Source: Treponema sp.
GTDB lineage: Bacteria > Spirochaetota > Spirochaetia > Treponematales > Breznakiellaceae
NCBI GenBank assembly: GCA_031267685.1
Contig: JAIRYV010000064.1
Span: forward strand, 62,001-126,000
Direction: 5' to 3'
DNA length: 64,000 nucleotides
Shown here: piece by piece, positions 1 through 64,000 of the stretch
Layout of the letters: each line of letters opens with the position of its first letter
Numbering within the stretch: the first letter of the stretch is position 1
Notes under the pieces: generated by a model
What the model was told of the DNA's origin: nothing
Seen by the model: the letters and a program-made list of their open reading frames with translations, nothing else
The model's database searches: none
Program-made: the position numbers and the translations under genes

Positions 1-1276
1 CACACCCCAAGGTGAGTGAAGGCGGCAGCTTGAAGTTGTACAGATCGCCAATGCCGCCGTGAGACGAGGGCGTATTCACAAGTATACGGCAGGTCTTCAT
101 GCGCTCACTAAATGCGGCAAGTTTTGTCTGCTGAGTATGCGCGTTGAGATACACCGATGCAGTATGCCCGTAACCACCATCTTTCACGAGGGAGTCGGCC
201 TTGTTGAGCGCGTCCTCAAAGTCAGTGGCACGATAGAAGGCAAGCACGGGGGAGAGCTTCTCGTGGGCGAACTCTTCGACAAAGTCAACACGCTCTACTT
301 CGCCAATGAGAATCTTGGTAGTGTCTGACACCGTAATGCCAGCGAGTCGAGCGATGGTCGCGGCTTTTTGTCCAACGATCTTCGCGTTCAACGCCCCGTT
401 TATAATGATGGTCTTGCGGACTTTTTCAGTTTCTTCAGGAGAAAGGAAATAGCATCCACGCGCGGCGAATTCCTGCTTCACCCTATCGTATACATCGTTA
501 AGAACGATGACCGACTGCTCGGACGCACAGATCATACCGTTGTCAAACGTTTTGGAATGGATGATCGAACTGACCGCGAGGAGTATATCCGCGCTATCAT
601 CGATGATGGCAGGCGTATTCCCAGAACCTACGCCGAGAGCGGGCTTACCCGAAGAATAGGCGGCCTTCACCATGCCAGGGCCGCCTGTTGCCAGGATGAT
701 ATCCGCATCTTTCATTATACGGTTAGTCAGTTCAAGTCCCGGCACATCGATCCAGGCGATGATCCCATCCGGCGCGCCCGCAGCAACCGCTGCCTCAAGC
801 ACAATACGCGCAGCCTCATTAGTGCAGCCTTTTGCGCGTGGGTGCGGCGAGAAGATAATGCCGTTGCGCGTTTTCAGGGCAAGGAGCGCCTTGAAAATCG
901 CAGTGGAAGTGGGATTAGTCGTGGGGATAACTGCCGCGATCACGCCGATAGGCTCGGCAATCTTCTTTATGCCATACACCGCGTCTTCCTCAATGACGCC
1001 GCAGGTCTGTGTGTTCCGGTAAGCATTGTAGATATACTCAGCCGCGAAGTGGTTTTTGATGACTTTATCCTCGATCACGCCCATACCGGTTTCCTGTACA
1101 GCCATTTTGGCGAGTGTGATGCGTGACTGGTTAGCAGCGTCCGCAGCAGCAAAGAAGATTTTGTCTACCTGCTCCTGAGTAAAGCCCGCAAAGATGCGCT
1201 GTGCTTCCCGAACCCGCGTAAGGGCGCGTTCAAGACTAGCGACGTCTTCAACTGTTTCATACAGAGTCGAATTCAT
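1..1276 (-). CDS. adhE: AdhE-type aldehyde-alcohol dehydrogenase, N-terminal part (cut by window edge)
   Basis: The leftward frame starts with ATG at 1276, after an AAGGAGGA ribosome site, and stays open to the window edge (425 residues read). It reads as a CoA-acylating aldehyde dehydrogenase: an NAD-binding region around IPTTNPTSTAIFKALLALKTRN (residues 117-138, read in pieces), ATGGPGMV near 196-203 and the catalytic cysteine in NGMICASEQ (Cys250). The last residues, SLTLGC, match the point where AdhE runs on toward its iron-dependent alcohol dehydrogenase half, so a full bifunctional AdhE of about 870 residues is likely. A stand-alone acetaldehyde dehydrogenase cannot be excluded. The enzyme reduces acetyl-CoA to acetaldehyde and then ethanol, recycling NADH during fermentation. 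It has its own promoter downstream of adk. Confidence 0.9.
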   Translation of the reverse strand, partial: MNSTLYETVEDVASLERALTRVREAQRIFAGFTQEQVDKIFFAAADAANQSRITLAKMAVQETGMGVIEDKVIKNHFAAEYIYNAYRNTQTCGVIEEDAVYGIKKIAEPIGVIAAVIPTTNPTSTAIFKALLALKTRNGIIFSPHPRAKGCTNEAARIVLEAAVAAGAPDGIIAWIDVPGLELTNRIMKDADIILATGGPGMVKAAYSSGKPALGVGSGNTPAIIDDSADILLAVSSIIHSKTFDNGMICASEQSVIVLNDVYDRVKQEFAARGCYFLSPEETEKVRKTIIINGALNAKIVGQKAATIARLAGITVSDTTKILIGEVERVDFVEEFAHEKLSPVLAFYRATDFEDALNKADSLVKDGGYGHTASVYLNAHTQQTKLAAFSERMKTCRILVNTPSSHGGIGDLYNFKLPPSLTLGC

Positions 1277-1323
1277 ATTTGTTCCTCCTTTATTTGAAAT
1301 AGATACTTTTTTATCTATAATGT

Positions 1324-1353
1324 AATATAGCTATAGGTAAGCAAAACCGTCAA
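1324..1353 (-). promoter_or_regulatory. Probable sigma-70 promoter of adhE
   Basis: Read leftward there is a TTGACG box (1353-1348) and a TATATT box (1329-1324), 18 bases apart. The spacing to the adhE ribosome site is reasonable. The promoter begins only seven bases past the solitary CRISPR-like repeat. Confidence 0.6.
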
Positions 1354-1359
1354 TACCTT

Positions 1360-1391
1360 GTTTCAATCCACGCGCCCTTCATGGGCGCGAC
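1360..1391 (-). CRISPR. Solitary type I-C-like CRISPR repeat (one copy, no array)
   Basis: Read leftward, 32 bases start with GTCGC, form a hairpin with arms CGCGCCC and GGGCGCG around ATGAA, and end with GCGTGGATTGAAAC. The length, the stem and the 3' tail are those of type I-C CRISPR repeats. No second repeat occurs one spacer length (about 34-36 bases) on either side, and no cas gene is in the window. It lies 5 bases after the adk stop and just before the adhE promoter. It could be an array relic, a stray repeat, or an RNA processing or termination hairpin. Confidence 0.75.
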
Positions 1392-1396
1392 TACCC

Positions 1397-2026
1397 TCAT
1401 ACGCCCAGCGCCCGCATGAAATTTGCCACCACTTCATCCACAGCTGGACGAGCGTCAACGTCAATCAGCACGCCCTTGTCGCGGTAGAAATCAATGAGCG
1501 GCGCAGTTTGGACGCGATAAACCTCAAGGCGCTTCTGGATAGCTTCGGCTTTGTCATCGTCGCGGATGTAGAGTTCACCACCACAGGCATCGCAAACGCC
1601 ATCCTGCTTTGGCTTACTGAACACAACGTGGTGGTTAGCCCCACACGTGCGGCAGACGCGGCGACCCGACAGACGTTCCAGTATGGTACTATCGGGAATG
1701 TCGAAGTTCACGACCTTATCCACCGTGGAGAAGCCGGCAAGAGCCTCTGCCTGCGGAATAGTGCGGGGGAAGCCGTCGAGGATGTAGCCAGCTTGAGCGT
1801 CAGCCTGAGCAAGGCGCTCCTGCACGAGGGCAATGGTCGTGTCATCATCAACCAGTTTACCGGCATCGATGATGGCCTTAACCTTCAAGCCGAGCGGAGT
1901 TTTTGCGGCAATGGCTTCACGGAAGATCGCGCCAGTACTGATGTGGGGAACCTTACAGATGTCCACCGCTTTTGCCGCGAGAGTACCCTTACCTGCTCCG
2001 GGTGGTCCTAAGAAAATCAGTTTCAT
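1397..2026 (-). CDS. adk: Adenylate kinase
   Basis: It interconverts ATP + AMP and 2 ADP in the cytoplasm. The protein starts MKLIFLGPPGAGKGT, with the P-loop at residues 7-14, followed by the AMP-binding segment and LDGFPRT. The LID is the long zinc-finger type: CRTCG and CDACG supply the four cysteines. Length is about 209 residues, normal for a long-LID kinase. ATG at 2026 is chosen because AGGAG lies 5 bases upstream; a GTG two codons earlier is too close to that site. A hairpin (the CRISPR-like repeat) follows the stop after 5 bases. Confidence 0.97.
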   Translation of the reverse strand: MKLIFLGPPGAGKGTLAAKAVDICKVPHISTGAIFREAIAAKTPLGLKVKAIIDAGKLVDDDTTIALVQERLAQADAQAGYILDGFPRTIPQAEALAGFSTVDKVVNFDIPDSTILERLSGRRVCRTCGANHHVVFSKPKQDGVCDACGGELYIRDDDKAEAIQKRLEVYRVQTAPLIDFYRDKGVLIDVDARPAVDEVVANFMRALGV

Positions 2027-2295
2027 AAACACTCCTGTATGATTGTTTTGAGCGCAGCTCAGCGCCTACAGTGGGACGTCAACTGATGGCGCAATGCTTT
2101 GTTCTCTAAAACATAATACAAGTCTAATGAGAAACATGCAATACCTTAAAAGAGTTTTTTCAGTTAACAAGTTACCTCGTATTGAATGGGAAACCTTGTG
2201 TTGATATTAAGTTAAAGACAGCTTGGTATACTGTACCAGAAACGGTTGATTAGCACTAATAAGAGCAAAGTTATAATAACCACAAAGTCAAAAAA

Positions 2296-2554
2296 GGGTA
2301 CGTTCCTAGCTTAGGAAAGGGTAGGCTCCTAGTATTAAGAAAGCATCCTCTCCTAGCTTAGGAAAGGGTGCTTTCCTAGTACTAGGAAAGGGTACGCTCC
2401 TAGTATTAGGAAAGGATGCTTTCCTAATACTAGGAAAGGGTGCTTTCCTAGTACTAGGAAAGGGTACACTCCTAGCTTAGGAAAGGGTACGCTCCTAGCT
2501 TAGGAAAGGATACGCTCCTAGTATTAGGAAAGAGTACACTCCTAAGCTAGGAAA
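2296..2554. repeat. Array of 11 palindromic repeats, 23-24 bp period, between adk and corA
   Basis: Eleven head-to-tail units run without interruption. Each has a palindromic core such as TTTCCTAGTACTAGGAAA; the centre varies (GCT, GTAT, GTAC, ATAC, AGC). Cores are joined by short linkers beginning GGGT, GGAT, GAGT or GCAT. Unit lengths of 23 or 24 bp add up to the 259 bp seen. The array ends 13 bases before the proposed corA start, in the divergent adk/corA gap; the rest of the gap (2027-2295) shows nothing recognisable. There are no unique spacers, so it is not a CRISPR array. Confidence 0.93.
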
Positions 2555-2567
2555 GCACTGATGTTTC

Positions 2568-3680
2568 TTGATTGAATACATCAGTACTTCATTAGGTACT
2601 ATCTCTTACCTTGTTGACCATGAGCGTTCTCTCCTTTTGGCAAGGTGGGCGCGAAATCCCTTGCCAGAACTTCTCATTCCTGTTAATTTAGACCTTATGG
2701 AACTTTCTATCATTGGCTATGACCCCATCGGCGCATGGCAGCGCGAGGCCACGACAATTGAGGAACTCTTGGAGTACCGTAACAGTGCCGGACTCTCCTG
2801 GATCAACATTCGCGGCTTGAAAGACGCCGCCGCCATAAGCAAACTTGTTGAAGCCTTCGCTATACACCCCTTAACCGTTGAGGATATCCTGGATGCTGAA
2901 CAACGCCCTAAGGCTGAGGAATTCGACAACTATCTATTCATCACGTTTAAGTCCCTGAAACACCGAATAGACAAAGCAGCTGGTAAACTTGATCTGGATC
3001 AGATAAGCCTCATCCTCACCACTGATATGGTGATCACCTTTCAGGAAAGCCAAAGTAACCTGTTCGAGGGAATCAGGCGGCGTATCATGAACAACGTGGG
3101 GAAAATTCGACGCGCAGGCGTGGCCTACACGGTCTATGCAATCATAAACGCGGTGGTTGATGAATACTTTTTAGAGCTAGACCGACTGGGCAATGCTATC
3201 GAAGTCTTTGAAGACCGCGCCCTTGACGAGAACGACAATACGCTTCTGGCTGACATACAGCGGGTGAAACAGGCGCTCCTTGAAATCAGGCGGGTTATCC
3301 GGCCCCTGCGCGAAGGGCTGAACGTAATCATGCACCTTGATTCTGAACTCATCGCTGCTCCACTTGAACCCTTCTTCAAAGACCTGCACGATAGCGCAAC
3401 GCAGGTGTTTGATAACGTAGAACTCTTCCGTGAATTGCTCGATGGGGTAATGGAGGTACACCTGGCGTCAATTTCTAACCGCATGAACAAGATTATGCAA
3501 GTGCTGACTATCATTGCAACTATTTTTATCCCCCTAACCTTCATCGTTGGAGTCTATGGCATGAACTTTATGAATATGCCCGAACTCGAATATCCCAACG
3601 CCTATCCTATAGTCTGGGGTCTGATGATACTCATCGCTATTGGCATGATCATCTTTTTTAAGCGCCGTCATTGGTTATAG
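2568..3680 (+). CDS. corA: CorA-family magnesium/cobalt transporter
   Basis: This is an inner-membrane Mg2+/Co2+ channel, pentameric in the family. It closely resembles Thermotoga CorA along its length: WINIRGL, a long soluble helix region, the two C-terminal membrane helices, and the YGMNFMNMPE signature (GMN ion filter) before the last helix and the basic tail FKRRHWL. The start is uncertain. TTG at 2568 gives 370 residues with MIEY at the N-terminus but no clear ribosome site. ATG at 2697 would remove 43 residues and align with the start of the conserved domain. The palindrome array occupies the position of its promoter and leader. Confidence 0.93.
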   Translation: MIEYISTSLGTISYLVDHERSLLLARWARNPLPELLIPVNLDLMELSIIGYDPIGAWQREATTIEELLEYRNSAGLSWINIRGLKDAAAISKLVEAFAIHPLTVEDILDAEQRPKAEEFDNYLFITFKSLKHRIDKAAGKLDLDQISLILTTDMVITFQESQSNLFEGIRRRIMNNVGKIRRAGVAYTVYAIINAVVDEYFLELDRLGNAIEVFEDRALDENDNTLLADIQRVKQALLEIRRVIRPLREGLNVIMHLDSELIAAPLEPFFKDLHDSATQVFDNVELFRELLDGVMEVHLASISNRMNKIMQVLTIIATIFIPLTFIVGVYGMNFMNMPELEYPNAYPIVWGLMILIAIGMIIFFKRRHWL

Positions 3681-3686
3681 GGTCTT

Positions 3687-4709
3687 ATGCAGTACTTTTC
3701 GATTATTGACGACGCTGCGCTCCATGCCGGCGCAGAGGCATTACGCGCCGGTGAACTGACTGCCTTTCCTACAGAAACAGTCTATGGACTGGGCGCCGAT
3801 GCCTTTAATACACATGCACTGGCAAAGGTGTTTGAGGCAAAACAACGCCCGCGCTTTGACCCACTCATCATTCACATTGCCAGCCTTGATAGTGTGGAAC
3901 AGATTGCTGACCTGAGTCTGCTGAACGCGGCTGCACGCGCCCGTTTTGACACGCTTGCTCAGACGCTCTGGCCTGGGCCTCTGACACTCATACTGCCAAA
4001 ACAACGCGCTGTGCCTGAGCTTGCCACAAGCGGCCTCTTAACAGTGGCGCTGCGCTTCCCTCAACACGACGTGGCGCTGGCACTGATCCGGGCAGCAGGC
4101 GGCGCAATAGCCGCGCCCAGTGCCAACCCCTTTGGCTACCTCAGCCCTACACGTGCCGAGCATGTACGGGAACAGCTTGGCGAAAAGGTCGCGGTTATCC
4201 TTGACGGCGGTCCCTGTGGCATCGGCGTTGAATCAAGCGTACTGGAACTGGTCTCAGACACACCGCGTCTTCTGCGCCCAGGCGGAATGCCGCGTGAGCG
4301 TATTGAGGCGCTTATCGGCGCAGTGGAACTGGGTGTCGCGTCGGCTGTAACAACGCCCCTTTCACCAGGCCAGCTTAAAAGCCACTATGCGCCCCGAACC
4401 CGTCTTATGCTCCATAGCCGCGCTGAAATGCTTGAACTACCCTGGGAACCTGCGTCAGCCTGGCTTTTCTTTGACGGCAATACCCGCGACCTCTGGCTGC
4501 AGCATCGCCACATCATAAACCCGGGTCGCAATCAGGGCTGCATCCACACGCTCTCCGAACACGGCAATCTGGCTACTGCAGCTGCCTTGCTCTTCGAGAC
4601 TCTGTATGAAATTGACCATACTGGCGCATCTGCCATTCACGCTCAGCGTGTTCCCAGCGTAGGACTGGGAAATGCCATCAACGACCGGCTTGAACGAGCA
4701 GCGATTTAA
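3687..4709 (+). CDS. Sua5/YwlC-type threonylcarbamoyl-AMP synthase
   Basis: It makes threonylcarbamoyl-AMP from threonine, bicarbonate and ATP, the first step of the t6A modification at position 37 of ANN-decoding tRNAs. The YrdC-like domain fills about residues 10-205, with FPTETVYGLGADA, a KxRP-like KQRPRFDPL and SANPFGYLSPT. A linker with SPGQLKSHYAPRTRL leads into a C-terminal Sua5 domain, so this is the long Sua5 form (340 residues) and not the short TsaC form. It begins 7 bases after the corA stop, so the two are probably cotranscribed. Confidence 0.93.
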   Translation: MQYFSIIDDAALHAGAEALRAGELTAFPTETVYGLGADAFNTHALAKVFEAKQRPRFDPLIIHIASLDSVEQIADLSLLNAAARARFDTLAQTLWPGPLTLILPKQRAVPELATSGLLTVALRFPQHDVALALIRAAGGAIAAPSANPFGYLSPTRAEHVREQLGEKVAVILDGGPCGIGVESSVLELVSDTPRLLRPGGMPRERIEALIGAVELGVASAVTTPLSPGQLKSHYAPRTRLMLHSRAEMLELPWEPASAWLFFDGNTRDLWLQHRHIINPGRNQGCIHTLSEHGNLATAAALLFETLYEIDHTGASAIHAQRVPSVGLGNAINDRLERAAI

Positions 4710-4779
4710 CTATTCCTAAAGTTGCGCCACATGAAAAACTACTCTATTCGCTCACGCCCAAGTATGATACCATACGTGC

Positions 4780-6924
4780 ATGAGTTTTGGAAACTTCGTT
4801 GTTGAACCCGGTAAAGCGCTTCCATCAGGCGCAACCTTAACCGAGAATGGGGTGAACTTCTCCCTGTTTTCCCGTAATGCTGACTCAATCACGCTACTAT
4901 TATTTGAATCAGACGCTCCTGACAGCGCGTATCAAAAGTTGAAGCTTGATCCCATAAAGAATCGCACTGGTGATGTGTGGCATTGTTATATAGCCGGGCT
5001 CAACGCCGGCACGCTGTATCTCTACCTCGCGGACGGTCCGTATGCCCCTGAACGGGGCTTTCGGTTTAATCCTCACAAAGCACTCATCGATCCATACACG
5101 CGGGCATTGACGCGCTTTGATAACTGGGACCTGAGCGCCTGTACCGGTTATAACCCTGATGACCCAGGTCGCGACCTTTCGTTCTCTCTTCAGGAAAACT
5201 TCCGCTCCTCGCCACGCTGTGTGGTTATTAATGATGCGTTTGACTGGCAAGGGGATACGCCGCTCAACTATCCCCTGCGTTTCAGCGTGCTATACGAGAC
5301 CCACGTCAAGGGACTGACCGCCCATCCTTCTTCCGGCGTGGCGCACCCAGGCACTTATCAGGGCGTTATTGAGAAGATACCCTTCTTCAAAGACCTAGGC
5401 ATTACGAGCCTTGAGTTCCTGCCTATTCAGGAGTTCAATGAAAACGAGTATTTCCACCAAAACCCCCGCACGGGTGAGCGTCTGCGTAACTACTGGGGTT
5501 ACTCAACCGTGGCCTTCTTTGCTCCTAAAGGCTCTTACTCCTCTGATCGCAGTCCGGGATCACAAGTGCGGGAGTTCAAGGAGATGGTACGGGAACTGCA
5601 CAAAGCTGGCCTTGAAGTGATACTAGACATTGTGTTTAACCATACTGCCGAAGGCAATGAGATGGGGCCGACCTTCTCATTCCGCGGACTTGATAACTCG
5701 ATTTATTATATACTTGACGAGAACAAGCGCTACTACAAGAACTACTCCGGCTGTGGTAATACCGTGAACTGTAATCATCCGGTAGTGCGTGACCTTATCA
5801 CCGAGTGCCTTCGCTACTGGGTGATGGAGATGCACGTTGACGGGTTTCGTTTTGATCTTGGCTCTATACTTGGACGCGACCAGTATGGCAAGCTTCTTGA
5901 AAACCCGCCCACACTGGAACGCATTGCCGAAGACCCGGTTCTGCGGCACACCAAAATCATTGCGGAAGCCTGGGACGCGGGTGGTGCATATCAGGTAGGC
6001 TGGTTCCCCGGCGGACGCTGGGCTGAGTGGAATGATCGCTACCGGGACGACGTGCGGCGTTTCTGGCGAGGCGACGCTAAGCAGATGCGCCACCTTGCCA
6101 CGCGGATATCCGGCAGCGCAGACCTCTACCTACGCGATGGCAGGAAACCGTTTCACTCGATTAACTTCATCACGAGCCACGACGGTTTCACCTTAAAAGA
6201 CCTTGTCTCCTACTCCACTAAGCACAACGAGGAGAACGGCTGGAACAATACCGACGGCAGTGATAATAACAACAGTGCAAGCAACGGCTTTGAAGGCCAT
6301 TCCCAGAATCCTGCAATAGAAACAATCCGCGAGCGCCTCTTAAAGGATTTCATTGGCACTATGATGATTTCTCAAGGAACGCCGATGCTGCTTGGAGGCG
6401 ACGAGTTTGCCCGTACCCAGAACGGTAACAACAATGCCTACTGTCAAGACAACGAGACTTCTTGGTATGACTGGTCGCGTCTCAAGACCTATGCAGGGCT
6501 TTTCCGCTTTGTCAAAGAGGCCATAGCGTTTCGCCTGCGTCATCACGGTTTCATGCGGCCTGAATTTTACACTGGTCGTGATAACTACAACGCCATACCT
6601 GACATCAGTTGGTTTGATGCAAAGGGCAACACCCCTGACTGGAACGAGATCAATGAGTGTCTGGCGCTCCGCATGGATGGCAGTAAAGCCGACATTCTGG
6701 CTGATCGTGACGACAATGATTTTTACATTATGTTTAATGCTGGTTTAAGGGAGGTTCCCTTCACCATCTGCAAAGCGCCTGAAGGTAAGAAGTGGTTTCG
6801 CGCTATTGACACGGCTCTTCCCTCGCCGGATGACATCTGTCTTCCCAAAACAGAGAAGCCTTTGCCCTATCCAGACATTTACCTTGTAAAGCCGCGCAGT
6901 ATGGTTGTTTTGTTAAGCGTATAA
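4780..6924 (+). CDS. glgX: Glycogen debranching enzyme (GH13 isoamylase type)
   Basis: It hydrolyses alpha-1,6 branch points of glycogen or limit dextrins. An N-terminal CBM48-like beta-sandwich (about residues 10-110) precedes the GH13 barrel. Visible GH13 signatures are DIVFNHTAEGNE (about 283), GFRFDLGSILGRD with the nucleophile Asp (about 358), IIAEAWDAGG with the acid/base Glu (about 395) and FITSHDG (about 464). Its 714 residues are normal for GlgX/TreX. No signal peptide is seen, so it is cytoplasmic. The ribosome site before ATG 4780 is weak. It follows the Sua5 gene by 70 bases on the same strand. Confidence 0.95.
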   Translation: MSFGNFVVEPGKALPSGATLTENGVNFSLFSRNADSITLLLFESDAPDSAYQKLKLDPIKNRTGDVWHCYIAGLNAGTLYLYLADGPYAPERGFRFNPHKALIDPYTRALTRFDNWDLSACTGYNPDDPGRDLSFSLQENFRSSPRCVVINDAFDWQGDTPLNYPLRFSVLYETHVKGLTAHPSSGVAHPGTYQGVIEKIPFFKDLGITSLEFLPIQEFNENEYFHQNPRTGERLRNYWGYSTVAFFAPKGSYSSDRSPGSQVREFKEMVRELHKAGLEVILDIVFNHTAEGNEMGPTFSFRGLDNSIYYILDENKRYYKNYSGCGNTVNCNHPVVRDLITECLRYWVMEMHVDGFRFDLGSILGRDQYGKLLENPPTLERIAEDPVLRHTKIIAEAWDAGGAYQVGWFPGGRWAEWNDRYRDDVRRFWRGDAKQMRHLATRISGSADLYLRDGRKPFHSINFITSHDGFTLKDLVSYSTKHNEENGWNNTDGSDNNNSASNGFEGHSQNPAIETIRERLLKDFIGTMMISQGTPMLLGGDEFARTQNGNNNAYCQDNETSWYDWSRLKTYAGLFRFVKEAIAFRLRHHGFMRPEFYTGRDNYNAIPDISWFDAKGNTPDWNEINECLALRMDGSKADILADRDDNDFYIMFNAGLREVPFTICKAPEGKKWFRAIDTALPSPDDICLPKTEKPLPYPDIYLVKPRSMVVLLSV

Positions 6925-7042
6925 GCCAAGTGTCTCGACAGCTTATCACGTGCCGCCTTGTTTCCGACCGCCTGACCGTGCGCAATCTCAACCTTGAATC
7001 TGTACAGACCTTTGCACGGCAGGCAGTCCCACAACTGTTTTA

Positions 7043-7729
7043 TTATTTTGGTTTTCCCCAAACAGCTTTTTCCTGGTAGGAATTAAACCCTATGCCAAGG
7101 TAAGGCTTTATGTCAAACATTGAGTATCCTGTTATATTATTGTACTCAATTCGTGTCTGGGTTCTTTCATCATTTGAAGTTTCCTGCCACGAATAGACGT
7201 ACATATATTTTTTCACAGTATACGATAATGTTATACCTCCATTTATATAGAAAGAATCAGTAATATCATATTTGATCCCTATATCACCACCAATACCAAA
7301 ATGAGATGCCACTCTTAGGAAATCTATCGTATTCCCTGTTGCGTCTTTTTGGTTATAGATCGCATAGATGTACATAAAATCAAACCCTATACCGCATCGC
7401 AATTTCAAATCTTCAGTGATATGAAACCGAAAACCAGGCCCTAATATGAGTTGAAACTGAAAATCATAATCTTCAAGGTCTCCATTCCGGCTGGAAATCA
7501 CAGGAAACAGAAAAGAATAATGAGCAAATGCGCCTATATTTTTTCTATCTTGGAAACCATAGAGATTAAGATTAAATCCGGGCGCTCCTGTATATACGCT
7601 TCCTTCATCAGGACTATTCTCAAAGGAATTACCGAATTCAAAACCCGTCGACAGCCATGCTTCCTGAAGAGAAAATGCCGCAGCATTGATACCGACAAGC
7701 AAAAGCATAACAAAAGTAGCTTGTTTCAT
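7043..7729 (-). CDS. Predicted outer-membrane beta-barrel protein of unknown function
   Basis: ATG at 7729 follows an AAGGAAG ribosome site. The first 20 residues form a signal peptide (MKQATFVMLLLVGINAAAFS). The remainder is rich in alternating aromatic and polar stretches with glycines, such as LKLRCGIGFDFMYIYAIY and YINGGITLSYTVKKYMYVYSW. It ends in YLGIGFNSY plus a short tail, a pattern typical of small 8-strand barrels of about 200 residues. I recognise no specific family. It is convergent with glgX. Confidence 0.72.
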   Translation of the reverse strand: MKQATFVMLLLVGINAAAFSLQEAWLSTGFEFGNSFENSPDEGSVYTGAPGFNLNLYGFQDRKNIGAFAHYSFLFPVISSRNGDLEDYDFQFQLILGPGFRFHITEDLKLRCGIGFDFMYIYAIYNQKDATGNTIDFLRVASHFGIGGDIGIKYDITDSFYINGGITLSYTVKKYMYVYSWQETSNDERTQTRIEYNNITGYSMFDIKPYLGIGFNSYQEKAVWGKPK

Positions 7730-8017
7730 TATATCTTCCTTGTTTATAAAATAATCTATACAAATAGTATAGAGAAATCTAAAAGAAAGGTAAAGTGGGA
7801 TGACGGGCGATACCAGAAGTCTATGCGTGGGCGACTTTTGGCATCAGCGGCCTGATTTTGGCTGGATTTCGGTTCTTAGGCAAGGCCGACGCTTGACAAT
7901 ATCTCCAGTATGCTTTCTACTCATGCGTAGGAAACAGGGAGGTTTACTGCGAGTGTACAGGAAGGTTCTTGCTATGTACGGGTTTTTGGTTCGATTTCCG
8001 GTTTTGGCTTCTGTGAA

Positions 8018-8887
8018 ATGATTGATTTACATACCCATTCAACAGCTTCAGACGGCAGTCTTAGTCCTACGGCGCTTGTTCACGCAGCGGCGGAACAGGA
8101 CATCACGGTGCTTGCACTCACGGATCATGACACCCTTGCTGGAGTCAGTGAAGCGGAGCAGGCGGCAAAACAGAAAGACATTCGGTTTATACCAGGGATT
8201 GAAATTGAGATTTCATGGGAACCAGGTGAGTTTCACCTGCTAGGTTTGGACGTATCAAAGCCCAGTCCTGCCTTCACGGAAACTATTACGGAACTGGCTC
8301 AGAAGCGGCAGGCGCGTAACCTTGCAATCATTGAGCGGATGCAGGAGGCTGGCATTACCGTGCAGTACGAAGATATCCTTACCCTTTCTGGGGGTCATTC
8401 AGTAGGACGTCCGCATTTTGCTTCTTTCTTAGTGAATCAGCATATTGTCAAGAACCATGAACAGGCGTTTGAAAAGTACCTTGCCAAGGGAAAGCCCTTT
8501 TATGTTCCTCGTGAGGGTCTTGACTTCCAGCGGGCGCTAACACTTATCAAAGAATCTGGTGGAATTACGGTTCTTGCTCACCCCATGTCGCTCTATGTTT
8601 CTTGGGGCAAACTGCCATCGCTTATCAGGAACTTCCAAGAACAGGGCCTAGATGGTATTGAGGCATGGCATCCTGCTGCAACGCCAAGGGTATGTAAGCG
8701 GCTTGAGGAACTGGGGCGTTTGCTAAATATGTACATTACAGCAGGCAGTGATTTTCACGGGGCCAATCGGCCTGATCGGAAGCTTGGTATCACTTCTGGT
8801 GGCCGCAATATAAGCGAAGCGTTTTTGGAAGCCATTCCGCCGCTGGCAGAAGGGGCGCTTCGAGCAGCAAGTCCATATCAGGTTTAG
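8018..8887 (+). CDS. PHP-domain phosphoesterase (TrpH/YciV-like)
   Basis: The PHP family holds metal-dependent phosphoesterases; the YciV/RNase AM branch removes nucleotides from 3',5'-bisphosphates or RNA 5' ends. The N-terminus carries the metal motif DLHTHSTASDGSLSP, then LALTDHDTLAG. Later metal ligands fit HPMS (about residue 188) and GSDFHG (about 245). Length (289) matches stand-alone YciV-like proteins. No strong ribosome site is visible before ATG 8018. The last codons and stop (CAGGTTTAG) belong to a motif that recurs twice inside the following repeat array. The 290 bases upstream hold no supported gene. Confidence 0.88.
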   Translation: MIDLHTHSTASDGSLSPTALVHAAAEQDITVLALTDHDTLAGVSEAEQAAKQKDIRFIPGIEIEISWEPGEFHLLGLDVSKPSPAFTETITELAQKRQARNLAIIERMQEAGITVQYEDILTLSGGHSVGRPHFASFLVNQHIVKNHEQAFEKYLAKGKPFYVPREGLDFQRALTLIKESGGITVLAHPMSLYVSWGKLPSLIRNFQEQGLDGIEAWHPAATPRVCKRLEELGRLLNMYITAGSDFHGANRPDRKLGITSGGRNISEAFLEAIPPLAEGALRAASPYQV

Positions 8888-8891
8888 GTAA

Positions 8892-9590
8892 TCTCCCACT
8901 CAGGCTTAGAGTGGTCGCCCACTCAGGCTTAGAGTGGCACACCACTCAGGCTTAGAGTGGTCTCCCACTCAGGCTTAGAGTGGCACACCACTCAGGCTTA
9001 GAGTGGTCGCCCACTCAGGCTTAGAGTGGTCTCCCACTCAGGCTTAGAGTGGCATACCACTCAGGCTTAGAGTGGTCGCCCACTTAGGCTTAGAGTGGTC
9101 TCCCACTCAGGTTTAGGTAATCTCCCACTCAGGCTTAGAGTGGCACACCACTCAGGCTTAGAGTGGTCTCCCACTTAGGCTTAGAGTGGTCTCCCACTCA
9201 GGCTTAGAGTGGTCTCCCACTTAGGCTTAGAGTGGTCTCCCACTCAGGCTTAGAGTGGTCTCCCACTCAGGTTTAGGTAATCTCCCACTCAGGCTTAGAG
9301 TGGTCTCCCACTCAGGCTTAGAGTGGCATACCACTCAGGCTTAGAGTGGTCGCCTACTTAGGCTTAGAGTGGTCTCCCACTCAGGCTTAGAGTGGCAGAC
9401 CACTCAGGCTTAGAGTGGGAGACCACTCAGGCTTAGAGTGGGAGACCACTCAGGCTTAGAGTGGTCTCCCACTCAGGCTTAGAGTGGCATACCACTCAGG
9501 CTTAGAGTGGTCTCCCACTCAGGCTTAGAGTGGTCGCCCACTCAGGCTTAGAGTGGCACACCACTCAGGCTTAGAGTGGGAGACCACAAA
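8892..9590. repeat. Array of about 30 near-palindromic repeats, 23 bp period
   Basis: About 30 units of the 19-bp core CCACTCAGGCTTAGAGTGG (6-bp arms, 7-bp centre) are joined by 4-base linkers. The linkers come from a small set: TCTC (most common), TCGC, CACA, CATA, CAGA and GAGA. Two units have the variant centre CAGGTTTAGGTAA, the same sequence that ends the preceding PHP gene. A few have CCACTTAGG. The array fills the gap between two convergent genes and abuts the GH9 terminator. It encodes no convincing protein. Confidence 0.95.
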
Positions 9591-9591
9591 A

Positions 9592-9612
9592 ATCGTGGCG
9601 CATTGCCACGAT
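9592..9612 (-). terminator. Rho-independent terminator of the GH9 gene
   Basis: Read leftward, ATCGTGGC, a 5-base loop and GCCACGAT form a perfect 8-bp stem followed directly by a run of T. It lies 40 bases past the GH9 stop codon. Confidence 0.85.
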
Positions 9613-9652
9613 AGCTCTTTCTTAACCAAAGTATTTACCTTGCTGACTTTTC

Positions 9653-11272
9653 TTAACGCGCTAATGAGTCAAAGTAGCCGACGACAAAAACCGCTGGAGA
9701 GTTCCAGTAGATCGCAATTTCGTTTGATGACGCGGTTGGTGTATGGTCGATCCAGAACTTGGCTGGCGGCGTATCCGGCGGGATCGTCATTTTAGCCGCC
9801 GCATCTGGATGTATCTTGTTGGGGCCGCCTGACACTAAGCCAGGTATAGGTGCGTCAATGCCATCAGCATAGGAAGGCCGGTGATGAGGAAAACGGACAG
9901 CCTTGTCGCCAAAGCCCGTAACAAAACTGTAACCAGTCGCGTTGAGTCCGAGGAGGTAATTGAACTGGGTTTGTGCCGTGTTCTGGTACTTATCCCGGTG
10001 GGTGAGCAGTTTGGCGCAGATCATGACGATGGCGTTATTGAGAATGGGCAATATGCTTCCCCAGATGTAGTTATCTGGGGCAAGAGCGGTTCCATAACCA
10101 CTTTTTTGGGCAAGTTCCACAATCTCATCGGCGCGTTTGAGGAAGCGGTCGCGCATGCTTGAGAGGAATAGTGGTTCCAGCGAGTCCTTAACGATAAAAA
10201 GGCAGCATAATGCACCAAAACCAGCGGTTTCCCGCCAGCCGAACTGGGCAATGTCAACCTTGTCCGCACGCCTTTTTATGGCCGAGAGGTACGACGCCTC
10301 ATGTGTAGCAGCGTAGAGTTCACAGGCAGCCCAGAAAAGGTCATCCTCGCAGTTTGGATCGCTGTATTCGCCGGAGCTGAGGTTTGGCGGATTCTTGAAC
10401 GGGACAAAGTCCGGGTGTTCCTCAAGGTATAACCAGGCTTGTTTTGCAGCCTGTAAGAGCCTTTCGGCGAGAAGCGGGTTGTACTTTCGATACACACGGT
10501 AGGCTTGCGCGTTTACGGCGGCAAAGCACGCGGTGGAGCAATGTGAGACGTCAAAGAGCAGGAGTTCCTCACGGTCGTCTTCGGGCATGACAAAAGGCGC
10601 GAAGTAGCGGGTGGTAACTTTGTGGTACACGCCGCCATCGGCTCTCTGCATTTTGAGCATCCACTCAAGCTCATAGCGGCACTCGTTGAGTATATCGGGA
10701 ACCCCATTGCCGCTTTCTGGAATGGTAAGCTCCTCGTTAAATACATTGGGGAAGAGTTCCCATGCGTAGAGGATATGAGAAATCGCCACTGCTGCTGGCT
10801 GAACATAACGGCCATAGTCGCCAGCATCATGCCAGCCGCCTGAACACTCGATAACTACGTTTTCCTCAAGGGTTCCATCTGCTTTCACCAGAGTTGCCTT
10901 GCTCAGATGACAGGCTCTGTGCTGAAACTCGCCGGCGTAACGTGGCTGGAGCGAACACCCGCAACGCTGGTAATACAGAGCCTTTACCAGCGCGTTGTTC
11001 AATTCGTGGTAGGGCCGTGCCTTGATCTCAATGCTTACCTTTTCCCCATCAGCTATGAGGAAATAGCGTCCTGGACTGACGAGGTTTGAGAAGTCCACGA
11101 TTCGCACTGTATCGCCTGAAGCCTCGTCATACACTGGCTCGGACAAACGCGGTTCGCAGACTTTCGCATGGCCATTGGCGTCGAGAATGACGCAGAGTTC
11201 CCCCTGCCCGGTTAAGACGGCTTTCTTGGGCAGATTGCTGTCATACCCAACCTGATTGTAATGAATACTCAT
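9653..11272 (-). CDS. Glycoside hydrolase family 9 (cellulase-like), cytoplasmic
   Basis: GH9 enzymes are inverting beta-glycosidases acting on cello-oligosaccharides, cellulose or, in some branches, chito-oligosaccharides. Residues 1-85 form a CelD_N-like Ig domain (HYNQVGYDSNLPKKAVL), then the (alpha/alpha)6 barrel. GGWHDAGDYGRYV holds the catalytic-base aspartates (Asp149/Asp152), HHRPS is conserved substrate-binding sequence, and the acid is probably Glu518 in NEIAIYWNSP. There is no signal peptide, so it probably acts on imported oligosaccharides. ATG 11272 is preceded by AAAGGAGCGGG. 539 residues is normal for Ig-GH9. Confidence 0.9.
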   Translation of the reverse strand: MSIHYNQVGYDSNLPKKAVLTGQGELCVILDANGHAKVCEPRLSEPVYDEASGDTVRIVDFSNLVSPGRYFLIADGEKVSIEIKARPYHELNNALVKALYYQRCGCSLQPRYAGEFQHRACHLSKATLVKADGTLEENVVIECSGGWHDAGDYGRYVQPAAVAISHILYAWELFPNVFNEELTIPESGNGVPDILNECRYELEWMLKMQRADGGVYHKVTTRYFAPFVMPEDDREELLLFDVSHCSTACFAAVNAQAYRVYRKYNPLLAERLLQAAKQAWLYLEEHPDFVPFKNPPNLSSGEYSDPNCEDDLFWAACELYAATHEASYLSAIKRRADKVDIAQFGWRETAGFGALCCLFIVKDSLEPLFLSSMRDRFLKRADEIVELAQKSGYGTALAPDNYIWGSILPILNNAIVMICAKLLTHRDKYQNTAQTQFNYLLGLNATGYSFVTGFGDKAVRFPHHRPSYADGIDAPIPGLVSGGPNKIHPDAAAKMTIPPDTPPAKFWIDHTPTASSNEIAIYWNSPAVFVVGYFDSLAR

Positions 11273-11329
11273 GTCCCGCTCCTTTAAAATAAGAATCTTG
11301 TAATAGAATCAACGTTTGGAACGTTGGTT

Positions 11330-12559
11330 CTAATCTTTTTTATCCCGCTGTTTATTAATTTTAACCTGACGTCTGTAGGCGTTCCAGTGAAATGAACTTA
11401 GTTTGAAAATATCCGTTATCTTCTCACAGATAATTTTCTCATCAATTATGAGTATCGTTTTCTCTGCAAGCATTTTGTTAATAGCCTCGCTCCCATCAGC
11501 AGGGGTAAGGCCAACCATATTACTCAACTCTTTCGGACCAAAGTCAAACGTATAAGACCCGCTGTTCTCTGGATTAATACGATTTTTCTGAAGCTGAATT
11601 GAAAGCATGTCATACATACGGGCAACTGGATCAGTAAGCAGGGTGCTGATGAGCTGTTTGTAGATGAGCCAGATTCGGTCGGCAAGTATAGTCGTGATCC
11701 GCGCGACGATATCAGGCGAATCAACCACGAGACGTTTGAAGTTTTCGAGATTCACCGCCGTAACCTCGCAGTCATCATAAGCCACAGCGCTGGCTGTTCG
11801 GGGCTTATTCTCCAGCAGAGCCATTTCTCCAAAGATGTCGTCATCCTTGAGAATAGCCAGAAGCACCTCGTTCTGGTTAATAATCTTGGTGATCTTCACC
11901 GAGCCTTTCTTGATGATAAAAAGCTCATCCCCAGGTTCAGTTTCACAGAAGAACATCGTGTTCTGGGGGTAGATGCGGTTCGTGCCTTCGGTTCGATACG
12001 CAAGCTTAGCAGAATCAACCTGAAAACCGATCTCCATGAGCTTGTCCTTGACGAAATTCACCTTATCGCCTTCAGGAGCGTGTTTCAGATACTGCTGGTA
12101 GACAAAGTATGCCTGGTTGTACTGATGCCGGTACGAGTAATACTCGGCCACATCAATCAAGTGAGACACATCTTCGTTTGTCTTCTGCTTTAAGGTACGA
12201 ATCGCAAGCGCTTCGTCCAGATAGCGCATCTGTTTAGAGAACTGCGTGATGATCTTCATAGCCAATGAGCTATTGTTACGGATAACATCGCCGTACTGTT
12301 TCTTCTGCACTGCTAGCACAGAGACATCGGTCATCGCCATAACACTTTCAATATGTCCGTGGCTCGACATGGCTGAGATAACTCCAAAAAAGTCCCCTGG
12401 ACCAAGAACATCCCGTTCTTTGACTACAGTCATTGACTCTTTAGAGACATGCACATTACCTGAGGTAATGATGAAGAAGCGTTCAGCCTCTTGAGCATCG
12501 ACAATGAGGTATGTACCTTTTTTAAATTTGATACGATCAAGTTGTAATTGTTCTGTCAT
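11330..12559 (-). CDS. Protein with two cyclic-nucleotide-binding-like domains
   Basis: There are two Crp-type cNMP-binding beta-barrels: one at about residues 10-110 (GTYLIVDAQEAERFFIITSGNVHVS, DFFGVISAMS) and one at about 190-310 (GDELFIIKKGSVKI, DDDIFGEMALLENKPRTASA). The second has the phosphate-cassette-like GEMALLENKPRTA; the first is degenerate. A helical, TPR-like stretch lies between. The C-terminal region (about 310-409) resembles the wing-helix part of Crp proteins (PKELSNMVGLTPADGSEAINKML), suggesting a DNA-binding regulator, though this is weaker. No ribosome site is obvious. It is divergent from the membrane hydrolase-like gene. Confidence 0.82.
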   Translation of the reverse strand: MTEQLQLDRIKFKKGTYLIVDAQEAERFFIITSGNVHVSKESMTVVKERDVLGPGDFFGVISAMSSHGHIESVMAMTDVSVLAVQKKQYGDVIRNNSSLAMKIITQFSKQMRYLDEALAIRTLKQKTNEDVSHLIDVAEYYSYRHQYNQAYFVYQQYLKHAPEGDKVNFVKDKLMEIGFQVDSAKLAYRTEGTNRIYPQNTMFFCETEPGDELFIIKKGSVKITKIINQNEVLLAILKDDDIFGEMALLENKPRTASAVAYDDCEVTAVNLENFKRLVVDSPDIVARITTILADRIWLIYKQLISTLLTDPVARMYDMLSIQLQKNRINPENSGSYTFDFGPKELSNMVGLTPADGSEAINKMLAEKTILIIDEKIICEKITDIFKLSSFHWNAYRRQVKINKQRDKKD

Positions 12560-12667
12560 GTATTGAATCTTAGCATAAAACTCAAAGTTATCAAGTATAG
12601 TAGAGCCTTGAATCGCCCTTCACACACTCTTATTGGCTTTTTCAAGATACTAGTATACGCTGTTGAC

Positions 12668-14089
12668 ATGAAAGAAATCATGCTGCCTGAGCTGGTCATT
12701 GTGTTTCTGCTTCTCCTGCCAGTCATCCGGCCTCTTATCAAGGGCCTTCGCGCTCATGAGGGGCTGGCCTGGTTCCCACTGATTGCTCTGCTTGTCTGCA
12801 TTGGCCTTGTACCAGCCTATGGCTTTCGGTCTGAATGTGTCCCGCTCTTTGTATACGCCCTGGTGGTAAACATTCGTAAGCTCCATACGCTTATTTTGAG
12901 TGTGAAGCGCGCCTATACCGCGTCCTATGACGAAAACCTTGCGCCTATTTTGCTATCTCTTCTGTTCCTGTCCCTGGGCGCAGGCATTGCGCTATACTTC
13001 GCGCCGTTAGTGGATACAGCGCTGCTTAACCAGGGCGTGCGGAGCGTCCGGCTTATTGATGGCACGCGAAACGCTATCATAGCCCGCATCTACGAAACCC
13101 CGGACGCGAATGTGGCACAGACTGCAGATGCGCAGCCGCTTATACTCATGGTTCCGCCTGAGCTGGGTTCTGTGCCATCCATTGATCGCCTCTGCGGGCA
13201 GTTACGGGACAATGGGTTCACGGTAATCAGCTATTCCCGACTGGGTTTTGACGCACCAGCGGTTTCCGAAGACGGCAAGCTGCACTATCCCTCCTTTGCA
13301 AACCTCGTGGGGCTGTTCAACACTTCCATTTCAGGGACAGACACTGAAAAGCCTAATCAACGAGGAAAGCTAATAGAACAAGGCCGACAACAAGATATCG
13401 AGTTCCTGCTGTCGTCTATCCGCGCCGACAGGCTTGGACTTGCGTCCCCCAGTTCCGTTATACTAGCTGCTTATGACGCAGGCGCTTCCGCTCTGGTTAT
13501 GCTTGCCGCCAGCCCCGCGTTTGTCGCCGCACATCCTGAGGTAAAGGGCATCATTGCAGTGGAAAGCCCACTCTGGTCGGTTTACCAGACTGAAACTAAG
13601 GCGCCACTGGAAAACGCCTCATGGTGGACAACGTTATGGGACAATCTGGCAAACCTCTGGCCTAAGCCAGTACGAGCCACTGGCGATCTTCCTCGTCCGG
13701 CGATCCCTACCCTGTTCCTCGTCTCTGACAAGGTAACAAACCAGAAGGAGCGAAATGGCAGATACAGCCCTGTTGTGCGCTCCCTGCGCCTGCCATCATC
13801 GTCGGCCCTACTGATAGCGGTGGAAGGCGCCGGTATACTGGATTACGCTGACTATCCCGCAAAGCATCCGCTCTACTCACTCTTTTTTTCAGGCCGCAGT
13901 CGGGCCGCTTGGCGTAACAAGGACTTCATCGCAGGTACAGCCTCGCTTATGGGCAACTTCGCGGCTCTGGTTCTTGACCAGCCTGTAGCCGGGATACGTC
14001 ATTGGAAAACCGGCCTGAGCGACAAAACGTATTTTGAGACCGGTGGCGGCTGGAATTTACCTGAAGCTCGATCTATACTTTTGCCATGA
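12668..14089 (+). CDS. Membrane protein with alpha/beta-hydrolase-like domain, atypical nucleophile
   Basis: ATG 12668 is preferred because the sequence then begins with membrane segments (LPELVIVFLLLLPVIRPLI, WFPLIALLVCIGLV, a third near residue 55, a fourth near 95-115). The remaining 350 residues resemble an alpha/beta-hydrolase fold: LILMVPPELGS, FTVISYSRLGFDAP, a nucleophile-elbow-like ILAAYDAGASALVML, then IPTLFLVSDKV. At the elbow the expected GxSxG serine is Asp270 (AYDAG). The substrate is unknown. The gene overlaps the Nif3 gene by 4 bases (ATGA), so they are coupled. Confidence 0.7.
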   Translation: MKEIMLPELVIVFLLLLPVIRPLIKGLRAHEGLAWFPLIALLVCIGLVPAYGFRSECVPLFVYALVVNIRKLHTLILSVKRAYTASYDENLAPILLSLLFLSLGAGIALYFAPLVDTALLNQGVRSVRLIDGTRNAIIARIYETPDANVAQTADAQPLILMVPPELGSVPSIDRLCGQLRDNGFTVISYSRLGFDAPAVSEDGKLHYPSFANLVGLFNTSISGTDTEKPNQRGKLIEQGRQQDIEFLLSSIRADRLGLASPSSVILAAYDAGASALVMLAASPAFVAAHPEVKGIIAVESPLWSVYQTETKAPLENASWWTTLWDNLANLWPKPVRATGDLPRPAIPTLFLVSDKVTNQKERNGRYSPVVRSLRLPSSSALLIAVEGAGILDYADYPAKHPLYSLFFSGRSRAAWRNKDFIAGTASLMGNFAALVLDQPVAGIRHWKTGLSDKTYFETGGGWNLPEARSILLP

Positions 14090-14847
14090 ATAGTGCAACT
14101 TTAGACAGCTTCTTCAGAAGCCTCCTTCATATAGAAGATTTTAGCAGTATAGACCCCTCGCTCAATGGTTTGCAGGTGGATAATGACGGCGCTCAGATAG
14201 ACAAGCTGGCTTTTGCCGTTGATGTCAGCCTTGAAACAATCGCCCGTGCAGCCTCTGCCAAAGCCGGCCTGCTTTTTGTTCACCACGGCCTTTTCTGGGG
14301 AACGCCACTGCGAATCACGGGTAATCTCCGTAGCCGTATCAAGGCGCTCATGGACAATAACCTTGCTCTCTACGCGGTTCATCTGCCTCTGGATCAGCAT
14401 CCGCAACTAGGCAACAACGCTGTCCTGGCGAAATTGCTGGGTATTGTCGACCCAGAGCCTTTTGGCGCGTATCATGGCCGTAAAATTGGGTATAAGGGCA
14501 AGCTGCAAAACCCGTTAAGCATTGATGAGGCAGTGAAGCGTATCGCGTTTATGGGTAAGCCGCCCCTTGGCGTGTACGCCTTTGGCAAGGAAAAGAGCGA
14601 AACGTGCGCTGTGGTTTCCGGCGGCGCAGCTGAGCAGGCGCGAGATGCACTTGAGGAAGGAATCGACCTCTACGTTACTGGCGAGACTTCCCATTCCGTC
14701 TACAATGATGCGCTTGAGGGACAACTGAACATGATTGCCGGCGGCCACTATGCCACTGAAGTGTGGGGTGTTCGCGCTATAATGGAACGCGCTGCAAATC
14801 TTAGCGGCCTCAATGTTGAATTTATAGATGTTCCCACAGGACTGTAA
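14086..14847 (+). CDS. Nif3-like dinuclear metal-centre protein
   Basis: Nif3/YbgI/YqfO proteins form hexameric toroids with a two-metal site; a GTP cyclohydrolase-like role has been proposed but the function is unsettled. Visible here are SLNGLQVDN, FVHHGLFWG with metal-binding histidines, HLPLDQHPQLGNNA, and the C-terminal DLYVTGETSHSVYNDA and GGHYATE with the last ligands. At 253 residues it is the short form without the PII-like insert. The start overlaps the stop of the upstream hydrolase-like gene (ATGA). Confidence 0.92.
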   Translation: MNSATLDSFFRSLLHIEDFSSIDPSLNGLQVDNDGAQIDKLAFAVDVSLETIARAASAKAGLLFVHHGLFWGTPLRITGNLRSRIKALMDNNLALYAVHLPLDQHPQLGNNAVLAKLLGIVDPEPFGAYHGRKIGYKGKLQNPLSIDEAVKRIAFMGKPPLGVYAFGKEKSETCAVVSGGAAEQARDALEEGIDLYVTGETSHSVYNDALEGQLNMIAGGHYATEVWGVRAIMERAANLSGLNVEFIDVPTGL

Positions 14848-14880
14848 TTGGTGTATACTAGAATCAAATAGGAGCTGATA

Positions 14881-15507
14881 ATGAATGGGAGAAAGACTAC
14901 TTCACCAAAAGACGTCTTGCTAGACCAGACAGGCAAAAGCGGGGTAAGCGTGGGCAAAAATAAACGTGATTCGCTGGCCCGGATACGTATGGCAAAACTG
15001 CTGCCCTTTTCGCTGACAGCAGCGGTGATTGGTGCGGATCAAGGGGTGAAGAGCTTCATAGCAAACAACTGGCCGCAGGATCACTTTATAACCGATGTGT
15101 TTGGTAATGACATCCTGTGGATCATCCATGTACGAAACAAGGCCGTGGCATTCAGCATAGGAGGCAATCTGCCAGATAGTGTGCGGCCCGTGCTGTTTAT
15201 CGTATTGCCCCTCATCGTACTGGGGTTTCTGGCCTGGTACTATTTCAAGTCCAGCGATTTTACCACGCTTCAGCGTTGGGTTTTTGCCGGCATCATAGGC
15301 GGAGGCCTGGGCAATATCACTGACCGCATCTTCAGGCCAGATGGTGTGGTTGATTTTATCAGCGTAAAGTTCTACGGTATACTTGGATTTCAACGCTGGC
15401 CAACCTTTAACATCGCAGATGCCAGTGTGGTTGTCTGCTGTATCATCCTGTTGGTTTCAATTCTGATAAGTCATAAACATTCTGTTTCAAACGAGGTAGT
15501 AATATGA
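14881..15507 (+). CDS. lspA: Lipoprotein signal peptidase II
   Basis: It cleaves prolipoprotein signal peptides before the lipid-modified cysteine in the inner membrane. The family pattern is clear: DQGVKSFI in helix 1, VRNKAVAFSI, the catalytic aspartates in GGGLGNITDR and FNIADASVVV, and four membrane helices. ATG 14881 has AGGAG 8 bases upstream, giving a hydrophilic N-terminal extension of about 40 residues before the first helix that typical LspA lacks. It follows the Nif3 gene by 33 bases and overlaps the next small gene by 4. Confidence 0.95.
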   Translation: MNGRKTTSPKDVLLDQTGKSGVSVGKNKRDSLARIRMAKLLPFSLTAAVIGADQGVKSFIANNWPQDHFITDVFGNDILWIIHVRNKAVAFSIGGNLPDSVRPVLFIVLPLIVLGFLAWYYFKSSDFTTLQRWVFAGIIGGGLGNITDRIFRPDGVVDFISVKFYGILGFQRWPTFNIADASVVVCCIILLVSILISHKHSVSNEVVI

Positions 15508-15809
15508 GTAAGAAAACAAACACCCTTCTTTTTATGCTGGGCGCAACCGCATTCAATGTGCTAATCACCATCATAACCTTTGTAGTGCTTTTGGTAGTAT
15601 ATGGCAGGGTTGTGGTTCCTCTGATACCAAGCCCCGATCCTGAAAACCCGAATCCAGCCATTGGCTGGGGCCTTCCGGTTATCTTCATCGGCTCCATAGC
15701 GCTGTCATTTGTCCTGTACCGCGTTATCCTGAAAAAAATCGTTAAGCGGATCGACATAGACAAATATTTTGACCCGCTTTTCAATCGACGGCGACAGCAC
15801 AAAAACTAA
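15504..15809 (+). CDS. Small two-helix membrane protein of unknown function
   Basis: 101 residues. Two strong membrane segments (about 8-35, LFMLGATAFNVLITIITFVVLL; about 54-75, WGLPVIFIGSIALSFVLYRVI) flank a proline-rich periplasmic-type loop (PLIPSPDPENPNPAIG), and the tail is basic. ATG overlaps the lspA stop by 4 bases, so it is very probably cotranslated. I recognise no named family. Confidence 0.75.
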   Translation: MSKKTNTLLFMLGATAFNVLITIITFVVLLVVYGRVVVPLIPSPDPENPNPAIGWGLPVIFIGSIALSFVLYRVILKKIVKRIDIDKYFDPLFNRRRQHKN

Positions 15810-15984
15810 AACCTTCTTCTGACACAGCCAGCAGAGAAAAAGGTAACACAACAGAGGTATATCTTTCTGACAGGTAGTTTCGGCCTGCTCCCTCAAATAG
15901 GGGCGCAGCAGCTCGTCAAGTTCTACGTATGTCCGGCATATAACTCTATACTCGTTTGAGAAAGCTGTATCAGTAGAGGAAATT

Positions 15985-16176
15985 ATGAAAACAATATTAT
16001 TAAAACTTTTAATAGTTATGCATATTATTTGTTATAATATGCTGTATGACTGGTATATATGGTTTTTTACATGATCAGATAAACTATACAGTTTCACCTG
16101 AATATGTTATATCGGCGGCATTGTGGGTATGATTGTGGGTCTAATATACATACATTTGAACCGAAAAAGAAAATAA
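15985..16176 (+). pseudogene. Frameshifted remnant of a small membrane protein
   Basis: An ATG with AGAGGAAATT upstream opens MKTILLKLLIVMHIICYN, a signal-like segment. One frame on (from 16045) the sequence continues as GFLHDQINYTVSPEY, which I recall from a widespread small membrane-protein family near the N-terminal helix. A third frame then gives a C-terminal membrane segment, YIGGIVGMIVGLIYIHLNRK, and a stop at 16176. Three pieces in order with frame changes and a shortened middle indicate a decayed gene. The sequence from 15810 to 15984 shows nothing recognisable. Confidence 0.6.
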
Positions 16177-16204
16177 GGGAAAGAACACGCTCATTCTTTC
16201 CCTT
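16175..16204. terminator. Bidirectional hairpin terminator
   Basis: AAGGGAAAGAA, an 8-base loop and TTCTTTCCCTT form a perfect 11-bp stem between the rightward relic and the leftward binding-protein gene. It is A/T-rich at the base and could stop transcription from either side. Confidence 0.65.
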
Positions 16205-16256
16205 CACCGTTTTTATTCTTTCTATAACTACTCCTGTCTCTAGAGATAAAACGATA

Positions 16257-17867
16257 CTACTTCGGATACTTCGCTTGGCGCTCGTCTATAATCGCCTGTG
16301 CGCCGGAACTAAGCCAGTCCTTAATAGAGCTGTCCCACACCGAATCAAACTGAGACGGCGAACACATAACCATCGCCGTAAACATCGTGGCAACTTTGGC
16401 CGTAAGTACTTGCACATAAGGCCCTGCGGCAAGTAGCGGGGACGCGGTCTGTACCACTAACGACGGTTGGCCATTGGTAAGGGCGACCTCATATGCTCTC
16501 TGGATAAGGTCAGCAGGATACGTGTAACCCGCGGCTAATGCACGGATGCTCGCCTCATCGGTTTCCATGAAAAGTCCGTTCATGGGCATGGTATAATCAA
16601 TGTTCTGGTTACTGTTCATGATCCAAGAAGGGTCTTTCAGAGCATTAGGGTCGAGCTTTATCACACCGTCAGAACCAATCGTATGGGTAATGCCCTCATG
16701 ACCGGTCTGAATAAAGTGATAGTTCTCATACTTTGCCATCCAGTTGAGATAACGCGCAGCAGCTTCGGGGTTCTTACTGGACGCAGGTATAAAGTAGAAA
16801 ACCCCTGCACGGTCATAAATGCTCTTAGCAGTCTTACCATTGGCGTCCGTAAGGCAGTCCACCGGAATAATGTTGGCATTGGAGATGTTCTTCTTAAGAC
16901 TGGAAAGTACCCCGTTTGGTTCTCGATAGGTGTCATCCCAATCGCCAGACCATGAACCAATTATACCACTCCTCATGAGCGCGCCCGCACTGTAATCGCT
17001 CCCATAAAGGGGGAAGTCAGGGTCGATAAGGCCCTCGCTGTACAGTTGGTTCACAAAGCGCACTCCTTCCTTATAACCAGGAACCAAGAATCCCCGGTCA
17101 ATCACCGTATGTATCCAGCGCTCCTTATCACTCACATTAACATTGACAAACGTATCTAAGATAAGGCTGGGAATGAAAATCTTATCAACCGTCGTGGGAA
17201 CCACTCTGTCTACGCCCGTGGCTTTCATAATCTCATCAGCCCGATCCCGGAACGCGAGTAGGGTTCGATGATACTCCTCTGTAGTAGTGGGAACAGGCAG
17301 GCCAAGTATAGTAAGCCAATCTTCACGTATCCATAGGATTGACCGCGCAACATTCATACGCTTTGCTGGCATTGAATAGATAGCGCCAGTCTCCAGGTTC
17401 TTAGTGCGTTCTATGAGACGAGCGCCAGGAATCGCTTCATCTGTACCGAGAAAAGCGTTCAGGTCTTTGAGTATGGTGTTAATGTAAGGGGATACGTCAT
17501 GGATGCCGCCCATAGAAGCCCACGTCTGAATGTTGTCGTTGCTGTAGCTGTAGCATACATCCGGCGGATTACCAGCGGCGAAAAGATTCACCAGACTCTC
17601 CGCCTCAGTCCAACGGGGAACCGCCACAAAGCTTACGTCAATGTTCTCATCTTTTAACAGCTTGTCGTGTATCCACTTTGTCCACTGGTTATCAGTAGGA
17701 TTGGTTTTGCCACCATCTGTGCCTCGATCAAAGATTTCAACTGAAATCTTAGCCGGTGTACCAGCAGCAGCAGGCTGGCCAGCATGTCCACTCCCCTGCT
17801 GACCACCGGCAAATGCGACTACGCTTGTCAACGCTGCGACAAGCAAGAATGTTACTGTTTTCTTCAT
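16257..17867 (-). CDS. Extracellular solute-binding protein of a sugar ABC importer (LplA-like)
   Basis: The signal peptide MKKTVTFLLVAALTSVVAFA is followed by GGQQGSG with no lipobox cysteine, so it is probably a periplasmic protein cleaved after AFA. The body (536 residues) is the large LplA/family-1-like type found with LplB/LplC permeases: early WTKWIHDKLLKDENIDVSFV, then long substrate-lobe segments and a C-terminal helix region. ATG 17867 follows a GGAGGA site. It is the last gene of the leftward operon and the second binding protein in it. The substrate cannot be read from sequence; a complex oligosaccharide is likely. Confidence 0.88.
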   Translation of the reverse strand: MKKTVTFLLVAALTSVVAFAGGQQGSGHAGQPAAAGTPAKISVEIFDRGTDGGKTNPTDNQWTKWIHDKLLKDENIDVSFVAVPRWTEAESLVNLFAAGNPPDVCYSYSNDNIQTWASMGGIHDVSPYINTILKDLNAFLGTDEAIPGARLIERTKNLETGAIYSMPAKRMNVARSILWIREDWLTILGLPVPTTTEEYHRTLLAFRDRADEIMKATGVDRVVPTTVDKIFIPSLILDTFVNVNVSDKERWIHTVIDRGFLVPGYKEGVRFVNQLYSEGLIDPDFPLYGSDYSAGALMRSGIIGSWSGDWDDTYREPNGVLSSLKKNISNANIIPVDCLTDANGKTAKSIYDRAGVFYFIPASSKNPEAAARYLNWMAKYENYHFIQTGHEGITHTIGSDGVIKLDPNALKDPSWIMNSNQNIDYTMPMNGLFMETDEASIRALAAGYTYPADLIQRAYEVALTNGQPSLVVQTASPLLAAGPYVQVLTAKVATMFTAMVMCSPSQFDSVWDSSIKDWLSSGAQAIIDERQAKYPK

Positions 17868-17919
17868 ACAAATCCTCCAAAAAATATCTTTATCACCTGT
17901 AAAGGGATATCATGTTGAT

Positions 17920-17948
17920 AAGTACCCTTGTCTAAGTCAAGGGTACTT
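17920..17948 (-). other. Perfect stem-loop between two binding-protein genes
   Basis: AAGTACCCTTG, a 7-base loop and CAAGGGTACTT form an 11-bp perfect stem about 50 bases ahead of the second binding-protein gene. With no T-run it is more likely an RNA-processing or stability hairpin, or an operator, than a terminator. Confidence 0.55.
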
Positions 17949-18044
17949 ACTATACTATCTGGTAAGAGTCAGTCGTTTCACGCCCTCACCTGATACAAGA
18001 GTGAAATACTTACCTTCCATATCCAATATATACGGTAAAGATTC

Positions 18045-18107
18045 CGCACATGTGCGGAATGTCTCTGTACATGTGCGGAATGTCTCCGCACATGTACAGA
18101 ATTAACA
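18045..18107. repeat. Three-unit palindromic repeat, 21 bp period
   Basis: Three consecutive 21-bp units carry the core CCGCACATGTGCGG (a perfect 14-bp palindrome) or its TGTACATGTGCGG and CGCACATGTACAG variants, joined by AATGTCTC. It lies between the two binding-protein genes. Confidence 0.85.
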
Positions 18108-18146
18108 CCGTATACATAAGGCTCATCGGACATGGGTATACATACT

Positions 18147-19853
18147 CTATCTTCCGAGCGCCGCGTTTCGCATATCAACCACTTTCTGATACTTACTCGT
18201 ATCAAAGGCAACTAGATCGTTCCAGCCAAGACCTATCATCTGCCGTTTCATATCTGCCCATGTAGCGTTAAACTCTGCGTCGTTCCGGGCGAAGATCATC
18301 CTCCAGGAATAGTCTCTAAGAATGGTTCCACACTGCCCCCGTATAAGGGCGATGTCTGTTGGATCGCTGGGAAGTACAGCATTGACGCTCGGTACGACTT
18401 TCAGTATGCCCTTGTTTTGCATATAGTCAATAACGTTTGAAGCACTATAGTGAGCAGCCCATTCATTGGTCATCTTAGTCTTGTTTTTCTCTATAGTAGA
18501 TGACCAGTAATCCCAAACATACGATTCCCCAGTATCAGGATTGATACTAACAGCATGAATGAGCCACTGATTCATGGCGTTCATACCATCCTGGTATCCG
18601 CCGCCGCCGTATAGAGTAGGAACTTCTTTGTTATCCATGAGCGCATTTTCATTGATACGGGTATACTTGCCGTTAGTACCAACCGTGTAGTTAAAATCTT
18701 TGAGACCAGAATGAACAATAGTTAAACCTTCGGGGGATGCAAGCCAATCCATGTACTCAAGGAGGCGCTTTGTATTCGCCTCACTGACCTTTGAACCGAT
18801 TCCCCATACCCTGCCATCGCCAAAATACATGTCTGACGGCTGATAGATAGCCATATCAGCAATAGGAATGCTTATATACGCATCTCCCTGATTAGCTCGA
18901 TCAGTGGTATTCCAAAAACCGCGCATCCAGATGTTCCATAAAAGATAGACACGCTTCGCAGTATGTTTTGTATTCACCGAGTCCCATGTTTGTGCAAAGG
19001 AATCAGGGTCAACAAGGCCGCGCTGATTTGCTTTATAAAAAAAGTTTGCTATCTTATGGTATGCTCCTGCATCATCAACAGCATCCTTTATAACTCCGTT
19101 GTAATCAATACTAATGGAACCATTAATCTCTTGACCATACCACTTGGTTAGCTGCAGAATATTCTCAATGCCTGAATTACTATCCCATGAGTTCCACAAA
19201 GATAGGGGATACGCTTTATCCCCAGCAGGATTGGTCGGATATTTTTTGATCATAAGGTCTAAAACATCCAGAAGATCATCAAGTGTTTTCATTTCTGGAC
19301 GACCAATGCCGGTATAGTAATCCCAGGGAATCAGCGGGCTTGTGTATGCAAGCTCCTCAGAATATCCAGTAGGCGATGTGGTCGCTATTTGGAGGGGGAA
19401 TCCGTATATTTTACCGTTAGCCCCCTCGACAGCATTATTCCATGTTTTTACCGCAGGGTGATCATTAACCAGTCTCATAAGGTGAGGATAGCCCTTCACC
19501 AACTCGGTAATATCTTTGATAAGCCCTGCATTGATACAGTCGATAAAATCAGCGTTATCAAGTAAAATAACGTCGCCAAGATTACCGCTGCTTGTCCGCG
19601 TCTGGTAAAGCTGGCGTCCATCACCGGCAGTTTGCGGCGCAATAATATTCTGGACAAGGTTAAATTTGTCCTTCATAATTTTGCCGAACCATCCGGTCTG
19701 TAATCCCATATAATTTGCGGCCTGATTATAGAACTCAAACGTATACGTAGCGTTCCCGGTTGCTGCTGTAGCGGTACTTTGCGTACCTCCGCCTGCAAAT
19801 GCAAGAGCTGCCATCATCACCATGATAATGGAAACAAAAGCCATTTTTTTCAT
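18147..19853 (-). CDS. Extracellular solute-binding protein of a sugar ABC importer (LplA-like)
   Basis: The signal peptide MKKMAFVSIIMVMMAALAFA is followed by GGGTQS with no lipobox. 568 residues of the large LplA-like type, with NQAANYMGLQTGWFGKIMKDKF near the N-terminus. ATG 19853 is chosen because GGAGGT lies just upstream; an in-frame ATG four codons earlier overlaps that site. It sits directly after the two permease genes and before a second binding protein, so the two may share the same permeases with different ligands. Confidence 0.88.
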   Translation of the reverse strand: MKKMAFVSIIMVMMAALAFAGGGTQSTATAATGNATYTFEFYNQAANYMGLQTGWFGKIMKDKFNLVQNIIAPQTAGDGRQLYQTRTSSGNLGDVILLDNADFIDCINAGLIKDITELVKGYPHLMRLVNDHPAVKTWNNAVEGANGKIYGFPLQIATTSPTGYSEELAYTSPLIPWDYYTGIGRPEMKTLDDLLDVLDLMIKKYPTNPAGDKAYPLSLWNSWDSNSGIENILQLTKWYGQEINGSISIDYNGVIKDAVDDAGAYHKIANFFYKANQRGLVDPDSFAQTWDSVNTKHTAKRVYLLWNIWMRGFWNTTDRANQGDAYISIPIADMAIYQPSDMYFGDGRVWGIGSKVSEANTKRLLEYMDWLASPEGLTIVHSGLKDFNYTVGTNGKYTRINENALMDNKEVPTLYGGGGYQDGMNAMNQWLIHAVSINPDTGESYVWDYWSSTIEKNKTKMTNEWAAHYSASNVIDYMQNKGILKVVPSVNAVLPSDPTDIALIRGQCGTILRDYSWRMIFARNDAEFNATWADMKRQMIGLGWNDLVAFDTSKYQKVVDMRNAALGR

Positions 19854-19939
19854 ACATACCTCCATAAAAATACAACATAAAACATATCTATATGCACTGG
19901 AATCCGACAGATTTCAGTCTTATAGCAGGAAAAAATACC

Positions 19940-20851
19940 TCAACCTTTAACCGCGCCAATCATAATGCCCTTGACAAAAAATCTCTGGAAAAATGGATAT
20001 ACCAGCAAAATAGGCAGCACAACGATAATGGTTACGGTCATACGTATTGAGGTTGCGGTTTGCGTCTGCGCCAGGGTTTGTGCAACAGAACTGCTCGACG
20101 AATTAACCAGTGCGGAAAGGGAACTCGCCTGATTTATGTATTGATACAGAATAAATTGCAGTGTATAGAGCTTACTGTTTGTCATTAAGATGAGCGTGTC
20201 CTGAAAAGCGTTCCACTGGTTTACGCCGGTAAATATCGCCACTGTTGCTAGTATGGGTTTGATAACCGGCATGATGATGCTGATGAATATCCTGATAGTT
20301 CCCGCGCCGTCTATCTCTGCAGCCTCCCGCATTTCTTTTGGAATAGATTCGATAAACGTTTTACACAGAATGATAAAAAAGGGAGAAATTAAACTGGGAA
20401 GTATATAACCAAAAAAATTATTAGTCAGATGGAGATTATTCATGGTTATATACCAAGGGATAATCCCAGCGTTAAAATACATGGTTATAATAACGAAACG
20501 ATACCAGAACTTTCTTTTCCATACGGTGTCGCGGGTAAACATATAACCCATGAATGCTGAAGTCAGCACGGTAAGCAATACGCCTAATAGGGTTCTGGCA
20601 GCGGATATTTTAGCGGCGTCGAGTAATCCGGGTATCTTCATAGCGTCAATATAATTCTGAACGTGTACCTCATGGGGTATGAATATAACCGCGCCCTTTT
20701 CGCTCAGGTTATTTGCGCTCATTGTGTTGATTAAAATATAATAAAATGGGTACACACATAAAAATGCGAAAACAGTGAACACGAGGTAGGTGATTATGAG
20801 TGATATAGTATCTGTTAGACGTGCATTTTTGAGTTTATTAAATACCTTCAC
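19940..20851 (-). CDS. Sugar ABC importer permease, LplC/YtcP type
   Basis: Six membrane segments and the ATPase-coupling EAA loop (EAAEIDGAGTIRIFISIIMPVIKP, about residues 193-216). The C-terminus FVKGIMIGAVKG is the hallmark of LplC-type permeases. At 303 residues it is full length. It starts 9 bases after the lplB-like gene. No ATPase gene lies nearby; in relatives a shared MsmX-type ATPase serves such importers. Confidence 0.92.
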   Translation of the reverse strand: MKVFNKLKNARLTDTISLIITYLVFTVFAFLCVYPFYYILINTMSANNLSEKGAVIFIPHEVHVQNYIDAMKIPGLLDAAKISAARTLLGVLLTVLTSAFMGYMFTRDTVWKRKFWYRFVIITMYFNAGIIPWYITMNNLHLTNNFFGYILPSLISPFFIILCKTFIESIPKEMREAAEIDGAGTIRIFISIIMPVIKPILATVAIFTGVNQWNAFQDTLILMTNSKLYTLQFILYQYINQASSLSALVNSSSSSVAQTLAQTQTATSIRMTVTIIVVLPILLVYPFFQRFFVKGIMIGAVKG

Positions 20852-20860
20852 TTATTTCTC

Positions 20861-21781
20861 CTAAATAAATCCTTCTCCACGAATCAACTTTGATGATCCA
20901 TTAGCGATACAGAGCAGGATCACGCTGATGAAACTTTTCAGCATACTGAGCGCGGTAGAAACGCTATATGCCCTGCTGCCCATTGCCAGGTTATATACAT
21001 AGAGGTCAAGCACTTGAATAAAGTCTTTATTAAAGGCGTTTTGGAACACATAGTATTGTTCCATTCCATTTGACAGGAAGTTTGCGATATTCAGCATAAG
21101 CAGCACAAAATAGGTAGGCAGCAGGCTTGGTATGGTGATAACGCGTATCATTTGCATACGAGTGGCGCCGTCAACCTTAGCGGCCTCGTACATTTCCTCG
21201 TCAATACCGGCAATGGCAGCGATATACATGATTGCTGCCCAGCCTAGGTTCTTCCACGTGAGCCACAACCATTGGGTCAGCCAGACATGTTTTGAGTCTT
21301 GCAGGAACATGATAGGTTCAGTGGTGATGCCGAGGCTTTGCAATATGCTATTGACCGCGCCGGTACTGTTAAACAAATTGAACGCGATTGAATACACGAG
21401 AACCCAGCTTATAAAATTAGGCAAGGTAGTAACGGTTTGCACGAATTTACGGTAAGGCATCCATTTAATTTCGTTGAGGAACACGGCGAAAAGCATTGGC
21501 AGCCATGACGTGCTGAGCGTAATGCCACTCATAACAAACGTGTTGCGCAGAACCGCCAGTACGGTTTGCATCCTGACTGGATTTGACGTCATATAGGTGA
21601 ACCATTTGAGTCCGACGAAGTCTTTCATGGTGAGAGGCATTGGCGGGCGGTAATCGAAGAACGCATAGAACCAGCCGTAAAGCGGGTAGTATGCGAACAC
21701 GGCTACCATTATGATACATGGCAGAATATAAAGGAACTCACGGTATGCCTGCAGTTGTTTTCTGCTGATTCTTGATTCCAA
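20861..21781 (-). CDS. Sugar ABC importer permease, LplB type
   Basis: Six membrane segments, with an N-terminal YILPCIIMVAVFAYYPLYGW typical of LplB. The EAA loop is EAAKVDGATRMQMIRVITIPSLLP (about residues 203-226). 306 residues. It is the first gene of the leftward operon lplB-lplC-SBP-SBP. A decayed araC-type regulator lies divergently upstream, which suggests how the operon was once controlled. Confidence 0.92.
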   Translation of the reverse strand: MESRISRKQLQAYREFLYILPCIIMVAVFAYYPLYGWFYAFFDYRPPMPLTMKDFVGLKWFTYMTSNPVRMQTVLAVLRNTFVMSGITLSTSWLPMLFAVFLNEIKWMPYRKFVQTVTTLPNFISWVLVYSIAFNLFNSTGAVNSILQSLGITTEPIMFLQDSKHVWLTQWLWLTWKNLGWAAIMYIAAIAGIDEEMYEAAKVDGATRMQMIRVITIPSLLPTYFVLLMLNIANFLSNGMEQYYVFQNAFNKDFIQVLDLYVYNLAMGSRAYSVSTALSMLKSFISVILLCIANGSSKLIRGEGFI

Positions 21782-21807
21782 ACCTATCCCCCTTAGCGAA
21801 TGTATGA

Positions 21808-22121
21808 AGAGGTTCTATGAACCCTGGTCTAGCAAACCTGTGAAAGGCTCTTCTCAGCTTTTCGTTTAATATGCTAAACAGGGACCTATCGGACTGTCTA
21901 ATCAAGTTTTGCTCTATTTTGCTTAATCCTTGTTAAGTTTTCAGGGCAGCCGTTCAAGGGCGTGAAGATGTATGAGAATGTCCAGAATGAAGACTATACC
22001 TTTGCTCGAATTTTTAAGGGGTTTATCAATGTGTCGTTTAATCATTACCTATAACAAAAGCAGGTAGAAAAGACGAAAAGGATGTTACTTAATCCCACAC
22101 GTTCAATTATCAAAGATTATT
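21808..22121 (+). pseudogene. Decayed duplicate of the araC-type regulator and its promoter region
   Basis: Bases 21808-21970 match the upstream region of the intact araC gene (23254-23400), sharing for example CTCTATTTTGCTTA. Then YENVQNEDYT matches its residues near 25 (YENVENEDYS). After an in-frame internal deletion of about 580 bases, FARIFKGFINVSFNHYL, a TAA stop, QKQVEKTKRMLLNPTRSII matches the helix-turn-helix region of the intact protein (FARIFKEFTNLPFNRYLQQK). The deletion and the stop make it non-functional. Confidence 0.9.
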
Positions 22122-22165
22122 CGTCCTTTCTACTATTATGTATCTGTGTTTAACCGTGGTTTTGG

Positions 22166-22717
22166 TTAACGTGATTCATGCGGAACAACTACCTCGATTT
22201 CACCAAAAACGTATGGGGCCAATTCGTAGGGGTTCCAATGAAAACCGACGCCTTCCCCGCTCAAGAAAAAGTTTTTCGTCAGCACGAGATCGTCGCTGAA
22301 AAAACCCGCAGCGGTTAACCCTTGTCCTTCAGCCAGTTCAAATCTTTTCCTCAATGACTCCATGACAGCCTTATACAAAGCCTCTTGTTGGTCTGTGCTA
22401 AAAAGGTCCTGAAGCGTTACAAACCGTGCGCCATTTCGGTCAAACACCTGATACTCCGTGCCATACAAGCCGTGAGCGCCACCGCTATAATACTCCATCT
22501 GCTGCTTAATGATCACATAATGATCATAGTCAGTCGCTGTAATGGTCTCGTTGTAATAACGGGAAAGCAGATCGGCCTGCGTATCGGGAAACTGGACAAG
22601 CAGATCGGCTACATCCGCCAATAAGTCAGGCTGGTCAGACGCTGGATCAGGAACGGAACGGCACGATACAAGCAATATCCCGCCTACGATGCATAATAAT
22701 GCGATAAATTTACTCAA
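22166..22717 (-). CDS. DUF3298-domain lipoprotein
   Basis: The lipobox LVSC (Cys19) follows a short hydrophobic signal, so it is a lipid-anchored envelope protein. The middle carries the DUF3298/RsiV-type signature YSGGAHG and then FDRNGARFVTLQDLF; the C-terminus reads FFLSGEGVGFHWNPYELAPYVFG, as in RsiV-like domains. RsiV in Bacillus binds lysozyme, but that role cannot be inferred here. The start is TTG 22717, with GGAGG upstream. At 183 residues it lacks the N-terminal DUF4163 part of longer relatives. Confidence 0.82.
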   Translation of the reverse strand: MSKFIALLCIVGGILLVSCRSVPDPASDQPDLLADVADLLVQFPDTQADLLSRYYNETITATDYDHYVIIKQQMEYYSGGAHGLYGTEYQVFDRNGARFVTLQDLFSTDQQEALYKAVMESLRKRFELAEGQGLTAAGFFSDDLVLTKNFFLSGEGVGFHWNPYELAPYVFGEIEVVVPHESR

Positions 22718-23253
22718 AACAATCCTCCAAATAATCAGGCCGCTTCCCGATTAGGTTACTGTTTTGGAGCGGCCTTATCTAATAAGAATATAATAAGGCG
22801 GGGGTAATAATTCAATAGGCGGGGTCTGAAAAGGGGATAAAGGCAGAGCAATTTTTTATAACCATGAACCATGCGAAGGATCGTGATGTTTGTGGCTAAG
22901 TATGATGTAGCATAACCTGTGGTTTCCTCATGGCTGCAGGATAACCGGCGGAGGTGCCGGGCGTTTTCTTGGAGAGGCGCTTTCCACACGCGGTCATGGC
23001 GCGGCGTGCTGTCGAGCCGCCGGAATTCCGCTGTGGGGATATTCCGTCATATAGCCCGTGATGGCCTGGCCATTGAACCGCTTCCTGTCAAAAGCACCAC
23101 TTGTCTTCGCGTCAGCAGGCCCACTTGCGATGTGGCTGCCACTGGCGAAAATAGCAACGGCAATGCTCCACAGCGCCGGACAAAGAACTAGCTCTGTTTG
23201 TGATTTTGGCGCAAACATAACTAAACATTGGGTAGTTGACGTGCTTCCCGCTC
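22718..23253. other. Intergenic stretch without a supported gene
   Basis: The first part holds GGCCGCT and AGCGGCC arms 22737-22776, a possible hairpin. From about 22915 to 23210 the base composition is clearly more G+C-rich than either side, with short overlapping open frames on both strands but no ribosome site, signal or family motif. It may be a gene or insertion remnant. From 23254 the sequence becomes the araC upstream region that is duplicated at 21808. Confidence 0.4.
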
Positions 23254-23471
23254 GGAACTATGAATCCCTGTTCTAGCGAATCTGCGAAAAGTTCCTAGAG
23301 GTCTTTCGTTTCATATCATAAACAGGGGTTTATCGGCCTGCCTAATCAATTTTTGCTCTATTTTGCTTAGTCATTGCTAAGTTTCAAAAACAGTCTTTCA
23401 AAAACGTGAAAAAGAGAATATGATTTGTATATTACCTTAAAGAGATACTCTATAGAAAGGAGCGGTTCGTT

Positions 23472-24380
23472 ATGTTTTACTATCCTCCGGACGGCGACTA
23501 TAACAGAGTCCCGTATAAAAGTAACATACAGGTGTTGGTGTATGAAAATGTCGAGAACGAAGACTACTCCATGCACTGGCATACAGCCACCGAGATAGTC
23601 ATGCCACTGGAAGGCGCTTATGATGCGATTCTACTGAAAAAGAAGTTGAGCCTCAGAGAGAATGACATTCTCATTATCCCTTCTCACGAGCTGCACAGTT
23701 TAAGCGTTCCGCGATCTGCTGAAAACGGGCGGCGCTTCATACTGATGTTTGAGCCAACCCTGCTTTATTCACTGTCAGGCTTATCCGGGGCTATTTCTGT
23801 TCTGTACAACCTAAACCTGATAACACCAGAGGAAATGCCCGCGCTCTACAAGACTGCCCGCTCATTGCTTCTTGACATACGCGACGAATACTGGCAAGGC
23901 GATGCCCTAAAAAACGCCGCCATCTACGCCAAAATAATTGAACTATACATAGCCTTGGCGCGATACTACAGCAGTGGGAAAAACCTGACCGAAGCCCTTT
24001 CTGAAACCACTTGTGGAGGAGCCAGTAAACTAAATAAACGACAGGAGTATGTGGCAAGACTAAACGCAGTATTTGAATATATCGAAAATCACCTGTCAGA
24101 GGACTTATCTCTGGAGACGGTCGCGGACCTTGCTAATTTTTCAAAGTTTCATTTTGCCCGAATCTTTAAGGAATTTACTAACTTGCCATTTAATCGCTAT
24201 CTACAGCAAAAGCGAGTAGAAAAGGCGGAAGCGCTTTTACTTAATCCTACTTATTCAATTGCTGATGTAGCTCTGGATGCTGGCTTTAAGAGCATATCAA
24301 CCTTTAACCGCGTATTCAGAGAACTTAAACACTATAACCCTTCTGAGTATAAAAAGATGTTCACCAGTCGGTCTAAGTAA
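23472..24380 (+). CDS. AraC-family transcriptional regulator with cupin sensor domain
   Basis: The N-terminal cupin (about residues 20-100: MHWHTATEIVMPLEGAYDAIL, IIPSHELHSL) probably senses a sugar. The C-terminal double helix-turn-helix (about 200-298: LSLETVADLANFSKFHFARIFKEF and YSIADVALDAGFKSISTFNRVFRE) is classic AraC/XylS. ATG 23472 has AAGGAG 9 bases upstream. By location, and because a copy sits next to the lplB operon, it probably controls sugar import genes nearby. Confidence 0.93.
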   Translation: MFYYPPDGDYNRVPYKSNIQVLVYENVENEDYSMHWHTATEIVMPLEGAYDAILLKKKLSLRENDILIIPSHELHSLSVPRSAENGRRFILMFEPTLLYSLSGLSGAISVLYNLNLITPEEMPALYKTARSLLLDIRDEYWQGDALKNAAIYAKIIELYIALARYYSSGKNLTEALSETTCGGASKLNKRQEYVARLNAVFEYIENHLSEDLSLETVADLANFSKFHFARIFKEFTNLPFNRYLQQKRVEKAEALLLNPTYSIADVALDAGFKSISTFNRVFRELKHYNPSEYKKMFTSRSK

Positions 24381-24475
24381 TCCTTAGCAAAGATCACGCT
24401 TCCAGTATAATTATGCCTGTTCAAAACGAACAAGGTTTTAAAACAAGCTCAATTACCCACGTGCTTCTAGCGATT

Positions 24476-24835
24476 CTATTTGATCGAATTTATGTTTACT
24501 TGGATAGCCACAGTTACGCTAATGTCAACATTCTGCTGAACCGGTTTGCCCGCCAGAAGATCAACGCCTGCCTGAAGACCCTGATACCCCATTTCATAGG
24601 GATTCTGTACCATAGTCGCCAGGAGAATGCCGCGCTCAATCAGCGACTTGGTATCCGCTGACCAGTCAAACCCAACAAACTTAATCTGAATGGCGTTTCC
24701 CAGCCTGCTCAATGGCGTTTTCCGCGCCCACTGTGCGCCCTCATTACAGCCATAGATACCAGTCAAGTCAGGGTTGGCGGTCATGCTTGCTGCAGGTGGA
24801 GCCTGCCCGGAGAACTGGATTGTAGTTGGCGCTTA
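24476..24835 (-). pseudogene. C-terminal fragment of a RbsB-like sugar-binding protein
   Basis: The leftward frame reads MTANPDLTGIYGCNEGAQ, then VGFDWSADTKSLIERG, TMVQNPYEMGYQGLQAGVDLLAGKPV and QNVDISVTVAIQVN. This is the last third of a periplasmic binding protein 4-type domain. There is no N-terminal two thirds or signal peptide; an in-frame stop interrupts upstream and the GAQWARKTPLSRLGN stretch looks frame-shifted. It is a relic, convergent with araC. Confidence 0.85.
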
Positions 24836-24931
24836 GACCTTTATGACTCATGTTGTATATTTATACGATAAAGCAAAGAAAATGTCAAATGGGAAAAGGC
24901 AAATAATGCTATTTCTTGACACCCTTCAGGG

Positions 24932-26275
24932 TTATACATAGCTATTAAAGGAAAGGTATATCAATTCTGGATGGTACTCAAAGTGCATGGTGTCATACGT
25001 CGCCCATTTGCCACCCCAAATAAAACCCTCATCCTCAAAGATGCGTACCACAGAATCAGGAGGATTCAGCTTATCCTCTTCCGGCACTGTGCGGAAGTCA
25101 ATGCCCTTTTGCTGGGTCCAAAGCCAGTAAGTCTCCTTGCCCGGCTGTGACTTCATCAACAAATCAATCGCCACACCGTAAGAATGAAAGCTGCGGCTGC
25201 TGCTCCCCGCAATATTCCGCCAATTCCACGCGCCAATGCTGTCTAATGATTGTTTCCACACCGCGATCTCTTCGTTCTCCTTTTCAAGCTCATTGATGCG
25301 CTGCTCAACCCGCGCCAACGGCACAACAGTCCGCTCATGTACGGTTACCGCGCTTCCCAAAAACCTGATAGTCTGTTGATGCGCAAACGCCTCTGTACGA
25401 GTTTCACATTGAAGGAGCTTCTCATAAAAGTTTGAACGAACCGCACCAGAAGCAGCGCGACCATATCCACGACTTACCCTATCCGTAAAAATACTCCGAC
25501 GCCAGAAAAGCTCCTCAGCAGCTTCCCTCCACGTATTACCCTCCGCTGTATCATCAGCAAATTCCGTAACATAACGGGATAGAGACTGAGAACGAAAGCT
25601 CGCCGCCTGTTCAACCTCTGTTTCACTTAACAGTTTGCCCTGAGCATAGTAATACCGCTCCTCATCCATCTCCACGGTCCAATCGCCACCATACAATACA
25701 GGCTCACCAATACGGTCAGGATAGGCTGCTGCAAACGCCTTCATCACCGCTTCGGCCCGTTCACCCGCATCCCGCAACACATTAAGCTCCTCACTAAACA
25801 CCACAAGCAGGGCATCCACCTGTTCACCCACAGGCTTCATGGTAAAGAGCGAAACCCCCGTAAAGCCGCCAACCCCGCCAGCGTGTATCACACGCGGCCG
25901 GTATATCTGTTTTTCAAAAAGATCGCTGTAATCAGCATCATCATCTACGCCAGTCCAGAACGGAATGACAATACCGTCAAAAAAATCAGCGTTTGACAAA
26001 AAAGTCTGCATTGGCAGGGCTATGTCATTGTCAATGATTGAAGCACCAACAAAATAGTAGCGATACGTCCGCAAATCAGGCAACTCTTGCTTACCTTCAA
26101 TATCAAACAAGGCGGAACCGGTCTTCTCAGCAAGCAGTTTCGCCACCCGCCGCGTTTCAGCCGTTTCTGAATAATAAAATACCACGCTATCTGTTTCTTC
26201 CGGATACTCTTCAGCACAGGCTGCCAGCGCAAGAACGAGTATATATAGTATGGTACAATGCTTATAGTGTATCAT
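24932..26275 (-). CDS. Lipoprotein fusing a flavodoxin-like domain to an M15 (VanY-type) peptidase domain
   Basis: ATG 26275 opens a lipoprotein signal (lipobox LAAC, Cys20). An in-frame extension of 47 residues upstream is rejected because it runs into the neighbouring gene. Residues 31-160 look like a flavodoxin: VVFYYSETAETRRVAKLLAE is the FMN-phosphate loop region, then DLRTYRYYFVGASI and IVIPFWTGVDDD. Residues 350-440 are an M15C-like D-Ala-D-Ala carboxypeptidase: SRSFHSYGVAIDLL and WGGKWATYDTMHFEYHP give zinc ligands His364, Asp371 and His431. A coiled segment (about 318-340) precedes it. It would sit in the envelope facing peptidoglycan. I know of no such fusion; see findings. Confidence 0.85.
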   Translation of the reverse strand: MIHYKHCTILYILVLALAACAEEYPEETDSVVFYYSETAETRRVAKLLAEKTGSALFDIEGKQELPDLRTYRYYFVGASIIDNDIALPMQTFLSNADFFDGIVIPFWTGVDDDADYSDLFEKQIYRPRVIHAGGVGGFTGVSLFTMKPVGEQVDALLVVFSEELNVLRDAGERAEAVMKAFAAAYPDRIGEPVLYGGDWTVEMDEERYYYAQGKLLSETEVEQAASFRSQSLSRYVTEFADDTAEGNTWREAAEELFWRRSIFTDRVSRGYGRAASGAVRSNFYEKLLQCETRTEAFAHQQTIRFLGSAVTVHERTVVPLARVEQRINELEKENEEIAVWKQSLDSIGAWNWRNIAGSSSRSFHSYGVAIDLLMKSQPGKETYWLWTQQKGIDFRTVPEEDKLNPPDSVVRIFEDEGFIWGGKWATYDTMHFEYHPELIYLSFNSYV

Positions 26276-26339
26276 TGACGCTAGTGTATACCAATGACGC
26301 CGCTCTGTCAACGGGTTTTTACGCGCCCGAGGCGTCTGT

Positions 26340-27272
26340 CTATAACGTAACCACATAATTAACCACAAACCCGGTAAACAGAGACCACAGCATGACAAAC
26401 GCAAGATAGAGAACAAAGTTTTTTAAGCCCAGAACAATTTTAACCGCGCCTAGGTTAGTAACCTTTGTGGCAGGTCCGCTGATCATAAACGCAGCGGCAG
26501 ACCCCATACTCATCCCGCTGTCCAGCCAGGCCATAAGCAGCGGGATAGTTCCACCGCCGCACATATAAAGAGGGACGCCTATCGTGGCTGCCATAAGCAG
26601 CCCGAAACCTCGATTCTTGCCAAAGAGCGCAGCCATCGCGTCTTCAGGCACATAGCGCTGAAAAAGAGCGGAAAGCACTATCCCTATCAGGAAATACAAC
26701 CCAGTTGCCTTGATGTTACGCCCAATGTTTTTAAGCACCCGTAGAGCAAAATGAGGGTCAGTATCGTGATTTTCCGGCGCCCTGAAGCCAGCAAAGTTAA
26801 AAAACGCCTTGCCCTTATACAAGTACCTGACGCAAAGCCCAGCGGCAATCCCGCACATAAAGCACGAAACAAAACGGATAACCAAGGCTGTTGTTCCCAA
26901 AGCCGCGCTGTAAAATAAAAGCTGTGGATTGAGCAGAATCGAACTCATCATAAAGGCGGCAAGCATAGGTTGCAACGTAAGCGCATCGCTCTCTTCGCCC
27001 GTTTCCGCAAAAGAGGCTGCAATGGGGATTGTGCCGTACATACACAACGGCGAAACAATGCCTATAAGCGACGCTGGAACAAGCCCCAACACTCCGAGCC
27101 TTTTCCGCAGATACACGCCCAGAAGCGCGTGTATCTGCGCCTTACCAAAGACAGAAATAAGCGAACCAAGCAGTATGCCAAGCGCATAATACCCAGCTAT
27201 CTGCTCGAATTGCAGTCTGGAATAGTACCAGAGATAGATCACCTCGCGTTGGATAAACTCAACCATTGACAT
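26340..27272 (-). CDS. Permease of the DUF318/ArsP-like family
   Basis: About eight membrane segments with the paired family repeats: PASLIGIVSPLCMYGTIPIAASF in the first half and ATIGVPLYMCGGGTIPLLMAWL in the second, each with a conserved cysteine near GT(I)P. Members export organoarsenicals or are of unknown function. ATG 27272 (or 27266) is preferred because a well-translated 31-residue ORF overlaps it; a TTG at 27311 would extend it. It lies 64 bases upstream of the fusion lipoprotein on the same strand, so the two may be cotranscribed. Confidence 0.82.
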   Translation of the reverse strand: MSMVEFIQREVIYLWYYSRLQFEQIAGYYALGILLGSLISVFGKAQIHALLGVYLRKRLGVLGLVPASLIGIVSPLCMYGTIPIAASFAETGEESDALTLQPMLAAFMMSSILLNPQLLFYSAALGTTALVIRFVSCFMCGIAAGLCVRYLYKGKAFFNFAGFRAPENHDTDPHFALRVLKNIGRNIKATGLYFLIGIVLSALFQRYVPEDAMAALFGKNRGFGLLMAATIGVPLYMCGGGTIPLLMAWLDSGMSMGSAAAFMISGPATKVTNLGAVKIVLGLKNFVLYLAFVMLWSLFTGFVVNYVVTL

Positions 27273-27354
27273 TGACCAATTCGTAGACAAGACTACCCAG
27301 ACTAATTTCAACTAAGCCCAGCGTGCTTATCAAAGTTGTTTTCATAATCGTCAT
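27259..27354 (-). CDS. Possible 31-residue leader peptide overlapping the permease start
   Basis: ATG 27354 is preceded by a strong ribosome site (GGAGG, 6 bases). The frame MTIMKTTLISTLGLVEISLG ends in VYELVNVNG and a stop at 27259. It overlaps the permease start codon by 14 bases, so its translation would feed ribosomes to the permease. It lies just downstream of a promoter-like sequence. It may be a leader or just a translated 5' region. Confidence 0.5.
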   Translation of the reverse strand: MTIMKTTLISTLGLVEISLGSLVYELVNVNG

Positions 27355-27430
27355 TATTAACCTCCAGATCAATGATGTAAAGACTATACATCTTAAAGTC
27401 AACTCTAGTCAAGCACTTTTTGCATTTTTT
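27344..27430 (-). promoter_or_regulatory. Promoter and ribosome-site region, copy 1, ahead of the permease leader
   Basis: Leftward TTGACT (27412-27407) and TATAGT (27388-27383) are 18 bases apart, followed by GGAGG and ATGACGATTA. The whole stretch is repeated about 370 bases upstream. Confidence 0.6.
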
Positions 27431-27694
27431 AGGACGTGTGTCAGCCCTTGCGCTATACCCACTTAAAGGTATACTATCATAATGATAATTACGATTCATA
27501 GCTCCATACCCAAAGACTGAAACTTTTTGGCGATATTGATAAAGCAACTCAATGAAAACATGTTTGCAGACCATGAAAACATGTAATTGGTGGTTGCAAT
27601 TCATGCTGTATAATCGCAACTTTAACATTTTATACTGTTTTGTAACGTTGTACCAAGGGCATTTGACTGGGAAATGATACTACACTTGTTTTAT

Positions 27695-27805
27695 CCAGCT
27701 CAGTTTGTTCTTATAATCGTCATATTTACCTCCAAGGCAATGAGGTAACCATTATACATCTTAAACGCGACTATGCATCAAGTGTTTTTTGCGTTTTTTA
27801 GAAAG
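27695..27805 (-). repeat. Diverged copy of the permease promoter/leader region
   Basis: It matches 27320-27430 in order: the A-rich CTAAAAAA block, a CTTGA box, TTTAAGATGTATA, GGAGGT and ATGACGATTA. Its -10 is a perfect TATAAT. The peptide start is cut to MTIIRTN and a stop. The 270 bases between the copies hold no gene. Confidence 0.75.
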
Positions 27806-27831
27806 AATAGATAATGATAAAAACGTACAAG

Positions 27832-28776
27832 TTAAACGAAGCGTGATCTATCGAAATATTTCGATATCACTTTTTCTGCGGGCTTTGCGTATACGTCATA
27901 TCCTTTGTTTTTGTCGGAGCAGTCTTCTGTATAAGGCAGTGCGCCACTCCATGACCATAACCCATAGCCGCGTACCCACGAGCGGTGTTTGGTGTGTTCG
28001 AACATTTCGCAGTACCACGCGGCTTGTTCTTCAACGTTTGCCGGGCCATTCGTCAATTTCCAGTTGTTAGGCACTCGTGCTGCGCCATTCACACTCATAC
28101 AGCCGGTTTCAGCAAAGAAGAAGGGTTTCTGATAAGCGCGTACAACAGTTTCAATGCGGTCAAGCTCGGTTTCCCATGTACCTGACGGATAATAGCCACT
28201 CGATGAAATAACATCAACACAATCCCACCAGCGCACTGAGTCTTCCTGATACTTATCGGTGTTATAGCTTATCGGGCCTTTGAAAATCTGTTTTGCTTTT
28301 GCAGCCAGATCGCGCCATTCTGCTTCACGCCGTTCAGCCATCACCATCTCGCAGCCGAGTATAAACATAACACAGCCGGTCTGTTCGGCAATAGCGGCAT
28401 AGTGTAATTGAAACGTTTCATGGGACGCAAACCAGTTCTGCCATTTTGGTTCACAGGGAACATCCTTGTCAAAAAAATTGATAAACGCTCGCCACGTACC
28501 GTCTTTGCAATTAACCGTTGGCTTCAAGATGACATGCAACCCCAGGTCTTGCGCATAGCTGATAATTCTCCGTAACTCTTCATCAGTTGGGGTTCCTTTG
28601 CCTGAAAAACGAATGCTTTCCGAATGAGCCGACTCTTGCCAACCCGCAGGGGTTAGGATGATATGACTTGCTCCAGTGCGGGATGCCAGCGCTTCAAGGC
28701 TGGCTTTCGCTTTAGCATTCCCTAAGATGCCCCGCTGCGGGAAAGGCGCGAATGTGATAGCGTTTATCAATTCCAT
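27832..28776 (-). CDS. GH113-like TIM-barrel glycosidase, cytoplasmic
   Basis: 314 residues in the clan GH-A pattern: VMFILGCEMVMAE (about residue 140) would hold the acid/base Glu, and PFFFAETGCMS (about 228) the nucleophile Glu. Early strands (SHIILTPAGWQES, GLHVILKPTVN) and the late GLWSWSGALPY fit the family of GH113 beta-mannanases and related enzymes. No signal peptide is present, so it would act inside the cell. It begins 6 bases after the stop of the upstream gene and is probably cotranscribed with it. Confidence 0.75.
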   Translation of the reverse strand: MELINAITFAPFPQRGILGNAKAKASLEALASRTGASHIILTPAGWQESAHSESIRFSGKGTPTDEELRRIISYAQDLGLHVILKPTVNCKDGTWRAFINFFDKDVPCEPKWQNWFASHETFQLHYAAIAEQTGCVMFILGCEMVMAERREAEWRDLAAKAKQIFKGPISYNTDKYQEDSVRWWDCVDVISSSGYYPSGTWETELDRIETVVRAYQKPFFFAETGCMSVNGAARVPNNWKLTNGPANVEEQAAWYCEMFEHTKHRSWVRGYGLWSWSGALPYTEDCSDKNKGYDVYAKPAEKVISKYFDRSRFV

Positions 28777-28782
28777 ACTTGT

Positions 28783-30597
28783 TTACCTATATTGATAGAA
28801 TGCGAAATCGCCTGGGTCGATGCGTATATCGAAGACCTGTTCATCGGCGTTTTTGTAAAGCGGCGTGATGGTTTCTTCTACAGGACTTGTCGCGCCGCTG
28901 CTGCAGGTGTTACCTGTAAACGGGATGACCGTAACAGTGCCGCTTGCCCGGATATGCACTCGAACCAGTTCTGGCGCATACGCATCAGGGACGCGGTTTC
29001 CACCGCACGTGTAGGAATAGAGGCCGAAGGTTTTGTTATCATAGATAAACAGTGATACCATAGCGCCGCTTCCTTCTGGTAATTCGATAAGCACATCGCC
29101 TGCTGTAGTTTTTCTGGGCTGGAATTCGCTACGGATGCGGAACAGCGCGGCTTCCGGCAGTTTCTGTAGGTCGGAGAACAAGTCTGGCACAGCGAGCGTA
29201 ATGAGTTCTCCTTTACCAAAGGTGTCGCGCACTAAGATTGAGCCATGCTGACTGCCATTTCCCGCGTTCATCAGGGACCAGGAGGCGTTATTCCGGTGTT
29301 CAAGCAAGGGGAAACTTACCGTGGCAGCTGCGATTCGGTGGACTTGTGGCTGTATACCTGCGCCTGGTGTTGTGATATGGTACTCACGGGCATTTTCGAT
29401 GCGCCGTCCTCGGTCGCGGAGGGAGCTTAGGGTTTTAATGTCGTTCCCCCTATCTAGGGATGCCTGCACGAAACCTGATGTTACTATAGCCTTGCCGCCC
29501 TGATTCAAATAGCGTGTTAGTTTGGCGATGATGTCTTTGTCATAGACTGCCTGCGCTGTGAGAAACACGGTTTTTGCGTGTTCAGGGAATTCAGGCGTGG
29601 GTTCAAAGGGAATACCGAGCATACCGAGGTAATCCTCAAGGTGATCCTCGCCTTGAGCGTTATGGGGCAGGTAAACAGGAACGCCAACAGGCTTTCCAAG
29701 TTGCGACATTGCCTGATCAATTTGATGCAGCCTGAACCCCAGTGGGGTAATCACCTTGTTGTTGAACAGAGATGGCCAGCAAAATAGCATGAGTTCGCGG
29801 GGTTTTGAGAATGCGGTGAGGTATGCCTGTTCAAGGTAGCAATCAATTGGGTAACACTCGTAGGGGTCGAACCAGCCGCCGTTGTTTCGTCCGGGGGCGG
29901 CGTTTTCCATGAAGCGCATGATCGAGTAGCTTACATAGCGGGGCAGGTGTTGATCGGTTTGGGACTGATGGCGGGTTTCTGTGCCAGTATAGATTGCGTC
30001 GAAGAGCGGAATCTGTTCAGCGGGGTTATAGCCGGTTTCCTGAAAACTTTCCACCCAGTTTGGATACTTGATGATAACGTGTACCTTTGGATTTACTTTT
30101 TTTGCGGGGCCGAGTACGAGGTTTTCTGAGACTTCTTTCATTTTGGCGAGTTTGGATTCTTCCCAGGTACGCTTACCTTTTTCGTTCTGGCAATCTTCGC
30201 AACGGCATTGGCTGAAGAAGAAGTCGTCGATGATGAACTCATCGAACTGTTCAGCAGTGTATTCAACCATGTTTTTAAGATGGTTTCGCATTGCTTGGTT
30301 GCTGTAACAGAAGGTGTTAAAAAGGCGTTGGCGTTTTTGGTCTGTCTCGCTTAGATCGTTACAGGTGGTGGTTATGCCGCCGGCGAACGCGATGTTGTTT
30401 TCGGTGAAGAACCGCTTGCACAGTTCAATCTTGTCTTTAGGCGCGACAATACTCCGGTATGTTTCGAGGTACACCTTATCAATGTCAACATAGCGCCTGA
30501 AAAACGCGAGTTCTTCTTGCAGGCTCTGCTCTGTCGCTTGCGCCACCCATTGAGCAGGACAGTACACTGCTAGGGAAACGTTTTTATAAGTACCCAT
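28783..30597 (-). CDS. Putative large glycosidase-like protein (TIM barrel plus GATase-like and beta-sandwich domains)
   Basis: ATG 30597 has a strong AAGGAGGAGA site; an in-frame start 11 codons upstream precedes that site. The 604 residues seem to form three parts: a TIM-barrel-like region (about 1-320) with FIIDDFFFSQCRCEDCQNEKG, whose cysteines may bind metal; a GATase/trimerisation-like region (about 325-420, EDYLGMLGIPFEPTPEF, LTRYLNQGGKAIVTSG) as in GH42-type enzymes; and a C-terminal beta-sandwich. I cannot place it in a named GH family. It lies beside a GH113-like gene, so a role in oligosaccharide breakdown is likely. Confidence 0.6.
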   Translation of the reverse strand: MGTYKNVSLAVYCPAQWVAQATEQSLQEELAFFRRYVDIDKVYLETYRSIVAPKDKIELCKRFFTENNIAFAGGITTTCNDLSETDQKRQRLFNTFCYSNQAMRNHLKNMVEYTAEQFDEFIIDDFFFSQCRCEDCQNEKGKRTWEESKLAKMKEVSENLVLGPAKKVNPKVHVIIKYPNWVESFQETGYNPAEQIPLFDAIYTGTETRHQSQTDQHLPRYVSYSIMRFMENAAPGRNNGGWFDPYECYPIDCYLEQAYLTAFSKPRELMLFCWPSLFNNKVITPLGFRLHQIDQAMSQLGKPVGVPVYLPHNAQGEDHLEDYLGMLGIPFEPTPEFPEHAKTVFLTAQAVYDKDIIAKLTRYLNQGGKAIVTSGFVQASLDRGNDIKTLSSLRDRGRRIENAREYHITTPGAGIQPQVHRIAAATVSFPLLEHRNNASWSLMNAGNGSQHGSILVRDTFGKGELITLAVPDLFSDLQKLPEAALFRIRSEFQPRKTTAGDVLIELPEGSGAMVSLFIYDNKTFGLYSYTCGGNRVPDAYAPELVRVHIRASGTVTVIPFTGNTCSSGATSPVEETITPLYKNADEQVFDIRIDPGDFAFYQYR

Positions 30598-30726
30598 GAA
30601 ATTCTCCTCCTTGCTATAGTGAGCTTTCACTTTAAGCTATTTGTCAAACACGTATCTAATCTATTAGGTAAGTGATAGTAACTATTATTAGGGAAGAAGG
30701 AGCATGAGTCAAGTGACAAGTGGCAT

Positions 30727-30795
30727 CAGACACCTAGTTTAGGCTTGACGTGGTGCCAGACACCTAACTTGGAGCTTGCTTTGGGGACAGACACC
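30727..30795. repeat. Three CAGACACC direct repeats 30-31 bases apart
   Basis: CAGACACC occurs at 30727, 30757 and 30788, with related flanks (CTAGTTTAGGCTTG, CTAACTTGGAGCTTG) between. They lie downstream of the hydrogenase stop and upstream of the glycosidase gene. Nothing else was recognised in 30598-30882. Confidence 0.6.
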
Positions 30796-30882
30796 CGAGT
30801 CGGGGAAGATGTACCCGATGGGGTGATACTTTGAATTCCTGATTCTAAAACGTTTAAGGCATTGAGCGTGGTACCGTAGCGC

Positions 30883-32361
30883 TCAACCATCACTCTTGGT
30901 TGCTGCTCCTGTTGCCACATACTTATCAAGCTGCGCAGCCGCGACTTTAGGATTGGTGATCACCGAAGGGCCACCTATACAGCCGCCTTCACAAGCCATA
31001 ACTTCGATAAGGTTTGGCATATCTGGTGTTTTGGGTAAGGAACCTGCGTTGATCTTGCCGTACTTGTCAAGCTGTTTCATGCCAGCCCTATTTAGGCCAT
31101 TGATAAGCGCTATTTTCAGGTGTTCAGACTCTTTGAGCCGCACTCGAACCGCCTCAGCAACGCCACCTGATCTGGCGAAGTTGCGGCCTGATGCGGTGGG
31201 AATAGTGTCTGGCACTGTTGTTGGTATAGCTATACGAGTGAGTTCGATGTTCTTTGCCACGAAGAATGCGCCTATTTCCTCAACCGAAAGTACATAGTCA
31301 ACCAGATCATCGTCCATGCCTTCGCGCCGTTTAGCGAGACAGGGACCGATGAATACGGTAACGCAATCAGGGTCGGCACTTTTGGCGAGTTCAGCCGTAT
31401 AGTGCATGGGCGTTCTGGTGTCAGAGATGCAAGGCGCGAGTTCTGGTACATGACGCCGTACTGCGCGCACATAAGCCGGGCAACAGGAGGTGGTCATCAT
31501 ACTTTCGCCTCGTTCCATACGTTCCTCAAACTCGCGTGCCTCGTGTTCCGCTGTTATGTCCGCGCCAATGGCAACCTCCCAGACTCTGACAAAGCCAGCG
31601 GCGAGAAGCGCACCTTCAAGCTGACCGGGCGCGGCACGGAACTGTGCGGCAACTGCTGGCGCATACAGGGCGACGACCTTTTCGCCCGCGAGTAGGCGTT
31701 TTATCACATCAACTAACTGTCCCTTATCCATCATCGCGCCAAAGGGACACTCTTTCATACAGTTACCACAAAAGATGCACCGATGATAATCAATGCGTTC
31801 CTTGCCCTGCTCATCTTTGGAAATTGCACCCACTGGACACGCCTCTTCGCACGGTACTGGGATCCTGATGATCGCGTGGTAGGGACAGTTTTGGAGGCAG
31901 AGGCCACAGTTGATACATTTTTCGCCATCTATATGGGCGCGTCCGGCTTGGATATGTATCGCTTTTTTTACACAGTTCATCATGCACGGGCGGGCAAGGC
32001 AGCCCTGACAGGCGTTTGTTACCATATATTGGGTGTGAACACAGGCATTACAGGCTTCATCAAGCACGGTGAGCATGGGCCATGTGGGTTTTTCGCGGTT
32101 AAGAGCCTCTTCAGCATAATCCGCAAGCTCCTTTGTCTCATCGTAGTCCTCAAGCCCGTACCCGAGTCGGGCAATAATCCGCATCCGCAGTATCTCGCGG
32201 TCGTGGTAGATGCAACAACGCACTGACGCGCTTCCCCGTGGCGCTAGTTCGTGGGGGATCGCGGCCACGCCATCAACGAGTTTTCCATCAAGCTGTAAGC
32301 GGGCGATTCGCATAAGCAATTCGCGTTTCAAACGCGCTGCGTTGTTATTGATGTTCAGCAC
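30883..32361 (-). CDS. Group B [FeFe] hydrogenase
   Basis: It catalyses reversible H2 formation at an H-cluster. N-terminal cysteine-rich segments (Cys104-Cys205: ACQGCLARPCMMNC, CINCGLCLQNCP, CIFCGNCMKECP) bind [4Fe-4S] clusters. The H-domain motifs are TTSCCPAYVRA (L1, Cys293/294), FIGPCLAKRRE (L2, Cys341) and MACEGGCIGGPS (L3, Cys457/Cys461). Alanine-tyrosine in L1 and the spaced CxxCxxxxC cluster pattern match group B, not the classical group A enzymes. It overlaps the upstream [2Fe-2S] gene by 7 bases. It has no PAS domain, so it is not the sensory type. Confidence 0.93.
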   Translation of the reverse strand: MLNINNNAARLKRELLMRIARLQLDGKLVDGVAAIPHELAPRGSASVRCCIYHDREILRMRIIARLGYGLEDYDETKELADYAEEALNREKPTWPMLTVLDEACNACVHTQYMVTNACQGCLARPCMMNCVKKAIHIQAGRAHIDGEKCINCGLCLQNCPYHAIIRIPVPCEEACPVGAISKDEQGKERIDYHRCIFCGNCMKECPFGAMMDKGQLVDVIKRLLAGEKVVALYAPAVAAQFRAAPGQLEGALLAAGFVRVWEVAIGADITAEHEAREFEERMERGESMMTTSCCPAYVRAVRRHVPELAPCISDTRTPMHYTAELAKSADPDCVTVFIGPCLAKRREGMDDDLVDYVLSVEEIGAFFVAKNIELTRIAIPTTVPDTIPTASGRNFARSGGVAEAVRVRLKESEHLKIALINGLNRAGMKQLDKYGKINAGSLPKTPDMPNLIEVMACEGGCIGGPSVITNPKVAAAQLDKYVATGAATKSDG

Positions 32362-32633
32362 GACGCGCCCTCCCTATCTAAGAGCGCGTTAATCCGTTCA
32401 AGTACACTCTGTGTCGATGCTCGATCCATTGGTTGTCCGTTTATCTTCACAAAAGGCGCTTTGCCATATTGAGCATCACGACACAAGTCAAGACAGGTTA
32501 CTCCTTTAAGCTCGACAAGCGCCCGCTGTTCCGGCGTCAGGTACTCCTCAAGTAAAAGTAACTCGGAACCACCCATCACATAGCAGGACGTTCCCGTGCA
32601 GATTGATACATCGATCTTTTCCATACAATACAA
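32355..32633 (-). CDS. Thioredoxin-like [2Fe-2S] protein (NuoE/HndA C-terminal type)
   Basis: 92 residues. CTGTSC near the start and CLDLC in the middle supply the four cysteines of a thioredoxin-like [2Fe-2S] domain, followed by PFVKINGQPMD. Such small proteins pass electrons between NAD(P)H- or ferredoxin-linked partners and hydrogenases. The start is TTG 32633 with AGGAG 9 bases upstream; ATG 32624 is the alternative. It overlaps the hydrogenase gene and is transcribed first. Confidence 0.88.
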   Translation of the reverse strand: MYCMEKIDVSICTGTSCYVMGGSELLLLEEYLTPEQRALVELKGVTCLDLCRDAQYGKAPFVKINGQPMDRASTQSVLERINALLDREGASC

Positions 32634-32658
32634 TATTCTCCTATTAAATCTATAAAAA

Positions 32659-32687
32659 AGTATCTATTGTAAACAGTGATCTGTCAA
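32659..32687 (-). promoter_or_regulatory. Probable promoter of the hydrogenase operon
   Basis: Leftward TTGACA (32687-32682) and GATACT (32664-32659) are 17 bases apart, about 30 bases ahead of the [2Fe-2S] gene, in the gap shared with the divergent pseudouridine synthase. Confidence 0.5.
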
Positions 32688-32744
32688 GCGGATTTCAAAG
32701 CTCGTGGGCTTTCTTATACGCGGTATTTTTGTTAGGATTTGTCT

Positions 32745-33704
32745 ATGTTTACAATGATTGCGGCTCTGGACGACGCAGGACGCAGACTTGACCGTTTACT
32801 TAGAAAAGCGCTTCCCAGTATTCCGCTTTCAGCGCTTCACCGACTCTTGCGAAAGCGACAGGTTCTGCTTGACGGTAAGCCAGCAGACGCCTCAGCGCGA
32901 GTGCGTGAAGGCGCGAGCATCACGGTGCTTGTGCCGGACAACATAGTTTCGCCTGAACCCGTGCCGGCGACAGAATCAAGGCAAAGTTCAGAGACACGGC
33001 GTCTAACGCAAACTGCGCTCACACCAGAAAGCATACTCTGGCAGGGAAACGGTCTGCTTATTTTGAACAAGCCAGCGGGCATTCCTACTCACGGCGAGGA
33101 TAGCCTTGAAACCTGGGTGCGCGCTTTTCTCGTGGATAGACTGTCGCCTTCGCTTTCGTTTAAGAGCGGGCCGCTTCATCGCCTTGATACGCCAACCAGC
33201 GGCGTTATTGTGTTTTCAACGAGTCTTGAAGGCGCACGTTATTTCAGCGCACTTATCCGGGAACAGCGGGTGTGTAAACGCTACATCGCGCTACTTGGCG
33301 CTCAGCTCGATAAATCCGCACGGTGGGAAGATGCGTTGTTCCGGGACAAAGTTGCAAAAAAAACGCTCGTCATGGAGGCTGGCGCATGCTCAGATACGAA
33401 GTTGCCGTATGCCAGAACCGCCGTGTATCCGCTTGCTGTAAGCGAGGGCTGTTCCCTGGTGATGGTAGAAATTAGCACTGGGAAGACCCACCAAATCAGG
33501 GCGCAGGCAGCGTTTCATGGCTGCCCCTTACTCGGAGACCAAAAGTATGGAGGAAGCGCCCTTGTCGGCGGGCTTTTGTTACATGCATATAGCCTTGCAT
33601 TTCCCGCACCTAATGGGGAAGCGCTTGTCATCAAAGCGCCACTTCCCCGTGCGTTTTACCAGTATATAAACGTACGTTTTGGAACCTGCCCTGAATTACC
33701 TTAA
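32745..33704 (+). CDS. RluC/RluD-family pseudouridine synthase
   Basis: It isomerises uridine to pseudouridine in ribosomal RNA or tRNA. An S4 RNA-binding domain (about residues 8-70, LDRLLRKALPSIPLSALHRLLRK) precedes the catalytic domain with HRLDTPTSGVIVFS (catalytic Asp about 147), and the late GKTHQIRAQAAFHGCPLLGDQKYGG (in two parts). ATG 32745 has AGGA upstream; a TTG two codons earlier is less likely. The exact target cannot be told from sequence. The 119 bases after the stop show nothing. Confidence 0.9.
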   Translation: MFTMIAALDDAGRRLDRLLRKALPSIPLSALHRLLRKRQVLLDGKPADASARVREGASITVLVPDNIVSPEPVPATESRQSSETRRLTQTALTPESILWQGNGLLILNKPAGIPTHGEDSLETWVRAFLVDRLSPSLSFKSGPLHRLDTPTSGVIVFSTSLEGARYFSALIREQRVCKRYIALLGAQLDKSARWEDALFRDKVAKKTLVMEAGACSDTKLPYARTAVYPLAVSEGCSLVMVEISTGKTHQIRAQAAFHGCPLLGDQKYGGSALVGGLLLHAYSLAFPAPNGEALVIKAPLPRAFYQYINVRFGTCPELP

Positions 33705-33823
33705 CGGCCATCACGCGAGATGCGACGCTTCGAAAGGCTCTAAGCGCTTCGCGGGTTTGATATTGGAACATAGCTGTCGAGTCCAAGCGCCATGTCTGTG
33801 TGGGGAATTTTGACCGGTTTTGA

Positions 33824-35011
33824 TTATTGCGACACCATACGCTTTTTCTGCGCGACAAACACCAGCAGACAAGCTAACGCGCCGAGTAAAACGTACAGTA
33901 TAAACGCCGCCGCGCCATAAGACACGGGAGTTCCCAAAATCTTGAAAATCTTTTTGCCGCCGAATATTGAATTAAACATCGCCATATTGCTAAAATTGAA
34001 ATCAATGAGCGGCCAGAGGATTTCTCTCGCGTTGCCCCCGAGATAGTTTAACATTCCTCCGGACATGAGTATGACAAATCCAAGCCCAAACACGGCGCTT
34101 TGATATTTTGACAAAGCGGAAATCAGGGCGAGTGCCAGGCTGAATATAAGCGCGACAAAGATTAACCAAAACGACGAGATTAAGGCCATTTCGCCGGCTC
34201 TTACGTTCAGCATAGCGTTTTCAAACCCGCTTAGAGAACGTATTGGCGTGTCAAACCCGCTCAAATCCCCGCAGCCTATCCCTATTCCAATAAAGTGGCC
34301 AAGCAGATAAACAGCGGCTATGATGGCGGACGTAATTCCCGCGCTTAATAGTTTAGTCGCCGCGATTTCGCGCCGACCCTTTTCAGAACAAAGAATAATG
34401 CTGTCCATTTCGGTTTTCACTTCTTGGGTGAACAGCAGGAAAATGAAAAAGGCAAGCGCCATCATGAACAGGAGAATCACAAAAGTTGCATCGAAAGCCT
34501 TAAAATAAAGGACCCAAAAACGCACATTGGCTAAATAAGGCTCGCCATGGGCAAGCTCTGTGTTAAGCCGCTTTTGATAAAACCGGTACTCATACGAACC
34601 GGCCTGATTCACGTTTTCCAGCGCTTTAAGCTTTTCCTGTAAGGGATATAAAATATCGCCGCTGTCCTGATTTTCCGGGCCATTCCAATACCTATTTACC
34701 CTTGTCCCAAACCAGTTATAGAAGGCGTGAAACCATAATACCGGATCGTGGTTCACCTGAATGGCAAGGGCTTCGTCCGAGCCGTACTTGTCAACAGCCG
34801 CTTTGTATATTTCCTTAGATTCTTCATACAACTGGGGATTGAATTTCCCGGTATGTTCGGTAAGTATAAGCAGGCGATCATCTTCGATGATTTCTACGGT
34901 TCTTGTTATAACCCAGCCCATGAAAACATAGACAATAAACAACGCGGTAAGCAAAAGCAGTTTATTCCGGTTAATAAGTAGTTTTTTCATCTCGTATGTA
35001 AGCAGATTCAT
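33824..35011 (-). CDS. ABC-2 type transporter permease
   Basis: 395 residues. One N-terminal membrane anchor (about 15-32), a large extracytoplasmic loop with helical charged sequence (LTEHTGKFNPQLYEESKEIYK), then about five membrane helices from residue 170 (VILLFMMALAFFIFLLF, AIIAAVYLLGHFIGI, LISSFWLIFVALIFSL and others). This is the layout of ABC-2 membrane subunits. ATG 35011 overlaps, by ATGA, the ancestral stop of the ATPase gene, which now ends earlier at a TAG. Confidence 0.82.
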   Translation of the reverse strand: MNLLTYEMKKLLINRNKLLLLTALFIVYVFMGWVITRTVEIIEDDRLLILTEHTGKFNPQLYEESKEIYKAAVDKYGSDEALAIQVNHDPVLWFHAFYNWFGTRVNRYWNGPENQDSGDILYPLQEKLKALENVNQAGSYEYRFYQKRLNTELAHGEPYLANVRFWVLYFKAFDATFVILLFMMALAFFIFLLFTQEVKTEMDSIILCSEKGRREIAATKLLSAGITSAIIAAVYLLGHFIGIGIGCGDLSGFDTPIRSLSGFENAMLNVRAGEMALISSFWLIFVALIFSLALALISALSKYQSAVFGLGFVILMSGGMLNYLGGNAREILWPLIDFNFSNMAMFNSIFGGKKIFKILGTPVSYGAAAFILYVLLGALACLLVFVAQKKRMVSQ

Positions 35012-35088
35012 TGAGCAATCCCTTCCTGAAATTCGTAAAGATAAGCGTCCTCCAGCCCGGGCGCGGTGGGAATTGCGTTTGGCGGCGG

Positions 35089-35886
35089 CTATTCATCCAT
35101 AATGATGCGCGCCTGTATACGGTCAGCCTCTGGAATGACATTGCTGATAATGTGCTTCTCCTGATAGTCTGCCAACTCTTCAAGCGTCATGGTAATCAGC
35201 CACACCTTGCCCGCTATCATTTGCGTCAGGCTGGTTTGTGTTCCTATTTTCCCGACTTCGCAGTTTTTTATCATGATGATTTGTTTCGCAATGGATTCAA
35301 TGTCGGAAACAATATGCGTGGATAAGAGAACGGTCCGGTCGTGTGAGAAAATCGAAACGAGATTGCGGAACTTAATCCGCTCCTGCGGGTCAAGCCCAGC
35401 TGTAGGTTCGTCTAAAATCAGGATTTCCGGGTTATTCAGGAGCACCTGCACGATTCCGAGTCGCTGCTTCATACCGCCTGAATAATTGACGCATTTGCGC
35501 TCCAAATCTCCAGACAGACGCGTTTGTTCCGCCAATTCTCCAATTTTCCGCTGGGCTTTTTTGCTGTCCACCCCTTTCAGCGAGGCAATAAAGCGCAAAT
35601 AATCGCGCCCAGTAAATTCGGGATAAAAATTCAGGGACTGGGGTAAATAGCCAAGTTTTGAGCGATATAGGTGATCACACGCCTTTCTGTCCTTGCCGTC
35701 AATCCTCACCTGCCCGCCGCTTGCTTCCATTATCCCCGCCAATATGCGGATGAGCGAGCTTTTGCCTGAGCCATTTGGCCCCAAAAGGCCGTAAACGCCG
35801 TTTTCCATCTCAAAGCTGACGCCGTTTAATGCCCGCTTTTTCCCGTAGCTTTTGCTTATGTTGTCAATGCTTACTTTCATAAACAA
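35089..35886 (-). CDS. ABC transporter ATPase with premature TAG; original end at 35008
   Basis: The Walker A GPNGSGKSS (about 35-43), signature NYSGGMKQR (about 133), Walker B ILILDEPTAGLDP (about 155) and switch-type THIVSD are all present, so the nucleotide-binding domain is whole. The frame stops at TAG (35091-35089). Reading through, the same frame continues PPPNAIPTAPGLEDAYLYEF and ends at TGA 35008, overlapping the permease ATG. PGLEDAYLYEF is the usual C-terminus of this ATPase type, so about 27 residues are lost and the 4-base coupling is broken. It energises an export-type ABC system; the substrate is unknown. Confidence 0.85.
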   Translation of the reverse strand: MFMKVSIDNISKSYGKKRALNGVSFEMENGVYGLLGPNGSGKSSLIRILAGIMEASGGQVRIDGKDRKACDHLYRSKLGYLPQSLNFYPEFTGRDYLRFIASLKGVDSKKAQRKIGELAEQTRLSGDLERKCVNYSGGMKQRLGIVQVLLNNPEILILDEPTAGLDPQERIKFRNLVSIFSHDRTVLLSTHIVSDIESIAKQIIMIKNCEVGKIGTQTSLTQMIAGKVWLITMTLEELADYQEKHIISNVIPEADRIQARIIMDE

Positions 35887-36101
35887 AATTCCTTTCTATT
35901 TTTTTATTAAGTATCGGCGCTTCCCTAAACGCGGATAATAAGAGTTAAAAATCATACTATGAAGCGAAAGAAAGTGCAAGGGGTAAAAGTAAACAATCAA
36001 GGAGCCTACTTTGATAGTGAAGCGTCGCAGAGTTGCTAGGCGGGCCTGGTCGAAGAACTGCCTGACTGTTCTACCAGGTGTCGTTATTCCTTTGTGTTTA
36101 C

Positions 36102-36136
36102 AAAAAAAATCCCCGCCCGGACAAGCCAGAACGAGG
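36102..36136 (-). terminator. Rho-independent terminator after the outer-membrane protein relic
   Basis: Read leftward, CCTCGTTC pairs with GGGCGGGG (8 bp with G-T pairs) around a 10-base loop and is followed by A and eight T. It lies just past the stop at 36147. Confidence 0.7.
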
Positions 36137-36146
36137 ACAGGAGGGA

Positions 36147-37517
36147 CTAGAACTTTAAACTAATACGGACCGGGATGCTGAACGTGGTTACCGTTTTGTT
36201 GTCCTTGCCGGTTGTGGACGATGTGGTCATTGCCGCGCCGATGTTGAATTCCGCGTTTTCGGCCACCGCCACGATGAACTTGGCGCCGACGCCGAAACTG
36301 TTTTGTTCGGACTTTTTGTCGGCATCGGAGGCGATTTTCGAGTAGATGTTCGAAACTACCGCGTTGATGCTGAATTTATCGTTCAACTCTTTGGTCGGGC
36401 CGATGGCGTTATAAAAGGATGCGTCTTTGCCCAACATCCAACCTTTTTCCGAGCCATTGGCAAAGGAGATATTGTTGTGGGTGGAAAGGCTCAAGCCTTC
36501 AATGCCGGTTCATGTGGCCCGCAGGTCGATGCCGCTCCACAGTACATTGTCAACGCCTGAGGCATCGAATGTCGGTAGGAATCCGGTATAGCCCAGGGAA
36601 ACGCCGAGGTTCTCCACTGCAGTAAGGTCAAAGTAGACGCCAAAGGTATGGTAGTTTTGTTTAGTCCCCTTAGTATACTGATCCTCATAATCAATAGGAT
36701 CCTCTAATAGAACTTTTTCTACACCGTCTACAACAGTCGCAGGCCATTGGAATGTTTTGAACAGAGCGGAGATGGTTCCCGCGCCGATATCGGCAATGAC
36801 TCGTCCGTCGATGCGGAAGAAGCGGGCCTCCGCGTCAATACTGACTGGAGGACTTTGGGCTATTGTCGTCAATAAGCCGGAGGCTAATTCTGAAGCGCTT
36901 TCCTTGCTGTAATTGGGCGCAAGGAGCAGTTGCAATGTTACAGAGCCAAAACAGCTTCGGTGAGGAGGCAGTTTACCAAGGCGGGACTAGTCAACTCTGC
37001 CCCCGGTTCGGAGAAGGGTTCCCCATCTTCGCCGGTAAAAAAGACCCCATCGCGAAATCGTCAATATCATTGGTATCATTGGTATAATCGGTATAATCGG
37101 TATAATCGGTATAATCGGCAACGCCGTCGGTGTTTTCAAAGATACCGCCGGTAAACTTGAAATTGGGACCGAAAGACTTTACCCAGCTGTACAACTCGTC
37201 AAGGGAGATCACCGGGTCGGCAAACATCTCGCCGATTTCGCCGTTCAGAAAACGCAGTCCCTCGTTCGCAAATGCGAACGAAATGGATGCGCCCTACAGT
37301 TCATCCTCGTAACTCAGGCCGAGTTTCGTCCCCTCCATGCCAGTATTATCCATAGTCATGGAATCCACCACACCTTCACTGTTCGCCGTCAGAATTGACG
37401 CACCAAACTCTAGCTCAACGCTTACCTTATCCGCCAGGGACTCCTCGGTTTAGCCAAAAAGAGCACGCCGAGGATAGCCACAGCGATAAGGCACAACACA
37501 ATACATTTGTTTCTCAT
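36147..37517 (-). pseudogene. Broken outer-membrane (beta-barrel) protein gene
   Basis: ATG 37517 with GGAGG upstream opens a signal peptide (MRNKCIVLCLIAVAILGVLFLA). A frame change then gives EESLADKVSVELEFGASILT up to SYEDEL and a TAG. Next come SISFAFANEGLRFLNGEI and FADPVISLDELYSWVKSFGP, then a 9-bp tandem repeat GGTATAATC encoding (Asp-Tyr-Thr)n near 37081. Another frame change leads to a piece at 36935-36510 (NYHTFGVYFDLTAVENLGVSLG) and finally 36494-36147, ending IPVRISLKF. At least four disruptions are visible. The parts together resemble a roughly 450-residue Treponema barrel protein. Confidence 0.85.
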
Positions 37518-38078
37518 AAAATCCTCCATGATTCCATGTGTTAATTTTAGCTAACTTTTTTAACAGCAGTTCCCATAACCAACGGTTATACTGTTAATGG
37601 TATTTATGCCATCTGAACTCTTTCTGCATTGTACGCTGTTTATGCACGTACCATATATCCGTCCTGTGTACTCAGTGCATCATAAAAGCCTCCTTATTTA
37701 TACTGCAGGTGCAGTAAAGTATGAATTTACACTGTCAGAGACTTGACATGGATTACAGGTGGCCCATAATTGCTGGCTGGCTTAGACGAGGTCTGCCCTG
37801 AGAATCTAGCTTGTCGCGACTATAGCCATATATAACTCATATTGTTATTATAGCATAACAAAGTAAAAAAACATACAAGAGGGTAGGGCGAAAGTCCGCG
37901 AAATTTATTCAAGAAGCATTGTGGAGGCCATAGGATACTCAGTCTATAAACCCTGCCCAGCCTAGCGAGCCAGCGGAAGCGAGTCGTACATGCGTCTTAG
38001 CGACAGGTGTGTGATTCGTGGTACTCCGCCGCCGCGAAGCGTCCGAGCGTGTTTTCTGTAGGACAAGTTTGGGAGCCG
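37518..38078. other. Intergenic region without a supported gene
   Basis: The left part (to about 37850) is A/T-rich and contains a short GGAGG-ATG start that stops after three codons. The right part (about 37900-38078) is G+C-richer, with GCGAAGCG-like and GCGAGCC-like blocks and no open frame I can support. It marks the edge of the G+C-richer DUF3798 transporter cluster. Confidence 0.4.
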
Positions 38079-38522
38079 CTACGGAGCCAGCAGTTCCTCA
38101 AACGGCGTGTCCCCGGAGGGCAGTTCCTCCTCAGGCGCACGAGGTTCAGGGGCAGTGTGGAAAATCTCCACAAAGGACAGATCGTTCAACATCTTTGGCA
38201 CAGAGAGTAGGTACATGTCGTCCCGGATGGGAAGGCTGAACTCCTGCTCAAAAGGCGGCTCTCTGTCGCTGAACTCGATCCGTATCCAGTGGCGGGAGCC
38301 GGTAACGGCAAAGCGGTCCCGGTCACCCCGAAAAAATTCCAGGCACTTTCCCCCGTCCACCGAAATAGTGATAAGGTCCGGCGCACGCGGGCCTCCGTCA
38401 ATGTTGCGGTTGTCAACGAGGAGGGTGTGCCCTCGGTAAACGATAAAGAGCAACACCCCAAGCCCTATCCACAGCAGGACAAGGGCAGCGCGTATACAGA
38501 TTCTGCGGCGTTTCTGTGTCAT
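38079..38522 (-). CDS. Small membrane-anchored protein (DUF6672-like) of the DUF3798 transporter cluster
   Basis: 147 residues: a basic N-terminus, one membrane helix (about 10-29, AALVLLWIGLGVLLFIVY), then an extracytoplasmic domain with LITISVDGGKCLEFFRGDRD and HWIRIEFSDREPPFEQEF, and an acidic proline-rich tail. It overlaps the upstream permease by 4 bases, so it is part of this operon. The DUF6672 assignment is from memory of its usual company with such transporters; its function is unknown. Confidence 0.65.
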   Translation of the reverse strand: MTQKRRRICIRAALVLLWIGLGVLLFIVYRGHTLLVDNRNIDGGPRAPDLITISVDGGKCLEFFRGDRDRFAVTGSRHWIRIEFSDREPPFEQEFSLPIRDDMYLLSVPKMLNDLSFVEIFHTAPEPRAPEEELPSGDTPFEELLAP

Positions 38523-39640
38523 GCTTCCTCCGTTCCGCCCCGCAGACCCGACCGGGCAAGCTCGGCGTTGGCCCGTTTACGCCATGCATGAATGACCAGG
38601 GCCAGGGCGATGACCCCATAGCTGAACGCGTCGCGGAAGTATTCACCGATCATCGCCGAACCGAAAAGATTGGTCCCAGCGCGTGGAACAACGATGTACA
38701 TCAGGTGAAGGAGTACCGTCCCGATAAACACATTGGGAATGGTCGCCTTGCTCACCGACGCACCCCCGACAAGTATCGCTGCGGCGGCGAAGAAACCAGT
38801 CTGCTTGTGGGCGTTGTAGGTTGCCATGTTTCCCATGTTCTGCAAAAAGATAATCTGCCCCAGGCTTGCCAACACAGTGGAAATAACGATAGCAATAATC
38901 CGGGTCCTGTCAACAGGAATCCCCGACGCATGGGCCACTCTCTGGTCCTGCCCGGCCGCCCGCATATCCTGACCGAGCTTGGTCCGCCTGAACCAGACAA
39001 TAAAAAGGCAGAGTATCCCTATTATCAGGTAGTTGGCGATGGGAAAGACGATGGTTCCCAAGGGCAAGGAGAGGCGTAGAGGCAGGAGCCGATCCAGAGA
39101 CTGCCGTACCGAATCAAGGTTAAGGGTATTCCGTATCCCATAGCCGCGGGACAGGGTAATGCTGAGAGAATGAACCGGGATCACCGATCCCATAAGGTAG
39201 AGTACCACGAACTGGTAGAAGCCATCCATAAAAAAGCCCAGTATATAGCCGGTAACCATTTCCCGGCCCCGGGCGCGGTTGAGAATCTCCCCTGCGGCCC
39301 AACCGAGCAGCGCGGATATGGGGACCGCGATAAGCGAGGCGAAGATAAGCCCCGGAACGCCCACAATGTTCCAGTCAACCGCGAAGATAAGACCGATCTG
39401 CCCGGCCATTGCACCCAGAACCATGCCGAAGTTAATGCCCATCCCCGCCATGATGGGCAGGATCAGGCTGAAGACCAAAAAACAGTTCCTGCCGATACGG
39501 GTAAGAATTTCCTGGACAATGGAAACCAGCGACAATCCCGAAACAGGCGTCGCCACTAGGCTTATAACCAGGAAGATAAAAACCACCGCATTGTCCGCCA
39601 AAAAGTTCCAAGGGTTTAATCGTGAATCAAAACGTTTCAT
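38519..39640 (-). CDS. ABC importer permease, RbsC/BPD_transp_2 type (second)
   Basis: 373 residues with eight to ten membrane segments in the branched-chain/ribose permease pattern: IMAGMGINFGMVLGAMAGQIG, then ARGREMVTGYILGFFMDGFYQF and the late FFAAAAILVGGASVSKATIPNVFIGT (signature GGAS). It overlaps the first permease by 4 bases and the small membrane protein by 4. The two permeases differ clearly, so they probably form a heterodimer. Confidence 0.87.
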   Translation of the reverse strand: MKRFDSRLNPWNFLADNAVVFIFLVISLVATPVSGLSLVSIVQEILTRIGRNCFLVFSLILPIMAGMGINFGMVLGAMAGQIGLIFAVDWNIVGVPGLIFASLIAVPISALLGWAAGEILNRARGREMVTGYILGFFMDGFYQFVVLYLMGSVIPVHSLSITLSRGYGIRNTLNLDSVRQSLDRLLPLRLSLPLGTIVFPIANYLIIGILCLFIVWFRRTKLGQDMRAAGQDQRVAHASGIPVDRTRIIAIVISTVLASLGQIIFLQNMGNMATYNAHKQTGFFAAAAILVGGASVSKATIPNVFIGTVLLHLMYIVVPRAGTNLFGSAMIGEYFRDAFSYGVIALALVIHAWRKRANAELARSGLRGGTEEA

Positions 39641-40722
39641 TTGCGCACCTTCGTTTTCCGGGTTAGGGCATAGATGATCATCCCGTTGGAGATGAGTATG
39701 CGGATCACCTCAGACATATCGGTCTTGAGGATGCTGTTGATTACCGAAGGGGTCATGGCGAGTATGCTCTGAAAGAGGAAGGTTCCCACGATCACGTTGA
39801 CTATCGAAGCCTTGTTCACTGAAGCCCCACCGAGAAGTATTGCCGCCACCGCAGGAAACGCCATATATATCGGGGCCTGGTAAACCTGGACAAACCCGAA
39901 ACTCTGCTGGTACATGAGTATGCCCACCGCACCGAACACAGTAGACACGATCACGCTGATAAGCCGCATCCTGTCTGCGGAAACCCCGCCAGCGCGGGCA
40001 AAATCGGGGTTTGACCCCACCGCAGTAAGGGCAGTCCCAGTGCGACTCCGCATAAAAAGCCACATAATAAAGGCCATAAGCGCGAAAAACAGGATGGTAC
40101 CAGTGGGGAATTCAAAATACGGTCCTATTTTGATGGCCAAAAAGTTGTTCAAAAACTGTGCCCAGTAGCCGTCCAGGGTAATAGTTGTCCTTAGCCCCTG
40201 GCCCGTATAACCCCAGACCATGGTTGGGTTGGTATAGGGAAGCACCAGCCACATGATCGCCATAAAGGTAACGACCGAAAAACCCACGTACATAGCGATG
40301 GTCATCTCCTCTCCCTTTACCTTGTTGAGGAGAAGGCCATAAAGCCAGCCAAAAACCAAGGCAAAGGGCAGGCTGAGGAGTATCGCACCGAAAAAACCAG
40401 CGGCCCCGGTAAGCTCGAACTGCATCGCAAGGGTCGAACCGAGAAGTCCGGTTATTATCCCCACGGGAAGACCGAAGTTGATCCCGGCCCCGGCCTGCAT
40501 CATGGGAATCAGAGCAAGTACCATCACTCCGTTCTGGCCGAAGCGGACAAAGACGTTCATAAGGGAACTGTCCACTCGGACCCCGACAAAGGGGGCGGCA
40601 ATAAAGAGAAGCACCACAAAGAAGAAGATGATAAGTCGGGGCCACCCAAAGTCACTGATAAACGCTTTGAGCCGGCTTTGATCCCGGGTATTTTTCTCAA
40701 GGTACCTGGTTTCGTCGCTCAT
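39637..40722 (-). CDS. ABC importer permease, RbsC/BPD_transp_2 type (first)
   Basis: ATG 40722, with GGAGGAACT upstream, gives 361 residues beginning MSDETRYLEKNTRDQ; a longer frame into the ATPase gene is rejected. Membrane segments follow the RbsC pattern, with QAGAGINFGLPVGIITGLLG and MAFPAVAAILLGGASVNKASI (GGAS signature). The start overlaps the end of the ATPase gene by 26 bases, so translation is probably coupled. Confidence 0.87.
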   Translation of the reverse strand: MSDETRYLEKNTRDQSRLKAFISDFGWPRLIIFFFVVLLFIAAPFVGVRVDSSLMNVFVRFGQNGVMVLALIPMMQAGAGINFGLPVGIITGLLGSTLAMQFELTGAAGFFGAILLSLPFALVFGWLYGLLLNKVKGEEMTIAMYVGFSVVTFMAIMWLVLPYTNPTMVWGYTGQGLRTTITLDGYWAQFLNNFLAIKIGPYFEFPTGTILFFALMAFIMWLFMRSRTGTALTAVGSNPDFARAGGVSADRMRLISVIVSTVFGAVGILMYQQSFGFVQVYQAPIYMAFPAVAAILLGGASVNKASIVNVIVGTFLFQSILAMTPSVINSILKTDMSEVIRILISNGMIIYALTRKTKVRK

Positions 40723-42355
40723 AGTTCCTCCTACTATCCTGTCCGGAAATGCCTGACATAAGAAGCCCGAATTCCGCAGCCGACGAATCCGGGGGAATGA
40801 TCCCGGCAACGCGACCCTCGGCGATAATGGCAATACGACCGCAGATAGAACGGAGTTCCTCAAGTTCGCTGGAAACTATTACAATGGTGGTTCCCCGTTC
40901 CCAGTTGTAACTCCGCAGGGTATCAAGGACGATCTTCTTGGCCCCCACATCAATGCCCCGAGTCGGTTCGGAGACAAAGAGTAGACGAGGGTTCAGGGCA
41001 AACGCCTTGGACAGGCATACTTTCTGCTGGTTCCCCCCGGAAAGCTCTTTAGCCGGCTGTTTGGGGCCAGTGCATTTTATCTCAAGCTTTTTGATATACT
41101 CGTCGGCAAGGCGCTGCATCGCCTTTTCATCCCGCAGTCTGAAAAGCCCGCCTAGCCATGATTTAAGATAAGCGCCCCTAGTCTGCATGGCTCCAAAGGC
41201 GATATTCCAGTCAAGGCTTTCATCCAAAAGAAGACCCACACCCCGACGGTCTTCTGATACAAAGGCCATTCCCGCGTCCAGAGCAGCGCGGGCGTTCCCC
41301 AGGTTCACCGGCTTTCCCTCAAGAAACACCCAGCCACCCGCGGCATACAGCCCCATAATGCCGTTGGGAATACCCAGCTTGCCCTGCCCGGCAAGCCCGC
41401 CTATACCGAAAATCTCCCCCTGTTCCACCGTGAAAGACACATCCCGCACTGTCTCACCAGGCATGTCTACCCAGAGTTTTTCGACCCGCAGAACATCCTG
41501 GTCCCCAGCCCCCAACGACACACCAGAAGCCGGGGTATGGGGACACCGCTTTTCCCTGACCTTGCCTTCGTCCATATCGCGGCCCACCATCCAGAACGCG
41601 ATATCCGGCACGGTCAGTTCCCGGTTAGGCACGTCCTTGATCACACTGCCGTCCCGCAACACAAGCACACGGTGAGAAATTTCAGTTACTTCCCGAAGCC
41701 GGTGGGATATGAAGATGACGGCAATCCCCTTCCCCGCAATAGCCTTGATCACGTTAAGGAGAATTTCAGCCTCACTTTCGGTAAGCACCGCTGTGGGTTC
41801 GTCTAGCACAAGGAGCTTTACCTCGTCCCGGTCTATCTCACGGGCGATCTCGGTAAACTGCTTATGCCCCACCGGCATTTCCGAAGCTAGATCACTGGGA
41901 TCTATCTTTACCCCCAGGTTGCCGATGGCCCGAGCCGCCCGCGCAGTCATCTCAGGACGACGCAATGTTGAAAGCCGGTCCCCGAATACCTCCGCCGCAG
42001 GGCTGTGGCGAAGTGGTTCCCGGTTGAGCAAGATGTTCTCGCAGGCCGTAAAACCCGGTATAAGAGAAAATTCCTGATGGACCATGCCGATCCCTGCATC
42101 AAGAGCATCAAAAGGACTTCTAAAGGCAACGGCGTTCCCGTCCAGGTAAATACGCCCCCCATAACCCCCGGTATCGGCAATCACCGGCATACCAAAGAGG
42201 ATGTGCATCAGGGTGGTCTTCCCCGCGCCGTTTTCTCCCACCAAACCAAGAATCTCTCCCCGGTTAATGGAAAAATTCACGTCCGAAAGAACTGTCGTGC
42301 CGTAAAATTCCTTGGAAACATGTTCCAGACGTAGCAGAGGCTCGTCATGTTCCAT
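40697..42355 (-). CDS. Tandem-domain ABC importer ATPase (RbsA/MglA type)
   Basis: 552 residues with two ATPase domains. Domain 1 has Walker A GENGAGKTT (about 38-46), a degenerate signature MPVGHKQFTEIAREI and Walker B LLVLDEPTAVL. Domain 2 has a degenerate Walker A GGLAGQGKLG, the signature LSGGNQQKV (about 446) and SEPTRGIDVG. This arrangement, with one good and one weak site per domain, is normal for sugar and nucleoside importers. It lies between the binding protein and the permeases in one operon. Confidence 0.93.
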   Translation of the reverse strand: MEHDEPLLRLEHVSKEFYGTTVLSDVNFSINRGEILGLVGENGAGKTTLMHILFGMPVIADTGGYGGRIYLDGNAVAFRSPFDALDAGIGMVHQEFSLIPGFTACENILLNREPLRHSPAAEVFGDRLSTLRRPEMTARAARAIGNLGVKIDPSDLASEMPVGHKQFTEIAREIDRDEVKLLVLDEPTAVLTESEAEILLNVIKAIAGKGIAVIFISHRLREVTEISHRVLVLRDGSVIKDVPNRELTVPDIAFWMVGRDMDEGKVREKRCPHTPASGVSLGAGDQDVLRVEKLWVDMPGETVRDVSFTVEQGEIFGIGGLAGQGKLGIPNGIMGLYAAGGWVFLEGKPVNLGNARAALDAGMAFVSEDRRGVGLLLDESLDWNIAFGAMQTRGAYLKSWLGGLFRLRDEKAMQRLADEYIKKLEIKCTGPKQPAKELSGGNQQKVCLSKAFALNPRLLFVSEPTRGIDVGAKKIVLDTLRSYNWERGTTIVIVSSELEELRSICGRIAIIAEGRVAGIIPPDSSAAEFGLLMSGISGQDSRRNYERRNQVP

Positions 42356-42361
42356 CGCGGG

Positions 42362-43615
42362 TTAGTTCCCACTCTGGAATTTGATGTTGTAGTACTTCTC
42401 AGGAACCGTCTGTTCAGTGGTGGGCAAGTAGCCCTGACCCATGATGTAGGTGTCCATGTAGACCAGAATCTGATTCCTCGCCCGTATCCCGGTGTTAGCA
42501 TCAACATAGTAACCGCCGTTCCACTTGGCGCCGGGGGTAAATTCACCCAGAGCCGCATAGAGATCGCTTACAGTATCCAGTTTAGCCTTTCCATCGAGAA
42601 TCCGCTTGGCAAATTCTCCAAGCCCGGCAGTAACGGTGAAACCGTAGGAAAATGCCCATGTGCCAAATCTCCCAGCGCCTCCCTTGGCAACCACAGCCTC
42701 TTCAACCTTTTTGAGAATCGCGGGGAAGTCCCCGGCTTCAGCAGTAAGATCGATCCCCAGCGACCCGGGATAGCCCATGAGCGGAGAGGGGAGGTCTGCT
42801 TCAACAAACATTCCGCCGTAGACCAGAAGTTGTTTGAGCAGAGGTTCGGTGTGGGCGTCGTTAGTACAGAAGAAAACTGAATTTGTCCCATAGGCGTTTA
42901 TCCATTGAGGGGTCTGTTCCAGGATGTACTGCTGAGCGCCGGCAACTCCCACGTCAGAGGTAGGATCAGGCGCAGTAACAAACACGAATTTAAGACCCAG
43001 ATCATTGCAGGCAGCCTCGAATATCTGCCGGCGGAGGCCCAGTGATTCATAGGACATATGCCGGGGGAAGGAGATATGGACAAAGGTATCCGCGCCAAGC
43101 TGTTTCGCCGCCCAGATGATCGTATAGCCACGGGAGATAAAGTCCGCACTCACGGCCAGATCCGCCGCCTGCTGGATAACCAAGGGGTCTTCGTGAGGTT
43201 CTCCCGCAAACAGAAGAATGTCCGGCCGTCTCTCCCTCACTCGCCTGAAAGCCTCGGCAGTACCAGGAACCCCCTGATTCATCACAATCGCCTTCATCAA
43301 AGGATCATCAGCAAGGGTTACTACCTGGGTAATGGTAACTTCCTGCTGATCCATGAAGTTATCCGGGTACGTAACATGCTGGATTATGCCACCCTCAGAG
43401 ACCCTGCCATAGCGACGGATCAACTCCTCCGCACCCCGCAGGTCATCCTCAGATTGGGAGACAGTACCGGTTACCACCCCGATGTGGTAGGCTCCGCTTG
43501 AAGCCTGTGCGCTGCCAGAAGCGGAAGAACTCTGCTGTTGCTGCCTGCCCCCACTCGCAAAAGCCAATGCGCCGCAGAATAGCGCAACCAAAATAACCAA
43601 ACTTACCTTTTTCAT
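42362..43615 (-). CDS. DUF3798 periplasmic binding protein
   Basis: 417 residues. The signal peptide MKKVSLVILVALFCGALAFA precedes SGG and a Q/S-rich linker. The mature part is a two-lobe Rossmann-like binding protein of the DUF3798 type: YHIGVVTGTVSQSEDDLRGAEELI, VTLADDPLMKAIVMNQGVPG, and later QQYILEQTPQWINAYGTNSVFF. The ligand is unknown; nucleosides or sugars are the usual ligands of the associated permease type. ATG 43615 follows AGGAGGAACG. First gene of the operon 43615-38079. Confidence 0.85.
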   Translation of the reverse strand: MKKVSLVILVALFCGALAFASGGRQQQQSSSASGSAQASSGAYHIGVVTGTVSQSEDDLRGAEELIRRYGRVSEGGIIQHVTYPDNFMDQQEVTITQVVTLADDPLMKAIVMNQGVPGTAEAFRRVRERRPDILLFAGEPHEDPLVIQQAADLAVSADFISRGYTIIWAAKQLGADTFVHISFPRHMSYESLGLRRQIFEAACNDLGLKFVFVTAPDPTSDVGVAGAQQYILEQTPQWINAYGTNSVFFCTNDAHTEPLLKQLLVYGGMFVEADLPSPLMGYPGSLGIDLTAEAGDFPAILKKVEEAVVAKGGAGRFGTWAFSYGFTVTAGLGEFAKRILDGKAKLDTVSDLYAALGEFTPGAKWNGGYYVDANTGIRARNQILVYMDTYIMGQGYLPTTEQTVPEKYYNIKFQSGN

Positions 43616-43728
43616 TCGTTCCTCCTGAAGAATTTTCGCCGTATAAAACTGCTATAGAAAACAGTCTCTCCCAAAAAATGATTTCTGTCAATACAGAAAA
43701 GAAAAAGCCACTCGCAAAGACTCCCGAT

Positions 43729-45564
43729 TCAGATACGCGCAAAGCGCAGGCTTATGGTTCCCGACAATGCACAGCCTTTCAGCGTGAGCCGCAGACGATA
43801 GAGCCTATCCTTCTGCCAGCCTCGACGTAACTTTGTGTCGGTCAGCGGAATTTCGTCTACAGCAGCTTTCAGTATGGCAGCGTCAAACACAAGTTCCACC
43901 ACGCCACTTAACACCACCCGCCCGCCCACGATTTCAGGCTGGTCATGGCAGAGAAAATGGAGCGTCAGCGGCGCTTTCCATACTTTCAGTATATAGCGAT
44001 CCGTTATGAAGAGACCCTGATCAAAAACAAAGTCCCGCGTGTAGCTCTGTATCGCCGCATCCTGTGGATAAGCGCCAGCTATATTCAGGCTGAAACAGGT
44101 TGTCCCCTCCTCAAAGGAAGAGTAGCGCACATTCGTTGCTTTATACATGACTCCCGGCGATTGGTCAAAGCCGTTTATCTGAGGCAGGTTATGGTAAGAA
44201 GACTGGTTGGTCCAGATGGAGTACCGCTTTTCGCTAAAGGTGAATTTGGTATAGGTTTCCCGGCCTGCGTCCACCACAACAGGCTGCCCGCCGCAGTAGA
44301 GCAAAAACGTCCCTACATCGTTATGATTGTGGCTTTCCGCGTTATATCCACCCTTGACCGAAAAGAAGAGGCCGCCTTCCTTGGTATCACGCGCCGTTAC
44401 CACCTGAATACCAGGAAACCAGCTTACTGGCGGCGCAATAAAGGCTTTGTCTGTTGTGGTCAAAGGCTTAAAGATATCCGCTAGAATCCGGTAAACAGAA
44501 AAAAGATTCCCCACCGGTTTACTTCTATCCGCGTAATACGTATGCTCACGAAGGTAGGAACAGAAGGCTAGAAGGTTTTCATCGCCCGTGTTTACCGCGG
44601 TGCGTGCGAGCAAATCCAGTGGAACCGCAACCGTGGAATCCGCATCAGCATAGTTTACAAAAAAGTTTCGGCTGATATAAACCTTGTAAATATACGAGGC
44701 CATGTTACGAATCCGCTCTTCTGTATAAAGGTAGCTCAGATCAGTACATTCCCCCAGTTCCTCAACATAGTCAAAGAGCGCGCCGCCTGCCTTGTCAAAG
44801 TAACTAGGGCCTTCGTCGCAGCCGCCATCGTCCGTGTAGAAATGGATAAAACGATTAACACTGTGAATCGTTTTTTCTACGCCTTCCTGCGCCCGGGCAA
44901 AGACTCTGGTAAAGACCAGATAGCACACCAGCATATTCGAGTTGATCCAAGGGTTCCAGTTATTCACCGGATTATCATGATCCAGTCCCATCCAGCTCCA
45001 ATCAGTATGCGTTAGGTAGGGAAGGAGTATGCGCTGTTCTACCTCTAGCTCGATACGGCGCTTTACCAGCGGCGCACGAGTAGCAATGACATCGCCTAAA
45101 AAGAAATATACCCACGAAAGAAGCGCGCCTGTTTCAGCGGCGAACAGATCGACATAGCAGTCTTCCTCAACATGAGCCAGCTCCAGCACATCTGCGCCTC
45201 TTTTCCTATCATGGTTATTATGCGCCGGCACAACCCAGGTAGATTCCTCGCAGATTGCCCAGACCCCGTTGATAAGGTCGTCCAGATAGGCGCCATGACC
45301 CTCGATACACTCGGCCATCATCAGGTAAAAGATATTCAGACGCCGCTGAAAATACCGATCTTCATAGCGGGAACGGTTACCGTTCCGGTAGAAATCAAGG
45401 TAGAGCGTTGCAGGAAGAACCAGCCACTCATGCCCCAGAAGCTCCTTGGCTCGCTGGTGATAAAACGCCTGTATGTCCTCTGCCACTGCCTCCCATGCGT
45501 ACCGGTCAGTATATGCCGGGAAGGGACAGAAGCCCTTCGTACAATTGATTGTTTGGTTAATCAT
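43729..45564 (-). CDS. Heparinase II/III-like polysaccharide lyase, cytoplasmic
   Basis: 611 residues. An (alpha/alpha)-toroid N-terminal half (WNPWINSNMLVCYLVF, DDGGCDEGPSYFDKAGGALFDYV in two parts) is followed by the beta-sheet domain with GGYNAESHNHNDVGTFLLY (about 410-420), the conserved HNHND-type site of heparinase II/III. Such lyases cleave uronic-acid-containing chains by beta-elimination. There is no signal peptide, so the substrate would be an imported oligosaccharide, perhaps through the neighbouring ABC system. ATG 45564 has AAGGAACT upstream. Confidence 0.85.
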   Translation of the reverse strand: MINQTINCTKGFCPFPAYTDRYAWEAVAEDIQAFYHQRAKELLGHEWLVLPATLYLDFYRNGNRSRYEDRYFQRRLNIFYLMMAECIEGHGAYLDDLINGVWAICEESTWVVPAHNNHDRKRGADVLELAHVEEDCYVDLFAAETGALLSWVYFFLGDVIATRAPLVKRRIELEVEQRILLPYLTHTDWSWMGLDHDNPVNNWNPWINSNMLVCYLVFTRVFARAQEGVEKTIHSVNRFIHFYTDDGGCDEGPSYFDKAGGALFDYVEELGECTDLSYLYTEERIRNMASYIYKVYISRNFFVNYADADSTVAVPLDLLARTAVNTGDENLLAFCSYLREHTYYADRSKPVGNLFSVYRILADIFKPLTTTDKAFIAPPVSWFPGIQVVTARDTKEGGLFFSVKGGYNAESHNHNDVGTFLLYCGGQPVVVDAGRETYTKFTFSEKRYSIWTNQSSYHNLPQINGFDQSPGVMYKATNVRYSSFEEGTTCFSLNIAGAYPQDAAIQSYTRDFVFDQGLFITDRYILKVWKAPLTLHFLCHDQPEIVGGRVVLSGVVELVFDAAILKAAVDEIPLTDTKLRRGWQKDRLYRLRLTLKGCALSGTISLRFARI

Positions 45565-45727
45565 AAGTTCCTTCTATAGTATAGTAGCATAAGCTGTCGG
45601 ACGTTGTGTAGACTGTGTCTGACACCTGATAGAGCTGACGATAGCGCATATCTGACATCAGCCAAAGGGTGGCCTCACACGTAGTCTGGCATAACCTTAG
45701 CGCCGCTGCCGGAGATGCAGCTTGACC

Positions 45728-45754
45728 TTGACAGTAGTTTAGTATAGGTATAAA
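45728..45754 (+). promoter_or_regulatory. Possible promoter of the frameshifted lipoprotein and ybaK-like gene
   Basis: TTGACA (45728) and TATAAA (45749) are 15 bases apart, a tight spacing, followed by AAGGAG and a TTG start at 45768. Confidence 0.4.
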
Positions 45755-45767
45755 CAAGGAGTATAGC

Positions 45768-46096
45768 TTGAAAAACCTCGTATTGTTTTTAGCATGTTGA
45801 TTCTTGGCGCTGGTTTGTTTGCTTTCTGTACCAGCGAACCCTATGTCCGGGATGGGCAAACAGTCAAAAGTGAATCAGAGGCACTTGTTAATCTCGTGGA
45901 AGTTAATCCGCCGGATTTTTCGGAAGTTTTGGGAAAAATAAGGGAATTGGTCGAAATGAGAAGTGGTTCTGGTGGCCCTATCGTCGGCGCTAACATGGCC
46001 ATCTGGGAGGTAAGCGCAGGACAGCTTATGCTTTTTGCCTCAAGTGAAAGCGGTGATCTGGTATTGGTGTTCAACGAGGTTGAGTATGTCGATTGA
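45768..46096 (+). pseudogene. Small lipoprotein gene, frameshifted at a T run
   Basis: TTG 45768 has AAGGAG 6 bases upstream and opens KNLVLFLAC then a stop. One frame away, from 45794, runs LILGAGLFAFCTSEPYVRDG to a stop at 46096. Adding one T to the run 45786-45790 would join them into KNLVLFFSMLILGAGLFAFC, a perfect lipoprotein signal with lipobox FAFC. The mature part (about 85 residues) has no known family. It overlaps the next gene by 11 bases. It may be a real mutation, a phase-variable tract or a sequencing error. Confidence 0.65.
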
Positions 46097-46568
46097 GGCT
46101 GTACGGGCTTATCTAGCCCACTGGGATCGCGACAAAGACATTATCGAAAACCTTGTTTCTACGGCGACAGTGGTTGAAGCTGCTGCCGCGCTCGGCGTTA
46201 TTCCGGCGCGTATTGCAAAAAGCATATCGCTTAAAAACGGCGAAGCAAAAGCCATGCTTATTGTTGCAGCCGGAGACATGAAGCTTGACAACCGCAAATA
46301 CAAGGAATGTTTTGGTTTTAAGGCGCGGATGTTGTCTCCTGATGAAGCTTTGCATATGACGGGTCATGCGGTTGGTGGTGTTTGTCCTTTTGCGCTTCCC
46401 GATACAGTTGAGGTCTATCTTGACGTATCGCTCAAGCGGTTTGAGACGATCTTTCCCGCCTGTGGCAGCAGCAATTCTGAGATTGAATTAACCCCTGATG
46501 AGCTTAATGAATACAGTCAGAATAAAGCATGGATTGATGTATGCAAGCCAATTGAATATCGGCAATGA
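46086..46568 (+). CDS. YbaK/EbsC-type aminoacyl-tRNA deacylase
   Basis: YbaK-like proteins hydrolyse mischarged tRNA, typically Cys- or Ala-tRNA(Pro), in trans. ATG 46086 (GAGG upstream) gives 160 residues beginning MSIEAVRAYL; a longer frame without ribosome site is rejected. The domain shows IAKSISLKNGEAKAMLIVAAGD with the conserved lysine, KARMLSPDEALHMTGHAVGGVCPF with the GxxxGGxxP-like loop, and the C-terminal SNSEIELTPDEL. Confidence 0.9.
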   Translation: MSIEAVRAYLAHWDRDKDIIENLVSTATVVEAAAALGVIPARIAKSISLKNGEAKAMLIVAAGDMKLDNRKYKECFGFKARMLSPDEALHMTGHAVGGVCPFALPDTVEVYLDVSLKRFETIFPACGSSNSEIELTPDELNEYSQNKAWIDVCKPIEYRQ

Positions 46569-46723
46569 TAGCGCGTGGGTGAAGGGAACCATGACGTGAG
46601 GGTAGATTCTTCTAAAGGTCTCTTGACGTCTTAATCGGTGTTTGTGTATACAGTAGGTGGTATATACGAAATGCAAATTGATATTATTGAGATTATAATT
46701 TAAACTATAAAAACAGAGAAAAA

Positions 46724-47045
46724 ATGGAAACAAAGAAATGTAAAGGATATCATTACAATGAACTTCCCATTTAAAAATGGGAAGAATATAGGGACTTCTT
46801 ATGTTCCTGGCGGGATAAAGTCATTATTAATGATTATGCTTTTCGAGGCCATGCAGACAATTCATGGAAATTAAAATCGACCTTGGAAAGGATGTGTCTG
46901 GAATTAGAAAAAGATATAACTGCCTCATGGTATAAAAGCGTAGAGGCACAAACAATTATTAAATATACCAATGCTGTAAATATTTTTAATAATAATATTT
47001 TAGCAAATAACATTATAGAAAAACTTGCGTTTATGCAACATTTGG
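46724..47045 (+). pseudogene. Remnant of an FRG-domain gene
   Basis: ATG 46724 opens METKKCKGYHYNELPI, a TAA, then in the same frame KWEEYRDFLCSWRDKV, YAFRGHADNSWKLKSTLERM and a helical stretch up to EKLAFMQH. FRGxxxxxWxLxxTLxR followed later by QH is the FRG-domain pattern, found in proteins often linked to phage defence. The sequence leaves the family after QH, where the next gene's end begins, so the C-terminal half is missing. The piece is more A/T-rich than its surroundings, suggesting foreign origin. Confidence 0.78.
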
Positions 47046-47072
47046 TCTCGTGGCGAGCTGTTTCCCATTTGC

Positions 47073-47717
47073 CTAGGCTATCACCCGCGCTTGTATTGGT
47101 GAAAGCGGCCCCTGCGCGCCCTTCTCGTTTTCCCAGCATAGCGCGATGTAAAGCGTCTCGCCCAACTGCGCATCCTCGAAGGTGAGTATCTCGTGAGGTC
47201 GGGTAAGCAGTTTACTGATACTCAGCTCTTTGTGGGTTGTGGGGACGCTTCCACCTACTTTGTAGAAAGCGACTGCGCCGTTGTAGTATGGGGGACGCGC
47301 TGGGTGTTTCACGATGACTTGCAGGTAGTTACCACCCTCAAGGGTGAAGGGGACGATCTCCGTGGGGTTTGGTACATCCTTACGGGTGGGAGACTTAGGC
47401 GGAAGGCCGAAGTCCAACATGATTTGCGACGTTATCACATCCAGAGGGTCTGCGTCGATGTAAGATTTTTTTATCTTGCGGATATTTTTGGTGAGGGCGT
47501 TACGCTTTTCATTACGGTTTTCGCGGTCGATTCTGCCCGCATTAGGAGAATTGGCAACATGGCAGGCAGCGGTGTAGGCGTTCAGTTTTGCCGTGTTGTC
47601 GCTTACCAGTTCTGCGGGGATGCCCAGCATGGCCGCGTGGGTAATCGTCCCGGCGTTGAAAGTGTTTACGAAGACCATGAATTGTGCCTCGCCAACTGAA
47701 AAGATGTCTCTGTTCAT
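47073..47717 (-). CDS. Conserved-looking protein of unknown function
   Basis: ATG 47717 follows AGGAG and gives 214 residues starting MNRDIFSVGEAQFMVF. The first half is helical with NTFNAGTITHAAMLGIPAEL and a basic stretch (DRENRNEKRNALTKNIRKIKK). The second half looks like an Ig/FnIII-type beta domain (YLQVIVKHPARPPYYNGAVAFYKVGG, LGETLYIALCWENEKGAQGPLS, each read in parts). No signal peptide is seen. I do not recognise a named family. Its 3' end abuts the FRG relic. Confidence 0.7.
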   Translation of the reverse strand: MNRDIFSVGEAQFMVFVNTFNAGTITHAAMLGIPAELVSDNTAKLNAYTAACHVANSPNAGRIDRENRNEKRNALTKNIRKIKKSYIDADPLDVITSQIMLDFGLPPKSPTRKDVPNPTEIVPFTLEGGNYLQVIVKHPARPPYYNGAVAFYKVGGSVPTTHKELSISKLLTRPHEILTFEDAQLGETLYIALCWENEKGAQGPLSPIQARVIA

Positions 47718-47858
47718 ACTAAGCTCTCCTTTAAGCAATGGTATAGTCGTGCATGTTAATGTACTACGTCAGCATGAATTGTTGATGCTTGAACTAGTAT
47801 TTATGATAAACTTTCTTTCTGTTTTTGTAAAGAGGTAGTTTTTCTATAGGTCGGCAGC

Positions 47859-48048
47859 TTTATCCCTCCGCAAGGAAAGTTTATCCTTCCGCAAGGAAAG
47901 TTTATCCCTCCGCAAGGAAAGCTTATCCCTCCGCAAGGAAAGCTTATCCCTCCGCAAGGAAAGTTTATCCTTCCGCAGGGAAAGTTTTGCCGACATGTCT
48001 GTAGCTTTATCCTTCCGCAAGGAAAGTTTTGCCGACATGTCGGCAAGC
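47859..48048. repeat. 21-bp tandem array (CCGCAAGGAAAG type), followed by a 33-bp interruption and one more unit
   Basis: Six near-identical 21-bp units TTTATCCCTCCGCAAGGAAAG (some CTTATCC, CTTCCGC or CAGGGAAAG) run from 47859 to 47984. Then TTTTGCCGACATGTCTGTAGC, another unit, and TTTTGCCGACATGTCGGCAAG follow. The last part contains the palindrome CCGACATGTCGG. It adjoins a second, different 21-bp array. Confidence 0.9.
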
Positions 48049-48077
48049 TTTACCAGCATAGCTAGAAAGATAATCGA

Positions 48078-48550
48078 CCTGATGTGGAAGGTTACTGGCC
48101 TGACGGGAAAGCTCTCCGGCCTGATGTGGAAGTGTACTAGCCTGACGGGAAAGCACGCCGATCTGACGTGGATGGTTACTGGCCTGATATAAAATCTCTC
48201 CGGCATGATGTGGAAGTGTACTAGCCTGATAGGAAAGCTCTCCGGCATGACGTGGAAGGTTACTGGCCTGACGGTAAAATTTATCGACATGACATGGAAA
48301 TTTGCTGGCCTGACCGGAAAGTTCTCCGGCCTTACGTGGATGGTTGCTAGCCTGACGGGAAAGTTATCCGGCCTGACGTGGAAGGCTGTCGGCATGATGT
48401 GGAAGTGTACTAGCCTGACGGGAAAGCTCTCCGGCCTGACGTGGATGGTTGCTGGCCTGACGGGAAAGCTCTCCGACCTGACGTGAAAGGCTGTCGGCCT
48501 GATGTGGAAGTGTACTAGCCTGATAGGAAAGCTCTCCGACCTGACATGAA
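48078..48550. repeat. 21-bp tandem array of about 22 units in two alternating forms
   Basis: About 22 units of 21 bp alternate, with variation, between CCTGACGGGAAAGCTCTCCGG and CCTGATGTGGAAGTGTACTAG or ...GGTTACTGG forms (each read separately). The period is divisible by three, which opens long low-complexity frames on both strands. It sits past the 3' end of the sensor kinase. Bases 48551-48761 hold no supported gene. Confidence 0.93.
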
Positions 48551-48761
48551 AATTTTTCAGCGCAGAGAAAGAAGTAACGGAATTCACTACACAGTTATCA
48601 ATGAGGTGTGACGAAATCTGGACGCTTAGAGGCGAAGGCTATACCGGTAAAGCCTGTCCCGTCATTATTGTTCAGGTTCCCCACCAGCCCCATATAAACT
48701 CCTCTGTTGCGAGAACAAACGTCTCTGTCCGACGATATGTTCAGAATGTTTATCATATCAA

Positions 48762-51209
48762 TTACGTAAGCGGTATGAAAATGATAAACGCGGAGCCTTT
48801 GCCGCGTTTTGTATGAACCTCGATGAAACCATGCAAAGCACGTACCTCGTCCTGTACCAAATTCAGCCCTATGCCCCGCCCTGCGTGAGCGCCCTCGATT
48901 TCTGCAGTGCTGAAACCGGGCTGGAAAAGCTCCCTCAATAGTTTGTTTCGGTCGTTTGCGTCCTCTTCGCTCATGCCACGCGCAATGGCTTTGCGCTTTA
49001 TCTTGTCAAAGTTAAGACCAATGCCATCATCTTGTATGGTGATGCGAAGTATACCATTTGAGGACTTAACCGCTGCCCCCACCGAGTCGGTCATTGTAGT
49101 GGTTCCCCCCTGTCGCTGTAAAGAAAACCGGATCACGCCGGTCTCATACTTGCCCGCAACATTCCGCTGCTCCGGCAACTCTATACCATGATAGACAGCA
49201 TTCCTCACAAGCTGTATCAGTATCACTTTGAGTTGACGATACGGCGCAACTTTCAAGGCATCAGGGTCAATGCTATACGGCTCAAAACGCACCAGTTTGC
49301 CCAAGTCAGCCGCCACTCGATCACAGGCGCGCTTGAGTGATGCTATAAGTACATCCAGCTTGTCCTGCTTCTGAGTGGAAGCAGTCGTGTATTGCGCAAT
49401 TATATTGAAGAATTTGTCTTTCTCTATCTCCATCTCTTCTACCTGTGGCATAAGTTGCGCAACATCATCAGGCGTAAGCGCAGGCGCGCCATTGCCTCTA
49501 TCTCTCAGGCGCTTAATTTCAGACTCAAGGCGGTGCAGTTTATCGCCATACACGCTCAAGCCTATAATGTAAGCATCGGACTTTATCGCGTGTATAAGCT
49601 GATACAAACGCACCAGCATGGCCTCTATATCGCCACCATCATTCTTTGCCTCGCGCAGAAGCGTGAGGCCATCTTCAAGGTTATAGCTGGCATCCTCACT
49701 AAAAGTCATAAGTATCGTGGGTTCCACATGAACCACCTCAAAGAACAAGCGCATCTCCTCATCGCGCTTAGCTGCTTCCTCCGCAAGCTGTTTCCGCAGT
49801 TGCGTTTCCTCCGTAACGTCGTCAACAGTGCCTAAAAGAAAAACATTGCCCTCACGCTCCACTGGTACAAAACGACAGCGCAGGGTCTTGGCTTCACGCG
49901 TCTCATTACTCGTATAGACAAGCTCATCAAGCGGGTTAAGGCAGTCAAGCTGATCCTGCGGACGTACCCGCTCTCTTACCATATCGAAAAAATCTTTAAT
50001 AGTCTCCATGTCATGGGTCGTGAATGAGGAGGACAAGATATCAGTAAATTTCTTTTGGTATAACGTGAGGGGAAAGATTTTTTCAAGAGAACGGGAGTAA
50101 TTCAACTGGATCACACAGTCCTTGTCCATGAGGAAGACACCGGTTCTGAGGTTATCCTTCATAGCAGCGATTTCGTCGCGCTCTGCTACAAGCTGTCGGT
50201 TTACCGAGATGATTTCCTCGCGGTCGTGGCGCAGTACACGGAGGAGGAACACCGCCACAAGAATGGCGATGATAACGAGCGCGATGTTGAGCAGCACAAA
50301 CTGGGTGATAAGGCGGTTGGTATCGGCGTGAATCACCTTAGTTGGTACTATGGTAACCAGAAACCAGCCAGCATGGGTGATACGAGCGGAGTGGAGATAA
50401 TAGGTCTTGTCAATGATCGTGAAAGTTTCGTTTTGTAGCACATCATTCTGGTATTGCTCAAGACCGAAATCGCTGAAAAGCGAGCGGGTAAACACTGTCT
50501 GTTGATTGGAATTGGTAACATAGAGACCTTCCTTGTTGATGAAAAAGGCTTCTGCGCCCGGTATATTGATAGCCTGCTCAAGCATCTCAGACAGAAACGC
50601 TATCGAGATATTTGCCGATACAACGCCAACATCGTTGCCAGCCTCGTCATATACATTGGTAGAGACAGCAGTGGTCAGTTGCCCTGTGCTATCGGCGATA
50701 TAAGGCTCAGCGAAGGCAACCTCTCCGGGATGCGCCTTTGCACCAGTAAACCAGTTGCGTGCGGTGTTATCAAAGTCTGGAGACGGCGTTGTTCCGTTAC
50801 TATAGACCACATAGCCTCCGGGTTCTGTCCACCGGAGATTGTTGGAACAATAGATGTGCCAGGCATCGGTCTGGGCATCGGTAAGTTGCCTGAACAACTG
50901 CCGCAACGCTTCTTGGTCAACCGGCTCCTGCGACATAATAGGCGAGGCGCTTCGAGCGGTTTCCCATATCAGCGCTATCCATGTCTGAAACCTGAACTCT
51001 AGTGATTCGGATATCCGGTGCATACGTTCCTGCGCGTTTGCGTCAATGTTATTATATGAAACAACGCGGATACGGGCGACGCTGATCACCGACACTGATA
51101 TGGTAATCAGCGTAATGATGGCGAGGCTAATAATGGTAAACAATGGCGTGAAGTTTTTTCTTCCGGTAGCCATTTCTATAATTCTGCTTTGTTTCTTGCT
51201 CGTTTGCAT
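48762..51209 (-). CDS. CheA-like membrane sensor kinase (Cache, PAS, Hpt, HATPase)
   Basis: 815 residues. Membrane helix (23-46), periplasmic Cache-type sensor (about 50-295, WFTGAKAHPGEVAFAEPY, VYDEAGNDVGVVSANISIAF), second helix (about 302-324), PAS-like domain (about 350-470), an Hpt-like helical domain with HAIKSDAYIIG (His540), and a CheA-type ATPase (N box LVRNAVYHGIE with Asn670, DDGIGL, then AHAGRGIGLNLVQDEV). The phospho-acceptor histidine therefore sits in an Hpt module as in CheA, not in a DHp dimer domain. No response regulator is adjacent. ATG 51209 overlaps almost directly with the stop of the small gene upstream. Confidence 0.88.
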   Translation of the reverse strand: MQTSKKQSRIIEMATGRKNFTPLFTIISLAIITLITISVSVISVARIRVVSYNNIDANAQERMHRISESLEFRFQTWIALIWETARSASPIMSQEPVDQEALRQLFRQLTDAQTDAWHIYCSNNLRWTEPGGYVVYSNGTTPSPDFDNTARNWFTGAKAHPGEVAFAEPYIADSTGQLTTAVSTNVYDEAGNDVGVVSANISIAFLSEMLEQAINIPGAEAFFINKEGLYVTNSNQQTVFTRSLFSDFGLEQYQNDVLQNETFTIIDKTYYLHSARITHAGWFLVTIVPTKVIHADTNRLITQFVLLNIALVIIAILVAVFLLRVLRHDREEIISVNRQLVAERDEIAAMKDNLRTGVFLMDKDCVIQLNYSRSLEKIFPLTLYQKKFTDILSSSFTTHDMETIKDFFDMVRERVRPQDQLDCLNPLDELVYTSNETREAKTLRCRFVPVEREGNVFLLGTVDDVTEETQLRKQLAEEAAKRDEEMRLFFEVVHVEPTILMTFSEDASYNLEDGLTLLREAKNDGGDIEAMLVRLYQLIHAIKSDAYIIGLSVYGDKLHRLESEIKRLRDRGNGAPALTPDDVAQLMPQVEEMEIEKDKFFNIIAQYTTASTQKQDKLDVLIASLKRACDRVAADLGKLVRFEPYSIDPDALKVAPYRQLKVILIQLVRNAVYHGIELPEQRNVAGKYETGVIRFSLQRQGGTTTMTDSVGAAVKSSNGILRITIQDDGIGLNFDKIKRKAIARGMSEEDANDRNKLLRELFQPGFSTAEIEGAHAGRGIGLNLVQDEVRALHGFIEVHTKRGKGSAFIIFIPLT

Positions 51210-51210
51210 A

Positions 51211-51621
51211 TTATTCTACCTTAAATTGTACTATTTCTTGAATATGGACATAAGTTGAATAACGCTGGGTCTGTTCTTCGATAAGCTGGTTGAGCTTATC
51301 GATATTAGTCGTGATTTTTTTCATTGTCGAGTTTGGTTCAATAAGGTTTTTGATTTTTTGAAAAGTCTGATTAACATATAAGGCTAGATTGCCAACCGCG
51401 AGAACAACATCTTCTGCAACGCTAACCATGACTAACCAAGGAGTGATCCTAATTCCCTCCTCCTTCTGTTTTCTACAAAAACATCGTCCGGCGGAACTAT
51501 GGTAAAGATAAGGCAGTACCCACCAGCTTGAAACGGTTTCCAATCCAGCAGCTCGAAAACCAGCAAACAACAGAGGCATGTCTATTGCGTGCACTTCCAG
51601 CAGATATTCTCTGTAGCTCAT
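51211..51621 (-). CDS. Unknown 136-residue protein coupled to the sensor kinase
   Basis: The stop lies one base before the kinase ATG, and the kinase ribosome site is inside its last codons, so translation is probably coupled. The C-terminal half is a helical, possibly coiled segment (NSTMKKITTNIDKLNQLIEEQTQRY). The middle has a short hydrophobic stretch (WLVMVSVAEDVVLAVGNLALYV). No family is recognised and the ribosome site before ATG 51621 is weak; a remnant of a longer signalling protein is possible. Confidence 0.5.
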   Translation of the reverse strand: MSYREYLLEVHAIDMPLLFAGFRAAGLETVSSWWVLPYLYHSSAGRCFCRKQKEEGIRITPWLVMVSVAEDVVLAVGNLALYVNQTFQKIKNLIEPNSTMKKITTNIDKLNQLIEEQTQRYSTYVHIQEIVQFKVE

Positions 51622-51786
51622 AAATAGAGCCTATCAGACGTGCAAAACCGTGTCAAGCACGTTTACCCTTTGGCAAACTTTTTCTCCAAGCCCTTAACAA
51701 GCCATAAGCATGGTTAAAACACTTCGATCATGCTTATAGCAAGGCATAGTCTTCTTGCAGTTTTTGAAAATTCTACAAAAAGCTCG

Positions 51787-51816
51787 TTGACAGTAAGCTA
51801 TTATGGAACATATAAT
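51787..51816 (+). promoter_or_regulatory. Promoter of the rightward importer operon
   Basis: TTGACA (51787-51792) and TATAAT (51811-51816), both perfect consensus, are 18 bases apart and 34 bases ahead of the lplB-like start codon. Confidence 0.75.
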
Positions 51817-51849
51817 CAAACATAGTTTTGAGAATGAGAGGTAAGATAG

Positions 51850-52788
51850 ATGATTGCAAAAAAACAGACTCCACACGGGATTATGTTGAGTGCAAAACGG
51901 GTTCAACGAAACGATTGGCAGCTTTGGGTGCTACTTCTTCCAGCCCTTGTATACTTCTTCGTGTTCTGTTACCTGCCAATGTACGGTATACAGATAGCGT
52001 TCCGTGATTACAAGGCAGTGTTCGGCATCACCGGAAGCAAATGGGTCGGGCTTAAAAACTTCACCGACTTCTTCAGCGCTTACTACTTCACCCGTCTCTT
52101 GAGTAACACGCTCCTCCTCAACATCTTCGGCCTACTGTGGAGCTTTCCCATACCAATCATCCTGGCCATACTCTTAAATCAGCTTGAACACCCCCGTTTT
52201 AAGAAATTTGTGCAGACTTCCATCTATATACCTCACTTTATCTCCACAGTGGTCATGGCCGGAATGCTCTATCTCTTCTTATCCCCCACTAATGGCATCT
52301 TTAATAAATTCATCGAAATGCTTGGCGGCACGTCTATCTACTTTATGGCCGAGCCTTCCTGGTTCCGCACGCTCTTCATTGGCTCAGATATATGGCAGCA
52401 CGCCGGCTGGAGCACAATCCTGTACATCGCCACCCTGACCGGCATCGACCCCGAACTCTACGAGGCCGCCACTGTAGACGGCGCCACCAAACGCCAGAAA
52501 ATATGGCACATCGATCTGCCCCACCTCATCCCCATCGCGGTGATGATGCTCATACTCAGCTGCGGAAGCCTACTGGTCTCCAACACAGACAAGGCTCTGC
52601 TCATGAAAACCGCCGCCAATAGCGCTAAGTCCGATATTATCGGAGTCTATGTCTATGAAATGGGCCTGGGCAGGGCGCAGTTCTCCTACACCGCAGCTAT
52701 CGGACTGTTCACCAACCTAATCAATTTTGTCACCATCATGGCTGTCAACTTCATTTCAAAGAAACTCGGCGAAACAAGCCTGTTCTAA
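51850..52788 (+). CDS. Sugar ABC importer permease, LplB type
   Basis: 312 residues with six membrane segments, starting LWVLLLPALVYFFVFCYLPMYG after a short basic N-terminus. The EAA loop is EAATVDGATKRQKIWHIDLP. GLKNFTDFF and the C-terminal INFVTIMAVNFISKKLGETSLF fit LplB. ATG 51850 has GAGAGG upstream. First gene of the operon lplB-lplC-SBP, again without an ATPase. Confidence 0.93.
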   Translation: MIAKKQTPHGIMLSAKRVQRNDWQLWVLLLPALVYFFVFCYLPMYGIQIAFRDYKAVFGITGSKWVGLKNFTDFFSAYYFTRLLSNTLLLNIFGLLWSFPIPIILAILLNQLEHPRFKKFVQTSIYIPHFISTVVMAGMLYLFLSPTNGIFNKFIEMLGGTSIYFMAEPSWFRTLFIGSDIWQHAGWSTILYIATLTGIDPELYEAATVDGATKRQKIWHIDLPHLIPIAVMMLILSCGSLLVSNTDKALLMKTAANSAKSDIIGVYVYEMGLGRAQFSYTAAIGLFTNLINFVTIMAVNFISKKLGETSLF

Positions 52789-52800
52789 AGGAAGAATCTT

Positions 52801-53712
52801 ATGAGCATAAAGATCAAAAATACCGGGGCAGACAAAGTATTTGATGCCGCTAACCTCCTCTTCTGGATACTCCTGCTGGGAGTGATCCTCTACCCACTTT
52901 GGCTCATCCTCGTGGCCAGCGTGTCCGAGCCTGACGCCGTCATGCTCGGCAAGGCTTTCTTGTGGCCCGTGGGAGTCTCCTGGATAGGCTACGAGGCCGT
53001 GTTCCAGCATAAGGAACTCCTCAGCTCCTACCTCAACTCAGTGTTCTACACCGTGGCCGGTTCAGCCCTCAGCGTCGCCATTACCATGATGGCAGCCTAT
53101 GCACTCACCCGCAAATTCCGAGGAAAAAAGGCCGTTAATCTGTATATCATTATCACCATGTTCTTTTCAGGAGGCCTCATCCCCCAATTCCTGATGAACC
53201 GCTCACTCGGACTGTACAACACCGTGTTAATCATGATTGTTATCAATAGCGTCTCTGTCTGGAATCTAATGGTAGCCAGAACCTTTATCGCCTCCAACGT
53301 GCCAGACGAGCTTTATGAGGCCGCAGCCATTGATGGCGCCAGCCACTTTACCTACTTCTTCCGCATCGTGCTGCCCCTGTCAGGAACCATTATCGCCGTG
53401 CTGACCGTCTATTACGCAGTGGCACGGTGGAACGACTACTTCACCGCCCTCGTCTACATACGGGATCGAGTCAAGCTGCCTCTCCAAACCGTGCTTCGTG
53501 AAGTAATCGCCACACTGACCACAAGTACCTCAGACGCGGACTTCTTCGCAGCCTACGCCAATGACAGCGAGGCCATCTCCGAGGCTATCCGCAAGGCTCA
53601 AGTGGCAAAATACTGCTGTATCGTGGTATCCACCGTGCCAACCGTGATCCTTTATATGCTTATGCAGAAATACTTTGTAAAAGGGGTTTTAATCGGTTCC
53701 TTGAAGGGCTAA
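52801..53712 (+). CDS. Sugar ABC importer permease, LplC type
   Basis: 303 residues, six membrane segments, EAA loop EAAAIDGASHFTYFFRIVLP, and the LplC C-terminal signature YFVKGVLIGSLKG. AAGGAAGAATCTT precedes ATG 52801, 12 bases after the previous stop. An insertion-like stretch (LREVIATLTTSTSDADFFAAY) before the last helix is usual for this type. Confidence 0.93.
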   Translation: MSIKIKNTGADKVFDAANLLFWILLLGVILYPLWLILVASVSEPDAVMLGKAFLWPVGVSWIGYEAVFQHKELLSSYLNSVFYTVAGSALSVAITMMAAYALTRKFRGKKAVNLYIIITMFFSGGLIPQFLMNRSLGLYNTVLIMIVINSVSVWNLMVARTFIASNVPDELYEAAAIDGASHFTYFFRIVLPLSGTIIAVLTVYYAVARWNDYFTALVYIRDRVKLPLQTVLREVIATLTTSTSDADFFAAYANDSEAISEAIRKAQVAKYCCIVVSTVPTVILYMLMQKYFVKGVLIGSLKG

Positions 53713-53748
53713 CCGTTTAAGATAATTTTTGTTCTACGAGGAGTTACT

Positions 53749-55323
53749 ATGAAAAGAAGTAAGACGTTCGTGGTAGCACTGCTTGCAGTGCTTATGTGCG
53801 GCCTAAGCGCCGAGGTGTTTGCCGGAGGCTCGCGCGCTCCGGCTCAAAGCGGGCCAGTCACGCTGCGCGTGCTTCAGTATGAGCTAGAGAATCAGCAGAT
53901 GGACTTCCCTAACCTGTGGTTCTTTCAGGAGCTAGAAAAAAAGACCGGTATCCACATCAACTGGGAGCCAGTAAAGGACGCTGATTGGCAAACACGGGTC
54001 AACCTAACCTTTGCTTCAATGGACCTACCCGATGTGATCCTCACCGGTAATGTGGACATCGAAGAATATGGCGTAACTCAGGGGCTGTTAGTCCCGCTTG
54101 AAGACCTTATTCCCAGATACATGCCGAACTATTACAGCCGTATGAAGATGAACGACGCTGATAAGGCAATGTACGCCTCTGATGGACACATCTACTGGAT
54201 CGGCAGCCTCATTGCTCAGAACATCAACCATGACGGCAACCACTACATCAATAAGGCATGGCTCGATAAGCTGGGACTTCAGATTCCTACCACAATTGAA
54301 GAGCTTAACACCGTGCTACGGGCATTTCGTGATAATGACCCTAACGGTAATGGTATCAAAGACGAGATTCCCTTTTCCGGTGGAGACTTAAAGCACCAGA
54401 CACAGGGCTTGTATACCCACTTCGCAAACTTCGGCGTGCCGCTCGTAAACTTTGTCTACGCGGCCATCGACAAAAATGACAAGGTTGTGTTCCCCGGCTA
54501 TATGGACGGATTCCGACCTGCACTTGAATGGCTGAATATGTGTTATAAGGAAGGACTTCTCGATATGGAAGCCATCACTCAAGACTCCAATACGTGGGGA
54601 ACAAAGATGAATGCCGGGCTTGTAGGCTATACGACCTACCTTCGCCTTATCAACACCGCGCTGACTCCTGAAATCGCAGCACAGTATGTTTCTATTATAC
54701 CACCCGCAAGCCAGTACGGTGTGTCAGTACCACGTGTCCTTGAAGTACCCACGATCAATGCAGTCATCACAACTGCCAATAAGCACATTCCCGAAACCTT
54801 ACAATGGCTTGATGCCCAGTTTGAAACCGAGACAATGATGGTTGGTTACAACGGCCCAGTCAAAGCAGGCGGCCCCATAGAGCCAACTATCAAGGTGAAC
54901 GCTGAGGGTAAGTATGAGATCGTCTACGTACCTGAAAACAACGCCTTGTACAGATATGTGCCAGTCTATCATGCGCGATTCTTTGCCCCAGGTGATTACT
55001 ACTTCAATATATACGAGATGCCGTCGCACCGTGTTGAACGCGCTGCAACCAGCAAGCAGTATGCTGATGCCGGTGTACTTGAGCCACAATCGTTTACCAT
55101 CCTGCAATATCTGGTAAAGCCCAATTCCGAAGATGCACTCCAGATTTCACGATTGTATACAGAGATTGATAAACTGATGCAGGAGTCTATTGCTAGCTTT
55201 ATCCGGGGCGGCGTAACTGACGCAAACTGGCAGACGTTTCTCAACTCATGCAGGTCTGTAGGGGTTGACCGGTATACCGCGCTGTATCAAAAAGCCTACG
55301 ACGCCTATCTATTAACCAACTAA
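53749..55323 (+). CDS. Extracellular solute-binding protein of a sugar ABC importer (LplA-like)
   Basis: 524 residues. The signal peptide (about 1-26) ends SAEVFAGGSR without a lipobox cysteine. The mature protein has LRVLQYELENQQMDFPNLWFF, FASMDLPDVILTGN, DNDPNGNGIKDEIPFSGGD (a calcium-loop-like DPNGNGIKDEIP typical of this family) and GLLVPLEDLIPRYMPNY (all within 524). AGGAG precedes ATG 53749. It belongs to the rightward operon. Confidence 0.92.
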   Translation: MKRSKTFVVALLAVLMCGLSAEVFAGGSRAPAQSGPVTLRVLQYELENQQMDFPNLWFFQELEKKTGIHINWEPVKDADWQTRVNLTFASMDLPDVILTGNVDIEEYGVTQGLLVPLEDLIPRYMPNYYSRMKMNDADKAMYASDGHIYWIGSLIAQNINHDGNHYINKAWLDKLGLQIPTTIEELNTVLRAFRDNDPNGNGIKDEIPFSGGDLKHQTQGLYTHFANFGVPLVNFVYAAIDKNDKVVFPGYMDGFRPALEWLNMCYKEGLLDMEAITQDSNTWGTKMNAGLVGYTTYLRLINTALTPEIAAQYVSIIPPASQYGVSVPRVLEVPTINAVITTANKHIPETLQWLDAQFETETMMVGYNGPVKAGGPIEPTIKVNAEGKYEIVYVPENNALYRYVPVYHARFFAPGDYYFNIYEMPSHRVERAATSKQYADAGVLEPQSFTILQYLVKPNSEDALQISRLYTEIDKLMQESIASFIRGGVTDANWQTFLNSCRSVGVDRYTALYQKAYDAYLLTN

Positions 55324-55329
55324 CACACA

Positions 55330-55362
55330 AGCGCCTCTCGACAGCACTGTTCGCGAGGCGCT
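55330..55362 (+). other. Stem-loop after the binding-protein gene
   Basis: AGCGCCTC and GAGGCGCT form a perfect 8-bp stem 7 bases past the stop. No T-run follows, so it may slow decay rather than terminate. Confidence 0.5.
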
Positions 55363-55420
55363 CTCAGTTCCATCAAAAAAATAGCTATAGAAAAAAGATT
55401 GTTTGACGAAGTCAGTATGA

Positions 55421-55730
55421 ACTTCTGTAAACCTCTCCAGAACTCCTAGAGATCATTCTACAACTTCTGTAAACCTCTCTAGGATTTCTATAAACCTCTC
55501 TATGACTCGTAGAGATCATTCCAGAACTTCTGTAAACCTCTCCAGGACTCATAGAGATCATTCTAGAACTTCTGTAAACCTCTCCAGAACTCGTAGAGAT
55601 CATTCTAGAACTTCTGTAAACCTCTCCAGAACTCGTAGAGATCATTCTACAACTTCTATAAACCTCTCTAGGACTCATAGAGAGGTTTATAGAAGTTCTG
55701 TAAACCTCTCCAGAACTCGTAGAGATCATT
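55421..55730. repeat. 21/42-bp tandem array between convergent genes, with a 20-bp inverted repeat
   Basis: About 15 units of 21 bp form 42-bp pairs: ACTTCTGTAAACCTCTCCAG then AACTCGTAGAGATCATTCTAG-like. CAGAACTTCTG is a short palindrome at the joins. At 55651-55697 one unit is inverted, giving two perfect 20-bp arms (AACTTCTATAAACCTCTCTA and its complement) around GGACTCA, a strong hairpin. The period gives open frames on both strands that are not convincing genes. Confidence 0.93.
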
Positions 55731-55808
55731 AGCGTTTTCTTCATAATACTCTTTGAGTATATACTGATCAGACAATAGATTCATAGCTAGTTCCGTTGAT
55801 TATTGGAC

Positions 55809-57374
55809 TTATCGCTTGAATATTTTGAGTATGGCGGCAAGCTGCTTGTCATGACTGATGAGTAAAAGCACGACACCGACAGCTGCGAAGAGAACGCCCA
55901 TGAGGAAGAGTGGCAGGCCATACGCAATGATGCGCCCTTGACCCGCGAATACCGCACTAATGCGAGGGCTGAGGTAATAAACCGGCAGGGTTGCCACAGC
56001 CGAAAACACGATGAGCTTTGCCGCATACACAAGTGTAGTACGTAAGACGTTCCCCACGGCAATATGCGGGTTTCGCTTGAGAAATACCAAAAGGAGAGCT
56101 GTATTGATGGCGCTGGCTGCTGAAAGGGCAAGCGCAATACCCGCGCCATGTAATGGACCGGCCAGGAGTATGGCAAGTATAATGTTCGCACCAAACGAGA
56201 TGATACCAGCAAGGGACGGAGACTTGGAATCGCTCTGGGCATAGAACGCTGGGGCGAGGATGCGGTTTGCTGCTATGAAGAAAAGGCCGATTATATGAAA
56301 CGTGAACGCAGAACGGGTGAGGGCTACTGAGGTTTCGTCAAAACGGAGGTTCTGAAAGAGCAGGCGAATGAGCGTATCGCCCTGGGCAAGGGTGAAAAAC
56401 GTAATCGGGATGGTGATAAGCGCGATTATACGGAGTGCGACGGCAAGGCGATCGTTGTATGTATCCCATTGACCGCTTTTTGCACGCTCTGCCATGTCGG
56501 GGAGTAGTACCGTTCCAATGGACACGGCAAAGATGCCGAGTATGAGTTCTTGAATCCGCAGTGAGTATTGCAGGCTTGATACCACGCCTTCGCCTATGTT
56601 TCCGGCAAGCGCGGTTGAAACAAGGTCATTGAGCTGGTATGCAGCCATACCAATGATGGTTGGCCCGATGAGGTGGAGTACACTTTTTACGCCTGAGTTT
56701 TTCATTGCCTGTGGAAGGCTGGTAAACATAAATGAGAAGCCTTTTCTTAGCACAAAGGGCAGTTGGATGGCGGCTTCGAGCAGGCCGCCCAGGAATATAC
56801 CGATGGCCATAGCCCGTGCGGGGTTTGCCGTGAATGGCGAAAGCCCATATGCGCAGAGTATGGTAACGAGGTTCAGCAGGATTGGCGCAATGCCCGAAGG
56901 CGTAAAGCTATTGACGCTGTTGAGTATGCCCTGAAAAAGTGCGGCAAGGGAGATGAAGCCAAGAAAGGGAAACATGATCCGCGTGAGCAGTACGGTCTCG
57001 TCAAAGGCGTCGCTCATACCAAAGAGGCGTACTGCAAATGGTGTGATGATGATGCCGATGACAACCGCTATACTTACAAAGAAGGTGAGAAAGGTGAGCA
57101 TACAGGAGAGGAAGTCCCGCGTCTTTGCTTTGTTGTCCTCAAGGAGGAAGCTCTTAAACGTGGGGATAAAGGCTACTGAGATGGAACCTTCGGCAAAGAG
57201 GCGGCGGAAGAGGTTGGGGATGAGGAACGCGACGGAGAAGGCGTCTGAAAGGGCGCTGGTTCCGAGTAGGCTGGCTTTCACCATCTCTCGAACAAGGCCG
57301 AGTATGCGCGAGCCGAGTGTAAGGAGGGATAGTATTGAGCCATGGCGAATGAGTGAGCGGGAAGATATAGGCAT
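55809..57374 (-). CDS. murJ: Lipid II flippase MurJ
   Basis: It flips lipid II across the inner membrane for peptidoglycan synthesis. 521 residues with about 14 membrane helices. The N-terminus SILSLLTLGSRILGLVREMV and the early LIPNLFRRLFAEGSISVAFIP are the MurJ/MviN hallmarks (basic residues in the central cavity); GIIITPFAVRLFG and PAFYAQSDSKSPSLAGI follow the family. It is divergent from the FemAB-like gene; both act on the cell wall. Confidence 0.96.
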   Translation of the reverse strand: MPISSRSLIRHGSILSLLTLGSRILGLVREMVKASLLGTSALSDAFSVAFLIPNLFRRLFAEGSISVAFIPTFKSFLLEDNKAKTRDFLSCMLTFLTFFVSIAVVIGIIITPFAVRLFGMSDAFDETVLLTRIMFPFLGFISLAALFQGILNSVNSFTPSGIAPILLNLVTILCAYGLSPFTANPARAMAIGIFLGGLLEAAIQLPFVLRKGFSFMFTSLPQAMKNSGVKSVLHLIGPTIIGMAAYQLNDLVSTALAGNIGEGVVSSLQYSLRIQELILGIFAVSIGTVLLPDMAERAKSGQWDTYNDRLAVALRIIALITIPITFFTLAQGDTLIRLLFQNLRFDETSVALTRSAFTFHIIGLFFIAANRILAPAFYAQSDSKSPSLAGIISFGANIILAILLAGPLHGAGIALALSAASAINTALLLVFLKRNPHIAVGNVLRTTLVYAAKLIVFSAVATLPVYYLSPRISAVFAGQGRIIAYGLPLFLMGVLFAAVGVVLLLISHDKQLAAILKIFKR

Positions 57375-57431
57375 ACCTAAGTTTGCACAAAAGCTGCTTG
57401 CTGTACAAGCGTACTATTGCTAGAATGAGCT

Positions 57432-58460
57432 ATGCTGATTCGAACAATAGCGCCGGAAGAGCGCGTACAATATGACAGCGTGGTTTCTCACCCGGTACAG
57501 TCGTGGCAGTGGGGGGAGTTTAAGAAGCAGAGTGGGCTCAAGGTGGAGCGTATTGGTTTTTTCGAGCATGACACGCTTATGCGTGCTATGCAGGTAACCT
57601 TTCACCCTGTGCCTTTGCTTGGTTCAGTGGGTTATGCGGCTAAGGTTTTCGCGCCTGATGGTGAGCAGTTTGATGCTCTGAGACAGGCAGCGCGCAAACA
57701 CGGGGCGCTGTTCACGAAGATAGAGCCGGACGTGTTTGTCCCTGTGGACGTGCCTGATCCAGCGGCTGAGCAGCTTGACGCTTTCATCAGGGGACATGGC
57801 GGAATCAGCGGTGAGCTTATCTATACCCAGCATAACTTTCACCTTGACCTGCGCCCGGATAACGACATGCTTTTTGCTGCTTTTGCTACCAAGACCCGCT
57901 ATAACACGCGCCTTGCTATGAAAAAAGGCGTGGAGATTGTGGAAGAAAGCTCTGAAGCGGGCATGGAAACCTACATTCGCCTTATGATTGAAACTACTCA
58001 GCGGCAAAAGTTTTATTCGCATAGCCCGGAGTTTTTCAGAACCCTCTGGCGCGTGATTGGTCGTGATGAACACAGTATGTTGCGCATTTTTTATGCGCGT
58101 TACCATGGCGAAGTTCTTGTTGCCTGGCTTGTGTTTGTCTTTAACAAGCGCCTGTACTACCCTTATGGCGCTTCAAGTAACCAGCATCGAGAGCTTATGG
58201 CTTCCAACCTTATGATGTGGCATATCATCCAGTATGGCAAAGCTCAGGGCTGTGTTGATCTGGATATGTGGGGAGCGCTTGGTCCAAACGCTGATCCCAA
58301 CGACCCCTTCTATGGCTTTCACCGTTTCAAGCAAGGTTACAACCCTATACTCATGAAAAACCTTGGAGCGTATGACCTTGTGCATAAGAATATCAGCTAT
58401 CGTATCTTTGAGCGACTCAATGCGCTCCGTTGGCGCTATCTACGTTTTAGGAGGCGCTAA
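57432..58460 (+). CDS. FemAB/FemX-type peptidoglycan peptidyltransferase-like protein
   Basis: Fem proteins add amino acids from aminoacyl-tRNA to the peptidoglycan stem peptide. 342 residues with two GNAT-like halves: SHPVQSWQWGEFKKQSGLKVERI at the start, THRNTRLAMKKG-like TKTRYNTRLAMKKGVEI (about 150-165), YYPYGASSNQHRELMASNLMMWH (in two parts, about 240-260) and DLDMWGALGPNADPNDPFYGFHRFKQGY (in two parts) near the end, all characteristic. Divergent from murJ, 57 bases apart. The amino acid added is unknown. Confidence 0.88.
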   Translation: MLIRTIAPEERVQYDSVVSHPVQSWQWGEFKKQSGLKVERIGFFEHDTLMRAMQVTFHPVPLLGSVGYAAKVFAPDGEQFDALRQAARKHGALFTKIEPDVFVPVDVPDPAAEQLDAFIRGHGGISGELIYTQHNFHLDLRPDNDMLFAAFATKTRYNTRLAMKKGVEIVEESSEAGMETYIRLMIETTQRQKFYSHSPEFFRTLWRVIGRDEHSMLRIFYARYHGEVLVAWLVFVFNKRLYYPYGASSNQHRELMASNLMMWHIIQYGKAQGCVDLDMWGALGPNADPNDPFYGFHRFKQGYNPILMKNLGAYDLVHKNISYRIFERLNALRWRYLRFRRR

Positions 58461-58562
58461 CACTGGCGCTGGGCATTGCTCATACCCGCTGCCAGGCGCT
58501 GAAACAGTGAAACGAAAACGTGTTTAGGGTGAAAACCGTACTACAAGGCAATGGCAATCGGC

Positions 58563-59114
58563 CTATGTGATCAGGGCTTCGACGTATTTTTTGCGAGACT
58601 CGACCAGGGCTTCCAGCTCAGATAACATGGCTTTGTCTACTTGTGCAGCAATGGGGTAGATGTAGTTCACGGTTTCTTTGGTGTAGCGGTCGATGAACTC
58701 AGTCTTCACTACAAAGCCAAGTGAGATCATATTGGAGATGCGGTCTGCAACCTTGAGGATTTTGGCATGATGTGAGCCGGTTTCCAGAATCCGTGTAAGG
58801 AACTGAGGCTTCGTCTCGCCTGGGAAGCGCGTTACCTCAAGCACTAGGTCGTAGACTGCGGGGCCTTCGTAGTCAACAGACATGAGCAGGTTATGGTTAA
58901 AGCCGGCCACGTCCTCGATGAGGTCATGCACCAGCGATGCCTTGAGCAATACCGAATCAACGTAACCATAGTCGATGAGTATGCCCATGGTATCGATCTG
59001 ATGCCTGAACATATTGCCGCCGCCTTCCCTGACTTTGCCAATGAGGGCTGAGGCAAGCTGGATGTAAGGTACGAGATGGGTTCCGCTTAAACGAAACATT
59101 TCCTCTGATGTCAT
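58563..59114 (-). CDS. HD-domain protein (RelA/SpoT hydrolase-like)
   Basis: ATG 59114 has GGAGGA upstream and gives 183 residues; the longer frame is rejected. The HD motif reads FRHQIDTMGILIDYG, then LLKASLVHDLIEDV, and KILKVADRISNM near residue 120, matching HD_4/MESH1-like ppGpp hydrolase domains. There is no synthetase domain, so it would be a small hydrolase or unrelated HD phosphohydrolase. It lies downstream of valS on the same strand. Confidence 0.78.
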   Translation of the reverse strand: MTSEEMFRLSGTHLVPYIQLASALIGKVREGGGNMFRHQIDTMGILIDYGYVDSVLLKASLVHDLIEDVAGFNHNLLMSVDYEGPAVYDLVLEVTRFPGETKPQFLTRILETGSHHAKILKVADRISNMISLGFVVKTEFIDRYTKETVNYIYPIAAQVDKAMLSELEALVESRKKYVEALIT

Positions 59115-59252
59115 ATTTCCTCCGATATTAGGGACATCGCTAAACAGTCCACGAATTATGGCGCTGAGTTGTCTCGGCAACAAGCTGCTGAGGCGATAAG
59201 CTGCCGTAGTAACTTGCTGCCGCTGAGTAAGCCTTTCGCGGACTATCTATGG

Positions 59253-61916
59253 TTAAGCCATATTACTGATGTAGGCTTCCAACTTATCTGTCCGTTTCAG
59301 AGCCTGGTCCAGCTTGGCTTTTTCAGCCGCGACCAGTTCCGGCGGCGCATTTTTAACAAAGCTATTGTTATTGAGCTTTGCTTCCAAGCCTTTGATGAAC
59401 TTCTTGTCCTTATCAAGCTCCTTGCAGAATTTCTGCCTGAGAAAGGCAAGGTCAATCGCCTCAGCTACAAACACAAATGCCTCAAAGCCCGACCCAACCA
59501 GCGTGATAGCGCCCGCCTTTGCGTCACCCTGACGCTCAACGGTCTCTTCGATACGCAGTTCAGCAATGCCGGCAAGCAGCTTACCAAGCCCAGCCTGTTC
59601 TTGCAAAAACGCCGCTCGTGTGTCCCCAGCATTGAAACGCACAAGCACTGGTATTTTTTTATCGGCAGGAATCGCGCACTCGCTCTTGAGGGTTCGTATC
59701 ATACGCACTAATTCTTGCAAAAAACCAAAGTTTTGTTCAGCTGTACTGTCAACGCATGCCTTGTCATAGGCTGGATATGCGGCGTTGATGAGCAAGCCGG
59801 CGCTATTGGGCAGCTTTTCGTAAATCGCCTCGGTAACGAAAGGAAGGAGCGGGTGCAGCAAGCGCAGAGCTTGGGCAAGCACGTCCAGAAGCACAGTGGT
59901 AACGCGGTCCTTCTCGGCGTCGTCTTCGGCACGCAGAGACAGCTTTGTTGCCTCAACGTACCAGTCGCAGAAGTCGTTCCAGAAGAACTCGTAGGCAGTG
60001 CTGGCAGCATCGTTGTAACGGTATGACAGAAAAGCGTCGCTCATAGCTTTGGCTGCTGTGTTGAGCCGGGCATATATCCAGCGGTCAGCGGGTGAAAGGG
60101 TCTTGATGGCGACGAGTCTGCGTCCCTCAAGGTTCATCAGGATATAGCGGCTGGCGTTCCAGACCTTGTTGGCAAACTTCGACCCCAGTTTGAACGTCTC
60201 CTTGTCAATGAGTATGTCCTGCCCCTGAGCGCAGATAAACGCCAGTGTGAAGCGAAGTGCATCAGCGCCGAATTCATCCACCAGATCAAGCGGGTCAAGG
60301 CCATTACCCAGGCTCTTGCTCATCTTGCGCCCCTGCTTGTCGCGGATCAGGCCGGTGAGAAAGATGTCGTGGAACGGCACTTTGCCGGTGAACTCCAGCC
60401 CGGCCATGATCATGCGCGAAACCCAGAAGAAGAGTATGTCATAGCCGGTGATAAGCGCAGTGTTTGGATAAAAGGCCGCCATGTCAACGGTTTCTTCGGG
60501 CCAGCCAAGGGTTGAAAACGGCCAGAGCCAGCTTGAGAACCAGGTATCCAGCACATCCGGGTCTTGCGTAACGTTGGGGGAAGCGCAGTGGGGACAGACG
60601 CTTATGGAGTCGCGGGACACGATGGTTTTGCCACAGGCTCCGCAGTACCACGCCGGGATGCGATGCCCCCACCAAAGTTGACGGCTGATGCACCAGTCGC
60701 GGATGTTCTCTAGCCAATGCCGATAGGTGTTTTCCCACTTGCGCGGGTAAAAGATGACTTCGCCGCGTTGCCATGCTGCCAGTGCCTTTTCTGCCAGAGG
60801 CTTCATGCGCACGAACCACTGCTCGGAGAGGAACGGTTCAATCACGGTGTGGCAACGGTAACAATGACCCACTGCGTGTTTGATGTTTTCTTCTTTTATA
60901 TAGAAGCCCTTGTCCTTGAGGTCTGCAAGCACAGCCTCCCGCGCTTCTTTCACGGTCAAGCCGCGATACTTTTCGGGCACAGCGTCGTTCAGACAACCAT
61001 CTGGCGTGAGTATGTTGATGAGCGGCAAGTCGTGGCGCTTTGCCACTTCCCAGTCGTTAGGATCATGCGCTGGTGTGATTTTGACAACGCCAGTGCCAAA
61101 GGCGCGGTCAACATAGGTGTCAGCCACAACAGGTATGGCGCGATCGCAGAGGGGCAGCTGCACGGTTTTACCGATGAGGTCGCAATAGCGCTCGTCGTCA
61201 GGATGAACCGCCACTGCGGTATCGCCTAGCATGGTTTCAGGCCGCGTGGTTGCCAGCTCAATAAAGCCACCGTCAGAACGTGGGTAGCGCAGGTGATACA
61301 TCTTACCGGCCACTTCCTCGTGTTCCACCTCGTCATCAGCAAGCGCAGTACCACAGGACGAACACCAGTTCACCAGATACTTACCTTTATAGAGCAAGTT
61401 GCGTTCATAGAGGGTAACAAAGACCTCGCGCACTGCCTTTGACAGCCCTTCGTCAAAGGTGAAGCGCTCCCGGTCCCAGTCAACGCTCGCGCCAATGCGC
61501 TCAATCTGGCGAGTGATGATGGCGTGGTGTTCCGCCTTCACCTTCCAGGTTTCCTGAACAAACCGTTCCCTGCCCAAGTCCTGACGACTCTGCCCCTTTG
61601 CCCGCAGTCGCTTCTCGACCACGTTCTGCGTGGCAATGCCCGCGTGATCAGTGCCAGGCACCCACAGCGTTGGTTCTCCCCGCATACGGTGGAAGCGGAT
61701 AATGATGTCTTGCAGACTGATGTTCAGCCCATGCCCCAGATGCAGTATGCCCGTAACATTAGGCGGCGGGATAACAATGACGTAAGGAGCCTGCTCCGTT
61801 ACTGGCGCTGCCTCTGGCTTAAATGCGCCACTTGCTTTCCATTGAGCATAGATCCTATCCTCAAACTCTTTAGGATTGAATGACTTTTCAAGTTCAATCG
61901 CCTTCATAGGGTTCAT
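59253..61916 (-). CDS. valS: Valyl-tRNA synthetase
   Basis: It charges tRNA(Val). 887 residues: the HIGH-type motif PNVTGILHLGHGLN (about 53-66), the CP1 editing domain with TTRPETMLGDTAVAVHP, the KMSKS-type GRKMSKSLGNGLDP (about 531), the anticodon-binding region and a C-terminal coiled coil (FCKELDKDKKFIKGLEAKLNN). ATG 61916 follows AAGGAGTTACT. Confidence 0.97.
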   Translation of the reverse strand: MNPMKAIELEKSFNPKEFEDRIYAQWKASGAFKPEAAPVTEQAPYVIVIPPPNVTGILHLGHGLNISLQDIIIRFHRMRGEPTLWVPGTDHAGIATQNVVEKRLRAKGQSRQDLGRERFVQETWKVKAEHHAIITRQIERIGASVDWDRERFTFDEGLSKAVREVFVTLYERNLLYKGKYLVNWCSSCGTALADDEVEHEEVAGKMYHLRYPRSDGGFIELATTRPETMLGDTAVAVHPDDERYCDLIGKTVQLPLCDRAIPVVADTYVDRAFGTGVVKITPAHDPNDWEVAKRHDLPLINILTPDGCLNDAVPEKYRGLTVKEAREAVLADLKDKGFYIKEENIKHAVGHCYRCHTVIEPFLSEQWFVRMKPLAEKALAAWQRGEVIFYPRKWENTYRHWLENIRDWCISRQLWWGHRIPAWYCGACGKTIVSRDSISVCPHCASPNVTQDPDVLDTWFSSWLWPFSTLGWPEETVDMAAFYPNTALITGYDILFFWVSRMIMAGLEFTGKVPFHDIFLTGLIRDKQGRKMSKSLGNGLDPLDLVDEFGADALRFTLAFICAQGQDILIDKETFKLGSKFANKVWNASRYILMNLEGRRLVAIKTLSPADRWIYARLNTAAKAMSDAFLSYRYNDAASTAYEFFWNDFCDWYVEATKLSLRAEDDAEKDRVTTVLLDVLAQALRLLHPLLPFVTEAIYEKLPNSAGLLINAAYPAYDKACVDSTAEQNFGFLQELVRMIRTLKSECAIPADKKIPVLVRFNAGDTRAAFLQEQAGLGKLLAGIAELRIEETVERQGDAKAGAITLVGSGFEAFVFVAEAIDLAFLRQKFCKELDKDKKFIKGLEAKLNNNSFVKNAPPELVAAEKAKLDQALKRTDKLEAYISNMA

Positions 61917-61948
61917 AGTAACTCCTTACCGTGAAAATCTTGTCGCTC

Positions 61949-61978
61949 ACTATACTTGATTGTCGATATATTATGCAA
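61949..61978 (-). promoter_or_regulatory. Probable valS promoter
   Basis: Leftward TTGCAT (61978-61973) and TATAGT (61954-61949) are 18 bases apart, 33 bases before the valS start. Confidence 0.55.
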
Positions 61979-62171
61979 TACCCTGGAGGACGATAGTCAC
62001 GACTGTTCGCATCCGTTGAAAAAATCTTGTTACCGCAAAGCAGATAGACAGCGTTGAAACAAACAGCGTTCACGCCCCACTGTTCAGGTAGTCATCAGGC
62101 TTCTGTTGTATAGAGAATTTGTAAAAGTATCCACTTACGTTTACTTGAAACTAGTCCATCCTTGAATACTA

Positions 62172-62297
62172 TAGGGGCGCCCCTAAACATACTAGAGTTG
62201 CCCTTAAGCCTTCAGGGGCGCCCCTAAACACTATAGAGTCGCCTCTGAAGGTCTCAGGATTGCCCTGATATTTCGAGGGATGACTCTAAACATATAT
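62172..62297. repeat. Six-unit degenerate palindromic array, 21 bp period
   Basis: Six consecutive 21-bp units start with a palindrome: TAGGGGCGCCCCTA (perfect) in units 1 and 3, degenerate in the others (AGAGTTGCCCTT, AGAGTCGCCTCT, AGGATTGCCCTG, GGGATGACTC), with tails such as AACATAC. It lies in the 990-base gap between divergent valS and lplB. Apart from this array and the two promoters, the gap (61979-62909) shows no supported gene. Confidence 0.82.
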
Positions 62298-62790
62298 CGG
62301 TCGACTGAAAACCGTTAAGGGCGAACCAAAAAGGTTATAGAAAAGTCTTAAACAAGTGGAGAAACAATAGCATAGTGTCTTAGGACAGCATGAAACCAAA
62401 GACGGAATAACAAAACGAGTAAGCAGTTTTATCTATAGTTTGAATGATGTACTAGAGTATGTTCAAGCTATGCAAAGAGATGCAAAGAGTGGTAACCATC
62501 ATATCTCGTTTTTTGTATGAGGTACATACCTTTCTTCTGAAGAAAGCTATCGTGAAACGAACAGAGAGCTTCTGCCAGCAGAATGGAACGCCGGGTGAAA
62601 CGTCTGAAGCATCTGCTCAAACGCCCGAAGCGTTCCTCTGCTCATGAGTGGAGTTTTGCCTGTGGAAAGAATCCACAAGCAAAGCTGCAACACGGCTTTA
62701 CACTACCTGCTGGGTTGCGTATGATGTGAAGATACCATGACGAATCATTACGGAGTTCGGAGAATTGTTGACATCTTTCTCAAATTTCGC

Positions 62791-62819
62791 TTGACACACC
62801 TGGACTGTGGGCGTATAGT
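62791..62819 (+). promoter_or_regulatory. Promoter of the third importer operon
   Basis: TTGACA (62791-62796) and TATAGT (62814-62819) are exactly 17 bases apart, about 90 bases before the lplB-like start. Confidence 0.75.
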
Positions 62820-62909
62820 GCTTCTACTAATGATAAGTGTTTAATGACAAGGAACTTTTCTGAAAACAGTGGTTTACCAGGGGAGGTCTTGTTAAGGAGG
62901 GTTTGTAAT

Positions 62910-63830
62910 ATGGTACCGATGCGGCGGCTCTTGCCCCAAATTCGGCAGAACGTCGGTCTTTATTTGTTGCTTTTGCCAGCGGTGGTATTGCTTTTGCTTT
63001 TCGCATATAAGCCGATGTACGGGGTGATTATCGCGTTTAAGGATTACCGGAATGCGCTGGGGATTATGGGAAGTCCGTGGTCTTCGCCGTGGTATGCGAA
63101 TTTTACCCGGTTTTTCAATTCGTTCCAGTTTGGCGTTACGGTACGGAACACGCTGGGTATCAGTGCCTATGGGCTTATCGCGTCTTTTCCATTGCCCATT
63201 GTTCTTGCGCTGGCGCTTAACCGGATGCGGCAGGGACTTTTCAAACGGGCGTTTCAGACGATAACGTATCTGCCTCATTTTATTTCAACGGTGGTCATGG
63301 TGGGGCTTATTCTCATCGTGCTGTCTCCGGGTTCGGGGCTTATCGGGCAGATTTGGCGGCTTTTTGGCGGGACTGCGCCGAATCTCATGGGCAGCGCGAA
63401 CGCTTTTGCCAGTATCTATGTGTGGAGCGACGTGTGGCAGCATACCGGCTGGGACAGCATTGTCTACTTAGCGGCGTTATCGGCGATTGACCCATCTCTC
63501 TACGAGGCGGCCACGATTGATGGGGCGAGTAAGCTGCAAATGCTCAAGAAAATCGATCTGCCCCTGATTCTCCCGACCGCGAGTATTCTTCTTATTCTAC
63601 GGGTCGGCAATACGATGAACCTGGGCTTTGAAAAGGTCTACCTTATGCAGAACAACCTGAATATGGCTGCGAGCGAGATCATCTCGACGTATGTCTACAA
63701 AATCGGCCTCATCAACTCCCAGTACAGTTATTCTGCTGCAGTGAACCTTTTCAACACGGTCATCAATCTGGTCTTGTTGTTGAGTGTCAACCAGATAACC
63801 AAGAAGTTAAGCAACAGTAGCTTGTTTTAG
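62910..63830 (+). CDS. Sugar ABC importer permease, LplB type
   Basis: ATG 62910 has AAGGAGGG upstream and gives 306 residues; an ATG 22 codons earlier lacks a site. Six membrane segments begin LYLLLLPAVVLLLLFAYKPMYG. The EAA loop is EAATIDGASKLQMLKKIDLP and the C-terminus KKLSNSSLF matches LplB. It resembles the permease at 51850 (same SPGSGLIGQ/SPTNGIFNK and YIYKIG/YVYEMG regions). Confidence 0.92.
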   Translation: MVPMRRLLPQIRQNVGLYLLLLPAVVLLLLFAYKPMYGVIIAFKDYRNALGIMGSPWSSPWYANFTRFFNSFQFGVTVRNTLGISAYGLIASFPLPIVLALALNRMRQGLFKRAFQTITYLPHFISTVVMVGLILIVLSPGSGLIGQIWRLFGGTAPNLMGSANAFASIYVWSDVWQHTGWDSIVYLAALSAIDPSLYEAATIDGASKLQMLKKIDLPLILPTASILLILRVGNTMNLGFEKVYLMQNNLNMAASEIISTYVYKIGLINSQYSYSAAVNLFNTVINLVLLLSVNQITKKLSNSSLF

Positions 63831-63839
63831 GAGGAAACT

Positions 63840-64000
63840 ATGAAAGAATCATCTGCCGGAAAACCGGCTGCAAAAAATACGGTAAGATCAACCGGCGCGG
63901 ACATGATTTTTAACATCGTGTTGTATGTACTGTCGGCTGTCATGCTTATTGTTATCGTGTATCCCCTGTACTTTATTGTTATCGCGTCCTTTAGCGACCC
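63840..64000 (+). CDS. Sugar ABC importer permease, LplC type (start only)
   Basis: AGGAGGAAACT precedes ATG 63840. The 53 residues seen run from a hydrophilic N-terminus (KESSAGKPAAKNTVRSTGAD) into MIFNIVLYVLSAVMLIVIVYPLYFIVIASFSDP (read in parts), the first membrane helix and PLYFIVIASFS of LplC-type permeases. It is cut by the window edge. It follows the lplB-like gene by 9 bases. Confidence 0.9.
   Translation, partial: MKESSAGKPAAKNTVRSTGADMIFNIVLYVLSAVMLIVIVYPLYFIVIASFSD

Follow-up and report, generated by a model that had tools for sequence, protein, structure and literature searches.

A 23-bp hairpin array in the stop codon of a Treponema PHP-domain gene, probably an orphan of an array class found at the ends of HU-like/DUF4469 genes

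The window analysed here, 64,000 nt from a draft genome of Treponema sp. (GCA_031267685.1, contig JAIRYV010000064.1, nt 62,001–126,000 of the forward strand), carries a PHP-domain phosphoesterase gene (nt 8018–8887, + strand; 289 aa; PF02811, E 5e-14) whose stop codon lies in a motif that occurs again within the tandem array that follows. The question raised by this locus is which of the two, gene or array, supplied the shared sequence. The window's genome (G000; 2.67 Mb in 109 contigs) was compared with its congeners G001–G004, each species being represented by one genome.

The motif, CAGGTTTAGGTAATCTCCC, is present in exactly three copies in the window, all on the + strand (nt 8879–8897, 9108–9126 and 9268–9286), and a search of the whole window found no copy on the opposite strand. 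The original prediction of a motif that crosses the PHP stop and recurs in a 23-bp array was therefore borne out, with three exact copies; of its positions 8879 was right, while those of the inner copies, about 9109 and 9269, were each one base off. Tandem Repeats Finder (TRF) reports a single array (nt 8878–9579, period 23, 30.7 copies), which the unit list resolves into 31 units (nt 8878–9583, + strand), the first truncated, with 28 units of 23 bp and three of 22 bp, the copy number being uncertain in a draft assembly. The regular unit is CCACTC-AGGCTTA-GAGTGG followed by a 4-nt spacer. Units 1, 11 and 18 are one 22-bp variant, CCACTCAGGTTTAGGTAATCTC, unit 1 being without its first four bases, and they contain motif copies 1, 2 and 3, respectively, the first of which covers the TAG of the PHP ORF (nt 8885–8887). 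Since the motif copies are one variant unit, they do not represent three independent events. Rightwards from TCAGG, agreement between the copy at the gene and the two inner ones extends for 37 and 39 bp; leftwards there is none (0 bp), while the inner pair agree for 21 bp on that side. The match reaches into the array and never into the gene, and so the shared sequence is that of the array.

Comparison with other genomes places the array boundary precisely. The PHP protein has matches in 35 of 39 genomes, and the gene end is assembled in two congeners, G004 and G001, which make up the 3' comparison (the gap behind the gene is broken in G002 and G003, and G001 is broken within it). Both have a TAA stop where the G000 array begins, and the motif is absent from both gene ends (...AAGTCTATAA in G004 and ...AAGTCTGTAA in G001). 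The last gene-derived stretch of G000, AAGTCCATA (nt 8869–8877, + strand), continues as AAGTCTATAAAAAAT in G004 and as AAGTCTGTAAAAGCG in G001. Beyond the array the G000 sequence resumes as AAAAATCGTGGCGCATTGCCACGATAGCTCTTTCTTAA, the second half of which is found in G004 within about 20 bases past the stop; ATTGCTGCGATAGCTCTTGCTTAA, just past the stop of G004, matches ATTGCCACGATAGCTCTTTCTTAA beyond the array of G000 over 24 columns (0 of 1000 shuffles). The right flank of G001 gives an 8-bp match, weak support given that 96 of 1000 shuffles were equally good. The convergent glycoside hydrolase family 9 (GH9) gene, the right syntenic anchor (nt 9653–11272, − strand; PF00759, E 8.5e-86), stands together with PHP in G004 also. 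The TAA of the congeners at the left edge of the array, taken with the continuous flank in G004, identifies the array as an insertion into the stop codon; judged from the sequence, a block of about 0.7 kb is inserted there, with no visible loss from its flanks.

From this we infer an insertion in G000, rather than a loss in both congeners. The block would have entered the PHP TAA between AAGTCCATA and (CCAC)AAAAAT, after the split from G004 and G001, in an illegitimate or replicative event, and its truncated first unit, TCAGGTTTAG, would then have provided PHP with both its present TAG and the C-terminal YQV, the protein now ending in ...SPYQV. Any regular unit in that frame also yields a TAG (CAG GCT TAG). 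The suggestion that the array overwrote the gene end is thus supported, as the array supplies both the stop and YQV at the former TAA. The opposite suggestion, that the PHP 3' end gave rise to the array by growth or copying, fails because the congener ends are without the motif and nothing is common on the gene side; orthologues with such motif-free ends had been named beforehand as the observation to look for against growth from PHP, and G004 and G001 both provide it. Growth in place could appeal to a gene-to-array copy relation at another G000 locus (C35, see below) and to a local amplification of the PHP flank that occurred in G004, but the unit family of the PHP array is present at other G000 loci as well, and given the congener ends and the match on the array side alone, this explanation was rejected as extremely improbable.

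The array could instead be ancestral and have been lost from both G004 and G001 with the TAA restored. Array turnover is fast, and each of the three species carries an array of some sort in the PHP/GH9 gap, yet two independent exact losses at one base would be required, and the gap arrays of G004 and G001 differ in units and positions; we regard such a history as quite improbable.

The PHP/GH9 gap is a hot spot for arrays. That of G004 has a 23-bp array besides a 44-bp array, that of G001 an array of about 45 bp, and in G003 a 21-bp array lies ahead of the GH9 end. The 44-bp array of G004 (C71, nt 20255–20572) was formed from resident PHP flank that is single-copy in G000, the core of its 7 copies being GATAGCTCTTTCTTAA (nt 9610–9625 of the window, + strand). 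Just beyond the PHP array is a terminator-like hairpin (nt 9592–9612, both strands), homologous to sequence immediately after the PHP stop in G004; this hairpin, from which the PHP stop is now 0.7 kb distant, probably represents the native terminator of PHP and GH9. Orthologous gaps elsewhere likewise have arrays with different units between congeners. In the window, the adenylate kinase/CorA gap holds an array of period 24/47 (nt 2293–2555; TRF), also of the kind found across the genus; the 23-bp array that G001 has there is unrelated, G002 and G004 have none, and a third gap has 23-, 22- and 21-bp arrays in G001, G002 and G003, respectively, the matching point in G004 being short and array-free. 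An array-bearing insertion is also found in G004 (C71, nt 25206–25289) at the stop codon of the orthologue of the window gene at nt 3687–4709. A 22-bp array of G001 (C136, nt 4400–4830) is carried by an insertion whose 20-bp ends are inverted, CAGGATAAACGCATAGAAAT, and which may be accompanied by a 9-bp duplication; inner sequence like that of this insertion flanks the array at the G001 adenylate kinase/CorA gap. At the PHP junctions themselves, neither terminal inverted repeats nor a target-site duplication, as expected of a MITE, are visible.

The PHP array has the tandem 10–100 bp units of a minisatellite (VNTR), and its spacers are short (4 nt) and recurrent, rather than the unique spacers of about 25–40 nt that define a CRISPR. 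For six of the 12 spacer types, the reverse complement is itself a spacer type of the array (P 0.0011 against random sets), and inversion of the loop may be the source of these. Later internal change would have placed the 22-bp variant at three positions and left some 4-nt spacers in both orientations between the 6-bp inverted arms, and the hairpins may be upheld by selection or by hairpin-templated correction.

The unit is not confined to this locus. With up to one mismatch, the 19-mer CAGGTTTAGGTAATCTCCC has 50 copies in G000 and 2 in G015; of the 195 family genomes, the 193 that remain have none. A wider hairpin family, with the loop AGGCTTR and covarying stems, was found in 14 of the 195 (0 for a backward control), and relatives with the same loop and other paired stems (CCGCTC/GAGCGG, CCGATC/GATCGG), mostly in 23-bp arrays, in 8 of 56 genera; two stem versions are common to more than one genus. 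Among 101 distinct in-array units, 41 have C-G and 37 have A-T at stem pair 3, and 62 have G-C and 26 have A-T at pair 4. A fully paired stem is present at 95 of 105 places, counted by hand among the first family places listed for each genome. The PHP array, with its 23-bp period and AGGCTTR-loop hairpin unit, likely belongs to this 23-bp class. Rfam gave two matches only, far under gathering scores, PADLOC gave none, and NCBIfam gave one weak, unrelated match.

Comparison of the flanks of the hairpin-family members led to a gene that, in several genera, ends right at the array. Its product is a DUF4469 protein (PF14734 in all 15 aligned members, of which 14 also have the HU-like DNA-binding domain PF14848), with one clear solved relative, the uncharacterised protein 4fmr (E 3.7e-20). 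This protein had no match in phages, plasmids or viral contigs, and the PHP array had none in phages and plasmids. A search of 26 genomes gave 100 DUF4469 matches in 16, including all 14 hairpin-family genomes (1–13 each); among the 12 others, matches were limited to G006 (7) and G154 (1). Seventy-four of the 100 were examined, in two sets of 52 and 22. At 45 of the 74 loci (32/52 and 13/22) the first 300 bp 3' of the DUF4469 stop contain the start of an array, and at 39 (28/52 and 11/22) the first 30 bp do, against 27 and 4, respectively, of 270 ordinary G000 genes (crude ORF-based calls). Of these 45 arrays, 43 have 23 as their smallest TRF period. No array is found within 300 bp 3' at 29 of the 74 loci, some of which are cut by contig ends, and on the 5' side an array is present at 6 of 46 loci with sufficient flank. 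Some genes without a 3' array (on C37, C38 and C58 of G000, and others) have a 5' array within 300 bp. In a phylum-wide draw, PF14734 was found in 41 of 296 genomes, and a 23- or 46-bp repeat lies within 300 bp at 15 of 30 fetched loci, in families f3 and f31. The 23-bp arrays are therefore associated with the stops of HU-like/DUF4469 genes.

Gene and unit also vary together. Over 34 loci, protein similarity correlates with unit similarity (r 0.39; 0 of 2000 permutations), and two loci from different genera, G054:C85 and G000:C35, have an identical unit beside proteins that are 83% identical. At G000:C35, where the gene is intact, the array core GCGCAGGCTTA equals the last codons of the gene, GCG CAG GCT TAG (Q-A-stop), and two family f3 genes have array cores that resemble the gene end in the same way. 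A general derivation of DUF4469 arrays from the gene end was rejected, as only 3 of 57 loci scored above all controls when gene ends were sought in their arrays (mean 8.68 vs 8.52 for control words). The CCACTC unit also lies two bases past a DUF4469 stop at G000:C15, the nearest neighbour of this kind for the unit; the gene there shows decay, with stops in frame at two early positions and a tail that has been cut short, and for that reason the array beside it may be secondary too. No DUF4469 gene lies directly 5' of the PHP array, and there is none on its contig, C59, among the matches listed, so that the PHP array is tied to these genes by its unit family only; that it was born from a DUF4469 gene end is a possibility. 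Taken as a whole, it is probable that the PHP array is an orphan of the HU-like/DUF4469 23-bp hairpin class, inserted into the PHP TAA after the split from G004 and G001.

Arrays of this general kind are frequent in the genus. Under the criteria of at least 60 bp and a period of 20–24 or 41–48, a sample of 616,897 bases from G000–G004, biased to array contigs in G001–G004, yielded 71 arrays; G000 alone has 33 in 333,639 bases. Many contigs in G000, G001, G003, G004, G085 and G098 start or end in an array, and arrays therefore seem to break assemblies and are probably undercounted. In other genera (21 genomes, sampled at 4.7–80 kb each), G012 has four arrays and G008, G017 and G019 one each, those of G017 and G019 looking like coding low complexity. 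Among the 66 genus arrays with a 20–24 bp unit, periods of 21, 22, 23 and 24 occur 26, 5, 34 and 1 times. A second class, of period 21 and with no recognised partner gene, is seen in the genus genomes and in the window (TRF), at nt 18043–18102, 47859–48551 (21/42/63-bp arrays), 55419–55730 (periods 42/63/105 bp, multiples of 21) and 62168–62243; no gene in common was found beside 26 such arrays. Open frames run through some of them (− strand, nt 47844–48587 and 55412–55744), as a 21-bp period keeps the reading frame; these are probably not genes. A palindrome score over the whole unit gave P ≤0.05 for 12 of 66 units (median 0.47), and a test of the longest contiguous stem picked out 16 (4 of 26 for period 21, 12 of 34 for period 23), with mean stems of 4.58 vs 3.51 for period 21 and 5.29 vs 3.62 for period 23. 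AGGCTTA as a universal array loop was rejected, being present in 11 of 71 arrays only, some on contigs that were fetched because they matched, and so was one ancestry for all units, representatives of the unit families being no more alike than shuffles.

The array could also be an ordinary minisatellite, formed by local replication slippage and overlapping the PHP stop by chance in a small gap. Of 50 gene-stop edges of genus arrays that could be classified, just 2 lie inside the array, so that stop overlap is rare for arrays at large, and the unit order of the PHP array has no long repeated blocks (no excess over shuffles). The PHP-array unit is nevertheless found at distant loci, with related units in other genera, the genus arrays keep two preferred periods (21 and 23) in spite of unrelated units, and those of 23 bp are strongly tied to one gene family; we consider this explanation unlikely. 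A further view takes the 23-bp arrays as 3' terminators or RNA stabilisers with no specific protein partner, consistent with the very stable predicted RNA fold of the PHP array (z −9) and with arrays at the stop codons of DUF4469 genes. Classifiable genus arrays are intergenic in 47 of 50 cases, but the orientations of their gaps (tandem 24, convergent 13, divergent 10) are similar to background (164, 56, 60), giving no clear preference from which a terminator role could be drawn, and a native terminator-like hairpin is already there beyond the PHP array. We therefore hold this view to be doubtful.

Movement by a RAYT (Y1) transposase, as an element of REP type, also deserves mention, since the units are hairpins, the PHP array is made of intergenic palindromes of the 20–40 bp typical of REPs, and genus genomes have 6–11 Y1_Tnp matches each, above most relatives. 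The REP tag GTAG or CGTC is, however, absent from the regular unit on either strand, and the RAYT genes here are not flanked by the array repeat; the repeats beside them are of another kind, GTGTCTGACAC-like and mostly 5' of the gene. At the 29 genus RAYT loci such palindromes lie near the Y1_Tnp genes, often 140–300 bp 5'. With 9 Y1_Tnp matches in G000, and 21/23-bp arrays starting within 300 bp 3' at only 6 of the 29 loci, RAYT was rejected as the mover, and an element of this type is very improbable.

Several known systems combine a protein gene with short repeats. Type III toxin-antitoxin loci consist of a protein gene with a short tandem array of RNA hairpins 5' of the toxin gene; the adjoining of gene and hairpin array is alike, but the array here is 3' of the gene and the protein looks DNA-binding. 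REP/BIME elements with RAYT are presented, in the accessible part of PMC3733652, as multi-copy, clustered short intergenic palindromes, the gene having flanking repeats and orphan copies lying elsewhere. The 23-bp arrays share the clustered intergenic palindromes, the partner gene and the orphan copies, but are arranged head-to-tail with an exact 23-bp period and no GTAG/CGTC tag, and their partner is HU-like/DUF4469, not a Y1 transposase, with the array mainly 3'. Bacterial minisatellites and small dispersed repeats, as far as the accessible text of PMC2884548 describes them, are similar in their tandem units of about 20 bp, intergenic position and possible mobility; the arrays described here differ in their covarying stems round a fixed loop, two preferred periods and tie to a gene family. 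In Treponema denticola, TDE_2259, reported to be expressed in a regulator mutant (PMC12724145), is an HU-like/DUF4469 protein with PF14848 and PF14734, the domain pair of the array-bearing genes; the accessible part of that report does not mention a tandem array beside it. Within a partial coverage of the literature, no description was found of HU-like/DUF4469 genes paired with 23-bp stop-codon arrays, and nothing on these arrays among reports on tandem repeats of Treponema or termite-gut bacteria, intergenic repeats with stop codons, or HU-like proteins, and so the pairing of HU-like DNA-binding genes with 23-bp hairpin arrays at their stops looks unreported.

A tentative picture, to which we give a little less than even weight, is that of a two-part spirochaete element, in which an HU-like/DUF4469 gene and its own 23-bp array on the stop would be inherited or moved together, each paralogue with its own unit, while orphan arrays would enter the stop codons of other genes and donate a stop to them, as at PHP, and the proteins may bind the dispersed arrays genome-wide. 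The units might then serve these proteins as binding sites or as 3' RNA structures, and the arrays would have spread to give a patchy distribution across genomes. The PHP locus provides a base-resolution case of a repeat array taking over the stop codon of a gene, and the pairing of gene and array recurs at loci of several families of spirochaetes. Should the proteins bind the arrays, gene and repeat would together form a system of a new kind, which may explain how a termite-gut genus comes to have an array about every 10 kb.

What the first reader, a model, noticed from the sequence alone, without database searches (positions are those of the whole stretch)
24932..26275. Lipoprotein that fuses a flavodoxin-like domain to a D-Ala-D-Ala carboxypeptidase-like domain
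An FMN-type electron carrier fold with SETAETRR in the phosphate loop and an M15C peptidase with all visible zinc ligands share one lipid-anchored polypeptide. Flavodoxins are normally cytoplasmic. A redox domain facing peptidoglycan could gate the peptidase by redox state, or the flavodoxin part could have lost FMN and bind another ligand. I know of no described protein with this order.
Basis: partly seen in the sequence, partly recalled or inferred. Interest (0 to 1): 0.7.

Follow-up and report, generated by a model that had tools for sequence, protein, structure and literature searches.

The report
Cell-wall peptidase with flavin-less flavodoxin stalk
A termite-gut Treponema makes a lipid-anchored cell-wall-cutting enzyme whose front half descends from an exported flavodoxin that has lost the sites that hold its flavin, so it is most likely a structural or docking module rather than a redox switch.

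Summary
The fusion is real. One 447-residue ORF on the minus strand (window 24932-26275) carries a lipobox (LAAC, Cys20), a flavodoxin-like domain (about 29-165) and an M15_4 peptidase with intact catalytic residues (H364, D371, D428, H431, invariant in 52 relatives). AlphaFold models of this protein and of a 45%-identical relative both give the flavodoxin fold. The same fusion occurs in at least 40 of 200 genomes of the family, including a complete genome whose length matches cultured Treponema primitia ZAS-2, and arose once (100/100 support). It is not an assembly error.

The redox-gate reading is not supported. Flavin-contact motifs of related stand-alone proteins are gone: Trp-Trp in 24/24 stand-alone versus 0/27 fused; phosphate-loop Ser in 24/24 versus 8/27; the 90s-loop motif is replaced by a variable stretch. 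A new Trp107 appears in 25/27. Yet the domain is under purifying selection (dN/dS 0.18-0.29). Exported flavodoxins are common in spirochaetes, so the location is not odd.

Best reading: a membrane-tethered peptidoglycan peptidase in which an FMN-less flavodoxin remnant replaced the flexible linker of its paralogues and serves as a folded stalk or docking domain: a new domain architecture built from known families.

The parts
24932..26275 (-). Fused lipoprotein gene, 447 aa: signal, flavodoxin-like domain, shared middle region, M15_4 peptidase
   Evidence: ORF and translation; ATG start aligned with start of same-genus relatives
26216..26275 (-). Lipoprotein signal peptide, residues 1-20, lipobox LALAAC with Cys20
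   Evidence: Sequence; lipobox-type Cys in 24 of the 25 homologues whose N-terminus is not cut by a contig end, one of them atypical (LTRC) and one read from an uncertain start; L014 has a membrane anchor instead
25781..26191 (-). Flavodoxin-like domain, about residues 29-165 (b1 30-35, a1 39-52, b2 55-58, b3 73-81, a3 87-95, b4 102-108, a4 117-123, a5 146-170)
   Evidence: AlphaFold2 model and Foldseek; profile-profile match to Flavodoxin_4
26150..26170 (-). Remnant of FMN phosphate loop, residues 36-42 (SETAETR); Ser36 kept in 8/27 fused vs 24/24 stand-alone
26015..26044 (-). Position of the PxWW flavin-stacking loop, residues 78-87 (ASIIDNDIAL): Trp-Trp lost in all fused homologues
25955..25957 (-). 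Trp107, new near-invariant residue at the end of b4 (25/27 fused, 0/24 stand-alone)
25922..25954 (-). Position of the 90s FMN loop (CTHxGSG in stand-alone proteins), residues 108-118: replaced by variable, indel-rich stretch
25406..25762 (-). Middle region, residues 172-290, shared with unfused Treponema M15 proteins
   Evidence: Homologues without flavodoxin domain align from residue 172
24974..25207 (-). Peptidase_M15_4 domain, residues 357-434
   Evidence: Pfam 3e-19; phmmer to Ply500 2VO9
25184..25186 (-). Zinc ligand His364
   Evidence: Invariant in 52 sequences; aligned with the Ply500 zinc motif
25163..25165 (-). Zinc ligand Asp371
24992..24994 (-). Predicted catalytic Asp428
24983..24985 (-). 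Zinc ligand His431
26340..27311 (-). ArsP_1-type permease gene immediately upstream, same strand; also adjacent in G028, degraded in G002 and not detected in the G004 locus, so not an obligatory partner (start codon uncertain)
   Evidence: Pfam 8e-35

Best explanation
The gene encodes a lipid-anchored, extracytoplasmic peptidoglycan peptidase of the M15_4 kind (zinc L-Ala-D-Glu endopeptidase or D-Ala carboxypeptidase; the exact bond cut is not determined). Its N-terminal domain descends from an exported Flavodoxin_4 protein that was joined once, in an ancestor of termite-gut treponemes, to an existing secreted M15_4 peptidase. The domain kept the flavodoxin fold but lost the flavin-stacking and 90s loops, so it most likely no longer holds FMN. 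It replaced the flexible linker found in the unfused paralogues and now acts as a folded stalk or docking module that sets the distance between membrane and catalytic domain and may bind an envelope partner. Shown: fold, intact active-site residues, single origin, loss of FMN motifs, purifying selection. Inferred: lipid anchoring, absence of FMN, stalk or docking role.
For: M15_4 3e-19 with active-site residues invariant in 52 sequences. Flavodoxin fold in two models: pLDDT 88.9, pTM 0.84, E 1.5e-5 to PDB flavodoxins; and 89.9, 0.86, 4e-6. In both models the last helix of the flavodoxin domain (146-170 and 157-180) runs almost directly into the first helix of the shared region, so the join looks rigid. 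Trp-Trp 24/24 stand-alone vs 0/27 fused; Ser36 24/24 vs 8/27; Gly39 20/24 vs 8/27; in fused proteins the three FMN loops carry 2.97, 2.91 and 2.85 bits against 3.44 for the rest of the domain, in stand-alone proteins 2.90, 3.20 and 2.69 against 2.79. dN/dS 0.18-0.29 for the N-domain, 0.11-0.16 for the peptidase. Fused proteins are one branch, 100/100, in an 88-row peptidase tree. Unfused paralogues have a signal followed by short or low-complexity linkers in place of the domain. The closest stand-alone relative is a membrane-anchored Flavodoxin_4 with Trp-Trp kept (L139/L161, 68 bits). In the window's genus the fused gene is the only M15_4 gene found (5 incomplete genomes), so it probably covers that role there.
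Against: Loss of motifs is indirect evidence: flavodoxins without the stacking Trp can still fold and have been crystallised (the Anabaena W57L and W57E mutants; entry titles). The phosphate-loop Thr (23/27) and the following Arg (25/27) are kept, and a new near-invariant Trp107 next to the old pocket could mean a repurposed site rather than a plain scaffold. The stalk role rests on the comparison with linkers, not on a direct test. The bond cut is unknown.
Confidence: 0.55

Rival explanations
1. The old flavin pocket was remodelled to bind another ligand (a phosphate-bearing metabolite, a muropeptide or a peptide of a partner), and ligand binding regulates the peptidase.
For: Thr41 and Arg42 of the phosphate loop largely kept (23/27, 25/27); Trp107-Thr108 at the end of b4 near-invariant; strong conservation around DF.DG..IPFWT. 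Rigid domain join in the models. HmuF and FldH show that flavodoxin-fold proteins can take on new ligands (heme, though with FMN kept; PMC10404700).
Against: The loops that would line the pocket are the least conserved part of the domain and have indels. Loop 1 is variable.
Confidence: 0.2
2. The domain still binds FMN or receives electrons from an extracytoplasmic redox chain and gates the peptidase by redox state.
For: Fold and partial phosphate loop; the window protein fits the classical phosphate-loop pattern. In two lineages the gene lies beside an exported DUF362 gene, in one of them with a polyferredoxin and TatC, and none of these was found in 670 kb around unfused M15 genes.
Against: Flavin-stacking Trp-Trp and the 90s-loop motif lost in 27/27. 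The neighbourhood is not conserved in most lineages; DUF362 occurs in 2-7 copies per genome and is a remnant or absent next to the gene in the window's own genus.
Confidence: 0.12
3. The fusion is an assembly or annotation artefact, or the N-domain is a decaying passenger.
For: The window's genome is a fragmented, 82% complete assembly.
Against: Uninterrupted in at least 40 genomes of 17 genera, one of them a complete 4,059,867-base genome; dN/dS 0.18-0.29 in the domain.
Confidence: 0.02

Closest known systems
Peptidase_M15_4 (PF13539): Ply500-type L-Ala-D-Glu endopeptidases such as 2VO9 and LysB4 6AKV
   Same: Zinc triad and catalytic Asp, GFxWGGxW and DxxHFE motifs
   Different: Cellular, lipid-anchored, with a flavodoxin-like domain and a middle region in front; bond specificity unknown
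Unfused Treponema M15_4 paralogues (for example L048, L064, G042:C1:225588)
   Same: Share residues 172-442, mostly at 40-47% identity
   Different: No flavodoxin domain; signal followed by a short or low-complexity linker
Exported Flavodoxin_4 (PF12682) proteins of Spirochaetota (L117, L118, L139) and Bacteroides structures 4J8P, 4ICI, 3KLB
   Same: Same fold and order of elements; profile match E 1.2e-17; the spirochaete ones also carry export signals or membrane anchors
   Different: They keep PxWW and the 90s-loop motif and stand alone; the fused domain lost both and lacks the long a2 insertion
FGE-sulfatase plus Flavodoxin_4 fusion in another spirochaete (L157, G130)
   Same: Another exported enzyme-like domain joined to Flavodoxin_4
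   Different: Different partner, flavodoxin at the C-terminus
HmuF/FldH of Fusobacterium nucleatum (PMC10404700)
   Same: Flavodoxin superfamily protein put to a new use
   Different: Cap domain, binds FMN and heme, in heme catabolism; no peptidase

Membership tests
Peptidase_M15_4 (PF13539) | Profile score above curated cut-off | tested here: met
   69.8 bits against 25
Peptidase_M15_4 (PF13539) | Zinc ligands His, Asp, His and catalytic Asp | tested here: met
   H364, D371, H431, D428 invariant in 52 sequences, aligned with 2VO9
Peptidase_M15_4 (PF13539) | Peptidoglycan peptidase activity and bond specificity | not testable with these tools
   needs biochemistry
Flavodoxin fold superfamily | Five-stranded alpha/beta flavodoxin fold | tested here: met
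   AlphaFold2 models plus Foldseek, E 1.5e-5 and 4e-6, TM up to 0.69 by target
Flavodoxin_4 (PF12682) | Profile score above curated cut-off | tested here: not met
   16.7 bits against 24 for the window protein; the G028 homologue reaches 30.7 with neighbouring stretches
Flavodoxin_4 (PF12682) | FMN site: phosphate loop S-x-x-G-x-T, PxWW loop, 90s loop T-x-x-GSG | tested here: not met
   Trp-Trp 0/27, Ser36 8/27, 90s motif absent
Flavodoxin (functional sense) | Binds FMN and carries electrons | not testable with these tools
   needs purified protein
Bacterial lipoprotein | Lipobox with Cys after a hydrophobic signal | tested here: met
   LALAAC; lipobox-type Cys kept in most homologues; lipidation itself not testable

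The most novel reading that the evidence does not exclude
A flavodoxin fold that lost its flavin has been turned into a sensor or docking domain whose remodelled pocket (Thr41, Arg42, Trp107) binds an envelope ligand or partner and switches or positions a cell-wall peptidase in termite-gut spirochaetes.
Probability: 0.18. Interest if true: 0.65.

Novelty: new variant of a known kind. Interest (0 to 1): 0.38.

Why it matters
It is a single-origin case of a redox carrier fold losing its cofactor motifs and being reused in the cell envelope, in a lineage with a cultured member (the G042 contig length, 4,059,867 bases, equals that of Treponema primitia ZAS-2, PMC5039349), so the FMN-loss claim and the role of the domain can be tested. 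It also corrects the idea that flavodoxins outside the cytoplasm are unusual: exported Flavodoxin_4 proteins are common in Spirochaetota, and I found no paper on their function in the library searched.

Tried and rejected
Assembly error or separate genes: rejected. Phage origin: no match to the protein in 50,697 phage records. Decaying passenger: rejected by dN/dS. Conserved operon as a guide to function: neighbours differ between genera; the ArsP_1 permease beside the window gene is shared with G028, found at full length in the G001 locus, degraded in G002 and not found in the G004 locus; DUF362 linkage occurs in two lineages only and is decayed or lost in the window's genus. Intermediate unfused proteins with a partial flavodoxin domain: N-terminal extensions of the unfused ORFs were read and looked like signals and low-complexity linkers. 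Literature searches for a described flavodoxin-M15 fusion or exported flavodoxin lipoprotein returned nothing relevant. The DUF2145 Pfam hit (16.6 bits, cut-off 25) was taken as noise. Searches were failed requests and gave no data.

Full report
What is there. The ORF is on the minus strand, 26275 down to 24932, 447 residues. It starts with a hydrophobic signal ending in LALAAC, followed by a flavodoxin-like stretch from about residue 29 to 165, a region from 172 that is shared with other Treponema peptidases, and a Peptidase_M15_4 domain at 357-434 (3e-19).

Is the flavodoxin call right? Yes for ancestry and fold. A profile of 24 fused N-domains aligned with a profile of 13 stand-alone Flavodoxin_4 proteins at E 1.2e-17 and found solved flavodoxins, best 4J8P at 1.2e-11. 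AlphaFold2 on an alignment of 52 homologues, containing no stand-alone flavodoxin, gave pLDDT 88.9 and pTM 0.84 with the flavodoxin order of strands and helices, and Foldseek returned flavodoxins at 1.5e-5. The G042 homologue, 45% identical overall, gave the same result with pLDDT 89.9 and E 4e-6; its alignment did include a few stand-alone flavodoxins.

Is the fusion real and how common? The same architecture was found in relatives in two independent searches. In the family-wide search I counted 40 of 200 genomes, in 17 of 57 genera, with a match that begins inside or before the flavodoxin domain; this is a lower bound because some contigs are cut and the list is truncated. One of them is a single contig of 4,059,867 bases, the published length of Treponema primitia ZAS-2 (PMC5039349); the match of length is my basis for the name. 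In a tree of the peptidase part of 88 proteins the fused ones are one branch with 100/100 support, so one joining event explains all. Many of these genomes also keep an unfused M15_4 paralogue, but in the window's genus the fused gene is the only M15_4 gene found in all five (incomplete) genomes.

Does the domain still look like a flavin carrier? No. In 24 stand-alone Flavodoxin_4 relatives the PxWW loop is present in all; in 27 fused proteins in none. Ser36 of the phosphate loop is 24/24 against 8/27, Gly39 20/24 against 8/27. The 90s loop, CTHxGSG-like in most stand-alone proteins, is a variable stretch with insertions in the fused ones. Instead Trp107, at the end of strand 4, is 25/27 against 0/24. 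In stand-alone proteins the FMN loops are about as conserved as the rest of the domain or more; in fused proteins they are clearly less conserved (2.85-2.97 bits against 3.44). The window protein's SETAETRR fits the classical phosphate-loop pattern (pattern from memory), but most other fused homologues break it. Still, the domain evolves under purifying selection, with dN/dS 0.18-0.29 in six groups of close relatives, against 0.11-0.16 for the peptidase, so it is used for something.

Peptidase. H364, D371, D428 and H431 and the surrounding motifs are invariant in 52 sequences and align with the zinc and catalytic residues of the phage endopeptidase Ply500, 2VO9 (residue roles from general knowledge of the family). 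The enzyme is therefore probably active. Which bond it cuts cannot be told from sequence.

Export. In this phylum it is not: many Flavodoxin_4 proteins found here carry signal peptides or membrane anchors by eye. The best-scoring stand-alone relative, L139/L161 in a genome of the same family, is membrane-anchored and keeps the Trp-Trp pair, and is the kind of protein from which the fused domain may have come. It is not next to an M15 gene.

Surroundings. In the window an ArsP_1 permease lies just upstream on the same strand. The same pair is in G028, with an exported DUF362 gene before it. In G002 both the permease and DUF362 are remnants; G001 has the permease; neither was found in the G004 locus. 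A second lineage has the fused gene beside a Tat-signal DUF362 protein, a polyferredoxin and TatC. No such genes were found in 670 kb around unfused M15 genes. DUF362 occurs 2-7 times per genome, and the neighbourhood is not kept in most genera, so this is a lead and not evidence of a shared pathway.

Most likely working. Unfused paralogues have a signal and then a linker, often low in complexity. In the fused clade a folded domain takes that place behind a lipid anchor. I therefore think the domain is a stalk or docking module that holds the peptidase at a set distance from the membrane or brings it to a partner. This is inference; ligand sensing by a remodelled pocket is the main rival, and redox gating is unlikely.

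Novelty. Both families are known, and no described protein with this order was found in the searched papers (a limited library). I file it as a new variant of a known kind: an M15_4 peptidase with a new accessory domain that is flavodoxin by descent and fold but fails the flavin-site test.

Noticed in passing
L157 (G130) 463-1968, + strand: An exported FGE-sulfatase domain fused to a C-terminal Flavodoxin_4 domain in another spirochaete; a second enzyme-like domain joined to an exported flavodoxin.
   Followed up: partly
L041 5890-6300, + strand: An exported Flavodoxin_4 ORF directly upstream of the fused gene that lacks about 60 internal residues including the PxWW loop; possibly a decayed relative of the fused domain.
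   Followed up: partly
L034, L038, L041, L045 near the fused gene; L163 11074-12078: Exported DUF362 genes next to the fused gene in two lineages, in one of them with a polyferredoxin and TatC; none in 670 kb around unfused M15 genes.
   Followed up: partly
window 27320-27725, - strand: Two similar short starts (GGAGGT..ATGACGATTAT..) with stops soon after, upstream of the permease; possibly remnants of the DUF362 gene that sits at this place in G028.
   Followed up: no
window 47844-48587, - strand: ORF made of repeats of HVRPESFPVRLVHFHI and LSLRKDK type; low-complexity repeat, coding status unclear.
   Followed up: no
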